From Psococerastis gibbosa (Eukaryota; Arthropoda; Insecta; Psocodea; Psocidae): a DNA stretch of 64,000 nucleotides. Below, piece by piece: positions 1 through 64,000 of the stretch. Numbering within the stretch: position 1 is the stretch's first letter; every line of letters starts with the position of its first letter. The notes under the pieces were generated by a model, which saw nothing but the letters and a program-made list of their open reading frames with translations, did not search any database and was not told the origin of the DNA. Made by a program: the position numbers and the translations under genes. The stretch lies in the NCBI GenBank assembly GCA_963971405.1, contig OZ020486.1:9571419-9635418 (forward strand). Reading direction: 5' to 3'.

Positions 1-827
1 TTGCTTCTTGGGGTAAAAAAATAAAAATAACTAAATTTTAATGAAAAATGACTAAAAAATAATTTTTCTGCGAAACCTTTCTATCGATGATTTCTGCCTT
101 CAGGCATGTTTTAGGTGTTAAATTGAGTAACTTTCCCAGAAAAGCATTTGGTTTTGTAAAAAAAATGTTTTTTTTTTTTTTAATGATAGAAAATTCACGC
201 TGAAATGCATTGCGTGCCCTGCCAGTATTGCTGTGTGGTAATGTGTCTGACTATCTAGAATTTACTACACCTCCAGTGACGTCAGGTGGAAACCCCCCCC
301 CCCCCCCCGTGATATCGGGAATTTAACCATAGGAAAATTATTTACCATGGAATTACTCATTTTCACTATCTACTAATTTTGATAAATTGGAAAGCATGTT
401 CGAGTAAACTGGGACCGGTTCTTTCATTTGCAAACCAATGCGCATTAAAGCCTATATTTGGGTGCGGTATTGTAGGTGGGGGAGGGGGGGGGGGTATTTT
501 TCAATCTCAATTTAGTCGTGCCATTGATTAAAAGTTTAATTAACCATTCTCGAAACGAGTGTTCGTTTTTATTTGCTAATTCGGTTTGGTTTTGTAGCAA
601 ATACGCCTTTAGGCAACCTTTTTATAGAACCACAAGGTGGCAGTGTTGGGTCCCTACAACAATAACCTCGTCGTACCGGCTGCTGAGCAAGGGGGGAGTT
701 GGTACCTAAGTTACCTGAAGTTGGTACCTAAAGTGACAGGTGTTATTTCTTGTCTTAAAAAATATCCCATCTCGGAGAAGGTAGTGTATAGCCTAGGGAA
801 AATGAAAAAAGTGAAGTGGGAACTAAC
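1..827. other. Non-coding stretch, no gene recognised
   Basis: No convincing coding region is visible. The stretch is AT-rich with homopolymer runs: a T run near 167-180, a C run at 293-308 and a G run near 478-494. A further 3' exon of the minus-strand Mutator-like transposase might lie here, because its last recognised exon ends in a splice donor at about 827, but none could be identified. Confidence 0.5.
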
Positions 828-1541
828 CTGCAATTGCTATGATCACCAAAAATATGTCTCAATATATTCCTAATGTCCATGCTTAAGTTTTGCTGCAGAA
901 TCGCCTGACTGAGGCTTTGACTTTTCCAATAATTCACGGCCCCCCGAACGCTGGTACGGAACCGCAGTAAATTACTGTTGATTCCTTTCCTTTGTTCGAG
1001 GGGGTAGCCTACTTCGTGTTTTTAGCCATTAGATGGCTGACCATATTCCGGAGGAGGTGGTTCCGGCATTCTATTTTCTGGATAGGCACATCTGGTCCGT
1101 ACGGCATGCAGACTTTTAATGTTTTGTATACACTTGAGTCATTGTCCCCTGGTGAAAAAAGGAATCAGTTAAATAAACTTCGGCTTCAGTTACAGCACGG
1201 CGTTGAAAGTCATACCCGGCATAGGCACGCAGTAGGCTGTTTTGTTGTACATAACTTAAGAGAATTCATGAGTCATTGCATAACTATAATTTAAATATTT
1301 ATATTACTTACCAATAACTTTACGGTACACAAGACCATGCATCGATTTGCTACATTTGAACCCTTCTAGGACAACTGCTGTCTCCATGGCTGTAGAAGAC
1401 TTATTCCAATTCTTGGAGCATTTGTGCTTTAGCACTTCCTCTGTAGTATTCCTCTTACTGCTGTGATCACAAATAGCGCAGTATTTGTTTTTGATGCCTA
1501 CGAACAATGCCTTTCTTGTTCTGAGTCCAATAATGGAGGCC
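828..1541 (-). pseudogene. Mutator-like transposase, three internal exons of a partial gene
   Basis: Three minus-strand exons join in phase without stops: 1541-1313, 1148-1013 and 950-828, with AG acceptors before 1541, 1148 and 950 and GT donors after 1313, 1013 and 828. The product reads as the Mutator-type transposase domain widespread in arthropods. Exon 1 has the CAIC, CSKNW, SSTAME, LEGF and MHGL motifs; exon 2 has GDNDSSVY, PYGP and ECRNHLLRN; exon 3 has the HIFGDHSNC element. The DNDS segment carries acidic residues expected in the catalytic core. Neither the N-terminus nor the C-terminal cysteine region was found, so this is a partial copy; the missing exons may be lost or too diverged to see. 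Phase consistency across two introns suggests a recent or formerly functional intron-bearing gene. Confidence 0.72.
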
Positions 1542-1548
1542 TGTAAAG

Positions 1549-2551
1549 AAAAATTACAATTTCTGATCGAAACGTTTAACCTGCAAGAAAATTGAAATGA
1601 CAATTCTGTTGCACCAAATTTAGAAGGTTCAGACTGAAATTTTTGGAAAAAACGTGGAATATGATAATAGGTATTACTAAATTAGTACAGTTGACTTTGT
1701 TACCTCCAAGAACGAAAATTCTTTTTCTAACAGATATAAGTTTTTTGTCTATAACTAATAAGCCTAGAAAAGCTAAATTCGTATAGTGAACATATCTTAA
1801 AGCCTATATTTATGCATAATGCAAAGTTTATACTCATACCATGCCGCTGCGATGGGATGCATAAACATTAAGTCCTTAACCCCCCCCCCCCCTCCCGCCG
1901 TCTAACGTATACTTTCGCATGAAACTTGTTTTTGTTTAGATTTTTTTCTTTTGGACGCCGTCGAACCCACTTTGGTGGGCCATTGACAAAGATTGATTGA
2001 TTGACTGGAACAAGAGAATTAATTCATTTCGTTAGAAATCTACGGTCATTTCTTGCTTACACACAGTATTTTGAAACCTCTCCCTTAAGTTAATGTAAAA
2101 GGCCCTAGTATTATAGGAAGTAGGAACGAAGTTTTACAAAAATATAGTAAATGTAAATGTAGTAAATGTATCTAGGATGACATGACGTTTACCGGTCATT
2201 TTAAAAATGAGGTGAAAATGTACACCGTAAAGTCATTATACAAGGCAGTGACCAGATGCGTAGAAAAGTTAGTCTTGACAGAAGACATTTAGTTGTCATC
2301 TTGAGTCTTGACACCGGTTGGCGGTTGCCATGGAAACACATAATTGATATTGGCGACTGAAGCTAATTCCACCGCCTTTAAAATATCGCCGCCTTCTATT
2401 GAGTACGAATGACCCATCATTGTTTTTTCCATGATTCCCACGTTAATAAATTGTTTTATTTTTAAGTTTATTGTAATATATTGTGTTCATTTAAAGTTTT
2501 ATTTTATTCAGTGGTGTTGTTAAATATATTAGTGTTATTATTCGGCTCGCC
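1549..2551. other. Intergenic, no gene; possible left end of the ISL2EU-like element
   Basis: No coding region is seen. A C run lies at 1880-1892. If the nuclease gene belongs to a DNA transposon, its left terminus should lie roughly between 2230 and 2500, where short repeats of a CTTGAC motif occur. A convincing terminal inverted repeat partner near 12.8-12.95 kb could not be aligned by eye. Confidence 0.4.
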
Positions 2552-5524
2552 ATGTACGAAAGCACGCCCCTTCGGATCAAATTGCCTGATATATTGGCTG
2601 TGTGCAATGCGTCTGTTGGCAGTCGTAATTACACGGAAGGCGAACAGTTGTATTTGGGAAACCACGTATTGCTTTGTGGAACGGTGCCTACAGAGAGCAA
2701 CGAAAGGTTTATAAAGATTTACGGGCTTGTCCAACAGAGCTCTGCTCTCTCTTCAGAGCCTCACACCGTGAAGGGCACTATTACATATTCTGGGCAGCCC
2801 TCAAATTTTATATGTAGCTGCAAAGCGGGTGCTGCAGGACAGTGCAAACATGTCATGGCAATATTATTGACATGCTTCAGGTTAGTAACAGTTATATTAT
2901 ACCATTCGTATTTTTTTTTTCGCGATTGGGGAAAATTGCACTTTTGCCAATTTCCAATTGTTAGTAGGCTAGATGATAGATAGGACTCCCATAGTAATAT
3001 GTGTATCGCCGCTCTCAGTTCGTTTGGAAAATTGTGTGTGAAATGCTCAGCCTTGTATTGCAAAATTACATCCAGTCGCTCACACTGGCCTGTGACCTAC
3101 AAGGTCTCACCGTATTGTCGCCTCATAAACTCATGTGCACTTGTCTTGTAGGTGTGAGTGTCCCCTATTGCTTCCATTGTAATTGCCTGTTGTTCATGCC
3201 CCCATTTAAGACAATTAAGTAGCCCATACGTGGGGGGCTGATCCTAAAACAGTCTAGTATTGAAACCTAGACCGTAGCCAGTACTTTTTTCGCATGTGTT
3301 TCGAAACTGACACCCCCCCCCCCCCCTCCGCACGTAGAGAGCTTACACAGTTCTTATTTCATAGGCAGGTAAGCCATCACTTTATCCTTTTCTTTTCCGT
3401 TTGTTAAGGTGTAATTAATTCTTTTTCATATCCGCTCACTTAGTCTTCTGTGTGTCTCGCATATTTGGATTATGCTAAGAACAAATTATGACAATATTTT
3501 TTTATTTCACAGCTCAAAGGATATATCAAAGCTCGATAAGATTTCTAGCACTGATATGCGATGTCTGTGGAGTTCCCTCAAGAGAGAAGCAACAGAGAAG
3601 TACGCAGCCCTACCTGTGGAAACATTTTGTTGCTACAATAAAACAAGAGCTGTAAGTAACTCAATTACAGAGCAGATTATTGGTAGATTTAAATATTATT
3701 CACTGCATATTATACAGCCGAGAAGGGTATCGTGATCGCAGTCAGTAGCATGTGAGGGTGACTGCCTCAGAACTTTAACGTAATTATCTGGGATGTTCAC
3801 AATAATATGGTAACATAATAGTAGCATACAGTTTTCATAATGCTGCCGTCGCATATTCAAAGAGTTTTGATACCAATTCATACTGCCAAGCTGCAACCCT
3901 TTGTGTCAGTATTATATTGTCGAGTGAGTATCTTGCTCAGATCTTGCTTGCCTATAACTGGCCTATGCGTTTGTTAATGTAGACAAATGTGGACAAAGAC
4001 TACAAATTGCTTCCTGGAAAAGGAAAAAAATGAGGGCTCACTTAACAACGTCGTGTGATCAAACATAATATTTCAATTGTCATTAATTTTTAGGCTACTG
4101 AAAAAATATACGCTGGGCTTCATTTAAATGCATTCAATGCCGAAGAGGCATACCAAAAATGCACTAAATTAGAAGGGAGTGCTCTAGCGCGGCATTACAG
4201 AGGGTTCGATAGAATTCTCGATGTGGACGTTAATGTGTTCATGGAGGAATACTTTGAATCCCCAGAGGAGTTCAAAACTATTTGCGATAACGGACAAAAC
4301 CGGAATATGAATTACCTTCATGAGGTATGTATTCAATATTTATTGAAAATGTGACCACTGAGTTTCTTCGATGTTATGAATGTAGGTTTAAGCAACTATT
4401 GCAGTAAACAATCTTTCGTGTGCCGTATCTTCAATTAATGGCTTGACAGAGTGGCAGGACATTGCCCGCTGCATATACTTGTATGACTTGCGCCAGGAAC
4501 TAATAATATTCAATATGCAGTATGTATTAATTCAACCTTCGCACAACGTTTTTCTATTAATTGGAACTTCCCCCAGTACGTCATATAATTTGCGCAGACT
4601 TCACACTTCTTCACGCCCTAGGCCTTAAACTGGATACAGCCCCCGTTAGCAAAGCTAATCACGGGCCTGAAAAGAGTAACAAATAAAATAGAAGTCTTAG
4701 GGTCCTAAACCCCCCCCCCCCTTCAGAAATTTGTGAATTTACGCCTATGGTAACCGTCATGAATGTTACAGGTACAAATCGAAGAGCCGCTGCTATGCTG
4801 CCGTGAGTTTTACAGGAAAAATGTTCTGACTGCCATTAATTCTGTAGAAGTGTGCACAAGAACGGCAATGCTTCGCAGCGAATGGATGAAGGAGCGCCGG
4901 TGGCGTATAACTGGCAGTCGCTGCCGCAGTGTTTATACTTACAAGAAGGGCAATTGGGCTGAAAAAGCCATGCTATTGGCTATGCCCAAACCCTTCACAA
5001 GCAAAATTGTTCAACACGGCGTGGACAATGAACCCGTGGCACGGGAGTTTTATGCGCGGGAAACCGAGCAACGCGTCGTTGAGTGTGGCCTTGTCGTTGT
5101 AGAGGATCATCCCTGGATGGGATATTCTCCTGATGGGGTCATATTCAATGACCAAAATCAGCCACTTAAGCTCCTCGAAATTAAATGTCCCTGGTCGGGC
5201 AAGACACTGCCAATGCATGCTATGCTTGAGCATTTGTCCAGACGGCCAGGAGGCTATTTAAATAAAGTGGAGAATAAGGACGGGGGCGATACTCCGAGTT
5301 GGAGTTACCTCCTTAAAAGGAATCATTCCTATTTTAGCCAAATACAACTAGGAATGTTGCTTTTAAATTTACCCGAATGTGACTTCGTGTTGTTCAATAC
5401 GAAGGACAATGCGATGTCTATTGAAAATATTATTTTCGATGAAGTATTTTGCCGGGATTTAGTAGTAAGACTAAAAAGTAATTATTTCAGCCACTTACTC
5501 CATCAGTTTTGTTCGAAGGCTTAG
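2552..5524 (+). CDS. SWIM zinc finger plus YqaJ nuclease protein of an ISL2EU-like transposon
   Basis: Four exons are proposed, 2552-2880, 3513-3651, 4094-4324 and 4772-5524, all with GT-AG borders and consistent phase, giving 483 aa. A SWIM-type zinc finger (CxC, seven residues, CxH) sits near residues 88-101. The last exon holds a YqaJ-type exonuclease domain of the PD-(D/E)xK superfamily: HGVDNEPVAREFY, then GYSPDGV with the acidic residue, LLEIKCPW giving E-x-K, and YFSQIQLGM. A polyadenylation signal AATAAA is at 5541. YqaJ proteins of this kind are the second gene of ISL2EU-type transposons, and the convergent neighbour at 9.3-12.7 kb is a matching transposase. No stop or frameshift interrupts the model, so the gene could be active. 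Role in transposition is inferred. The alternative is an independent or domesticated host copy. Confidence 0.82.
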
Positions 5525-5990
5525 AAAGAGCAGGGTTGCTAATAAAATAAATAATAAGTAATTGTTCGTTTATTTTTTACACTATTAAAGTTTTTTACAC
5601 ATATTCTAGCCCCCCTTAAACGAACGTGTGCGGGGTACCTGCTAATTCAAGCAGACAAAATTGAAATATTATATCAGACATAATCCTAATAGTGAGTAGA
5701 GTCCCTGGGGCGTTAAAAACATGAAAACCTCGGACTGAAATTGAAAAATTTCAAATGGAATGTTTAGCTAATAGTATAAACTAAAAAGTGGTACTAATTT
5801 TTTTAACTAATAATAGTAATTATAACAATAATTCAGTTAGTAAAATGAATATCAAAATTGTATGTGATATGAAATGAATATATACATATACATATATTCA
5901 AATATAGAAATTAATTGGGAAAATATGGGTTTATTAAAAAAGTAAATAATTAATGTACATTAATTAATAATAAATTTATTTATTTAAACA
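5525..5990. other. AT-rich spacer after the nuclease gene
   Basis: Low-complexity AT-rich sequence holding the polyadenylation signal of the nuclease gene (AATAAA at 5541). The block at about 5905-5990 recurs in diverged form at about 6265-6365, flanking the LINE tail between them. No gene is seen. Confidence 0.5.
5541..5546 (+). terminator. YqaJ gene polyadenylation signal
   Basis: AATAAA 17 bp after the stop codon, followed by further overlapping AATAAA/AATAA copies. Confidence 0.55.
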
Positions 5991-5999
5991 ACTAACATA

Positions 6000-6250
6000 T
6001 CATAGATAGAAGAATGGAGAACAAGCAGCCGCCAAAGGAATGAAAGGATGGGCGAGAACAGGACCACCCGGAGGATGGCGGAAGCAAGGTCACAAGGAAG
6101 AAGACCCATCGGCAGGCCGAGGACAACCCTCGGGGAAAGGATTGAACAACTCGCCGAAGCAAGAGGAAAAACAATGGCCGAGCTCAAAGCAGCGTCAGAC
6201 CGGGGCTAGTTCAGGAAATGGGTTCGGGTGATAATTATCATAATTCAGAT
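6000..6250 (+). mobile_element. LINE 3' end fragment
   Basis: In one forward frame this reads as the C-terminal tail common to RTE-like non-LTR retrotransposons: a GRRPIGRPRTT element followed by ERIEQLAEARG and a terminal FRKWVR. A short repetitive tail of the type ATAATTATCATAATT follows. Only the last 70 or so codons remain, so it is a strongly 5'-truncated insertion. Similar AT-rich blocks lie on both sides. Confidence 0.6.
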
Positions 6251-6421
6251 ATTGAAAATTCCTATATTAACAAAAATAATTTAATTGGGAAAAAAAGGGA
6301 GGTTATTAAAGAAAAGTAAATAATTAATATTAAATCATTAATAATATATTTATATATTTCATATCACATAACATATCTGTACAGATCAAATACTTTCTTC
6401 ATTTAACTTTAACTTCATTTA

Positions 6422-8335
6422 CAACCCAAAGGCAGAATAGTTCGTACACCTCAAAAACTCCTGTTTTAAAAAAATAATAATAATCAACTTTATAGATATG
6501 TAGTCTTTTAAAGAATACTTGCTGTCAATCGATAGAGAACATGAGAAAGTACATCTAGCAGCAGAAACTTCAAACATAATACACATGAACAATTCAGAAT
6601 TAATATTTTGTTTCAAGAACTTGGGAGGCGTAATAGTTCGCACAGTCAAAGTGAAGTGTCTATCAGTACTGCGATACCCCTCCTTTGCTTTTTATAGCAG
6701 CGGCAATTCTTTTGAGCACTACTTACTTACTTAACGTGTCCGGGCCTAGGACACGTTGATTCAAAACGTTGCGGCCTGGATGGCCTTGTCGTTGGCGTCC
6801 AAAAGATCCCTCTGGGACACGGCTTCTCTCAGCGTTGGACATACCAGAAGGTGTCCGTCGCTCTGGACTTGTCCGCACTCGCAAGTTGAGACCTCCGCCA
6901 GTCCCCACCTACACAAGTTCGCACGGCATCTTGTGACCCCCGTTCTTAGTCTATTCTGGCTCCGCCATATAGGGTACGACAGTTGGGCTCCGGGCGCCAT
7001 TTTTTCTTGGATGTTAGGTTCTTTTGAGCACTGAAGAAACAATATTACTGCACATCGCTGGTGTAATACCACACCACACATTTTGGATGGATGGATTTCA
7101 GTTCTTCCTTTGTCTTCGGGATCTTTTTGGCTACTACCTTCTTCGTGATGAGCCAAAGGTTTTCAATTGGTGACAAATCTGGGCTATTAGCTACCCATGT
7201 CGAAACCGAATCGTTGTTTTCACCAAACCACTGTCTAGCAGAATTTGTAGTGTGACAAGTGGCCCCGTCTTGCTGAAATATGAAATTGCCTTCGGGATGT
7301 AGGGCACTTATCGGCGGTAAAAGGTCAAATTTCTAAATACTTAGGGTCATTGACAGGGCCTTCTACGAAGTACAGGTGACCAACTCCTTTCGAACTCAAG
7401 CATCCCCATATCATTACACTGGTCGGGAACTTGACCGTCTGTTTTATGCATTGTGGCTGATAAGCTTCAGGCTTCATCCTGATGACTTTGGGTCCTTGAT
7501 TGCCCATATGTAGAACAAACCGTTATTAATCGGACCAAATAATTGTTTCCCAGCGGTCTTTGGCCCATTTTGAAATGTTTCTAGCCCATTGGAACTTCCT
7601 TCGTGTTTGACACCTTGAAAGCGCGGTCATTTTCTTCGCTGAAAACAATTTGTAACTTATTTCTTTCATGACCCTTCAGCAAAATCTTATAGAGAAAGCT
7701 TCACTAGTAGCCTCCCACCACTTTTCAGTGATTTCCTTCAACGTTCCGCGCCTATTTCGAAGAATTAAGGTCTTCAGGTAACTACGTTCTCTCAGAGGAA
7801 TGGGAGTTTTTCGGTATGTTTTTCGTTTAGGATGGCTACTGCTTTTTTCACGGAACAGGCTGATAATTGACTGCACTGTTGAAGGTGGTAGAAGCAGCTG
7901 CTGAACAATGTTCCTCGCAGATTCGCCGGTTTGGTGAAGATATATGATCTGCTTCCTTGTCTCTTCAGAAAGTGGTTTTTCACTAGGCATTTTTGTAGAT
8001 GTTATTTTTACAATATTTTACAACACTTTTCAGGTATTAAACATAAAAACAGAAGTGTACATTTTCCAATCTGCAGTAAAATTTGGCCTTTATTTAGCCC
8101 AAAGGGGGTTCAGTAAAAGTGTGCGAACTAATATGCCTCACGAACGGATGAAGAAATTTTTTTCTGAACTCACCATTCTTATATTTGAAGTAAGTGTAGC
8201 GAGATATACTTTATCATGTCCTCTATCGACTGATAGCAAGTACTCTTTATAATATCAAATAATAAGATTATTATTATTATTTTTAAAAACAGGGGTTGTA
8301 CATTTTTCAGGTGTGCGAACTCTGCCTTTGGGTTG
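6422..8335 (-). mobile_element. Tc1-like DNA transposon, decayed, with long terminal inverted repeats
   Basis: The ends read CAACCCAAAGGCAGA inward from both sides and are flanked by TA at 6420-6421 and 8336-8337, the target duplication of Tc1/mariner elements. The inverted repeats are diverged but extend roughly 180 bp. The minus strand encodes a broken transposase. The HTH region starts at 7990 (SEETRKQIIYLHQTGESA, then a second helix region). Catalytic-domain pieces follow: PTSVMIWGCLSSKG, FQQDGATCHT and SPDLSPIENLW. Several stops and frameshifts separate them, so it is inactive. A LINE fragment with its own target duplication interrupts it at 6721-7018. The right end abuts a CXC-domain exon. 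Confidence 0.85.
6707..7032 (-). mobile_element. 5'-truncated LINE inserted in the Tc1 element, with target duplication
   Basis: The minus strand encodes the C-terminal cysteine-histidine motif of a non-LTR retrotransposon (STCECGQ, then HLLVCPTL). The insertion ends in an ACTTACTTACTTA tail at 6721-6733 and is bounded by a 14-bp direct repeat, TTCTTTTGAGCACT, at 6707-6720 and 7019-7032. This defines a single clean insertion younger than the Tc1 element. Another fragment resembling the same LINE is seen near 22370-22440. Confidence 0.82.
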
Positions 8336-8338
8336 TAT

Positions 8339-8643
8339 TTCAATAATAGGGGAAGCATTGAACACATGCAATATAAGCCACTCTTTCGGCACCCACAAGC
8401 AGCTCCACATTCCTTTTTGCTGTTACAAAATAGCATTTGTAATAAATTATCCGGAGCTGGCGATTGATTCATTGTTATTGGGATGAACGTGTTATTGATA
8501 TATTTCCATCCCCAATTTAAAATTTTTAGATCATGACCTAGCCATATTTGAGTTTGCAGGTACACTCGTTTAAGGTGCTCAAATGCTGCATCAGTTGTAG
8601 GAGGAAATGATGGCAAAAGAACACTTTTCTTTCTGGCTGTTCC
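8339..8643 (-). pseudogene. Exon fragment of an arthropod CXC (tesmin/TSO1-like) repeat protein
   Basis: A minus-strand exon with an AG acceptor just before 8643 encodes a block found in large dispersed arthropod proteins: LPSFPPTTDAAFEHLKRVY, QIWLG, NWGWK, SPAPDNLLQ and a cysteine cluster (FCNSKKECGAACGCRKSGLYC). The reading runs directly into the end of the Tc1 element at 8335, so nothing downstream of the cysteine cluster is recognisable. No other exon was found nearby. It is probably a relic of a repeated, possibly transposon-carried gene. Confidence 0.6.
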
Positions 8644-9307
8644 AAGACCATAAAAAAATTAGATGTGTGCACATCTGAATGTATTGAAAAATAACGAACA
8701 GTGATTTAGATGGCAAGTACCTTATTTTAGAAATAATTTCAAACAGGGTGTGGTCTTTTGGTTAACTACAGTATGATAACTTGAGTAAATCACACATCCC
8801 TAAAAAAATTACGTGCCCCAAACTTCTGAAAACCCATTGCACACCAGACGTGCATCCACGGGCTGGGGAAGTTGAGTTGAAGTCTGAGGTCGAAACCCCC
8901 AGGCTAGACTAGAACAATAATACATAATCAGTCGACGCAGCGAGAGAAAAGTAAGGATTCACGGCACTGAAATACTGTTACAATGGGGACATGTAACACT
9001 ATGTGTTGATACAGCATTTCAGTGCCGTAATTCATATTCTGTCTCGTTTCAGGGGGATTTCTAAAAACCCTAGAAACTAAAACCACCCTCCGTTCAAAAT
9101 GCTGACCAAATGCTCCGTATAGAGAAATTATTTCAAAATAGTGAAATATCCATTTTATTGCCTGTTTAATTACCTTTCTAATTCAGTGGTAATTGAATGA
9201 ATTGAATGAATGAATGAACGACTTTATTGCAATACAAATGGCGAACAATAAGACTATAAAGACTTTTTTTCATGTTAACCATTGAAAAGAAACATACAGA
9301 TGTAATC
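8644..9307. repeat. Non-coding spacer with a small hairpin and the transposase 3' end
   Basis: Inverted arms (CACGGCACTGAAATACTGT at about 8960-8978 and its near complement at about 9011-9030) form a short palindrome. The stretch 9200-9297 matches a second copy at about 18850-18955 (ACAATAAGACTATAAAG motif) and contains, on the minus strand, AATAAA (9223-9228), which could terminate the transposase transcript. Confidence 0.5.
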
Positions 9308-12300
9308 CTAAAATTTATCGTCAGCAAGGAGAGGTGACGTTAAATTCACTAAGCCACAGACAACAGTGAAAGCATTATCAGCAATAGACAGTTGTGACCA
9401 TTCAAATTTTTGTGAAAAAAAGTTCATGGACTTTATGCGCGCATTAGCCCTTTCCACATGAACCCTGGCCCTGGAAATATCTCTATTGTCTAACGCCTCC
9501 TCTTTACTAAATTTAACTTTTCCGCGTAAGAAGGTAGGCCTAATTATGTCAATACCCTTATCAAAACATGGGACATCTACAAGAAACCCTTTGTCCACCA
9601 TAATACAGTCATTTTTTTCCAGTATATCGAGTATCCCACTCTGAAGGAAGATGGTGCTGTCAGAAGCTCTACCCCCGTAAGCTTTGCTCAAGAAGGTAAT
9701 TAAACCGCCTGGCGAAATACCAGTCATCCATTTTAGAGTGAGAGTACCTTTATAATGAGAATAAAGCTTAAGGCGACAAGGGAGACATTTAGGCTTTTGG
9801 ATCGCAACTTCCGTGCAATCTAAAACTACACGAGCCAAGGGGAAATTACGAAAGCATTTTGGTAGGTTTCGAGATATTTCCTCTCTAGAAGGCCAAGGTA
9901 TTGCAGGCTTCAGCACTACGCTTAAAGCGACCACCATCTTCTTGAATTCAGACCTACAAGACGTTGGGGTCAGATTGCCAAACAGAATGCTGAGAACTGC
10001 ATAACTAATATTCAGTTTCAGCTTCATGAATGTCAAAATGACCCTGTCCTTCAAAGTAAGCCTATGAATTCGTTTGTCGACGACAATGGTTTTCACCAGG
10101 TCGACAATAAAATCAAGTATCCGGAAGGTTGGGAGACCCGTAAGGGAATTCAATTTCGCCTCTGTCTTCAACTTCCACGAGAACGGTACATAAATATTGC
10201 CACTCGTGACTTGAACACCTTTGTCTTCTAACCCTCCCTCCATTGGAGTTTGTGCAGCATGCTCGGAACTTGTCTCTAGTAAATAAAAAAAAAACTAAGA
10301 TTAGTATGGAGACATGGTGTAATAAAATGTCCGCAGAACGCTATGAAATCTGCAAAAGAAAAATCTTATAAATACAATAATAATTTTACAAAAGTATTTG
10401 ACGTGATCATAATGTTTTGATAATCAAAACTATGTAAGACAGAAGTTTATAGTCCCGCCTCTCGAACGGGACCACAAACACTCTGTTACGACAAAAACCG
10501 ACCGAATGACGCGCATTACAAAACAGGAAGTTGTTTTGTCGCACCCTGTATTTAAAAATTGAGAACGGGCAAAAAACATTTTTAAACATTTTTCTATATT
10601 CTAATGAAAACACATTTTCAAAGTTTTTATAAATATTCATTGACTGGCCCTGAATTCCGAGGCTTTCAATTTTTTTGAATTACGGCGCGCCACTTATACT
10701 CAATGTATCGAGAATGGGGGACGTGATCTAAATGTTTTAATCTTCAGAAATATGTACGCATAAGACAAAAGTGTACAGTCCCACCTCTCGAACGAGACCA
10801 TAAACACTTCGCTACGACATCCACCGACCGAATGGCGCGCATTACAAAGCAGGAAGTTATGCTGCCACACCCTGTAGCTCTAAATTGAGAGCGGGCAAAT
10901 TTTTTTTAAATTTCTCTATGTCCACTAACAACACATTTTCAAATTTTTTATAAATATTCATGGACTGTCCCTGGATTCCGAGGTATGAAGCTTACGGCAC
11001 TCCACTACTAGAGGATTGTCGCTGTTACCCTGAAACACCCTGGTCAAGGACTTTAATACTTGTATTTCTATTTGTATTTGTATATATTGTCTATCCTCTC
11101 TTAGTTCATGTACTGTAGCTAATTCACCGGCTTTACTTCGTAACTCACTTGCGCCTGTTGGTAGACCTAAACTTTGCAAAATTGTACGAGAGTCAATAAA
11201 TTAATCGTACCTTCAACTGGTGCAAACAAATTTAATAGTGCGTTGGCAGCAACCAAATCATCGGGCGTGGGGTTCTGTTCAGCGATTTCTTCAATAGGCA
11301 CAGAACAGGTGTGCATATGCCTTCGTGCCTTTCTTAAAATTCGTTGAGATGCCAGTTGAGCTTTCCTGGTCTTCCTTGGACTTTTTGGATCGTGGGAGGC
11401 AACAGGCAAGTTAACTGAAGGCACTACTCCTTTTTTTAATCTTCGGCGTTGAACGGGTCCGCCTAAAAATAAAAATAAAGAGCAAAACATAACCAGGACG
11501 TGGACACAAAAGTATTTACCTAGAAGGGCTGTCAAACTACTACAGTGTTGGGCACAAAAGTATTTACCTAGAAGGGTTGTCAAACTACTACCGTGTGGAT
11601 CGAACTATTAAAGATCTAAAAAGTGAGAAAAATTTCAGAAGTTGTCGTAAGAACGAAAGAATGCAGCACCAAAGGCAATAGACAATCAGTGATCTGAAGT
11701 TGGAGATTCTGAATAAGCGCGCGGCGCTTCTGAGTTTCAACAACAACAATGGAAACTATCGGGTAGGTACGGAAGAAGTTCGAGAGGATGAAGTGACTAG
11801 AAGAAGATAGTTTGGTGTATTTACTACCACTCAATACTACTTTACATACAACCACTACTAGCTAATTGAATAATACAATATACAACACAATACTAAGTCC
11901 CTTAATTAATTATTGTAACAATGTGGATAGTTCTTTTCTGTAGTAATAGCAGGTTACCCTGCTTACTCCTGACAGAGTGACCCCATGCCACATTACCGTA
12001 ATTAATATGGGTATGTAACAAACCATGTATGCCATGAAAAGACACCAGTCGATCAAGTTTACGTAGGTAGCAGAAAAGCCACTCAAGCAAGTTCACTGCA
12101 TAATACTATTAGTACGGTCCTCCGACAATAGTTTGCAGCAATTTATTAATAGTAATGAGAACATATTGGCAATGACATTTCTAGGTGATGAATACAAGGT
12201 CCATTATTATTGAAATACATTTTGCTTCCAAAAGTTGTTAAGTAGCCCATTGCGCACTTTTAATGCCTAATGTCAAATGAGTTATACTATATATAACCAG

Positions 12301-12746
12301 CGTCATCAAAAATAATTTTAGAACCCAAAGCAGCCCCAACAAACAGATATAAGTTAGTGTAACCATGAACATTGCACAGGATGCCAGGGAGTACGGCTGA
12401 ATTGCTATAATTTCTAGGGTTATTTGGGCTCTAATAAACATTGATATTCTATTTGACATGCACAATTTAGTTAATGAATTTACTTACCATGATTAAAAAA
12501 ATCGCTTTCAGTAAAATGCTTAGAACACACCTTCATATGCACGGAAGCAGTTTTCCCCATTTTCAAAATGTGATGCCATGCCTTGTTAGCATCAATTTTC
12601 TCTTTCACCCCAAATTTATTTTCTATTACCACATTGTGGCTATTCACCTTAGGGAATTCATGGAACGAAGCCCCCGGACTATTGTAATGGGCTGAATTGC
12701 AACTAAAAACGCAACAATTAGTACAGTTTCTTTTTGTTCTAACCAT
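9308..12746 (-). CDS. THAP-domain DDE_4 transposase (ISL2EU-like)
   Basis: Four minus-strand exons (12746-12488, 11462-11211, 11166-11029, 10275-9308) join in phase to 538 aa. Residues 1-86 form a THAP DNA-binding domain (C2CH: CVFSC, then CSKHF and TESDFF). The middle region is basic and then probably coiled. The last exon has an HTH segment (HRLTLKDRVILTFMKLKL) and a DDE_4 endonuclease domain. Candidate catalytic residues are Asp369 (VVLDCTE), Asp422 (GGRASDSTIF) and Glu491 (HVERANARIK). Intron 2 is only 44 bp; intron 3 holds a tandemly duplicated block of about 260 bp. THAP plus DDE_4 architecture is typical of PIF/Harbinger-related ISL2EU transposases. The gene is uninterrupted and converges on the YqaJ nuclease gene. 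Its start lies 270 bp from that of the divergent nessun dorma homologue. The middle exons are the least certain. Confidence 0.82.
10403..10983. repeat. Tandem duplication of about 260 bp in transposase intron 3
   Basis: Blocks 10403-10663 and 10723-10983 are the same sequence, diverged, with shared segments such as CCACCTCTCGAACG-like, CGACCGAATG(A/G)CGCGCATTACAAA, CAGGAAGTT and ATAAATATTCAT(T/G)GACTG. A 60-bp spacer separates them. The second copy ends close to the donor of transposase exon 3. Confidence 0.8.
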
Positions 12747-13015
12747 TCTTTAATATTTACCATGGAAATTAATAATGGCGGCAATGGAGGGTCCTTCTTG
12801 GGCTAGCTACGAGTGTAATCCAACAGATGTCGCATGGCTAATTTCGATTGGCAATTGGTTTTTGCTGGTCAAGCCCGCCGTCAAGGGCCACTGGTCAAGG
12901 AAGTGAACTGCGAAGCGAGCCAGCGAGAGTTTCTGCGTTTAGCGTTTGTTTACACTGCAAAGGCGGGAAATTTATTATTTAATTGTTTAATTGTGATATA
13001 GGTACTAATTTATTA

Positions 13016-16000
13016 ATGATTCCTGAGATTGTTACGATTGAGAAAAGCCTTGAGCGACGGCTGGCCGAGTATCACTTCCTAACCGATTCAGCTAAGCCTT
13101 GCTCTGAGGTTTATCACGTTTGGGGCGATGTTCTTTCTTTAAACATAGGCCACTTTAATCACTGGAGAGCTCTATGGCAATTATCGGAACAGAGCTCCAT
13201 TCAGTTCAAAACCGTTCAACCAATAGCAGTTGTTGTTTCTGTAAGTACCTAACTAGTAGATACTAGCTAGTATCCAATTACATAATATAAAAGGCCCTAA
13301 TATGAAGGGCTTTTAATGGACGCAGGGCCTACTGATAGTGGTAGCCCTTTGAACATTTGAACCATGCCGTGCCAACAATCTCATTGACTTTCGGGCATTA
13401 TTGTAATGTTTTCGTTCGAATTTTGGCTGCTAGCAAACTGGTATACGTCTTCAATAACAACGTACACCTGCTACAAGCAATACAAGTTAACGAGTAGGCA
13501 AGCTGTAACATATTTTTACTAGTTATCATTGACCTTGTGACAGAGGTGTTGGCTCGATTTTGCTCGGTTACTAGTCAGCTAGCATACTCAACTGATAAAT
13601 ACACTGAATATTTTAAGCTTTTACTGAAAGAACGTGCTTACAATAAAGAAGCCTTTTCTGGGTCAATATAACTTATCGAATTCTTCGAATCGAACTTATC
13701 GGCTTCCGCATTCCCGGCCGGAGTTTGGTGATGAAATGGGAGAATCCGGACTAACGTTTTAAAACAGTACTTCCAAATCTTTCGTCAAGATATGTGCGGT
13801 CGTCACATACAGTGGTACTTTTAAGATTATCTCGTGGACGCTCAGTAGCTTAGGATAAATATTAGTGCACATCACTTTGCTATTGAGCCTCCCAGATGCA
13901 ATGTTAAAAGTCTACGTACCGGTAATGCCACTAACAATATTTGGTTATCAGTTATATTCATGCCATTTTCAAGCTAGCTAGGGCTAGCTTCTGGGGGTCG
14001 TCATCAATTTCTGTCGTCTAAAACAAAATAATAGTAAATAAATAAAGAACACAATTACCGTATTATCGGGTTCGTCAAAAATTCCCTAACCGAGTAGGGA
14101 ACTTGTTCCAACAGTAGCCGACGGACGGCCCCTGAAAAAACCTTTACCTCATCCAGTGTCTTAATCTCCCGGGGTAGTTTGTCAAACAACCGGATCCCCA
14201 TCTCCCTAGGAGACCTAAGGGTAGCCGTAAGACGACTGCTCTCCAGGAGGAAGCAGTCCCTATTTCTGGTCCCATAGGTATGGGTATCACCTGATCTGGG
14301 GGGCGGGTTTTTCCGCAAGTGCACTAATGTCTCCAAGATATATAGAGCTGGTAGAGTTAATATACCAAATTCCCTAAATAAGGGCCGGCAAGATACTCTT
14401 TGGTCTTTGATACCCGCAATGGTTCTAATAGCCCTCTTTTGCAAGCGAAAAACCCGGAGGGAATCAGTAGAGTTACCCCAACAGATGATGGTGCTGAAAG
14501 TTCACGTTTAGACCTCTTCTGCTTCTTCATCAACCGCCTGTAGGTTAGCACGTCAGTAATGGACTCCCTACGAATCACTTTCTTGTGCCAAATCAAATTT
14601 CAAAGTCATTCTTAATTTGACAGTCATTCATCAGACATACAGCAATGGCACCTATGGATCATAGACTGGTTAAAGGTAATATTTAATTTTAGATTGCCGC
14701 TTTTATTGTTGCTATACTCATTTTTAAGGTGGAGGAAGTACTAGTTGAAGAATTGTCAGCAAAGGTTGTTGTGGAATGGACTCAAGAAGACATGGTAACC
14801 CCTAGCAGAGTTGAAGTGCCAATCTTCGAATTGTTTCCGTTGAAATATCAGAATATTTCCCTTGAATATGTGGAACACATCGCTGATGTAATCGATCAAT
14901 GTCGGTTCTTCCTCCTCAACTTGTGGTATCCGTGGGACAATGTTGAAGACATTGCCCTTAGTGAGTGGTGTGAAAAACATTTAGAAAATCGAGTAAATCT
15001 GTAAGTTCCTAATTAACCTAATTTTAATTTTTCATTTTCTTTTAATTAGCAAATTCTTTTTTAATTACCTATTATTTATTAATTTCATTATCCAATAGCA
15101 CAAGTTACATAGCCTAATAAAATATCACGGTAAAAAAAATAATTATTTATTATAGCTTTTATTTCACGTCGAATCAGGTAGGGTTTGGTAGCCCTTACTG
15201 CATCCGTTGGCTTATTGTGACGTCGCCTCCTTTATATAACCTGAGGTTTCACATTGTGTACCTTAGGTCAATCTTTCAGACCCTGGACTAAGTCCTGTTT
15301 TTGCTTCGCTATGGTCACACAAACTTGCCAACTCCTAGACATTCAAGTGATTGCACATTCCACAGGTTCTCATCATGTACACGGTTATTGAGAACATAGC
15401 AGTAGCAGGATGCAAAGTGTTCACTTCAGATTGTTCACTTTGACAAGTTGCTGCAAGCCAGATCGCCCTCTACCTGCGGACCTACTGTGCCGTTTAGTAT
15501 TAACTTATTCTTGGGGTAAATTTTTTTTTTGGAATAACACCTTTCATTCTAAAATTATCTTATTTACATTTTTAATCCCAGGTTAAGATTACAAATAATC
15601 GCCATATATCGCAACGGTTTCGCCTGTCCTGGCCCCTCGTGCCTTTCATTCTCACTCTTTTTCAAAAGTATCTAACATCACAAAAATCAATTAGACAACC
15701 CATAAGTCCTTAACTGGCGGTGTGTTACACAATTAAAAAAATAAAACTAAGCCGCCTATTATTTTTATATAAAAACCTTGCCCTTCTGTGGGCCTACTAT
15801 GGCGTTTAGTATGAACCTAATCTAGGATTAAAAATGTAAACAAGATAATTTTAGAATGGAAAGTGCTATTCATAATTGTTTTGTTTACATCTTTAATCCC
15901 TGGTTAAGTTAATATTAAACGGCCTAGTAGGTCCGAAGGGCTCCTGTCATTCCTCCTGTCTCCTGTCAGGGGAGAGTGGGGTTGACTTGAGGTACGGAAT

Positions 16001-19000
16001 AACGGGAGCTATGACCTAGACCGTCTCGTCATTTCCATCAAAGCAGGTGTTCCAATAGAGGAATAAATAAATATTGACTTTTTGTTCTATTACTAAACCA
16101 ACCTAGCGGAGTTAGGGCTATAAAGCCCTCCCTCTTATACTCAACTAGGCAGACCCGGGACCGCCTGCTTTACATGTAGCAAGTGTGAGACTAGAACCAA
16201 CAACCTTTCGGGTGAAAGTGCAAATGTGTACGGAAGCGGCAGAAGGGCCCTGGGGCCAGAATGAAATGCGCCATTGTCAGTGGAACATCACAGTTATGGT
16301 AACCCGGACAACCCGGTAGCAGGTCACTTGCCATAAGATGACCGTGTGTGAACCTAGAGTGGCCCAGACACATTCGTGGTAACATTATTTGCTCCCACTT
16401 GTGATGGCTTTAAATGCTTTAAAACCATATGGGATTTCCATTGTAGGCAGTATGAAATAATGGATAGCGAATGCAATATCGCATGTCTACACGTCAAGGG
16501 GTTAATGACTGAGGCGCTGCAAGTTAATGATGCACTAGAAGATTTTGAAGAGCAAGCCGCTCTTAGCTCGGATACAAAATTGCCAATTGTGAAGAATTTG
16601 CTTAAAAAGGAAGACATAAAACTTCAATTATCCCTCTTTGAAGATCCCGAACTAAGGTATTGCGTCATTTTCTGTTTTTATTGCTTTTTTTACGTAGCCT
16701 TGTGGGTTAAGGCAAAAATTTCAAATAATTTTTTAAACAACTTGAGACTACATGTGCCACTTTGACAATATTCTCCTGTCAAAGAAATGAAAATGGGATT
16801 GATGAAAATTACTAGCTTCCGTAATACATTTATAATTTCTCGACATTATTATTTCTCTAAAAACGAGATAAAGTGCAATAGACCGATTTTGTGTAGTAGT
16901 AGTTATTCAACCAGACAATAGGCCGGTTTGAGGAAGCTTGTACTTTTTATGAATCTTTAATGTGACCAATTTTGTACGTAATTCGTGTTTTTGCGGCCGT
17001 GGAGCAAGCATTTAATTAATGCGTCAAAATGACTTGGTCTCGCAAGTTGTTTACAAGGTAGTTTGAAATCTCCGCCTTAAGTGTTGGTGAACATTTTAAT
17101 TTTTTATTGAAATTCTCAGTAGGAACTCTCAGTACTCTTATACCAAACAATTTATGGTTACCGATGTGTTCCGCATAGGTTCGACTCCTGGTCTGAACAG
17201 AAAATGTAAACTTGTGGTCCCATCTTCCGTTCTCAGTGTAGCTTTGGGTTGCTTTATCATGTTGAAATTGTATGACACCCCATTTCTCCTTTTAAGCCCT
17301 ACAATGTGGATACAATGCTTTCGCAGGCATAGCTGATAACTTGCTCGTACTTGTCCGACGCTCTACACACCATGCGATTGGAGACACTGTCTTAACTCAA
17401 CATGGGTATTACCTACAGAGTCGACAAAATCGTTGACATAAGATAATTCAATGTGCCTTAAGGCGTCTTGTTGAAAATACTCACTCATATAAAATAGAAT
17501 ATTAATTTAAATTTCAGGGAAGCCATGGTGATGTTCACCAATGAATATGAGGACCGTAAACTCGATGTTGTTGGAATTGTTATACCAAAGACTAACGCCA
17601 CTATTGCCTGTTCTTTCTTGCGAATGGCTGAGACACATGTTTCGGAAGACGAAGAAATAGCTATTTACAATAGTGCTCAAAAGGCTGTGAAATTGTGCAA
17701 GACTGTGTTTTTATCTCCAGGGAGATACAAGTTGGAAAGAGTCGGGCGAATATTGGCTTTTAGTGGAACCATTAGAGGTATAATAATTAATCAAAATAGC
17801 CCTAACATAAAACTATGTAACCGAAATTAGAGGATATGGAAAAAACTGGGCTTGGCGGGATTCGAACCCACGATCTACGCCTAACCGGGGCGTCGTCTTA
17901 ACCATTTTTTCCATATCCTCTAATTTTTGTTATAACGAGGAGTTTACCTCTTCAACCAAAGTTAATTTAATATCAGTGTTATATATACCATATAATACTA
18001 CTTAATAATACTTTCCCGCCCCTAAAGATATTTAAAAAATAATAATAATACTACAATATATTAAAACTATGTAGATATAGTTGACGACTGTCTCATTCGC
18101 ATAAGTTCTTGTAGACATTGTGAAGGGTTCCTCTAGAGAGGATTCTTCCCTTGTTTTGTTAAGTTGCACTTTTCTTTGTTTCGGTATGCTAGATCAACTA
18201 AGTACCAACTCCTATCAGACCAGCAAGTGTGATAAATCTGACACGTTATACCTGTCATGTACGCGGTGTTGAGCCAGTAAACATATCTGTATATTGGGGG
18301 TGTACAGTTTTCAGACTGCAAGTTGCTGCAAGTCAAGAAGTGATCCATTGCAGCTCTTCTCTAATTTTCTTCTTCGACAAGGATAGTAATTACTACTCTT
18401 CTTTTCCTTTTAAGGGCTGAGTGCTCCAATAGAAACTATCGTTACACCGGTTGACAGATGCCCCGGTCCATATCACTTTCTGACTTCATTCAACTGGTCG
18501 TTCTTCCAAAATATCACTTTGGAGCGATATGAAGGGCTTCTCTTAACTGTAGCTGAAGGAGTAATGCGTGTACATGATTGTTTACTGCGTGGCTCAGAGG
18601 AAAAATCAGCGACTGGCATTGTCGTCATGCCTGGCTGTCGATTGGAACTCGTGAATTGCGAACTCTCTAGCCTGGGGACTGCTGTGCTTGTTAAGCAAGG
18701 CGGGACCATCCTATTGAATTCTTGTCGCATCAGAAACTGCAATGAAGGGATTAAGGTTTGTATTGTTTTTTATTTATTAATTAAAATAATTAGGTTTAGT
18801 ATATTCCATAGCCTGCCAATCGAAATAAGCCGACTGGCATCCCTATGCTTATACATAGGAAATGAAATGAAATGAAAACAACATTATTGCAAATAAACAA
18901 AATGTGAACAATAAGACTATAAAGTCTTGTTTTCATGCTAACCATAAAACTAAAACATATTATTATTAAAAAATTGTTAAAATTAAATCGAGAAGAAAAG

Positions 19001-20470
19001 AAAAAGAGAGGAATTGTGAAAAAGAAGGATGCAGTATTTCAGGACTGTGATTTTTTTCAATGAAATCACAGGATCGAAGTTACAAAATATTTGCGTCCCA
19101 CGCTTCGCATTTTGATTTTCCCAGTTGGAATCACCCCTATACCGACTACCATTCTATAGTAAATATTTATTCTGTGGTATAATCAGGACTCAGATTTTGA
19201 ATACCTCTCCGTCAAGCTGCGGGTAAGGTTTCAATAAGAAAACTGCGCTTTCAGATGGAAGCAATCGCTTGAAAATAAAATTTAAATTGACTCAGAACTT
19301 CTAAATATGCTCTAAAAAAAATGTTAATTTGGAACAATTAGCAGTTTTGTCAGGATGCTCATTAGTTCCATTTACAGCACCGCAACGTGCATTGAATAGG
19401 TAATGTTTTCTCCTTTTCCATTAGATTTGAACTCGCAATTGTTTACAAACTCACCTTCAACTTCATTTCTCTATCTCAAGATAATTCTTCTTTGGGCCCG
19501 GTACACACGGACAATTCGACCCGTGGGATTTGCCATGGTTTTTTTTTTCATTGGAAATCCATCGGGAATTAGGGCTTGGTGAATGGTTGATGCAAACCCA
19601 TAGAGTCTACTTCAGAAGATTTCTATAAGCTTGTCTAAGGGAAAACCGTGCACTTTAGTGCCCTATTCCTTCAATGAAATAAAACGTTGGCAACTAGTGC
19701 GTGTCGCTTCGTCCGTGTGTACCGGACCAAAGTTGCAATCGATCGATTGGTTTGCAGTAAAGTTTCCCATCTTCTCCCATCCCCCAATGATATTTATAGC
19801 GTTCTTCTATTATTAAGGAGTCCCCTCCCTTCCTCGGGAACATCAACGCCACTCGTATTTTGTACAAAGACGAAATTCACTGTAAATATTCATTGTAGCT
19901 TGGGCGTAGTAAGAAATATTTTAGCCATTAGAAGAAATATTTCTCGACATTTTGATACATGATATGTTACTGTCACTAAAGCGGCTATTCCACTTGTCAA
20001 TTTTTCTTCAATAATTGATGATATTTTTTTCTTTACTCTATATCATCTCATCAATTATTGATGCAGAAATGACGGATTATTGACAAGTGGAATAGCCGCC
20101 CAACATCGATAGGCCACAGTCGTAAGAATTGATATGTACAAAAAATGTGTTGTTACGGCACCCGAACGATGGGTGTTAGTTTCATTATTATGAGATTAAT
20201 AATCTTCGTTTCAAATGGAGTGTATGTATTATTTTCCAGATTATGGATAATTGCACTGCTACCCTCGAGGGCATTGAAGTGGAGTCATGCGCCACGGCTG
20301 GTATTGTAGTGCAAAGCAGTGAAAATGGTGATGACACATCTGGGCCACTCGATCTCCTCTCTGCTGCCACCCCCAGGAACTGGTTTGTTTCATTTAGTGA
20401 ATGCAGCTTCAAAAATAATGCCGTGGATGCTTTTATTGTGAGAGCTCCTCATGACTTGCTTTCTGATTAG
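13016..20470 (+). CDS. nesd: Nessun dorma / SHCBP1 homologue
   Basis: Six exons (13016-13240, 14729-15000, 16447-16656, 17518-17777, 18415-18755, 20240-20470) join in phase to 512 aa; AATAAA at 20530 follows the stop. The N-terminal half carries SHCBP1-family landmarks: FFLLNLWYPWD, a YEIM segment and LQLSLFEDPELR. From about residue 236 the protein has repeated short beta strands typical of the parallel beta-helix (pectate-lyase-like) domain (LSPGRYKLE, GIVVMPGCRLELVNCELS, GGTILLNSCRIRNC, GIVVQSS). In Drosophila, Nessun dorma is a centralspindlin partner needed for cytokinesis in spermatocytes; SHCBP1 acts at the midbody in vertebrates. Start is the ATG at 13016; an upstream in-frame ATG at 12983 is possible. 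All introns contain repeats. The C-terminus is short compared with SHCBP1. Confidence 0.85.
14055..14600 (-). mobile_element. CR1/Jockey-like LINE C-terminal fragment in nesd intron 1
   Basis: The minus strand encodes the region after the reverse transcriptase domain of a non-LTR element: LQKRAIRTIAGI, CRPLFREFGILTLPALYI, HTYGTRNRD and LFDKLPREIK, ending in a stop at 14055. A frameshift near 14440 separates it from an upstream piece. It lies antisense in the host intron and is truncated at its 5' side. Confidence 0.7.
15475..15939. repeat. MITE-like inverted repeat in nesd intron 2, one full and one partial copy
   Basis: At about 15783-15939 the two ends are near complements: CTTCTGTGGGCCTACTATGG at the left and its diverged reverse complement at the right, with inner arms built on GGATTAAAAATGTAAAC. 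A half copy lies at about 15475-15595. A related piece occurs near 39530-39590. No coding capacity. Confidence 0.65.
17310..17470 (+). repeat. Diverged tRNA-like SINE copy
   Basis: Shares CTTGTCCGACGCTCTACACACCATGCGATTGGAGAC-type sequence and the following ACTCAACATGGGTA and ACCTACAGAGTCGAC blocks with the better copies at 29459-29652 and 41544-41740. It is the most degraded member. Confidence 0.55.
17810..18000. repeat. Palindromic repeat with a tRNA B-box-like core
   Basis: Outer arms CCGAAATTAGAGGATATGG and CCATATCCTCTAATTTTTG are inverted. The core holds GGCGGGATTCGAACCCACGA, the complement of a tRNA T-arm (B box GGTTCGAATCC). A second copy with the same architecture lies at 47515-47690, and the two share a downstream TTTAATATCAGT...ATATACCA block. 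It lies just inside nesd intron 4. Confidence 0.65.
19494..19727. repeat. MITE with CCCGGTACACACGGAC termini
   Basis: Left end GCCCGGTACACACGGAC and right end GTCCGTGTGTACCGGAC are inverted; the interior has GGCTTGGTGAATGGTTG and AGAGTCTACTTC(A)GAAGA blocks. Copies or parts recur at 31997-32420, about 34710-34870 and 35079-35246 (there reversed). Lies in nesd intron 5. Non-coding. Confidence 0.7.
19981..20099. repeat. Short palindromic MITE in nesd intron 5
   Basis: Ends GCGGCTATTCCACTTGTCAA and TTGACAAGTGGAATAGCCGC are perfectly inverted, and inner arms built on TCAATTATTGAT extend the palindrome across nearly the whole 119 bp. Single-stranded form would fold into a long hairpin. Confidence 0.8.
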
Positions 20471-21254
20471 TTACTTGTTTTATGGATAGGGTACTCTACT
20501 ACTATTTCAGTAGCTACTTCAACATCTTTAATAAAGACGTAAGGAATTTTATAAAAAAATAGATGTCTTTCATTTCGTGTTTGCTGAATATTTACATTCT
20601 ACTCGTAACTGAGTCGTAAGCGTTACATACTTATTATTTGTAATGTTCAAGTGCCTGGTCGATCATATTGTAAACTGCGTATACGTGTAGCTAGATTTTT
20701 GTCTAACATTTGTCAATAAGTTAATGTAAGTTTTATAAACAATTTTATGCTGCTTTTAATAGTTTGTTATTATGAAACAATATAATTAATTTTCAGTTTT
20801 TATTTAATTAGTGCCTAGACGAAATTGAAAATTGTTTGAGCTTGCAACAGATTCAACCCCATTATAGGTCGATCATATCACCCATTAATAGCGGGCAGCG
20901 TCCCCCACGTCTTTTGGCGTCTTAATTTTTGACAAGGCAGCATTCAGAGGGTGCGCATTTAACTCATTTCTGATCTTAACTGCTGTTCGTACATCGGTGA
21001 CACGTCGGGATATGCATTCTGGCGATATTAGGCCAATATTTCTGTTGCCTTAATAATATCATTGTTTTTTCATTGCTTACCAAGAAGCTGAGTGTACACG
21101 GACGGTCAAACATGAAGTTTGCAGAAGTCGCTAAACTAAAACGCTAACATCTTCACAGAAACAAACATTCAAAATTTGGCGCTTTCGCTAACGTCAAGAT
21201 TTCCATTAGCAAATGCGAGTAATGCGACGGCATGAATGAAATAAAAATAAGAAA
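20471..21254. other. Intergenic spacer between nesd and the DIPK2-like gene
   Basis: Contains the nesd polyadenylation signal (AATAAA, 20530-20535) and must hold the promoter and 5' end of the next gene. No coding sequence, repeat family or clear TATA element is recognised. Confidence 0.45.
20530..20535 (+). terminator. nesd polyadenylation signal
   Basis: AATAAA 60 bp after the stop codon of the nessun dorma homologue, in AT-rich 3' sequence. Confidence 0.6.
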
Positions 21255-23912
21255 ATGGCGCCGATTATGTTGTTTACTTTTCGCGTTCTCAATAAGAACT
21301 TTAGAATAAAGTTGTTAAAGTTTATAATATTGTTTTACTCAACAATTACGATTGTTATGGTCCTATTTCTTGATTACAGTATAACTTTAGTCTCTGTACC
21401 ATATTGCTTTAATGGCAAATTTTACATTTATGGCCTGTCTAAAAGCGCATTTATTTTACCTCGGTCGTCAAAGGTTGTGTATTATGGACAATTTAATGAA
21501 ATTAACGTAGTAATTAAGAAAATGAGGGGAAATTCAGCCAATTCCGGGCAGTTACCACCTGGGACTCTTCAGGAACTGCAGTTGAAACTGGAAGAATATG
21601 TTCAGTTTAAAGGCGAAACGATTCAGTGTTTATTGTTGTGCCCATCCACTGACGGATTATACGAACTCATGCGAGAAAGTGCATGGGAAGATATAGGCCA
21701 TTTTTATTATGAATTGATAGCGGAACCTCTCTTACTTCAGGCAAGTACCAAGCCCTGGTTTGTACTATCTTCTTTAGTTTCAATCTAACGATTGGTTTGC
21801 AGCAAATCTTTCCACCTCCTTCTCCACTCCTCCCTGTCTTTGGCCGTTCTCTTTAGTTCCAAGCAGGTTCTGCATCTCATATCTATCTTCAGATCTTCTG
21901 CGTACTCCTTCCTTGGTCGCCCTCTTTTTTTTTAAATATCTTGCATTGGTGCCTTAGATTGTGCCTTCTATTATGGTACTTAGAAGTCCTTGTCTGATCA
22001 GGTGAGCCATACATTTTGTTCTTCTCACTGAAATGGGGGTAATTAGGGATCTTTTATCGTTTATCCTTTGAAGTACCTCTTCGTTCGTTATGTGGTCTCT
22101 CCATGATACTACTGATGTACTATACGAACTCTTATTAAGTTAGAAGAAATAATGAAGTTAAGTGAAACTTATCAATTTAAGCCCTTACTATCTTACCACC
22201 TGCTGCGTGAGTGCTGCTTGACCCACAGAATACTAAAATATGTATGGCTTGGCTTATGTCGCGCCTTTAGTTAAAATTAAAGTCATTAACCTCTAACCTA
22301 ACCTCAAAGATGTAAAATAAATTTTGGTCGAAGCTTGGTGCTTAATTCGCGTGTTCAGGGTGCCACGCATTTCATTGGTTGTCCAAAATCCAGTAGCTTG
22401 GACGGCCTTGTCGCTTGCTTCATGCAGGTCGTCAATTGTGAGCTTGGTGCTCATTTCTTTTTTTTTAGGGACAAAATAAAAAGCTGTTATTAAATGATTC
22501 TTTGATTTTAACTTAGTTCTTCAACTGGTGTATCGTTCCGCTGGATCTTACGGACGTGAATAGGCCTACACGAATAATGTTCCTATAAATAACGTTTTCT
22601 ATTGCAGTTTTTGCGAAAAGACGAAGGTTGGCCTGTTCCAAAGTATTTTGGTCGTTGTGGTGATGAAATTGTGCAGGAATATATTGGAACCATGTTATCA
22701 CAGACTAGCCTAAACTCGATGGTGGAGCAGGCCACAATAGCTGCAAATTTATTGCACATGGCGGACATATTTACATTTAAGCACAAGCGATTTAGCTTCT
22801 ATTTTACTGATTGGTCACCGGATAATTTGGCAGTACGAGAAAATAATATTTACATGATAGATCTGGAAAATGTAATCATCGTCGATAGAGCAGGCTCGAA
22901 TTTAAATGGTAAGTCTGGAGAGCAGATTCGAATTTAAATTGAACTCTGACTAATATATTTACAAAGGCTTTCACGGCCGGAGTTACATGATGAATCAGTA
23001 GAATCCGGGATGATAGGCCGTGGTCGTTCTGAAGTGGAAGTACACTTTCAGAACGACCATGGCCTATCTTCCCGGATTCTACTGATTCATCATGAACTGT
23101 GACTGCCAGCCGGACTCGCCCTCTTCTTCCAGCACCACAGCCCTTTACGACCATCTCAGTTTTGCAAGACACTCCAACATCTACAAACTCCCAATTCCCG
23201 GAGGCCGTCCTTCCAGCGGCTTCGTAACGTGTCTGCAGTTTTCTTCCCCTCATGCTTGCTATGACTAGCCTACCCTTGAGGTTTCATTACGAAACAAAAT
23301 TAACAATAATTTCGTTATTGAATTTCTTTTAGCGACTATGCCAGACGAATGGAATAAAATTCACAAAAGCGAGTCGTTTGAAGACGATGTCTTTGCATTT
23401 TCTTCAAGGGACGTTTGCAGTCACAGATACAGTGATCACAACTTCTATGCTGTTTGTGCGGTATGCCTTTTTTAAATTCATAAGGGACCTACAGCAGTTT
23501 ATCTCGCGATTTTGTGCGTTCGCTAGTTATCTTTTATTACAATCGACACGTGTAGGTTTAAAACCGGTTTACTGTTTCTTCCCAATTATAGTAAAGTTGA
23601 AGTGTGGAGCAATCAGCAATTGGATGCAACATTAGGTCTTTTGACCGATATTAATAGACCCATAAAATACATCGTAAAGGGATGAGAAACAAATTATGAA
23701 AGAGATTCTTTTTTTTTGTGTATCTACAGCACATCTTGGCACGGTCTGATGTTCTTGGCCGTGGCATACTGCAAGACATACCGGAACAAATCAATATCCG
23801 TTATCCTATGCTGAAAACACTTTTGCAAGAATGCGTACAACCGATAGAATTTCCCAACAGAATTGTGGCTGGACGTCAGCTGATGAAATTATTGGCGGGA
23901 GCTGCAGAGTGA
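21255..23912 (+). CDS. DIPK2-type divergent protein kinase-like membrane protein
   Basis: Four exons (21255-21740, 22608-22908, 23333-23460, 23730-23912) give 365 aa. The N-terminus has a basic stretch and one hydrophobic segment (about residues 22-42), fitting a type II signal anchor of a secretory-pathway protein. The remainder matches the DIPK2 (C3orf58/DIA1, FAM69-related) family: a catalytic-loop-like TDWSPDNLAV near residues 229-238, a metal-binding-like MIDLENV near 245, FYAVCAHIL and the C-terminal LLQECVQP region. Vertebrate DIPK2A is a Golgi/secreted kinase-like protein. Intron 1 uses a GC donor (CAG|GCAAGT at 21741) with a normal acceptor; phase fits only this junction. Introns 1 and 2 contain LINE tails and a palindromic repeat. 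Catalytic activity cannot be judged. Confidence 0.8.
21790..22440 (-). mobile_element. LINE tail remnants in intron 1 of the DIPK2-like gene
   Basis: The minus strand contains, out of frame and with stops, pieces of the C-terminal tail of an RTE-like non-LTR element (GRPRKEYAEDLKI, REEWRRRWKDLL). A short piece at 22370-22440 resembles the LINE inserted at 6721-7018. Strongly decayed. Confidence 0.5.
22940..23104. repeat. Palindromic repeat of the GGCCGGAGT family in a DIPK2 intron
   Basis: Inverted arms centred near 23037 (CCGGGATGATAGGCCGTGGTCGTTCTGAA and its near complement) are flanked by TGAACTCTGACT at 22940-22951 and TGAACTGTGACT at 23093-23104, a probable 12-bp target duplication with one mismatch. 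Related copies lie at 13710-13860, 30884-31120, 41745-41925, 48845-49430 and 55119-55470. Confidence 0.75.
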
Positions 23913-25213
23913 ACGTACATTTGAGGTAGGACGATTCTCACGGTGTTCGCCAGATAATAATATACATACATGTTAATTAGCCTTTATAGAACGAATGGCG
24001 AGCTACGAGGCACCAGAAATGGCATGACTGTTCTAGTTTTCTGCATCTCATTTTTTCTATTGCCCTGCCCATACTTACTGTTTATGCAACCCGCTTGACT
24101 ATCTAACAAAGTCAAAATTTATTGAACAAATGTTTCTTTTATTGAAAAGGAGAGGAACTTAAAAATCAGGACTAATAGGCCGTAATCGAACTTCCCGTCA
24201 AGTAAACCTATTGCCAATAATATCATTTGCTTCAAAACAGGAGAACACGTGTTCGGTGCTCAAAGATTAGTGTCACATGCCCTGGTCACAGATTAAAAGG
24301 AAGCACGTAACCATCACTTTCGTTGTATGAGTTTCCTCGCAAACTTACATTCCACTTTTTTCTACCCTCTGATGTAGAGCAAGCCGATGCTAATACTTCC
24401 TTTATCTGAATATTGCGCAATGTTCCATATGAAGGCTCTGCTAGACCACCTGCTAAAATAAGTACCTACTCAGGGCACATACAATTTTAATAGTGCATTA
24501 CACATATGTATATATTGTATAATTACATTGCTATTATGTAATCACGGTTCGTTATTAGTATTATACAAACTTCGATGAGGGGCGTCTACCAGGCTCACAC
24601 ATTTCATGAATAGACTTATTTTTAATTTCTTTAAAATTGAATATACGGTACCTACTTTAACCTGTAACCTTCTTCTGATATAAGATGATCCAGTAGCACA
24701 TATCATGAGAACCGTGATATTTATTTATACTTGTTTTTTTATTTTCACAAATTTGAAATCGGTTTGACTATAATATATTCTTAACCGGACAACCCACTAT
24801 TGTCATGTTTCCACATCAATAGTGTTAGTGACGACCACATACTCTATACAGTCCCAACTCTTTACATCCACTGTATATTGCTGATTTTTTAGACCTGAGG
24901 GGAGGGAGAAATTGAAACAGAATGGGAGCACCCACACTTATAACACGAGACAACGGGGAGATCTTGTAAGACCAGCGCCGCGCACAGCCAAAAGTAAGCG
25001 ACTAAATCCAACGCTACAAGGCTTTGCCAGTTTCCGAAAGCTTCCAAATTAACTGGGAGCGGCGAGAAATGCTAATAACTTGCCAAAATTGCTGAAATAC
25101 CATCTCATAAGGTCTACAATGGCACACAGTATATATATCTGAAACTGTTTATTTGACGAACTTACTGAATACTTTCGTATACGTATTGATTGTATAATCT
25201 AAGAAGATATATA
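23913..25213. other. Intergenic spacer, no gene recognised
   Basis: No coding region is seen. The stretch around 25040-25140 (GGCGAGAAATGC(T)AATAACTT) resembles 48930-49000, next to a palindromic-family copy, so at least part is repeat-derived. It ends at the mariner element. Confidence 0.4.
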
Positions 25214-26126
25214 TACGAGGTCTGTAAATAAAGTAATGAGACTGATGCTATAGCTCTTGACAGGTTTAAACGTGCGTTTTTAAAATTTCAGGCATTCAAG
25301 ATCAAAGTGTAATGAGCATTCAGTGCAATTTTGGAGTTCGTAGCGTTACTACCTCAAATTTTGTGTGTACTTTAGAAAAACTTGTTTTAAGAGTGTGTCA
25401 CGAAAATGAGCGGGCAGAATTTAGCTTTGTGTGAAACTTCGGTATAGTTCGAGTAAACATTTTTCAAAAATTCATCAGGCTTATGGGAAGACTTCTTTAT
25501 CAAGGGCACAGGTTTATCGATGGTTTAAGGCATTTTCAGAGGGTCGGGAGATGTTTGAAGACTAATCCCGCAGCGGAAGACCTTCAACTGCAAAGTTGGA
25601 TGAAAAAAATTGAAAAAGTGCGGGCCCTTTTGCGTTCCGATTGACGTTTGACAGTCAGAATGATCGCAGATAAATTAAATTTAAACCACACAACTGTTAA
25701 ACTTCGAAAAAGGGTCATGCGAGCGCGACCAAAGATCAAGAACAATTGGGTGCTGCATCATGACAATGCGCCTTGTCACACAGCGATGTCAATCAATGAA
25801 TATCTGACCAGTATAAACTCCTCAACCACCCTATTCACCCGATGTGAGTCCTTGTGACTTCTTCCTGTTCCCCAGGACAAAAAAATGAGCTCAAAGGACG
25901 CCATTTTGGTACCAATGAAAACATTAAATCCGCCGTAACCAGCAAACTAGAGGCCATCCGGGAATCTGAGTTCCAGCACTGCTTTGAAGAGTGGAAAAGC
26001 CGCCTCCAGTGCTGTATCAACGCACGAAGGAACTACTTCGAGGGATATCGAATTGAAATCTTAATAGTATTTAGACTTAAAAAACTTAAAAAATTTCGTT
26101 TCATTACTTTATTTACAAACCTTGTA
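25214..26126 (+). mobile_element. Mariner element, internally deleted
   Basis: Ends TACGAGGTCTGTAAATAAAGTAATGA and its diverged complement at 26097-26126 are inverted and flanked by TA on both sides. The interior encodes broken mariner transposase pieces: MIADKLNLNHTTV (HTH), LHHDNAPCHTA (catalytic Asp segment), SPDVSPCDFFLF in a shifted frame and a C-terminal GRHFGTNENIKSAV region. Length 913 bp is below the roughly 1.3 kb of intact elements, and the part between the HTH and the first catalytic region is missing. Non-autonomous. Confidence 0.88.
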
Positions 26127-26898
26127 TAAAATATATTTATATATTTATTCTAATTTATGACACGTCATCGATTGCCCTACGATCAATATTTCCTGTGAAA
26201 TGCAAAAACGGAATGTGGTGGGAGGGGAGGAGGGGAAGACGATTCCCTCATAATACACAAACGGAGGGGAAAACCTTACGGTTGTAAAAAATTAAGTTTC
26301 AGAAGAAATGTTGATCCTTGAACTATAATAAATTTCATATCCCTTAGAAAAAATATTCCTCTACGTTTCCACGTGCAACATGTGGCTGTCACTGACACCG
26401 ATTGAACGTGATTTGCAAAATATATTTAACTCCTGAGGTTGTCAGGTTGAATGCTTTAAAAAACTGTGGCCAATTTGAGTTAGTAACGGCCACATTCTGT
26501 GCATAAAAATGTATAGGGAGGTGACATTGGTTGTGGGTCTACCATCGATTTTTCCTGTGAAATCGGATTTGGTTCAAAAACGGATAGTGTCCGATTGTAT
26601 CATCCTATAGCAAATATCGGTCGAAATCGTAATACAGTACATTTCCAATATGAAACCGCGTGTTCTGTCATGTCAATCGATTAACCCCAAGAAAGAATCA
26701 TAAATGAATGATGAAGGGAAGTGAGGTAAAGGCCAGCATATATGCTTCGATCAGCCTGCTGCTGCTGTGGTCACCGCCATAATCGGGTTAAGTCGAATGC
26801 TAACGACTTTCGAAGCCGTACAAATACCCCATATAAATACCAATTTTTATGAAACCCCAGTTTATTTACTGACAAACGGTCCGTGCAGAGTGTTGACA
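26127..26898. promoter_or_regulatory. Arrestin upstream region
   Basis: Non-coding sequence between the mariner and the arrestin start codon; the promoter and 5' UTR should be here. The motif CTCTACGTTTC at about 26350 recurs at about 27085 within intron 1, so part is repetitive. A stretch around 26738 (GCCAGCATATATGC) could hold a TATA-like element, but this is weak. Confidence 0.3.
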
Positions 26899-29800
26899 AT
26901 GGTTGTGAATTTTAAAGTTTTTAAAAAGACATCCCCCAATGGAAAGTTGACCTTGTACCTGGGTAAAAGGGATTATGTGGATCATATCACGGCGGTTGAC
27001 GCTATTGGTAAGCTGCTGTAGTAAAATTTTTAGTGAGATTGTTATAGCCGACCAAAAATATCCATTAAATTAGCAGAAATGCTCCTCTACGTTTCAATAT
27101 ATGATACGTGACCTTCACTACCGCCATTGGGCCACTGTTCTTGAACTCTTTTCTACAGCTTCTTTCAATATTTGTGGCAATTCTATGTTAGAAAGAGCTA
27201 CATACAATAATATACCTGTTTCGGTATAGGCCTATATCAAAATGCTCCGAAATTAGTTTTCTGTTTGTCCTGTTCTTTTTACAAATCATCGATTGATATT
27301 TCATGAGATAGGTACTTAATTTTTACACTTTTCCTCTCCAATTCTCTCCTAAGTTGAAATTTCAAGCAGAAATAGAATATCTACACCTGTGTAAATGTTT
27401 TAATTTGCTAGTGTTAGGAAAAGTTCTAGGAATCAGATCTGCCATTTAGGTTTCCTTTTCAGGCGTGTTTCCTAATTGATTTATAAAAATGTATACCCTA
27501 GGCTGCGATGAACCCGTTTCCTCTTTCAATGAACATGGAATTTTAAAATAATACCATTTGGTTATCGTATGGGATATGAATGCTACTTTTTTTTTTTTTT
27601 TAAGTCAGTGTCTTAAAATGAATTGATCTTGATTGATTTTTAAACAACTGAAATTATTGAGCCGTAGATTTCAGATATTGAAATTCATGTGAGTTTTGCT
27701 ATCCGAAATATGCCTATTTTCTTACCTTTTATACAATTAATGGCGTAACAATGGGTTTTCGAGGGGGGGGGGGGTGTATCATGTATTATATTGGGCGCCC
27801 CTCTATTTTCATAGGCCTGAAATAGATGGGTTTTAAATGCATTTTGATAGCAGTAACGTTTAGCTTTTACAGGTGAACAAAATTACTCCAAAGAAGAAGG
27901 GCCCGAGCCCCGAGGGTCTCTACTGGGATTTATTTGAATAAATTAGGTCTGCCAATTGAAATAGTGGGGTTTTACTAAATTTGGCTGCAAAATAATTTAG
28001 ATTTTTCCGGTAAAGACTTTAAATAGAAAACTGGGACCGGGGGTCTACCCCGAGGGAATTATTTTATATAATTGGAATAGGTGGTCGCCTTATTCGCTTT
28101 ATTGATGGGGTGCCCCTCGACAAAAGAGAGCTCTTGAGACATTGTCATTTGTAAAGTTTTGTACTATCTTTCATTCAAAGAAAGAAAGACCTCTCACACG
28201 TGGCAATGATAGAGAAATTGTCTAAAAGTTTATAAATCAGCGTTATCGCAGGTAGGCTGCTGCCTATATAAACCGCCATTCCACAATGAAATGCAAATAA
28301 TTACAGTATATTTTGGTATTTGTATTTTTAAATGCTGAATTAGTTTTATGTTTAATATGATATGCATGTTGACTAGTTTTTTTCAATGTGGTAACGCTCT
28401 GGACTCCACCGATTGCTGAGTGTATGATCATAAACTGTTTGTGCTGAAAAAACTTACAACTAGTTTAATGAAATTGGGCGCTCTTATTCACAGACGGCGT
28501 GGTTCTCCTTGACAATGACTACACCAAAGACAGAAAAATTTTCGGCCAAGTCATCTGTAGCTTCAGATATGGTCGGGAAGAAGACGAGGTTATGGGACTA
28601 AATTTTCAAAAGGATTTGTTTTTGGCATCCGAACAGATCTTTCCGCAGATAGAGAAAAGTGAGGAGAATTTGACGAAACTTCAGGTAAAGACCTATGTGC
28701 CTATTGTCTGACGATAATAGAAAAAGTATAACCATTTGCCACCTAGATACCTACTATTAAACCTGTATTAAGAAAGGTTGAGCATGTGTCATTGAGTGAG
28801 TCTGTGAAGGTACTGGTTAGATAAGCATAGTCATAAGTACGAAGGTGACGTGTAAATCTATTAGATGCTACCAAAGATATAAAATAGATGGCACCTAACA
28901 TAAGTAAGGTCGATTACCGGAGAATCCTAAGGGGAAATGGCAAAGAAATGTGTAGGGTTCCAACATAAAAAAAAAGAAAATTGCGGCAAATGAGCAATTC
29001 AACAGGCAGGGCTGACAACATAATCCGGCACAGTAAGCTACTGCGCACTTGACTCGCAATCTAAATAGCTTTATTATGACTGTGATTAGCTTATGGTGAG
29101 AACCTCCAAACTTAATCTCAGTCACAACTTTTGGCCGCTTCATTAAATGCACTGCGGATGCCCACCTTACCCGCCTCGATCCTACTAAGCATACGATATT
29201 AAAGGGAAGCAGTCCGTCTAATAGGCTACTGAAACATTTTTATAGGAGAGATTGATGAAGAAACTGGGCCCAAATGCGATGCCATTCACATTTAAACTGC
29301 CGAACAGCGCGCCTGCGTCTGTAATGCTTCAGCCCGGAGGAGAGGACGCCGGGGAGCCTTGTGGGGTCCAATACTACGTAAAGATCTTTGCGGGCGAGAG
29401 TGAAACTGACCGTACCCATAAGAGGTAACTACTCCGTCAGATATCTACTCACACTCTTCCAAAATATCGACTTCGATGGCCAGGTGGTAACGTGCTTGCA
29501 CTTGTGCGAGTCTTTACACGCCATGCGATCGGAGACGTGTCGTAACTCAACACGGGTACTAACCTACAGAGGCGACTGAAGAGGTTAATCGGATACATTC
29601 ATTAAATTGTTTGTATGCGATAATCCTTAAAAAAAAAAAAAAAAAAAAAAAATATTTCAAACGCCATAAGTATTTTTAGGAAGGCTTACTTTTAATTTAG
29701 CTCATTTTGACACAATAAAACTGGCGTAAGCGTGGCTTAACCAAGTTCAAATATTCCGATATATCTACGAGGAACATTAAAAAAAGTTTGGTTTAGGGGA

Positions 29801-32800
29801 AAACAAGATCAGATTTCGCTGGAAATTTCGATCAAGGCCAATTGGGGGCAAAATATCAAAATGTAAAGGAGAAATGGAATAATGGCGTCCGATAGGTGGT
29901 TAATGTTAAGTTCGAAAAATTCCACATTCTTTTGTTGCTGAAGTGGTTCACTCTGGGCTGTTAATATTTTTCCTGGTCCTCATTTTGAATGACGCGTCGT
30001 GAATGCCTGATTCTCTATCATAGCAAATTGTCTGTAATTTTTACTAGGAGCACAGTCGCTTTGGGTATTCGTAAAGTGCAGTTCGCTCCATCAAAGCAAG
30101 GCCGGCAGCCATGCACTATTGTTCGAAAGGATTTCATGCTGAGCCCTGGAGAGTTGGAGCTTGAAGTGACATTGGATAAGCAGGTAATCAGAACTGACAG
30201 TAGAAAATATCTATGGTCATTATAAAGTTTGTCTATAATTTATGCAACAACCCAACTAAAATTTTCCGGCAATCATCATAATTTAACGATTTACCTGAGC
30301 TGTTCAAAATCTCCTCAGTCAGAAGTACCCAGAAAATGAATCTACACCATAAAACCGTTCAGAATAATTTGTTACCTAATCATTATATAGCTTGTGAATC
30401 ACGTAGTTTGACCAAGCTGGAAGCATACTCTATCTATAGAGACTCTGCACTAGGGCCAGGCTACCTGGGAACTGTTCCAGTTCTACAACCTTATAGCTTA
30501 AGTTGACTTTTGTCTTTTAGCTGTATCATCATGGCGAAAAAGTGGCAGTCAACATTTGCATTCGGAATAATAGCAATAAGGTGGTAAAGAAGGTGAAGGC
30601 GATGGTGCAACAAGGTGTTGATGTGGTGCTCTTCCAAAATGGACAGTATAGGACTTCTGTTGCCAGCATTGAAACACAGTAAGTAATAAATCAATAATCA
30701 ATAATAGGAAAATATAGTAATAGTATCAGAAGGCAAGCTAAATGGATTTTAATTGACAACTTCTTATAGAATTACCTGCTCAATTTCCAATTATAGCGCC
30801 CATTATTACCTTATGGAGAATCCTAGCTCTGATTGTTGATCGGTTGGCTTGGGTAGAGCATTCTTTCCCGCCATAAATAATTTAGATGAAGCAGTAGAAT
30901 CCGGGATCGTTCTGAAAGCTTATTTCCAAACGTTTCGTCAACAATGTAACTGCAAAGGCTTTCACGGCCGGAGTCAAATGAAGAACCAGTAGAATCCGGG
31001 CTGATTCTACTGGTTCTTCATTCGTTTCGTCAACATCTGGGGTCGACATCGTCAGTGGAACTGTGTAGACTTCTAGGATTGTATCTCGGAGGCTCAGCAG
31101 GAACTGAAGTTTAGAAGTACCTACGCATTCAGAGTCACCCAATTATAAGAATAAAATCTATTAATTGTAAAGACTACTTCATTATAATTCAAACGATCAA
31201 CAAAGCCAACTGCTGTTTCGTTGTATAATGAATGCTTAATCAACACAGGTTCAATGAATAAAAACGTTTTCAATTGGGGAAAAATGTACTTGGAAATAAT
31301 ACTGACATCATAAAATAATGTTGTAGATGTACGTTCCCTTTGCATGAGAAGTTATTTTTTGAGAGTATACTACACAAGTACATTTTTACGGAGATTTCAT
31401 CTACCTACTGAGACGGTGACCAATGTCAGACTCCCGGAAAATTCTTTCATAACTTTACATTTCATGACTCCCCGAGCCTAAAACCACCCTCCATTTAAAT
31501 GTTATATACAATATATGTGTGTCGTGCTACGGCGTTTTTTTTAAGAAGGCAATCTACTTTTTTAATACGGAGCGCAACTAATTACTGACATTTAGGAAGC
31601 AACTCAGCCAACTCGGTTACAGTTTCATTATTTCATGTATTAACAATTCACATTTTGTATACTTTTAGGGAAGGTTGCCCAATTCAGCCAGGATCGTGCC
31701 TGCAAAAGGTGCTGTATCTGGTGCCACTGCTGGAATCAAATAAGGGACGTCGTGGAATCGCCCTGGATGGTCAGATAAAACGACAAGACACCAATTTGGC
31801 TTCTTCTACCTTGTAAGTAAATCAAACATTTGAGTAGGGCTATTTTTTTACTGGCGTTCCGAAAAACTTTACATGTACTTCAGTTTATTGATTAAGTGTA
31901 AGCTAGTAATATTTTTAATGCACTAGTTTAGTGACTATCATGTTAAGACTTGAGACCCAGAAGTATACCAAATCTATTAACAATAAAACAGCTATTATGG
32001 TCTGGTACACGCGGACGATTCGAACGCCGGTGACCCACTGAGAAATTTATCCTGGGAGGAAATGGGCTTGGTGAATGGTTGGTGCAAAACCACAGAGTCT
32101 ACTACTGAAGATTTCTATGAGTTGGCGTGTCCTGGGCGTATCGAGGGGAAACCGTGTTACTGCGTGCGGTCGGCTTTCCGCCTGTCTCAGAAATCATCTG
32201 ATGTTGATTGTCGTTTTCCAACTACCCATTTGCTAAATTCTCGGTACACACGGATGGTTCGAACGCAGCGATTGGTCATGGGAACAAATGGGTTGTAGCA
32301 AAAAAAGAAACCGTCAATTTCGGAACGCATTTCCCAAGATTTTTGACGCTGACTCGTGGATACCCGTGCACCGGTGTGCGGTCGGCTTCACGCCAGTCTC
32401 AAACATCTTCTTAAGTTGACTCTGTGTGTTTCCTAATACCCATTTGTTACAATGTCAAATTTCTGAGCGAGTCACCGGAGTTCGAATCGTCAGTATATAC
32501 CGGGTCTAAAAGTTCGTCTTCTGACCAAAATCGAGCACAAACATTCGCAACGGATTTCTCTTATTCTTTTGTCTTCAATCCCACAACTGACTATCATTTA
32601 GGTTTTTTATTAGTTAATCAGTCTTGATGTTGCTACTACTAGTTTTAAACATATACATATCTATGCTAAGTGTAATTCTTTAGCTGATTTCGAGTAATTT
32701 ATTTTTGTGTAGGTTGGCTTCTCCAGACACCCGTGACGCGTTTGGCATCGTCGTCTCGTACTCAGTGAAGGTGAAACTATACTTGGGCGCTCTTGGAGGA

Positions 32801-34485
32801 GAGCTTAGCGCAGAGCTGCCCCTCGTTCTCATGCATCCGAAGGTAACTCGACTACAGAAAGATGCTTTAACATCTCACTGCTGAGATAGGGACAAGGTTA
32901 TTTAGGATCCTAATTATTGCATGTCAAAATGGGATTTCTAAGCGTGTTTATACACCATGCGGGACTCGAACCCACAATCTATACATTTCGGGGGCATCAT
33001 GTTACTGTTTCCACCAATGGTGCGCCTTATCCAGGTATTAATTGATTTTCTATATGATGGTAATCGAGAAGATTCATATTGTTAGACAGATTAGCACAAC
33101 TAACTATCGAACTGAACCGATCTGTGAGCTACCCAATCGCATAAGGCGTTGTAGGTATTTTCATTTTTCTTGACCCACTTGTAATCAGTCGAGTGTTGCT
33201 GTCCGAATTTTCAAAGTGTACAGAATTATTTTAAAAGGAAGTTGAATCATGTGGCCTTTTGAACCTAAAGTTTGATTTGTCTAAAAAGGTACGTACGTGC
33301 AATCCAACAAATTATTTGGCCACCACTTGTCATTTAACACGATTGATTCCGAAATGGCCGGGTTGAGATAAATGAAACTATCAATTTTTAAGATGAAATT
33401 GACTTAGGCTGAAGGGGCAACCTCATGAGAATATTAAATCCGAACGTAGGCAATCAAGAAAAATCTAGACAATCTACAACAAAGTGCCTATAAGTCAATT
33501 TTATGTTCAAATTTATTAATTAATTGTAAAACCGGATCTGGAGCTGCCTAGGATACATGGTGTGTCTTGAAATCATATCAAAGTGGATGGGATACTTGCA
33601 ACGATAATGAAATAGAATATATGTATATTATGTAAGCTAACTATGGCTGATAGCGGCGAAACGTCAAAGGAAAGAATGCGAAGGTAGGTAGGGTAGTAGT
33701 AGGGTTACAACATAAAAAAAGTAAAACAAGCTGGATGGGCATCCGCAGCGCATGCATGAAGCAGATAAAAGTAGTTCCCTAGTGTAAGCGGGTGGTTCTC
33801 TCCATAAGCCCAACACGTCACTATATAGCTACTTAGATTGCGAGTTAAGCGCGCAAAACTTACTGCGCCGGTGTTCTGTTGTCAGCCCTGCCTGTTGACT
33901 TGCTTTTAATTTCACGCTATTTTCACTTTTTTATGTTGGAACCCAACACCTTGGCAACGTTTCCTTTGCCATTTCCCCCGACTTAAGATTATGGTTATTT
34001 TAATATCGTTGGGGCTGACCACGGAATCGCTGGCGCAAATGTTCTACGCACATGACCTTGGGTCCCTGTCGGTCTTACTAGCTTAATTAATTATTATATA
34101 ATATAATATTATAAAAAATATATAAAAAATTAGTGCCCCTAATGGTGAGTACCTCCCGCTTTGTCTCGGTCACTACTGTCGAATCGTTGATTAACTGAGC
34201 TGCGAATGCCTGTGCCATTTTACCCGCCTGGATACTTGCGTCCTTTACGCCACCTTTAATACCTGCATTTACCTCCTGCAACCACGAATTAAGTACTGTC
34301 TGTAAGCTTAAACATATGTAGGCCTACTCAACTGCTAACCTTATGAACCGCAAGGCTTACTTACAAATGAAATCCTTTTGTTGCAGCCCACTAATGTGAA
34401 TTTCACAGTAAAGGCCGACAGCCAGGCAGACACAGAAACATTCAGAAATGAGACCATGGACCAAGATGGCTGTGATGCCGAATAA
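26899..34485 (+). CDS. Arr1: Visual arrestin (Arr1/phosrestin-2 type)
   Basis: Eight exons (26899-27007, 28494-28684, 29246-29424, 30048-30183, 30521-30678, 31669-31812, 32713-32842, 34387-34485) join in phase to 381 aa, close to the 364 aa of Drosophila Arr1. Arrestins bind light-activated phosphorylated rhodopsin and stop G-protein signalling in photoreceptors. Family landmarks: [10 protein letters not shown] with the phosphate-sensing lysines, [48 protein letters not shown], the lariat loop [15 protein letters not shown], and VSYSVKVKL. The short acidic tail ([11 protein letters not shown]) resembles the Arr1 tail. Beta-arrestin features such as a long clathrin-box tail are absent. The genomic copy is intact; the introns carry SINE, MITE and palindromic repeats. 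Expression would be expected in the eye. Confidence 0.93.
28930..29165. repeat. MITE copy related to 33701-33953
   Basis: Shares, in opposite orientation, the blocks GGGAAATGGCAAAG, GGGTTCCAACATAAAAAA, CAACAGGCAGGGCTGACAACA and GCACTGCGGATGCCCA with the element at 33701-33953. Lies in arrestin intron 2. Confidence 0.65.
29459..29655 (+). repeat. tRNA-like SINE with poly-A tail
   Basis: Body CGACTTCGATGGCCAGGTGG with an A-box-like TGGCCAGGTGG (29477-29487), then CTTTACACGCCATGCGATC and a conserved tail TTAAATTGTTTGTATGCGAT ending in about 23 A residues. Nearly identical to 41544-41740; diverged copies lie at 17310-17470 and 45357-45530 (reverse). Inserted in arrestin intron 3. Confidence 0.75.
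30884..31120. repeat. Rearranged palindromic-family copy in arrestin intron 5
   Basis: Holds GCAGTAGAATCCGGGAT, TTCCAAACGTTTCGTCAAC, CTGCAAAGGCTTTCACGGCC and a mini-palindrome around AACCAGTAGAATC / GATTCTACTGGTT, followed by the TTGTATCTCGGAGGCTCAGCAG end. It appears to be two copies joined head to head. Confidence 0.65.
31997..32420. repeat. Two direct partial copies of the GGTACACACGGAC MITE
   Basis: GGTACACGCGGACGATTCGAACG near 32000 and GGTACACACGGATGGTTCGAACG near 32240 start two head-to-tail partial copies; both contain GAAATGGGCTTGG- or ACAAATGGGTTG-like interiors and the GTGCGGTCGGCTTTC block. Lies in arrestin intron 6. Confidence 0.5.
32945..33030 (-). repeat. tRNA-like fragment (SINE remnant)
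   Basis: The minus strand contains GATTGTGGGTTCGAGTCCCGC, a T-arm with a good B box, preceded by an arm resembling an A box (TTGGTGGAAACAGTAAC). The acceptor stem does not pair convincingly, so a functional tRNA is unlikely. Lies in arrestin intron 7. Confidence 0.45.
33701..33953. repeat. MITE with GGGTTACAACATAAAAAA termini
   Basis: Left end GGGTTACAACATAAAAAAAG and right end CTTTTTTATGTTGGAACCC are inverted. The interior contains ATCCGCAGCGCATGCATGAAGC and TGTTGTCAGCCCTGCCTGTTGA. A second copy is at 28930-29165; a piece at 34150-34270 resembles its flank. Lies in arrestin intron 7. Confidence 0.65.
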
Positions 34486-35078
34486 AAGAACAACATGCAG
34501 TGGAATACCATGTTTTATATTATAAACCTGTGTATTATTATAATGGTCTGCTATGTACAGTTCAGACCGAATTGGCATTGAACGCTTTGCCTCCATTATT
34601 TTAAAAAATTAATTGATACTAATTAAATATTTACAGAGATTGATGACTAGTTGGTAAAGCGACCACAAAAAAATCCGCAGAGCTGCATACAACTGGAAGC
34701 AATCAGCTATTTAGGCCCAATTCACACATTTCTACGCGACAGATGTACGCTGGGAGATCAGTCATTGGAGCAAATGGGTTGGGGAGAAAACACATGAGTC
34801 CACATCAATAGATTTCTCTCTGCTGAGCCTACGCTGGTGCACGGTTTACCCCAATTCATCCAATAACGGAACTCCCAGCGTATCTGCCGCGTATAAATCG
34901 GTTCACGCGCCATTTTACTGTATTTCACTAGTGTTAATTTCATTTTTTTTTCATTTACATATTAAAAACAAGATTGACTATTTAAAAATTGGTTGATGAT
35001 GATTTGAACATGGAGCCTGGCGTGTGAACCGGGTGCATCACAACTTCACAAAACCAACGAGATATTTAAATACTGGGA

Positions 35079-35246
35079 GGCCTGGTACACATGGACGATT
35101 CCGCACGGTGTTTCCATAGACACTCCAGCTCATAGTAATCTTCTGAAGTAGACTCTGTGGTTTTGCACCAACCATTCACCAAGCCCTATGGCTACAATGG
35201 AAAAAGAAGTCGGCAGCTGGCGACTCATCCGTGTGTACCGGGCCTG
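35079..35246. repeat. MITE with GGCCTGGTACACATGGAC termini
   Basis: Left GGCCTGGTACACATGGAC and right TCCGTGTGTACCGGGCCTG are inverted. The interior has the blocks CAACCATTCACCAAGCC and TAGACTCTGTGGTTTTGC, that is, the family interior in reverse orientation relative to 19494-19727. 168 bp, non-coding. Confidence 0.72.
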
Positions 35247-37052
35247 AATAAGTATTGCTTGCAATGGAGCTACCTGACTAATTTTAATCTCGCTGACGAG
35301 GACAGTGGAGACCATTGGAGCATTATTACTTAGGTAATGTATTTTCCGTCTGTAAATGATCAATAATTCACTTTACTATACTAGGTACAAAACAGTAATG
35401 ACACTACCTGTAAAAATAGAACAAGGTACCCGTAAAGCATTGGAATGCAAAAGGAAAGCGGTATCTTCAGTTCATTATGGTATTATGATTGTTAAAATTC
35501 AATAAGCAACGCAGGCCTGGTTATCAATTTCACTAAGTTACATGTTGAGTAAACAAACATTTAGCATACGAAGTTAGATCCCTATGTGTAGGCATTGCAT
35601 AATTTTGTTATGGCTGTGACTTCATACATTCTGTAGATAATTATCTAGCCTACTAGTAGTGTCTTTTTTCGTATTTTTGGATATGTTTTGGTCTTGGGGC
35701 CTACTGTGCCCCCTGTTGAGTATTGCCGCTACTTGTTCCTTAAGACCTTTTTCCTTAGTGAAGGGCTAGGATATAACGGGAATTCGACCCTTTTCAGGTT
35801 AAACTATTCTTAGCTCAGATAGCTTCGCTATAGTCCGGGTATGCTTTACCATAAGGAAGCAGCTCTGCTTCCAAGGGGAAGGAAACACCGATCATCTATT
35901 CAGCTGCAATGGCATAGAGATAGCAAACCGAACTACGACAGAGGAGGGAATGACTCAGCTCTTCTATGCGGCAAGGCCAAGGACGGGCGTTGGCTGATGA
36001 AAAACAGCAGCCGCCTCACACAATCGTTAACTCCCATCAGACCAGCAAGTGGTTTGCTTCCTGACAGCTTTAGGCAATCTCTAAAATGTACACGGTCATT
36101 GAGAACATGAGACATAGGAGAAATAATAATGTGCACAGAGTTCAATTTGCTCACACCGCAGGTTTCTACAAGTCAATATTTCCAACTGTGTTTCTACAAG
36201 CTATGCCAATGGCTATCCATACAGCAGACTCTATTACACAGTCAAATAAATCATCTATCACAGAGGGATCTTATCCGCGAGTTAATGTTAGTTTCCTGTC
36301 TCATATTTGATATTGCTATAACGGATTTATTTAGTAAACTCTACTATACAATAGTCTTTCGATGAATTACTTGGCTTAAACAAAGTTTCGTAAATGCCTC
36401 CACCGTCCTTAAACACTATTATACTATAATAGCTTATGCTTCATAATGCGAATCAGCCTCAACTTTAAGGTAAAAGGACATCTAGACCGTATGTCAATAT
36501 AAAGAGGGAACCGGACAGTTTTGAAAAGAAGTGACAAGTACAACTCGAGAAATGAACCTCATTCGTATAGAAATTCAAAATTCCGGCTATACATGTAGCC
36601 ATAGTCGCGGCTGCCATTTGTCAGAGCTTGGGCAACTCCCTCACCGAAGTGAGAAACATTGTGGCGGTGGTTCTTGAAATGGGGGCGGGATCGTTCCTGA
36701 GACGCCTGATCAAGGAGTCGGACTCTACAGTCCGTATCCATATCCGTACCCATCTTTTTATTGCCATAATCGGCTGCTGCAAACAGATTTAAAACGTACT
36801 AGTCTTAAACAGATTTTTTTCAGAATGGCCGTTATGCTTTTTCAATGTTGCACTTTGGCTTAGGATTATGGCCACTTTGTGCTTAGGATTATAAAAGTAG
36901 GAAACTACAAAACTTATATAAAAATCAGCACTTACACTAGGCGCCTCTGAAATTTCACGAACCTATGCCACCATTCGTTTAACACAGCCCTACAAAGATT
37001 CAATACAGTTATAGGTAAGGGACACTGTTTTTTGGGGACTAATCATGTGATT

Positions 37053-37256
37053 GCAAATCAGCACAAACAGTAATTATACATTATTTAGTTCATAGCTGCT
37101 ATGCCACAGCAAAAGTCAGATTTCTCGTTACTGAGAAATGTTCTACTATTGGATGATTCGCAAATCAACACAAACTGTAATTATATATTATTTAGTTGCT
37201 ATGCCACAGCAAAAGTCAGATATCTCGTTACTGAGAAATGTTCTACTATTGGATGA
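37053..37256 (+). repeat. Two-copy tandem repeat, unit about 105 bp
   Basis: Units at 37053-37159 and 37160-37256 share GCAAATCA(G/A)CACAAAC, TATTTAGTT, GCTATGCCACAGCAAAAGTC and TCGTTACTGAGAAATGTTC, with a 9-bp indel and a few substitutions. A recent local duplication in non-coding DNA. Confidence 0.85.
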
Positions 37257-40200
37257 AATATTCGTAAAATGTACTTACAATATCTAGCATACAATTAGAG
37301 AAAATAAATAATTTAAACAAAAATCAGGTCCGGTACTTTTAAACCTGAATTCATGCAAACCATTGTTTTATACCATCTACCTATGTTGGAAGTCTCTTAA
37401 TTAGCGTTAGTTTTTTTGAAACCTAAGACGATTTCTAAGGTACAAGACTAACAAATTCAACTCTCTCATTCACAAGTAATGAGCACCGAGAGCAGAATGT
37501 ATTATAACCTATTATGGTATAACTTTTTCTCAATTTTTTCACACAATAACCAACTATACTAAAAAAAATTAACACTGATTACATCAGTCTTCTTCAACTT
37601 CCCAAAGGAAGACAGATGCATTTCAAATGAGGTACATTCAAATTTTATTTTAAGCATTTTAATTGAAATTAGCTTATAAACTCAGCAAAAAAAAATACAC
37701 AATGAACATTGAACAATTGATTGCATTCTAATGGACTTGACATTGAAGCGTCAAACTAGAGGATTCTATTTTTTTTAAGTTATATGTACAATGGAAATAA
37801 TATTTGTGTCAAATCATTATCTGTAGCCTATAGCTCAAAACCAAGTTGCCGTGACGTTCTCTAGCTTTCCTTTATAACGGAAACCACCTTGATATTTAAG
37901 TAATAAGCTGCTTGTTTAATAGGAATATTAACTACTAACCATCTGCATGAAATACAGTAAAGAAAGCAGAAAGGTAGCAATGAATTTGAATTTATCATGC
38001 TTTATAGACGCCGAAACGCATAATTTTTAATTGATACCGTAGTTACTGACGCGCTTTAATATTGGATATGGAGTGACTTACTACAGAAAATGGGCTTTTG
38101 CAATTTTAACGTTAATTAAGACTGATGAAGGTACTGCAACTATTTCGCAGAACATCAGCAAACTTCAGATAAAATTGTTTGTTTCCTTCAAAAAGTGTCA
38201 AATTTCGAAATATCGTAGAGTAGACAATCAATTTCAATTGTATAACACTTTATCACGCTGTATTTATTTTATAAGTTAAAATAACGACTATTGAATGAAC
38301 ACCTTTTGAGGCATAATCAGCCGAATTCATGAAAAAAAGTATTTACGTCAGTAGTAAAATGTAGAAGAGGCAAAGGTATGAACATGCGCTTCAGTCAAAT
38401 TCATAACCAATAACTTATGCTCATTAGCATTTGCTTCCTGACCTCGAGAAACAGGCGACGCAAGGAAATGCTTGAAATTACTAATTTCTCCTTAAGCAAG
38501 TACTCTTGTTCAAAATTTGTATGAAAAGAAATACAAGCATATTGCTATTAGGCGAAGTATAAGCGTATGCTTTTTTTTATGGATTCGGCTGAATGATTAA
38601 GGCTTTAAATACATAAATACACTATGTATATTTAGAGTCCTAATAATGATATGAAATGTTTTTCTTAGTAATCATAAAAGATCAAAATGCAATTCGGGCA
38701 AAGCTATTGTACATTCACAATATAAAAATGTAAATTTAAGATACGGTAATAATATACATTAAATTAAAATTAGTTAAAAAGGAAGAAATTCGGCTCCAAA
38801 ATACCAATTAGAATATCTAGAGGCAAAAATTACAAAATTATTGAGCACATTAATGTAATTAAGGTATCTATTACATGTGCTTAACACAGTACTTTCGAGA
38901 CATTTTTATATTGAGTAAAGCATATGCGCAGCCAGAGTAGTGGTACAAGTTTTTAAAGAACAAATACAATCATAAATTTCCTGGTTTCAAAGATACCTAC
39001 TGTAGCTGTCAGTATTCATTAAATGTGCCAATTGACTAAAATCATGACAATGGCATTTAAAAGTAATGAGCTGCAGTTGCAACCTGTTGGATCTATGACG
39101 AAAAAAGGTACAAAACAAGATTCACGACCATCCCAATGCAATGACATATTTTTCGCTTCCCCTAAAAAAGTGACACTTCGCGTTTCTGAGCCTCCCTTCT
39201 ACACTGTTAAATAGTTAGCTATCAAACAATTTTTTGTTATTTTATTTAGAAAATGTTAATACAAATTTTAAAATATCTTAAAACATTCCCTTGAGACAAG
39301 CAATGTTAATAAAGTACTATAAGAAAATGAGGTTCAAGTACGAGTGAGAGACTTTTATCAAAATAACGAAGAAAATGTGAAAGCTTTTGGCGGGTAACAA
39401 AAAGTGAAGGTCACAAGAAAAGTGTTTAACTAATTAAATTGTTTGTATGCGATTGACCTTTTTATAAGAAAATACATTTTTTTTTTAATTTAAATTAAAA
39501 ATGGAAACTAACTATTTTTAGAATGCAAAGGGCTATTCTAAAATTGTTTTGTTTACATTTTTAACTTCGGTAATAATTTAACTTGGTACCTCGTGCTTCA
39601 GTAAAAAATTCATACTGAGCTGACTTGGCCACCATTTCTAAGATACGATACAATTTTCCCAGTTGACTTACATTTTTCACTGTATTTAAATTTTTTGGAA
39701 ATTAATCATAACTTTTTGCTGCTTCAGTTAGCCGGCTCAGTAATACCTTCAGAATCGTGTTGACACATGAACATGACATGACACATGGTCGAGTGAAACT
39801 AAAGGCGAATTGAGTATACAAAGTTTGCTTCTTTCACGGCCCAAAAAAATGCAAAAAAAAGAAAAATTAGAACCTTTTACTTCACAAATGTAGCAACAAC
39901 GTAAAAGAAAAACTTATCTGGGAATACGTGTAATTTATCAAATATAAACCCAATGGATTGTAAATTGGCTTTCAAAAATAAAAGCAAATCAAAATTTTAA
40001 TCACAAATTTTTAGTCAATATAGATTAATAGTTGTTCATTATTACCAGTGGCAGCTCGTCCGTAAGGGCACTGGGGCAGCTACCCTCCTTAAAAAAATGC
40101 CCTAAAATGTTACTAAGTTATACGAAAAAACTGATACAATCGAATTGTGAAATTGTGCATTGTGTTATTTCATAAATAACTAAAAATGCCAGCGCTGGGG

Positions 40201-41208
40201 CACCAAGCGAAAGTACCCCGGGACCCCCATTGATATTGAGAACGGAATGCTAAGAAGACCCATAACTGCGCTTCTTGTGTTATTGTAAACAAAGCTGTCA
40301 AAATATTTAATTTGATTGTTGTTTACATTCAGAGCTGACTACTTAAATCTTAAATGTAGGGCAATTATTAAGGGTCCAATGACTAAAGCAGCATCACAGT
40401 GTGATGATCCAAGTCATATGTTGATGTTTTGATTCATGTGAATAATACAATTGTTTGTGTTGGGTATTTGTCGAGCTTCGGCCATGATATTGTAGATATA
40501 TCAGACCTTCTGCCCTTTTGGTTTCAGAAACAACGAGCCACCACTATTTGTTATATAAGCTAGACATAGGCAGAACTTGGAGCGGATTAGTTTTAATATC
40601 GTATTTAAATAGTTTAAATAATTCCCGAGGTAAGTTACTCTGTTTCGATTGTGAAGATTTTGCTTCGAGGAGTAAACGTGGGGCTTAGTTAATGGAACAA
40701 ATGGAATATGGTAGGTTATAAATACCTTGTCCATTCCTTAGGTCTTCTTTGCATGAATTGCACTGGATATCTTTTGTCATTAATCTAGATCCTCAGCAGG
40801 CCTAGTATTACCAAAAGCTGTTAACATTCGTGGGTCTGTCTTATATAGAACTCAAGTGCAACTTTTATTACAGGATATGACGTCTCTGTCTTATAAATCA
40901 ATAAGAACACTGAACGTCGACTGCCCGCCACTATGGAAGTTGATCTACTTATTTGCGACTTGAAGAATTAATAGCTTAACGCCCGGTCTTCTAGGTTTAT
41001 AACGAACTGACATCAGATCCAGTAAAACGAAAGCGGCACTATAAATCACGTCAGGACTGTAGTAAACATACACAAAAGCTCATGACTCTGTCTTCTGGCA
41101 CTTGGCGGTACTACGCGGCTTCAGCAATGGTCATCAGGGGGGCCGGAGTTCGTACTGCGTGTGTCGGCCGCTGGTAGTGCGCCTCCAGCAGGGGACCCGC
41201 GGTCTCGA

Positions 41209-44200
41209 TTAAACCTGGGGGCCGCCGGGCTTGGGGAGCGGCCGCACCAGGTACAGCTTCTCGCCCTGCTTGTTGGTGTAGATGGGCGCGCGCTGGTAGT
41301 GATCCACCAGTTGGTCGAGCGTGTGGAACTTGCGCTGCCCGATGCAGTAGAGGGCGCCCTCCACGTGCACGCGGAAGTGCTTGTTTCTGCCTGGTGCTTT
41401 TAACGATACCGAGTAGTCGCCAACCTGGTAAGACACAAAGCCGTTAACGCATTTTATTTATAGAAAAGGTCCGAGAATATAGCTAGAGGAAAAAATAGAG
41501 TGTAACGCCTTGCCTAACCTGGTAATATGGTAATAGCATGAGCCAAATCGACTTCGATGGCCAGGTGGTAACGTGCTTGCACTTGTGCGAGTCTTTACAC
41601 ACCATGCAGTCGGAGACGGGTCGTACTCATCACGGGTAATAACCTACAGAGGCGACTGAAAAGGTCAATTGGATACATTCATTAAATTGTTTGTATGCGA
41701 TTTATCTTTTTATAAAAAAAAAATAATAATAATAATAATTTGAATGTTTTGTCGGAGGCTCCGCAGTAATTGACATCCGAGATACAATCTTAGAAGTCTA
41801 CGCAGTGCTACTGAAGATGTCGACGAACGAAACGTTTGGAAGTACGATCTCAGATCGACCACGGCCTATCATCCCAAATTCCACTGCTTGATCATGTGAC
41901 TCCGTGAAAGTATTTGTAATTATATTATATAAGGAAAGGTTGACTTAACATGGTTTCAACAAAGTTTGCTCATGCTATGACCAAATGAAGACGGAAAAGA
42001 CCAGGTGATGCCTAAAGGCGTTACAAGAGGGAATACGATGAAGAGGAAAACCAAGGAAGAGATACATGATGAAGACCTTAGAGGAACTGTTGAATAATCA
42101 AAAGTGGAAATGTGGAGGCTCACGTATCATACCCGGGCAACTAGAGCTAATGATTATGATGATGCTGGCCATAGATATAGTACGTGAGTCATATTTTTCT
42201 TTATATGCCTCTTCTACCGAAGATTGGCGAGCGTCGTGGCACTTTGGACCATGGAGACTGCTGTCAGAAAAGGGAAGTCATGCTCTTGCGAAATCAGTGC
42301 TCGGGTTTTTCAACCAGGATCATTTTCTTCTGCCGAGAGCCCTCAGCCTTCTATCTTGGAGATCGTGTCCATGATGCTGAGGCCCTGAGGCGAACGGATA
42401 CAGAAGCCAAGTTGCTGCGGATGGTTGAGAAACGGAATCATAATCATAATGTCTGGAAGGACGTTTTTTATGAACCTAGGCCTACTTATATCGGTCCCTT
42501 GTCTACTGCCAACGACCCCATGGATTTCGGACATTATTTATATTGTTTCCGTAAGAATTTTGGGCTATTGGCAAACTCGAAGTCAACTTACACCGGCTAC
42601 AAGCGATAATGGACAAGCTGTGACGAGCTTACCATTGGGGCAGTGCAACAGGTGGAAGCATGACTTAACCATGTATAGAAGCGCGTCTGAGAAACGGAAA
42701 CTAACATACTTCGGCCATGTGACGCGGAACGAAAAATATCAGCTTCTGTGTTATAATCCAACGGAAGACAGAAGGACCGAGGGCTACCGGCAGAAGAGCA
42801 TCCTGGTTGAAAACCGAAAACCCTGCGGCAGTGGTTTGGCAAGAGCACGACTTCTTTTCAGAGCAGCAGTCTCCAAGGCCAAAATTGCCAATAGAAGCGC
42901 GTCTGAGAAACGGAAACTAACATACTTCGGCCATGTGACGTGGAACGAAAAATATCAGCTTCTGTGTTATAATCCAACGGAAGACAGAAGGACCGAAGGC
43001 TACCGGCAGAAGAGCATCCTGGTTGAAAACCGAAAACCCTGCGGCAGTGGTTTGGCAAGAGCACGACTTCTTTTCAGAGCAGCAGTCTCCAAGGCCAAAA
43101 TTGCCAATCTTCTCTAGCAGAGGCATAGAAAGAAGAAGTACCCCTAATGAACTTACGTTAGTTTCGCTGTCACGTATAAGGAAGTCGCCATCATGGCCAT
43201 GCTGATTGAGTATGGTGTCGCATTGGGCACGCGTGATGCTGCCGTAGTACCAGCTCTTGCCCACCAGGTGCGGCCGGTCCATTCCATCGGGTGGCCTGCG
43301 GTCCGACGAGTCGGCGTGTTCACCGCCCGAGCCACTCCCGCTGCCACCAACGCCGCGCTCCCGGAACGGCTGCGTCAAATACTCACTCAATTCCTGTGTC
43401 AGAGGCATCGCGTTAATAGATGGGACAAAGGGGGACAAGTATGGATAAACAGAAATAATAATAGTAAACAAAAAGTAACCCAGTGTAGGTTGGGATGTTA
43501 GAGTGGAGGTTAGGACGTAGGAAGAGAAAGGATGAATAAGACGGCAGCTCCTAATGCCACTGACATACTAAACTTGCTTGCAATTAATATAATCCAACAC
43601 CATTAAGCTATGCACGCAAAGACGTTCCAATAAACACGGCTAGAAACGATCCAAGAACCAGCTACCATGTTGGACTGTTGTTTCAAAAGAAAATGGACCC
43701 CCGGACCGCCACTTTTTTTGTTCATGTACAAAGCCACATTTCTCATGAACTTTCAATCATAGTCATAAATGAGACATAATAAAGTAGAAGAAATGTTCCT
43801 CTTCACTTTAATATATGTACCATAACACCCAGGGGCGGAAAGTTGGCGGGGGCACGGTCCGTCTGGCCCCCGGCAGCTCCTTTTGAAGGGGGGGGGGGGG
43901 GCCCCAGCCTCAAGCATTGTAAGACGTGGTCCATGGAGGCCCCCCTGTTTGCAGCAAATGAATCTAAGCATTCCTTTGTTAGCTTATTTGTAAAATCTAC
44001 AGCTTACTTTACTACTATTACAATGCGTAAAACCCTACTATTTTGTACCCCCGAGCCGCCCTCTTTGGTTAAATGCAACCTTTAAAGAATACACTAGATA
44101 CAATTGAGTTCTCTAGAAAACAATTTACACTAGACAGAGTCCCAGACGCCACAGCCCCAAAAACTCCTGGCTACGCCCTTGAGGGCCTACAAGTATCAAA

Positions 44201-47200
44201 CGCTATAATTTTTTGTTAATCTGTGATTCCGTGCTAGGGGAAGCCTATGCATGAAAAACATCCTTACGGAAAGCCTGATGTAGTCATAAGGTCTACTTAG
44301 TATAGCCCCCGCCATCGTTCTAAAACTTTACGCCTCTGATAACACCAATTGGCGAAAGTTTTGGAACTGCTTCGCTCTGACATCTTCAATGACCGTTCAC
44401 TTTTACAAATCACTACATTATGACGTACATCGAAGCGTAGAAGAAGATTCTTTCTAGTTTATGACACCTCATTTATGGCTCTGCCAAAATAAGTCAAAAA
44501 ATGATTACCCAGTGAAAAACTGAGACACTCACCTGTAAATAATTTCTAGGAACAAGTCCGATTTGGCCTTGAGAATTACGCGCTTTATACCATTCGGGAT
44601 CGGACGGAGGGCGATCGAGTATTTCGAGACGCTCCCCCTTCTCGAACGAGAGTTCCTGGTCGTTGTTGGAGGAGAAGGCGTAGAGGGCGACGACGACGTC
44701 AAGCACATTCTCCGCTATGGCGTACGTGTGCAACCCATCTTCTGGGTCGCCCTCTTCCTGCGTGTAGTTGCTAGGAAACCAGCCCGAGGACGAACCACTG
44801 GCTCCTCGCCACCAACCATCGTTACTTTTCTCTAAGATGTATATCCTCGAACCCTGTTAATAGCATTAAAGATTAAAATTATAATTAATAATAATTTGCG
44901 CAAAGGTGAAAACAATTGATTATACACTTGTAAGAAGTGACAAACATTTTTTTTTCTTCTCCTTCAAGTCCTTTATAGAAAGGAAGATTTGAAAATTATC
45001 ACAGAAACGGTATCCGAACCTGAATCTCCACCCTGTCCAACTCATCCCCATATCTTCGGATGATTGAATGCTCTACAAGATGCAGGTCGGCTATCATATA
45101 AGTCATGTCTACCTTTTAAATTTTGCAGATTTTGTTTTGTAGGGGGGGGGGGGGGGTTAGAGAACTGAGACTAACCAAGATCCAGTCTCCGATATCTTAT
45201 TGTTGTGGCAGATCAACCATCATCGTTTCTCATCTTACCCATGGCTATAGGTAAATCATATTTTTTCAACCATAATACGATAAGCACATGCAGAAAATGG
45301 ATAAAAATGGAGAAGCTGAGAATCATCTTTTTTTACTTTTTTCTTTTCTTTCAAATGAAAGGTTAATCGCGTACAGACAATTTAATGAATGTATCCGATT
45401 AACCTCTTCAATCGGCTCACTAAGTAACCTTATAGGTACTTGTCTCGAGTTGACACGTCTCCGATCGCAAGGTGTGTAGAAACTCGCAAAAGTAGAAGCA
45501 CGCTACCACCTGGCCACCGAAGGCGCTAATCTAAATTTGCTAACACTAAGACTACGGTACATAAAACGCGTTCTCTTCGTAAGCTGAAGCTATGTAAACT
45601 AGGACAGACAATAGGATGTTCCAGGTTCCTGTCGTCTTTCATATGGAGTTGACTTTAGATCACCCTCCGGACTACCCTTCTACCCCTGTCGACGCCATTG
45701 CCACGGATTAAGGTTAAGGCAAGTGCATGATACAAAATGCTACGAACCTTAGTTAAGGCTAATTCATCCGGCTGCTGCGCCTGGTAGTTATACTTCACGA
45801 CAGCCATGCCTATGGCCTCGGAAGGATCCGCCGGAAGCTTCCTCTGCATTGAGGGCGAGTCCACGGTGCGCGAAGGCGAACTGTTCGAGTGGGGAGGAAG
45901 TGTCTTCGAGCCAGACCCCTTCTTAACCTTTTTCTTAATACTGCAATGTGAAAATGTTGAATACAACGTATAAATCACTCCGGCACGGTAACCTTTCACA
46001 ATCGTAGCTACCGGTACTCAATAACTGTCTCCCACACTGTCAGTTCCCATCAGATCTCAGGAAGTATTTACATGTTCTGGCACGCTCTTGGCAATCACAG
46101 CTCGGATGTACACGGCTTTCGAGGCCATTGATCATATTACAATGGTTCAGGATAGTTCTCTGACGTTTCGCGGAACAATCTATGAATAGTTACTATAGTA
46201 TAGTGTACAGGTTAGTTCCCGGCATAAGGTAAGTATTTTTTTTATTGCATGAAGACGGGGTCCTAAAAAAGTCATGTTGTAAGAAGATGAGTGTGTAGGT
46301 AAAAATGAATGAAAATGAAAACTGTGAATTGGGTGCGGTGACAACGAATTCTCCCACAATGCTTTTTATAGGACTTAAGGTAAGTATAGAGGACGTGGGT
46401 AATATTTGATAAATGTGAGCTAATTCGCGCCGGTGTATGGCTTTTTCTTATCCATAGGCTTTCTACCCCGCAGCCGCGTTATCTCCATACTAAAAGAAAT
46501 TGTTTCCTTCTATATCAACCTGAAATATCATGAAATACTGTAAAAATAAAATACAGTACATGTATACGTTTCTTCCGACAGAGTTACTAAACGATGACGA
46601 AATTCAGTTATACATAAGGTGTAATGAACATTATGAAGGGAGTAGAACAGCGGAAGGAGATGATTTCGATGGGCCCAACTCATTACCGAAGAGATTGAGA
46701 CATTTGTCATATCTGTGGACAAGCTTTTCAATACCCTATTCAAAGAAAGTTGCCGCCAATGAATTAAAGTAGTCCTTGACGTTGGTTTGAAGGTCCTCAT
46801 TCGTTTGAAAGCGCTTCCCACCAAGCCATGTCTTCAGTTCAGGAAAAAGATGAAAGTCACTGGGTGCTAAGTCAGGACTGTCTGGCGGATGATCGAAAAT
46901 GTCCCATCCCAATTGTTCGAGAAGCCGTTGAGTTGCTTCAGCAGTGTGTGGACGGCCATTGTCATGGATCAGAACAACTCCAGCGGTCAGCTTCTCGAAC
47001 AATTTGGATGGGACATTTTCAATCATCCGCCATACAATCCTGACTTAGCACCCAGCGACTTGGTATGAAGCGCTTTCAAACTAAAGAGGACCTTCAAACC
47101 AACGTCAAGGACTACTTGAATTCATTGGCGGCAACTTTCTTTGAAGAGGGTATTGAAAAGCTTGTCCACAGATATGACAAATGTCTCAATCTCAATGATT

Positions 47201-50200
47201 ACGTCGAAAAGTAACCGTAAGTGTATCAATCTTTCGGTAATAAAATTTATTTTATAAGAACTTGTCTTTTATTTATAGCCTATTGGAGGTTGAAAAAAAA
47301 ACAGCCCTCGTATTTTGCATTGTATAATTGTTACCGTATGTCACATCCATTTAAGAGAGAAAATGTCAAATTTAGATGGAAATAAGGTTTTCTAACTAGT
47401 AGCATTCATTACAAAAATAGTTGCACAATAAAATTATGCTTTACTGAAACACCTATACATTATCATTTAAATTAATAAATTTTCTAAACTGTGCTGAGTA
47501 ATGAATATACTACTTGACCGAAATTTAAAGATCTAAAAAAATCTGGATTTGTTTCGAACCCACGATACATGCCTTGCATCACCGATCGTGGGTTCGCATC
47601 CCGCCAAATCCAGATTTTTCTAGATCTTGTAATTTCGGTTATAACAATAAGTTGCCTCTTCCACCTAATTTAGTTTAATATCAGTATTATATACCAAATA
47701 ATGCTACATTATACAATATATAAACTTGGACACTTTGTTAACTTTTTGGCTCGTCTGGTTGGCTATCTCTTGAACTAAGTACTTGTAAATATTTACCACA
47801 GCTTACCTATCAAATAAGGAGGGTTTTTCCTTCTTGACATAATTACTAGGGACGTATCCTGACTGGCTACGCGCGTTTTGAACCCTCCACCAATGCTTTG
47901 AGTCATCCAAAAGCATGTACCGCTCGTTTTTTCGCAAATCAAGCTCTTGGGCTCCCTGTGCTGTGTAGTCATATTTTGCCACAACATAGCAAATGTCATC
48001 TTGATTGTTTTTCCCTGAAAAATATGTTTATAATATTTATATATGAACACACTGCTAATCGTAATCGTCGTTCTATCTAAACACTCTCCCTATATGAGTG
48101 TGCTGCAATGCTATAGCAACTAAGTTCAGCATGAATAGGGTTCCCATTCGTCCCGGTTTCCCGTGACTGTCACCGTTTTTGATCTCTCTGCCCCGGTTTC
48201 GTCATTAAATGTCCCGGTTCAGACAATGTAAACACAACTAACATGATTTTTAAAATACTGAAAATGTACCAGAAAATAATAAAAAGTGAAAAGAGTACCT
48301 ATTTGCAAAACTTGACTAATCTAATAAAAAAATGTACTAGATATGGACTTTTTCTCTTTTAAATTTACACTAGATATAATGGATCTCGGCCCTTTGTCCC
48401 GGTTTTATGTCTGACAATGCTGGCAACCCTAAGCATGAAGTAAGCTCATTCGCGGGACCGGCCGTTTGTAGCAGCTCTATAACTGAACCTACACTCGTAC
48501 CCATAAATAGGTTTAGTCAATGGTAAGCATGTCTGAGCTTGCCTAACGGCACTAGTAGCCTGCGTGGATTGGCATCAAGGAGTGAACCATGGCAATGTCT
48601 ATTCAATGTCATTCGGAAAAAATATCATAACACCGATGGGGTCGTAGGCAGGGCAAGGTTCAATGGGCCACACTTCAATGAGGCCTACGTCCATAAGAGC
48701 CCTTCAATAATAATAAGAGCTGAACCAGTGTAGTGGAGGTAGAGCTATAAAGTCCTACCTTACACTCAGGTAAGAGTAGGACTCAAACGAACATAGACAG
48801 TTCTTACCACTGAACTGTTTGTGCTAACTATGTGTGACCCTTTCAGGCGATGAAGTAGCAGAATCCGGGATGATAGGCCGTGGTCGATCTTAAAGCGTAC
48901 TTCCAAACCTTCCTACCTGAACTGAGAGCGGCGAGAAATGCAGAAATGCTACTAACTTCCCTAAATTGCTTAGAGATCATCTCTCAGAGAAAGCTATCTA
49001 CGCTGTCACTGAGGCACTAACACAATGACAGAACTACCTAATCTTGACTATTTTACTTTATACTTTCTGGTCGATTACTTGATTATATAATTTAACAGAA
49101 ATATATACAGTGTATAGTTATTTATTTATTCCGTCAACATCTGTGGCTGACTTGTTCAGTGCCACTGTGTAGATTTCTAATATTGTATCTCGGAGGTTCC
49201 GCACCAACAACTTGGGCAAGGGGGTGTACACCGACATTTTTGCTTAGACGATGGAGGGGGGGGGGGTGTAGGCGGAGCCCTCATCACTCCTGATTGGCTC
49301 CCTGCTACCTCAACTTGATTTCCGGTTGACGAAGCGTTTGGAAGTACGCTTTCAGACCGACACGGCCTATCATCTCGGATTCTACTGCTTCTTCATGTAA
49401 CTCCGGCCGTGAACGTACTTGTAACTCTACCTTTAAGGCGGATTTCAGTGTTCAGTACAAAAACAACACTAACCATAAGGTCGCATCCCTGCCATGAGTT
49501 GAATAGATGCGCGATGAACAAAAACCAAAATGGCAAGTTCCAGACAGAATGGCTATTTTAGTGACACTGATTTCAACACCATGCAATTCGTGCGGTTTCG
49601 CTTAGTTGTCAAACTGACGAAACAAACTAAAACAAACACATACAAATTCAAAATAAAAATAAACACAACACGCAGTCTGTCATTTATAGTAAAACTACGC
49701 TGAGTTGAGTGATACGTCACAGCAGAAAAATCGCGGTAAGTTGGTTGAGGCATGCTATGCAAGTGTTTCGCGGTCAACAGTCACATTACAAATGGTAAAT
49801 AAGAAAGCTAGCATCACATACCTATATTATTTATAAGATCACTGTTGTTCGCATAACACTTGCAGAGTATGCCTCAGTCAACTTACTGTTTTTTTCTGTG
49901 GTGACGTAACTCAACGTAGTTCTACGATAGCAAAGAAATATATTTTCGTTTCCCCTCTAATAGCGCAAATATTTCATCGGTCGTCCATACTTATGTCTTC
50001 TTTAAAAAAAAAAAAAAAAAACTGACTTTGAGGGTGACGGGAGCAAGGAGTTAAAAAGTGGCGGGCACACATAATGTAGGTCTCAAAATGTAGGGGAGTA
50101 TTTATTATATGAAATGTGCCATTTTTGACAGCTCTACAGTAGACTTCCTGAGAAATTTGATAGTGTATAGAAAAACCGGACAATGCGGGTGTTTGATTTG

Positions 50201-51894
50201 CTCTTAAGTCCCAATCAGAGTTCTCCCCCCCCCCCCCCCGCCCTCCCTCGGTCACCAAAACCACTCGTTTATTGTAAAAGTCGAATTTCATAGAAATTAC
50301 TCATTGTAGAGCTAGAAAGAAGCTCACATAGGCCTAATTATTAACTCTCACACAGTTATTTTATTTAAATCCAATAATTGGCAGCAACTACTTCTTTTAA
50401 ATTCTCGCTTTAAATTTCCATATTAATTGTAGTCATCTAGAAAAACAATTTCCAATGGTCAACCTAACGAATAATCCACTGAATAATAGCAAGTGTATAA
50501 TATAAACGGATTTATGAAGATTCTAGAATTGTTAATTAGCATATAATAGCGAATAAAGACCAGTTTAATGGTTGGTGAGGATGAAAGAACCCATAGCGGG
50601 TGTCCGCATACAATTAAGATACTTCCTGAGGGAATACAATGCTCTCACAACTGCACCAGAGGCCTAATCGTTTAATTGCCCACTATAGTTTTGTAACTTT
50701 TGTCGCAACAAGTTATCTAGACTTATGCCTTGTTCACACAATATGACGTTATTACAGACAATCTCAATAGTTTTCATTGGAGGCAGCAGAAAAATATGTT
50801 TTAAAAACGCACCTTTATAAATTTATTTAACATCTGTTTCAGATTGTAACCACGTAGTGACGTAGTATGTTTATCTATGGGCTTTGCTTCGTAATAACCT
50901 TTTCAGAAGATCACGTCACATGTCACCAGAACAATTGTAGCGACTTAAAAGAGCAAAATTTCCTTTCATGCCCGAACTGATGTTTTCTATTCATGTCTAA
51001 GGTCAGCTTGCAATTCAATTCGGTGGTAATTGGGGCAGAGCAGCCCTGACCAGTTCAAGACAATATTAGTATTAGATTGTTTGTAGGGTTTGCTATGGAT
51101 AAACATAACCGTTCTGTGGAAATGAGTGAAATGACCCCCTTTACACATTCACATCGGTGGCAAGTTATGTAAGAACTGTTTTTAATGGCCAATGATAATT
51201 TAATAAAACATTACATTGACTAGGGAAATAATTTCAAATAGCATAATTCTAAAGGAATAAATAATAAGATACATGGATAGGAAACAAGCATGCAGGGACG
51301 GATCCTTGGGGGGCGGTCGCCCCCCCCCCCCCCCAAAGAAAAAGTTTTATACTAGATTGAATGAACTTTTGAAGGAAATTAAGAAATATTATTACTCAAG
51401 TAAAAGAAACGCGATATTTTTCCGGACCCCCCCCCCCCCCCCGAAAACATTTTCTAAGCCGTCCCTGCAAGCATATATACGTGACAAAAAGGAGAGCAGG
51501 ATTAGAACAAACTCTTTGCCTTACCTGAGAAACCTTTAAACCAATTACAACTACACCACCCCACATTCCCCAATCCTTCAAATGTTCGGGTGGTGTGCGA
51601 GCCTATGACGCGATGCAGTTACACATCTACAAGCTACAGCTATTATTGTTATTTCGGCACGACTATCTATCAACAACTATCATAGGCTTCACTGCATTGT
51701 CCTCTGCCGGCTAAGCCCAAAATTCAAACTAAAACTAAAACACACAGTTCAAAGAACATGAATCATGCACCAACCAAGCAAGAGTATCACCCCAAGTCAA
51801 AACAAAGCAGCTTTCCAGCTTAATTGTTGCAAGGAAATTACTTTCCGGCAGCAATTGTTGCATAAAAATACTCACCGGACTTTAAGCTAGCCAT
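41209..51894 (-). CDS. dock: Nck/dreadlocks SH3-SH2 adaptor
   Basis: Six minus-strand exons (51894-51876, 48014-47807, 45940-45748, 44853-44533, 43393-43157, 41424-41209) join in phase to 397 aa. Order: SH3-1 (about 13-66; [22 protein letters not shown]), a conserved linker [20 protein letters not shown]3-2 ([21 protein letters not shown]), SH3-3 ([33 protein letters not shown]), and SH2 (about 294-385; [17 protein letters not shown] with the phosphotyrosine-binding Arg, [12 protein letters not shown]). Nck adaptors link phosphotyrosine receptors to Pak and WASP actin regulators; fly Dock acts in axon guidance. The start is a 19-bp exon, ATG plus five codons and one base, chosen because it alone completes the phase and resembles fly N-termini. 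Exons 5 and 6 are GC-rich and the SH2 domain is split by an intron full of LINE tails. Confidence 0.92.
41544..41740 (+). repeat. tRNA-like SINE copy with A/AAT tail
   Basis: Close copy of 29459-29655 (CGACTTCGATGGCCAGGTGG, CTTTACACACCATGC, TTAAATTGTTTGTATGCGAT) ending in an A run and AAT repeats. Lies in the last Nck intron, opposite to the gene. Confidence 0.75.
41745..41925. repeat. Palindromic-family fragment in Nck intron
   Basis: Contains GTCGGAGGCTCCGCAG, GAGATACAATCTTAGAAGTCTACGCAGT, ACTGAAGATGTCGACGAACG, AAACGTTTGGAAGTACG and a CATGTGACTCCGTGAAAG end: one arm of the family, without its inverted partner. Confidence 0.65.
42180..43130. mobile_element. LINE 3' tails: one inverted copy and two tandem direct copies
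   Basis: On the plus strand the blocks at 42675-42891 and 42892-43108 are near-identical 217-bp tandem units coding for an RTE-like C-terminal tail ([19 protein letters not shown], then [13 protein letters not shown]). The sequence at about 42190-42370 is the same tail in the opposite orientation, heavily diverged. The unit reads straight through, so a 230-codon frame exists but has no host-gene character. Lies in the intron that splits the Nck SH2 domain. Confidence 0.75.
43735..44340. repeat. Repeat-rich intron sequence with G run
   Basis: Block CATAAATGAGACATAATAAAGTAGAAGAAATGTTCCTCTT near 43765-43803 recurs as a diverged copy near 62385-62435. A GGCGGAAAG...GGGGGG...GCCCC region with a G run at about 43887-43900 follows. 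Non-coding; lies in a Nck intron. Confidence 0.4.
45357..45530 (-). repeat. tRNA-like SINE copy, reverse orientation, diverged
   Basis: Minus strand carries the SINE body: GGTGGCCAGGTGGTAGCGTGC, then the TGCGATCGGAGACGTGT-like block and the TTAATGAATGTATCCGATT complement of the tail. Lies in a Nck intron in the same orientation as the gene. Confidence 0.65.
46695..47290. mobile_element. Mariner 3' ends arranged as a large hairpin
   Basis: Minus strand 47026-46736 encodes mariner transposase C-terminal sequence ([41 protein letters not shown]). The plus strand from about 46985 to 47190 encodes the same region in decayed form, so the two make an inverted repeat with arms of about 200-230 bp and a loop of roughly 60 bp. 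The plus-strand arm lacks a short piece (the [10 protein letters not shown] part). A terminal-repeat-like TAAGAACTTGTCTTTTATT follows the right arm only. Lies in a Nck intron. Confidence 0.8.
47515..47690. repeat. Palindromic repeat with tRNA B-box-like core, second copy
   Basis: Arms CCGAAATTTAAAGATCTAAAAAAATC and GATTTTTCTAGATCTTGTAATTTCGG are inverted. The middle has CGAACCCACGAT and ATCGTGGGTTCGCATCCCGCC in inverted orientation, so the tRNA T-arm itself is duplicated head to head. Shares the downstream block with 17810-18000. Confidence 0.68.
48490..48740 (+). repeat. Dispersed repeat, copy 1 (partner at 63483-63860)
   Basis: Shares GTCAATGGTAAGCATG, GATGGGGT(C/A)GT, GGCAGGGCAA, TTCAATGGGCC, ACGTCCAT(A/G)A and AGCCCTTCAATAAT with 63483-63860. 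No coding function seen. Lies in Nck intron 1. Confidence 0.7.
48845..49430. repeat. Palindromic-family copy with interrupted centre
   Basis: Left arm GATGAAGTAGCAGAATCCGGGATGATAGGCCGTGG (48848-) and right arm CGGCCTATCATCTCGGATTCTACTGCTTCTTCAT (about 49364-49397) are inverted, and the interior has TTCCGTCAACATCTG and TTGTATCTCGGAGG pieces. Unrelated or degraded sequence, including a G run at about 49254-49266, lies between. Confidence 0.65.
49691..49930. repeat. Inverted repeat (MITE-like) in Nck intron 1
   Basis: Arms ACTACGCTGAGTTGAGTGATACGTCAC...GGCATGCTATGCAAGTGTT (49694-49770) and AACACTTGCAGAGTATGCC...GTGACGTAACTCAACGTAGT (49854-49920) are diverged complements around an 80-bp loop. 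Non-coding. Confidence 0.7.
51292..51468. repeat. MITE with GCAGGGACGG termini and C-run interior
   Basis: Ends GCAGGGACGG and CCGTCCCTGC are inverted and flanked by AAGCAT at 51286-51291 and 51469-51474. Just inside each end is a run of about 16 C on the same strand (51319-51334 and 51427-51442). A second copy interrupts the repeat at 63.6-63.8 kb. 177 bp, non-coding. Confidence 0.8.
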
Positions 51895-52724
51895 ATTATG
51901 CGACTGAAAGCGCCTCTAGAGAAAACAGTCGGCTGCAGATGCTACAAAATTACCAAATATAATTATAGGAAAGACAGCTTCATTAGACTGCCACACATGT
52001 CATAGGGAATTTTGTAATTAAAAACAAGGAGATGTAATTTAATATTTTGCTAAATGAGGTTTCCAACACTTTAACCACTCAATAATGACACTATTATAAC
52101 AAAAATAGCACCGGCATTTTATAAAAAGAGACGAAAACTGTCAGACAAGTAAAATCGTTCAAGTTTATCGGCCATGGAATATTACGAATCAAAGGTCTTC
52201 GACAAGGTTTTCATGTGTTTTAAAACTTTCATGACTTTGCATGCTTCTCAATAACATAAAAAGTCAACGCAGTGTTTTAAAGCACTCCATGTAAGCAACA
52301 TTTTTGCCAACTCTCATTTGATTGTGACAAAAATACAAAATATTTCGAAAATAAATTATATTTAGACATAATTTTTATATTTTTCTATAGTTAGTTTAAT
52401 TAAAACAGATTATTCCCCGTGATTTTTCTTACTACAGAGGTCAATCTGCAGAGTTCATGTTTTTATAACAGCTGGGAAGAGAAAATAGTGTGCCGTATAG
52501 TGTATACTTCCAACTCAACGCTGAATAGGTAATAAAAATATTTAATACTATTTGTAGGCTATGTCACGGTGTAAATTTACGTAGAACAATTTGCTTTCTT
52601 ATAATTCTTTATACCGTGGTCTGTGTTTTGCCGGTAAGTAAGCAAATCTTGTGCTTGAGGGCGGTAGTTTCGCTGACACGCCGCCAAGCAATTTTGATGT
52701 TGTGGGGTGGCTTTAGATTTTAGA
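51895..52724. promoter_or_regulatory. Shared upstream region of Nck and TyrRS (head to head)
   Basis: The start codons of Nck (minus, 51894) and the TyrRS locus (plus, 52725) are 830 bp apart on opposite strands, so both promoters must lie here or just beside it. No TATA box or known motif is clear. Mostly AT-rich and unique-looking. Confidence 0.45.
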
Positions 52725-52985
52725 ATGAGTTCTTTATCATTTGAAGACATTGATAAGCATCTAGAGAACTACAGCTATGTACTAGGATACACGGCAACCA
52801 AATCTGACGCTGTTTTGTATAGCCTTTTAATAAAGCATGACGCAATATTGAAAGAAACTTCATACTTCCATATAAAACGATGGTTAAAGCATATAGCAAG
52901 CTTTACGAAGCTGGAAGTGGAATCCTTCTCTGTCGCTGGGGAAATTAAAGACGTTCCCAGTTGGTTGCGCGAGTTAAAAGGCGAG
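52725..52985 (+). CDS. GST-C/eEF1B-like first exon of the TyrRS locus
   Basis: The exon begins with ATG at 52725 and reads 87 codons before GT at 52986. The central block ([24 protein letters not shown] followed by [14 protein letters not shown]) follows the pattern of GST-C domains in AIMP3/p18, eEF1B-beta and the N-terminal extension of some aminoacyl-tRNA synthetases: helix with YL(x)GY, then xADxxLY, then xxRWxxHI. Read through without splicing it would stop after 94 codons. The 8 codons of the next exon before the usual TyrRS Met are open. Confidence 0.7.
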
Positions 52986-55900
52986 GTCAGTGTCGTTTAT
53001 AGTTAGCTAAGTGCTGGTGCATTGCTTTGCATGCCTCTCTAACAAGATAGTAATAGTAATCATCCCAAATTATATGTTTGCAAAAAAAGAATAGGAATAC
53101 CGTCCTCAGCCACATGGTATGCGATATTCCTCAAGTATATCTGAAGTTGATGTTACAGAAACGAAAATACCCAATGGTATGCGGTATGGTGTGCCCACCG
53201 CTTAGAGGTGTAGAAATATTTTATACGCCTTCCTCAAAACAGTTTTTATGTATTAAAATGTCTCACGACTTGAGATATCTCAATTCGAGTATGCAGCGTG
53301 TATGAGTTGCTTATAGGATCCTACAAAATCAAACCCCCTCCTAAAAATGGGCGCCCCAAGACTTATTGCCCAGCCGCTTTAAAATAAAAGTCAATAATTT
53401 TTTCTTGTTTATTGTAGACGTTCATTAACAGATTGTCAACCATGGATTGGAAGAAAAAGAAAGAATTGATCACACGTAACCTTCAAGAAACTCTAGGAGA
53501 AGATAAACTGGATGTGATACTACAGCAACGTGACTTAAAAATCTACTGGGGAACTGCAACTACAGGCAAACCCCATATCGCCTACTTTGTGCCTATGTCA
53601 AAAATTGCCGACTTTCTTCAAGCTGGGTGTGAGGTAACAACATGCATTTTTATGCATTATAATTATAATAATAATAATAAGTATTATTATGTACATGTTG
53701 TTATTCACTCGCTTGACGAGTCCGAACGTAGTAATTAGTAAACTGAGACGCATTTCCAGCAAACCCATTTGAATTGCATGGGCGGGCTTAAAACAATTTT
53801 TTTGACAGATGTAGAAGGCCTATCTTAATTTAAATGCCCACGCCTTCGTCTATTCTTCCTCATTCAGGTCATGCTATATTTGTGGTGATCAAACTAGGGT
53901 TGGCTTGGGGGGGGGGGGGGGGGTGGTGGAAACGTCGGGGTGCGCACGATTTTCAACAAAAAATAGGCCTCTTTCGGCCGCATTATTATCTATTTAAAAA
54001 AAATCAAACTACTTCAACTATACAATATGGGACTACGACCATTTACACATAAGTCATGCGACGCGCATTATGTTTTTAAGTAATATTTATTGAGTTAGGC
54101 GTTGTCACGTTAAACTATCGTCTGTAAACCGACTTTACAGACCAACCAATTTTTAATATTACCATTGCTTGTTTTATAGGTAACAATCCTCTTTGCCGAC
54201 CTCCATGCCTACCTTGATAATATGAAAGCACCCTGGGAACTGCTTGCTCTTCGAACGCAGTATTACGAAAATGTGATTAAAGAGACCCTAAAATCAATCG
54301 GTGTGTCAATAGACAAGCTTAAATTTGTTAGAGGAACTGAGTACGAACTTAGCCGAGAATACACTCTCGACGTTTATAGATTGACGACTCTTGTCACGGA
54401 GCATGATGCCAAAAAGGCTGGCGCTGAAGTTGTTAAGCAGGTTGAACACCCCCTGTTGTCAGGGCTCTTGTATCCCGGTCTTCAAGCTCTTGATGAGGAA
54501 TATTTGAAAGTTGACGCACAATTCGGAGGTGTTGATCAACGGAAAATTTTCACTTTCGCGGAAAAGTACTTACCGGCTTTAGGCTACGAAAAGCGGATTC
54601 ATTTGATGAATCCCATGGTGCCGGGTTTAACTGGCACTAAAATGTCATCATCTGAAGAAGACTCGAAGATAGATCTTCTCGATTCGTCTGACGCTGTGAA
54701 GAAGAAATTAAAGAAGGCATTCTGCGAGCCTGGTAATATAACTGACAATGGAGTGCTTTCGTTTGTAAAACATGTCATCTACCCGGTGTTTTTGACAGAC
54801 TCGAAATTCGTTGTCTCCCGTTCTGAAAAGTTTGGCGGAAACATGGAGTTCGAAAACTATGAAGATATTGAGAAGTCCTTTGCTGAAGGGGCGCTGCATC
54901 CCGGTGATTTAAAATTGGCTGTAGAAGGCTACATAAACCGACTTTTGACGCCGATAAGGGATGCATTTCAAAGGCCAGAACTGAAGAAATTGACGAATGA
55001 TGCGTACCCAGTTCCTGGGAAGTCGAAAGGGGGTAAGTACCATAAATTTCATACTTTTGTTGGTACTTAATGACAATTTCAAGTAAACATCATGCCGGAC
55101 ATAAGCACAAGGCGAAAGATATAACTGCAAAGGCTTTCACGGCCGGAGTCGAATGAGGAACCAGTAGAAGAATCCGGGCTGATGGGCCGTGGTCGAAGTG
55201 AAAGAGAACTTCCAAACGTTTCGTCAACATCTGCGGTCGACATCTTCAGTGGAACTGCGTAGACTTCTTAGATTGTATCTCGGAGGCTCAGCAGCGACTG
55301 TGAGTCGCTGCTGTCGCTGCAGTCGCTGCAGTCGCTGCTGAGCCTCCGAGATACAATCTAAGAAGTCTACGCAGTTCCACTGAAGATGTCGACCGCAGAT
55401 GTTGACGAAACGTTTGGAAGTTCTCTTTCACTTCGACCACGGCCCATCAGCCCGGATTCTACTGGTTCCTCACAAGGCGAAAGTTTAAAAAAAAAACGTT
55501 TCTACTGTTACTTCACTTTTACGTGTTCGAGGTTGAGACTCGTAGTTTCTGGGTCCAGTATTCTGCCATCCTGATTCTGATTGACTGACCTTGGTGCACT
55601 TTCCAAGGTGCAGGAAGTGGTGCAGAGGGGGGATTGAAGCAGGTGGCATTTGTCTTCGGTCACACCGCACTTAGTGTCCTCCGAGGCCAATTGGCCCCAT
55701 CTACAGGTAGCTCGTAACCTCCTGGTTGGCGCCACGGAGTCGTTGGTGGTCTGACTGGGAATCAGGTTGGTGGTTTGTGGGAAGTACTGTTGATAAGTCA
55801 GTTCACAAATTCCGTCCTGGTTACTCTCCGGTAAAGTACGTTCCATTAAGTTACATGAGGAATACATGAGCTGTCAATGGCGGGGAGTATGCTATTGGAG

Positions 55901-58900
55901 TGTTCTTGGATATTGCTGGCGCTTTCGACAATACAAAATTCAGCACAATGGTTTCTGCTTTACAGAAGCGAAGAATATGCCCTTCACTGACGCTTTGGGT
56001 GGAGAGGATGTTAAGCCAGCGCAATGTAATCAGCCGTAGAGGCGAAGCCATGGTAACTGCCTCTGTGAGACGCGGATGTGCGCAAGGGGGAATTATTTCA
56101 CCGCTGCTTTGGTGCCTCGTTGCTGATAGTTTGCTGAAATTACTGACAGAAGCTGGCTTTTATGTACAGGCGTACGCCGATGACTTCGTGATAGTAGTGG
56201 AAGGAAGGTGGACGATTTAGAAGCCGTCCATCGAATTCCTACGAAAAATAAAAAAGCTGTAAACCCAATAATGGTTCATCTCACATCGGTGAAAAAACGA
56301 AACTCTATTATTATGAACAGGAAAGTGGATATAACTCAAGATCAGATCATTGGCAATGGCTGTGACAAGAAAGTCTATGTAAACGAAAGCCTCACTAAAT
56401 TCCACAAGGAGCTTCTTTACAAATCTAAGAATGTGGCCAAATCGCTCAACTATGATTTCGCTTGGACTACAAATGGGAAAATCTTCATAAAAGAAAATCA
56501 GTCTGCAAAGGCAATTCGAATTAGAAGTGAACTTGATCTTGATATTCTGCAAAACTAGAATTGTAAACATGCCATAACTAATTACCTATTATCAAGCAAT
56601 AAACATTTTCTCCCCACTAACTCGTATGATAATGTGACCAAACCTCTTAAAGAGTCATTAAACCATTTTTATTCTAAAAAAATTTCTTCACTAAAAAATA
56701 AAAATGTCATCCATAATAGAATAATTGGCAACTTAAATAATACGAAAATCAATCATAATAACAGAGGATTGACAGTTCTTCACCTCAATATCAGAGGTAT
56801 AAAAAGTAATTATTATGAACTACTCGCACTCGTTCACGAGGTAAACCCTGACATAATTGTACTCTGTGAGACTTTCCTAAAAAATTATGAAGTGCCATTA
56901 TTTACAGCTGAATTGGATGATTACAACTACTACAGCTACTGCAGGCCAAAGGGCAAAGGGGGAGGGGTCCTTGTATTCGTTAAAACCGATTTTCATAGTG
57001 AAGTCCTGAATATCACAGGGATTAATGAGTCAATCGAACATGTTTCTGTGAAAATCCAGATCTCTGGAAATACGTGGATAAATATCTCAGCTGTATATAG
57101 ACTCCACAAAAAAACTGAGGATTTTCTAGAGGATCTCGAAATCATTCTTAATCATTTACGTGGAAAATCTATTCTAGTGGGGGACATAAACATTGACTTA
57201 CTCAAACAAACTAAAGCCTCAATTAATTATCTCAATACAATGATAAGCTGCGGTTACAAACAGTGCATTACGACCCCTACTAGAGAACATTTTAAAGTAA
57301 ACAAACTACAAAAGTCATGTATTGACCATGCGTTCATTAAAGCCCTAGATATTGCTGACTCAGCAGTCATACACGTCAAAATCTCGGATCATTACCCCAT
57401 ACTCTTAGAAGTTAGAATTCCAATGAAAAAAAAACTGACTTGTCCCATCTACAAAAAAATTAATTATGATGAAAAAAAGATCAATAACTTAGTGGAAAGC
57501 ACGGACTGGCGTGCTCTGCAGCGGCCTTCAGCAGAAGAAACCTACACTAACTTTATAGAAACCTTTAAAATAATATATAAAGAAAGTGAAGTAGCTAACA
57601 ATAAAAAAGGTAAACCTGAACCAGTGTGGTTCACTGAGAAGATAAAAAAGGAAATAGCAAAACGAGATAACCTATTTAAACTTTGGAAGCAGAACAGTGG
57701 TAATGTTCTGAACAAGAATCTTTTCATAAAACAAAGAAACAGGACAAAGAAAATTATAAATGGAGCTAAATTTAAGCAAATTCATAAAGCATTCTCGAAT
57801 GTTAAAAATGACAACAAAAAACCTGGGAATTGATTAACAGAATTACAAAAGGTAATTTAAATAATGATATTGATGTCCACTTAATGAAACATTTCAATAA
57901 AGAAGGATTGAAACCGATCCCTTTGATTTGCGACATGTTCCTAGATACTTTTATATCAGAAATATTGAAAATATCAAACAAATGCCCCAATAATATTACC
58001 GAAATCAATAAAAAACCGTCAGTAGACTCTACTGTAGAACCAACTGAGGTCAGTGATTTTAAATGGAAGCTAACCAACATTGATGGCATAAAAAAGCTAT
58101 TAAAAAGCTGTAACCCAAGGAAATCTCCTGGATCCGACATGATTCGTATTAAAGACCTAAAAGATAATGACATGATTGCCGATACAATTTCTTGGATAAT
58201 TAACAAATCCTTGCAATCTGGTATTCTGCCGGATGAAATGAAATTGGCCATAATTAGACCCATATATAAAAGTGAACAACATAATAAATGCATAAATTAT
58301 CGTCCAATAAGCATTTTGAATTCCGTAGAAAAAATACTAGAAAAAGTTGTTCACATGCAACTCACAAACCATATTAAAAAACACAATATAATAGCATGTG
58401 AACAGTTTGGATTTCAAAAAAATAAGAGTTCCGAAATGTGTTTAGAAAAGTTTGGGGAACTTATAAACCAGAACTTAGATAAAGGGATACAAAACCTGGT
58501 AGCGTTCGTTGACTACTCTAAAGCTTTTGATGTTCTCGATCACACTGTTATACTCAACCAACTAGAGAGTATAGGTTTTAAAAACACTGAATTACTCTGG
58601 TTCAAAAACTATCTGACAAACAGAAAAGCAACTGTACGAATCTCCAAAGTCAATGGTAAATTTAAAAGGTGGAAATTTGGAGTGCCCCAAGGGAGTTTAC
58701 TCGGCCCAATACTTTATATACTGGCTACTAATAAATTAATTAAGTACCTCAGAAATTGCCAAGTGTTTATGTTTGCTGATGATATGGCCATTGTAGTGTA
58801 TGAATCTGACATTGAAAAAGCGTGCTTGATTATGCAAGAAATACTGAGAAACCTGCAATGTTTAACTCACGACTTAGGACTCACTATAAATCACAAAAAA

Positions 58901-61900
58901 ACAAAAATAATGCATATTAGAAGTAAAGGGCCCCGTCACTCATCTCATAAATTCATCTTTCACGACCATGATTGTCTACATAATAATAATAATATCTCGT
59001 CCCTCTGCCGCTGCAAGGAGCATGTTGACATGGTTGAAGAACATGTATACCTGGGCATCACCATAGATAGTAGATTTTCCTTTCAATCACACTTTGATAA
59101 AATAAGTAAAAGACTGAGAGCAGCAGGAGCTGCTCTTTACAAATTGAAGGGCGGTGTATCGTTCAAAACTCTAAAGACAGTTTATTTTGCTATGATCCAA
59201 TCTGTTATCTCATACGGCATCTCAACCTGGGCCAGAGATGACAACAGCTACATAGACTCATTGCAGAAGTTGCAACACCGTATAGTTAAAAATCTATTAT
59301 CCGCGAGATACTTAAAAAAGTACCAAACCGATAACTTGTTCACGCCATGTGACATACTCTCCCTCAGGAATTTACTGAATTACAAAATAATCTTAAATAA
59401 TTATTATAATCCAACATTTACTAATACAAATATTCCGTACTACCCTACGAGAAACTGTCATAAACTCCCAATACCAGCAACCAGAAACAAGTATGGTGAC
59501 CGTACCAACTCAGTGTTTGTATCTAAATTATTTAACAGGATGCCTGATTACCTTCAAAATAAGCAGCGTATAGGTCAAGTCAAAAAATTAATTAAAAAAT
59601 GGCTCCAAGTCGTATAGAAACTAATAATTCTCTCTTTCTCTCTTATACCTTTACAATTAATTTACCTTATTTACCTTATATTACATATAATTACTTATCT
59701 ATATATAATATAATTATGATGATTGTTCAATTAATTGAATTAATTATTATAATTATATTATAATCTACTTTTTTCCTTATAATATACCTGTGTACCTTAA
59801 TTTTTAAATTCAAACCCGTAACAAACGGGAAACAAAAATAGTTATGGCATGTATTTGTTTGGGCCTAGGGCCTCATTGGGTGTTGCACCCGGAGGTACCT
59901 GCGCCGACACATAATTTGTTCAATTTTATTTTTTTCAATATATTTCCCTCACATGGTGGATTAACCAGTGAGGACAAAAAAAAAAAAAAAAAAAAAAAGG
60001 TGTATCAGCACTATATTTGAGAGGATGCAGTGTGCGCTTGATTTAGTAGAATCGTGGTGCATAGAACAGGATCTCGCAGTAAGTGCAGAAAAAACAGAAG
60101 CTGTGTTATTCACAAGAAAACGGACTCCCAGTGATTTACCTAATATTTCCATTTTTTCTGAGGAAATTACCATGGGTACAACCGTGCGCCATTTGGGCGT
60201 TATACTGGACAGCAAAATTTTGTGGAACGCACACACCGCAAACATCCGCAAGAAAACAACTAATACGATGTGGCTGCTCAGACGCACTTGCGGTAGTACT
60301 TGGGGAATGAAACCTCAAGTGGTTATTTGGCTATACAACACTATGATAATGCCAATTATCACATATGCTTGCGTTGTATGGTGGCCTCGGTCAAAACTAA
60401 AAACCGAACAGTTGGCAATGAGCAAACTACAAAGACTGATATGCATAGCTTGTACAGGAGCTATCAGAACCACGCCAACTGCTGCTATGGAAGCGCTGCT
60501 TTATCTGCCTCCCTTACATCTAACTATTCAAAAAACCGCTCTTATAGCGGCCCTCCGTATTCAGAGAAATCGTTTATGGCTGGGAAGTTCTTTTTATACC
60601 CGCCACACGAAGATTATTAGAGAAGAAAGACCGACCTGTCCGGAATTGGAGATGCCCTGGGACCGCATTCTCCCTCAGGTCCAGACCGACTCCGCTGCAG
60701 CGCCAATTATACCCACCAGAGACGAATGGCGCAATACTGATAGTGATGTGTTTGTTGAAAGTGAAGAAACTTGGTTTACAGATGGTTCACTAATGGGCGG
60801 TTTGGCTGGAGCAGGAGTTTACTGCAAAAATCCGCCCATTTCTCAGTATATACATCTTGGGGAGTACGCTTCGGTTTTTCAAGCAGAAGTCATTGCGATA
60901 AGCGAAGCACTTCACTTCTCAATGTCAACGAAAAGTCAAAGCTGTGTCGTTTACTCGGACAGTCAAGCCGCTCTACTGGCCTTAAAAAATCCAACCGTCA
61001 CTTCATCAGTGGTGAGAGACTGCAAAGACAAGCTGAGAAAACTAATGCGAACTAAAATTGTAAATCTCGTTTGGATCCCTGGTCACCAAGGTATGGACGG
61101 TAACGAAGAGGCAGACCGATTAGCGAGAATGGGTTCTGCCCAAAAACCAATTGGCCCGGAACCAATAGTACCGATACCAACGTGCGCTATCAAGAGTGTG
61201 CTTAAGAGGAAGACACACGAGAGGTTTGTCACTGAATGGAAGGCAGCTTCACTACGGCAATCAAAAGTTTTTATTCGGGAGCCCAACAATGGACAGGGAA
61301 ACTAATGGGCCTCCGAAGGAACTGCTTGAGAATTGTTGTAGCAGCACTCACAGGACACGGCCCATTCCGCAAACACCTGCAGCAAATAAAGGCCATCCCT
61401 CCTGGCGACATCAGTTGTCGACACTGCGGTGAGGAGGAGGAAACGGCAAAACACCTCCTGTGCGACTGTCCAGCGATGTGGCGTTCACGAAAAGACTACT
61501 TTGGGGCTGCTTTCATCTCCCCGGAAGACGTCATGAGCCATCCTACCAGATCGGCGGGCTTCATAAGAACAATGCAACTATTTTAGTGCAGAAGTGATAC
61601 AGGGTGTTCAAAGGGTTTTCCCGAGCCTACGTCTCTGGCCGCTTGCGGCACCTGTTTGACTCATAGACATAATAATAATAATAATAATAATACACGAGGA
61701 AACCACAGAATGTCACAATCAATTACATAACTGGTTCTCAACTCACAATCAGAAGGCTTGGCCTGAACGCCTGATTTATTTAACGTCTGGGGTTAGATGT
61801 CAATTTACATTACTTACGTGTTTAGTGCTGCAGGTATACAGACAGGAAGCCACACCTACTACCATTGCCGTTGTTCAGCAAAAGAAGGGGCGCCAGTCCT

Positions 61901-62244
61901 CAGCCAATTCAGGGAGCACCAGACGGAGTAATTTGATAGTGACCATTTGCTTTCTTTGTTTTAACAGGGGATGGAGGGAAGAAAGCTGAAGAGGAAGTCA
62001 CGCCCGCTCGTTTGAACTTAAGAGTCGGTCGTATTGTGGAAATAAACCCTCATCCAGACGCGGACGCCCTCTGTGTGGCGAAGATTGACGTAGGAGAACC
62101 GACGCCTCGCACGGTTGTTTGTGCAAACACCAGTTTTGATACCAATGATCAACCCGTGGGACGGCTCGTTGTTGTACTGTGTAATCTCAAGCCAGCAAAT
62201 ATGCGGGGCGTGGAATCGGCTGGACTTGTGCTGCAAGCCGCGGG
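52725..62244 (+). CDS. Cytoplasmic tyrosyl-tRNA synthetase with putative N-terminal GST-C-like domain (3' end outside window)
   Basis: Class I synthetase that charges tRNA-Tyr in the cytoplasm (TyrRS, YARS1 orthologue). Exons 52725-52985, 53418-53633, 54180-55032 and 61968-62244 join in phase; the last exons are missing at the window edge. Exon 1 (87 codons) encodes a GST-C fold segment like eEF1B, AIMP3 and other multisynthetase subunits ([29 protein letters not shown]). It ends in a GT donor and is phase 0 with the next exon. Usual TyrRS sequence starts at Met96, in good context. Then come the HIGH-equivalent PHIAYF (about 139-144), [25 protein letters not shown] and KMSSS (about 313-317). 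Exon 4 opens the EMAPII-like tRNA-binding domain ([30 protein letters not shown]). A 6.9-kb intron is filled by nested LINEs. If exon 1 is not used, the protein would have ordinary TyrRS architecture. Confidence 0.88.
55106..55483. repeat. Near-perfect palindrome of the GGCCGGAGT family with 13-bp target duplication
   Basis: Arms of about 160 bp, from CTGCAAAGGCTTTCACGGCCGGAGTC to the TTGTATCTCGGAGGCTCAGCAGCGACT centre and back. The full right arm ends at the GGATTCTACTGGTTCCT element, so the terminal 30 bp of the left arm is unpaired. The centre carries reiterated GTCGCTGC units. CACAAGGCGAAAG occurs at 55106-55118 and 55471-55483, bracketing the element as a 13-bp target duplication. Inserted in TyrRS intron 3. 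Confidence 0.85.
56634..57833 (+). CDS. LINE endonuclease domain (first part of ORF2)
   Basis: About 400 codons with an AP-type endonuclease: LHLNIRGI (Asn), VLCETFL (Glu), AVYRL (Tyr), VGDINIDLL (Asp/Asn), SCIDHAFI and SDHYPILL (Asp/His). Cleaves target DNA to prime reverse transcription. It ends at TGA 57831-57833 just after an A run; the reverse transcriptase frame continues one position out of phase, consistent with a single-base deletion in that run (57816-57822 region). The deletion could be real or a sequencing error. Confidence 0.85.
   Translation: MTKPLKESLNHFYSKKISSLKNKNVIHNRIIGNLNNTKINHNNRGLTVLHLNIRGIKSNYYELLALVHEVNPDIIVLCETFLKNYEVPLFTAELDDYNYYSYCRPKGKGGGVLVFVKTDFHSEVLNITGINESIEHVSVKIQISGNTWINISAVYRLHKKTEDFLEDLEIILNHLRGKSILVGDINIDLLKQTKASINYLNTMISCGYKQCITTPTREHFKVNKLQKSCIDHAFIKALDIADSAVIHVKISDHYPILLEVRIPMKKKLTCPIYKKINYDEKKINNLVESTDWRALQRPSAEETYTNFIETFKIIYKESEVANNKKGKPEPVWFTEKIKKEIAKRDNLFKLWKQNSGNVLNKNLFIKQRNRTKKIINGAKFKQIHKAFSNVKNDNKKPGN
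57830..59617 (+). CDS. LINE reverse transcriptase domain (second part of ORF2)
   Basis: 595 codons. Linker, then finger motif [27 protein letters not shown], motif [13 protein letters not shown], motif [13 protein letters not shown], motif C with the catalytic [24 protein letters not shown], then the [11 protein letters not shown] and [12 protein letters not shown] tail. The order and C-terminus fit the CR1/L2/Daphne group rather than Jockey or I. All RT catalytic residues are intact, so only the frameshift upstream and the 5' truncation disable this copy. Confidence 0.9.
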   Translation: MINRITKGNLNNDIDVHLMKHFNKEGLKPIPLICDMFLDTFISEILKISNKCPNNITEINKKPSVDSTVEPTEVSDFKWKLTNIDGIKKLLKSCNPRKSPGSDMIRIKDLKDNDMIADTISWIINKSLQSGILPDEMKLAIIRPIYKSEQHNKCINYRPISILNSVEKILEKVVHMQLTNHIKKHNIIACEQFGFQKNKSSEMCLEKFGELINQNLDKGIQNLVAFVDYSKAFDVLDHTVILNQLESIGFKNTELLWFKNYLTNRKATVRISKVNGKFKRWKFGVPQGSLLGPILYILATNKLIKYLRNCQVFMFADDMAIVVYESDIEKACLIMQEILRNLQCLTHDLGLTINHKKTKIMHIRSKGPRHSSHKFIFHDHDCLHNNNNISSLCRCKEHVDMVEEHVYLGITIDSRFSFQSHFDKISKRLRAAGAALYKLKGGVSFKTLKTVYFAMIQSVISYGISTWARDDNSYIDSLQKLQHRIVKNLLSARYLKKYQTDNLFTPCDILSLRNLLNYKIILNNYYNPTFTNTNIPYYPTRNCHKLPIPATRNKYGDRTNSVFVSKLFNRMPDYLQNKQRIGQVKKLIKKWLQVV

Positions 62245-62743
62245 GTAAGTTTGCTGAAAATATTGTTGTTTTTTTCATCATTTGGTTGGTACACAAGTCG
62301 AATCTTAAATTTAAATTCCACTTAAAACAATTTTTTGTTTTTTGCACAAAGTGAAATTTCTCATGACATTTATTTATTTATTTATAGAAGCATAAATGAG
62401 ATGTTATTTATAAAGTAGAAAAAATGTTCCTCTTATTTTTTATATAATATAGTATATGGCCGTGACTTACGCCAATTAGCCACAGTTCAGTGACAGTAAC
62501 AAAATGTACATTAAAGCTTAGAGAAAATTGCTTGCTAGTTCATGACAACTTATTTATATTTATATTATTATTATTATTTTTATAAAGGTTTTTTTTTAAA
62601 GCCATTTTGTAAGGATGGAATAGTAAATCTACATAGCCTACACACTATTTATTAGTTTACAGATTACATATTATATTATTATTAAAAGTCAAATTATTAT
62701 TGAAAGAAAAGGATTGCCATTAAGGTTATATTTATTTATTTAA

Positions 62744-63116
62744 GGTGCCCATTCCACCGACCGTCTAGGGCTATTTACAAAAACGGTGACGTGGTAGCAG
62801 ACATTCAAGACTTAGGTGCAGTCTCCACCGACCTCGCATTGCAAAATGCAAATGACATTGACGGATAGAATTTTTCTTTTTATAGAAATCTATTAAAATG
62901 TTTGTACTTAACATACCCCATGACGCCATTTTTTAATTTTAGTTTGTGATTTTACTGTATGATCATTGATCAAATTTAACTATGACATAGAGGAAAACAA
63001 AAATTTCCGTCAATTCTGCAATGCAAGGTCGGTGGAAACCCCGCCTAAGTCTTGAATGTCTGCTACCTCGTCACTGTTTTTGTAAATAGCCCTAGCCGGT
63101 CGGTGGAATGGGCACC
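62744..63116. repeat. Harbinger-like MITE with TAA target duplication
   Basis: Ends GGTGCCCATTCCACCGACCG and CGGTCGGTGGAATGGGCACC are perfect inverted repeats flanked by TAA (62741-62743, 63117-63119). Inner arms continue the inversion for about 130 bp (GGGCTATTTACAAAAACGGTGAC, TCTCCACCGACCTCGCATTGCA). The AT-rich centre has no coding capacity. TAA/TTA duplication is the signature of PIF/Harbinger transposases. Lies downstream of TyrRS exon 4. Confidence 0.85.
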
Positions 63117-63482
63117 TAAGGAAGTGAACATTACAGTATTCCGGTAAAAACTATTATTTTTAATATTGTATTGTATTCTTTCTATTAAATGCTCCAAGTG
63201 CTGGGGGTACCGGCTGGGAAAAAAATACTTATATATTATAATTATACTAATTTAATTTTCTAACGATTAGGCCTATTTGGGTTTTACTAATTCTAGTTTC
63301 AAGTTTTGCTAAAAGTTTTTGTTTTTTTTTGTTTACCTTATTTATCGCCCTAAGATCGATGATACTTCATGAGAAATTTGACTGCGCAGAAATGGAAAAA
63401 TAAAATAGTAATCATTATAAATTAAGTAAGTTTTATGTTGACTCTTCCCGTAATCGGTTAAGTCGAGCTAACTTGTGTTACA
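63117..63482. other. Non-coding, no gene recognised
   Basis: AT-rich sequence, presumably TyrRS intron. The remaining exons of the EMAPII-like domain were not found here. Confidence 0.5.
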
Positions 63483-63860
63483 ATGTCAATGGTAAGCATG
63501 CTTCAGCTTGGCACCTAGTCGGTGTGGGTGGACATCGAGGAATGAACCCGTTTTCCAATACAACGTCTAGAAATTCATTCGGAAACAATTCCTGTGTGTC
63601 TGAAAACTGATGGGGTAGTTGGCAGGGCAACATTCAATGGGCCCATATACAAGGACGGATACAGGGGGGGGGTAGCTGCCCCCCCCCCAAAAAAAATTTG
63701 GTAAATCTATTGTAAATTAAGTTATTACGTTCTAATTTAGTCGATAAGAAGTTTTTCCTATTTTGACCCTCAGCTAGCCCCCCCCCCCCCAAATGGGCTG
63801 GATCCGTCCCTGCGGCCATATAAGTAGGCCAACGTCCATGAAAAAGCCCTTCAATAATCA
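63483..63860 (+). repeat. Dispersed repeat, copy 2, interrupted by a C-run MITE
   Basis: Same family as 48490-48740, but split after TTCAATGGGCCCATATA by an insertion of the GCAGGGACGGATCC family (about 63648-63816; ends AAGGACGGATACAG and GGATCCGTCCCTGC; C/G runs inside), after which the family sequence resumes at AGTAGGCCAACGTCCATG. CCATATA flanks both sides as a 7-bp duplication. Confidence 0.75.
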
Positions 63861-64000
63861 TAAAAATTTGTAGAAGTTGGCAGAATTCAAATGTTTTCTT
63901 TTTTCAAATATTTTACTTTTTAAGGAGATGGAACATGCTATATAAAATTATGCGTGTTTTTTTTTTTTTTTTAACTTAAACGACATAAATAAATGTTTGC

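Follow-up and report, generated by a model that had tools for sequence, protein, structure and literature searches.

The window analyzed here, a 64,000-nt stretch of the barklouse Psococerastis gibbosa, carries a tyrosyl-tRNA synthetase (TyrRS) gene whose features are collected in Table 1, and our searches took in both this window and the 409-Mb genome. The encoded protein has the hallmarks of a cytosolic animal TyrRS, namely a class Ic catalytic domain, KMSSS and an EMAPII-like C-domain. It matched Pfam tRNA-synt_1b at 3.5e-66, and its best PDB match was cytoplasmic TyrRS at 2.7e-139. A human TyrRS query aligned over residues 8-527 in five pieces, taking in the EMAPII region, the last two of which lie at ~64108 and ~66523, beyond the window; the gene therefore looks complete. 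The TyrRS/TrpRS Pfam family gave eight genome matches. Two of them, the top-scoring one included, fall in this gene, and the remaining six (on C15, C2 and C1) are presumed to be TrpRS and mitochondrial enzymes.

Several other features were recorded in the window and the genome. Divergent from TyrRS, ORFs at 42917-46017 (minus strand) were read as SH2 and SH3 sequences resembling an NCK/Dreadlocks adaptor. A tRNA-Ser (CGA) at 32951-33023 (minus strand) was the sole match in the window both to Rfam at the gathering threshold and by ARAGORN. Within TyrRS intron 3, a long inverted repeat (hairpin) was found by eye at ~55155-55480, adjoining the retroelement-like ORFs. The mitochondrial contig (C68; L013/L021/L022) has a psocomorphan barklouse gene order, is 74.7% AT and, between trnM and trnV, carries a tandem repeat at about 7.7-8.1 kb. 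COX1-like pieces in the nuclear genome are many (43 matches listed, one of which is the mitochondrial contig itself), including a near full-length COX1 in two pieces at C14:11085363-11086704, with 40 other places besides. These pieces point to frequent insertion of mitochondrial DNA into this nuclear genome.

Table 1. The TyrRS gene (window positions) and the two related GST-C exons (contig positions)
Feature	Position	Strand	Description
TyrRS exon 1	52725..52985	+	ATG and 86 codons; EF1-beta/CysRS-type GST-C half-domain; ends in phase 0
TyrRS intron 1	52986..53417	+	432 bp; GTCAGT...TTTATTGTAG; one AATAAA at 53383
TyrRS exon 2	53418..53633	+	Linker TFINRLST (8 codons), usual TyrRS Met, N-terminal catalytic part
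TyrRS exon 3	54180..55032	+	Remaining catalytic domain with KMSSS motif, anticodon-binding domain; matched best by PDB chains of cytoplasmic TyrRS
TyrRS intron 3	55033..61967	+	ORFs of retroelement type, read as endonuclease, reverse transcriptase and RNase H
TyrRS exon 4	61968..62244	+	Beginning of the EMAPII-like domain; two more matching stretches past the window end
ThrRS GST-C first exon	C2:19391093-19390842	-	84 codons; ATG; phase-0 donor
ValRS GST-C cassette	C13:2662826-2663125	+	100 codons; phase 0-0; GC 60%, GC3 70%

The sequence-only reading of this locus had proposed that the gene opens with an 87-codon GST-C exon, and this exon is present as described, with an ATG, an open frame and all of the signature residues. 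The phase-0 junction that it placed at 52985/53418, with eight open codons before the TyrRS Met, likewise held, with a donor GAG/GTCAGT at 52986 and an acceptor TTTATTGTAG/ACG. Exon 1 would add 95 residues (87 plus the linker of 8) ahead of the TyrRS Met, which itself has a good context (CAACCATGG). Joined, exons 1-4 form a single open frame of 535 codons consisting of 87 GST-C residues, 8 linker residues, TyrRS and the start of the EMAPII-like domain. By themselves, eight open codons have a 68% chance expectation. Using approximate weight matrices, we placed the exon 1 donor at the 52nd percentile and the exon 2 acceptor at the 48th percentile among 21 inferred introns. These introns were inferred automatically and at least two are visibly wrong (the TyrRS exon 3 donor and one CysRS pair); they were kept in the percentiles, where they could only flatter the tested sites, and slightly. 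When compared with all such dinucleotides in the window, the donor ranked in the top 1.1% of GTs and the acceptor in the top 1.5% of AGs.

Searched alone, exon 1 matched Pfam Arc1p_N_like (PF21972) with E = 2e-4 and 22 bits, under the curated cut-off of 27 bits; the joined TyrRS protein likewise scored under this cut-off (E = 0.0027, 18.4 bits). The match to Pfam GST_C was weak (0.1). In the PDB, the best match to exon 1 was AIMP3/eEF1E1 (E = 9e-4), with EF1-beta at 0.18. The GST-C match starts at exon 1 residue 5 and the frame is open for just 9 codons 5′ of the ATG, so that the exon comprises GST-C sequence but no thioredoxin-like GST-N half. Window DNA 52500-53420 matched itself alone in the genome and is therefore outside any recognizable repeat.

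When the 87-residue sequence was used as a query over the 409-Mb genome, we obtained four matches including itself. Two of these, at C13:2662934 (41%, E = 0.0085) and C2:19390893 (35%, E = 0.0094), have modest values, as single-sequence E-values; the fourth was weak (E = 0.5) and lies in a 500-residue frame that we read as a pentapeptide-repeat protein. The first two were initially guessed to be CysRS and eEF1B. This guess was ruled out by the flanking exons, which are those of ValRS (C13) and ThrRS (C2); moreover, the CysRS-family matches map to C14 and C1, and those of the eEF1B exchange domain to C3, C13:40.9 Mb and C1. The chance of both matches hitting a synthetase gene in its sense orientation is ~4e-7, assuming 20 genes of 25 kb. 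The relationship is reciprocal, as the two best non-self genome matches of each GST-C exon are the other two. Reverse searches with the ThrRS and ValRS exons gave E = 0.006 and 0.038 with one query and 0.019 and 0.039 with the other, and the search yielding 0.006 and 0.038 also lists four matches at E 0.2 to 1.2. At the thresholds used, we found no further GST-C exon of this type in the genome, although the search scores best candidates only, exon by exon, and further copies could escape it.

The three exons share 15 invariant columns, and each ends in phase 0 at a good donor (52nd percentile for TyrRS, 90th for both ValRS and ThrRS). On ThrRS, the exon lies 2.1 kb 5′ of ThrRS exon 2 on the same strand. 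ThrRS exon 2 has a phase-0 acceptor and no Met before the TGS domain, hence the ThrRS GST-C exon looks constitutive. Across ThrRS intron 1 and 3 kb upstream, no rival first exon was found that is open from an ATG, ends in phase 0 and has a donor scoring at least 8 bits; at a donor threshold of at least 4 bits, there are five alternative first exons in ThrRS intron 1, some of them within a retroelement-like ORF. On ValRS, the cassette sits between the catalytic and anticodon-binding domains, within a phase-0 intron that has ...KPANKS on one side and GGAVRSPMDNW... on the other. Since both of its ends are in phase 0, the frame is kept with inclusion or skipping, and the cassette is possibly alternatively spliced. 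Its acceptor is weak, at the 14th percentile, with 11.9% of window AGs scoring equally well.

These relatives allowed an independent test of exon 1 with a profile built from the ThrRS and ValRS exons only, with the TyrRS exon left out. Among 2063 window ORFs, this profile picked out the TyrRS exon at E = 2.9e-9, with a runner-up at 1.1. The real TyrRS-exon protein scored 34.6 bits and none of 5000 shuffles exceeded 12.0. The ValRS exon (28.7 bits) and the ThrRS exon (27.4 bits) pass the PF21972 cut-off that the TyrRS exon fails. Over the whole genome, Arc1p_N_like gave eight matches, with ValRS, ThrRS and an eEF1-gamma-like protein at C3:33.485 Mb above the cut-off. The TyrRS exon ranked fourth (E = 0.10), followed by four weaker matches that, by our reading, include eEF1-gamma, EPRS and AIMP3. 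With this homology and, independently, the recurrence of the module on two further synthetases, the earlier proposal of a GST-C/eEF1B-like extension in frame with TyrRS stands, and we regard a GST-C half-domain in frame with TyrRS as very probable from the genomic sequence.

To place the module among GST-C types, we compared it with the N-terminal GST-C half-domain of EF1-beta, by which we mean human EEF1B2, named eEF1B-alpha elsewhere (PMC7160314, PMC10452860). Against the PDB, a profile of the three exons placed 5dqs_D, the EF1-beta N-domain, first (1.7e-9) and AIMP3 next (1.1e-8), with ordinary GSTs and EPRS from 0.001 up. The ThrRS exon alone matched 5dqs_D at 1.3e-7 and the ValRS exon alone at 1.8e-5. 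As a group of three, the exons thus show EF1-beta/CysRS-type similarity, whereas the TyrRS exon singly prefers AIMP3, as noted above. In a tree of 11 rows and 81 columns, with MetRS, AIMP2 and Arc1p left out, the three exons fell in one clade with human CysRS and with EF1-beta of both human and barklouse. The other clade was made up of AIMP3 of both species together with EPRS, eEF1-gamma and one further GST of the barklouse, and the split between the two had a support of 98/99. Branches are long and the EF1-beta/CysRS/synthetase clade is without internal resolution.

Single domains were also used as queries. With the human CysRS GST-C domain, all three genome matches were the ThrRS, ValRS and TyrRS exons, with E-values over the three of 1.8e-4, 0.004 and 0.04. 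The barklouse's own EF1-beta retrieved its own two exons, then the ThrRS exon at 1.1e-5 and the TyrRS exon at a nonsignificant 1.35, and the ValRS exon was unlisted. With human AIMP3 as the query, the protein at C3:33.485 Mb ranked first, followed by the TyrRS exon (E = 0.17) and then by an exon belonging to the AIMP3-like gene. Introns split the own EF1-beta domain (SYITG/YQPS) and the own AIMP3 domain, whereas the synthetase GST-C exons are uninterrupted, which suits the spread of an already intronless exon.

Candidate partners for such a module are encoded in the same genome. By our reading, eEF1-gamma lies at C12:16327640, AIMP3-like exons at C2:5725880 and the EPRS GST domain at C1:20648582. 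The protein at C3:33.485 Mb (L037 1441-2139, minus strand) is a second eEF1-gamma-like GST protein (PDB 5dqs_A, E = 5.3e-28) that terminates in KKKSGKKK and a stop; it apparently stands alone and is a possible partner of the GST-C modules. The barklouse CysRS begins with a Met of its own, MSKRQQPEWAPPPTK, and a profile search of 20 kb (10 kb upstream) revealed no GST-C exon there, though one that is intron-split or farther away could escape.

We therefore favor, with a probability of roughly 0.6, the reading that exon 1 genuinely serves as the first coding exon of TyrRS in at least one isoform and bears a mobile docking half-domain of the EF1-beta/CysRS GST-C type, most likely docking on eEF1-gamma. 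In the barklouse lineage, the module would have been placed on three synthetases, at the N-termini of TyrRS and ThrRS and as an internal cassette of ValRS. It most likely acts like the EF1-beta N-terminal domain and like the domain that human CysRS includes by alternative splicing, and would dock on the GST-like domain of eEF1-gamma. Such docking would tether TyrRS, ThrRS and ValRS to eEF1B/eEF1A and could favor the transfer to eEF1A of tRNAs charged with Tyr, Thr and Val. By analogy with these systems, we give docking on eEF1-gamma about an even chance. We infer inclusion of the extension in mRNA, its folding, its partner and channeling, and the architecture suggests that a further group of synthetases has become attached to the machinery of translation elongation. 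More tentatively, and at somewhat less than even odds, a single mobile CysRS-type docking exon, not found on the own CysRS, may have spread to TyrRS, ThrRS and ValRS, giving a lineage-specific elongation assembly with at least three synthetases on eEF1B, possibly also the C3:33.48 Mb protein, and with the ValRS copy as an alternatively spliced switch.

The most probable of the alternative readings concerns where most TyrRS translation begins. A promoter in intron 1 could supply most of the protein from the exon 2 Met, leaving the GST-C form as a regulated isoform of minor weight; human CysRS, in which the domain is alternatively spliced, offers a precedent (PMC10813123, PMC9166799). Because TyrRS retains a Met in good context in exon 2, such an isoform switch is quite possible, and the ValRS cassette can similarly be skipped in frame. 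On the other hand, exon 2 has an ordinary-quality acceptor 24 bases 5′ of its Met, which would be superfluous for a transcript starting within either intron 1 or exon 2, and ThrRS exon 2 lacks a Met altogether. We consider this alternative a substantial one, if somewhat short of an even bet. Unlikely, by comparison, is a real exon that tethers TyrRS, together with ThrRS and ValRS, to the classical multisynthetase complex through the GST domains of AIMP3, EPRS, MetRS or AIMP2. The preference of the TyrRS exon for AIMP3 in the PDB (9e-4), its second rank with the AIMP3 query and the presence of AIMP3-like and EPRS GST domains in the genome are all consistent with this tethering. But the tree parts the three exons from AIMP3, EPRS and eEF1-gamma, the three-exon profile and the ThrRS and ValRS exons prefer EF1-beta, and the exons are without the GST-N half that the GST domains of the multisynthetase complex carry wholly or partly. 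The sequence-only reading had left both eEF1 contact and the multisynthetase complex as possible functions. Since the exons group with EF1-beta and CysRS, away from AIMP3, EPRS and eEF1-gamma, the former is favored and docking on eEF1-gamma is likelier than the latter, the AIMP3 match of the TyrRS exon notwithstanding.

Two further explanations would detach exon 1 from TyrRS, and we find both highly improbable. If exon 1 were a separate small gene, it would have 93 codons, end at the TAG at 53004-53006 and use the AATAAA at 53383 for its own poly(A) site; indeed, the ORF (52698-53006) runs six codons beyond the donor to a stop and the AATAAA is present in intron 1. However, ~0.5 AATAAA are expected in 432 bp anyway at the window density of 1.19 per kb, and a separate gene fails to predict homologues with good phase-0 donors within or ahead of the ThrRS and ValRS genes. 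Spliced-leader trans-splicing is not known to occur in insects, which also speaks against a separate gene. An operon resolved by such trans-splicing, prompted by the AATAAA near the acceptor, was set aside because the mitochondrial gene order indicates an insect. Alternatively, exon 1 could be a nonfunctional relic, a duplicated GST-C exon stranded near TyrRS. Codon statistics leave room for this reading, as they have no discriminating value here (-0.02 for exon 1 and -0.05 for the true exon 2). The open frame, the conserved core residues (the 15 invariant columns), average splice sites and unique DNA all argue against a relic, as does the recurrence of the association at three synthetases.

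The module bears on which synthetases join elongation-factor complexes, and why; the listed carriers of GST domains are few. In AARS Online 2024, these are CysRS, GluRS-E, MetRS and ValRS, with Tyr and Thr not among them, and for mosquito synthetases a GST-like domain is reported in MetRS (PMC8665550). No title or abstract opening in the open-licence literature searched names a GST domain on TyrRS or ThrRS, and relatives in public genomes are quite possible. Because the listed carriers are Cys, Glu, Met and Val, and the GST domain of ValRS was suggested to be confined to deuterostomes, TyrRS and ThrRS with a GST-C domain and ValRS with an internal cassette look new within this literature. If the favored reading is true, three synthetases with one docking module would be a natural rewiring experiment that tests selection for channeling of aminoacyl-tRNA to eEF1A. 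It would also be a case of a docking domain that spreads in the form of a phase-0 exon, with two of its three carriers off the AARS Online list.

Among known systems, the TyrRS of Toxoplasma is part of a MARS complex and has an N-terminal extension in which no GST-like domain is recognized (PMC3930741, PMC10813123). The predicted N-terminal extension of the barklouse TyrRS differs in its GST-C similarity. The GST domains of the multisynthetase complex (AIMP3, EPRS, MetRS and AIMP2) and of yeast Arc1p have in common with the barklouse exons the GST-C fold family and Pfam Arc1p_N_like; AIMP3 and EPRS differ in occupying a separate branch of the tree. In deuterostomes, an N-terminal GST-type domain ties ValRS to eEF1B in the eEF1H complex (PMC4394549, PMC10452860) and was suggested to be restricted to that group (PMC4394549). 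That is a full N-terminal GST domain, whereas the barklouse ValRS has an internal GST-C half-domain cassette; with a human bait, we found nothing like the deuterostome domain over the 13.8 kb that precede the first ValRS match. Another counterpart is the EF1-beta N-domain in 5DQS, where it is in complex with the eEF1-gamma N-domain (PMC7160314); it is the best match of the three-exon profile. It differs in that the own EF1-beta domain is intron-interrupted, whereas the synthetase exons are intact and have no nucleotide-exchange domain after them. Lastly, human CysRS (CARS1) has an alternatively spliced GST-bearing form that is said to interact with eEF1-gamma (PMC10813123, PMC9166799). The barklouse differs in carrying the module on TyrRS, ThrRS and, internally, ValRS, with none found in the 10 kb searched upstream of its own CysRS; what the two animals have in common is the same type of half-domain near a synthetase N-terminus.
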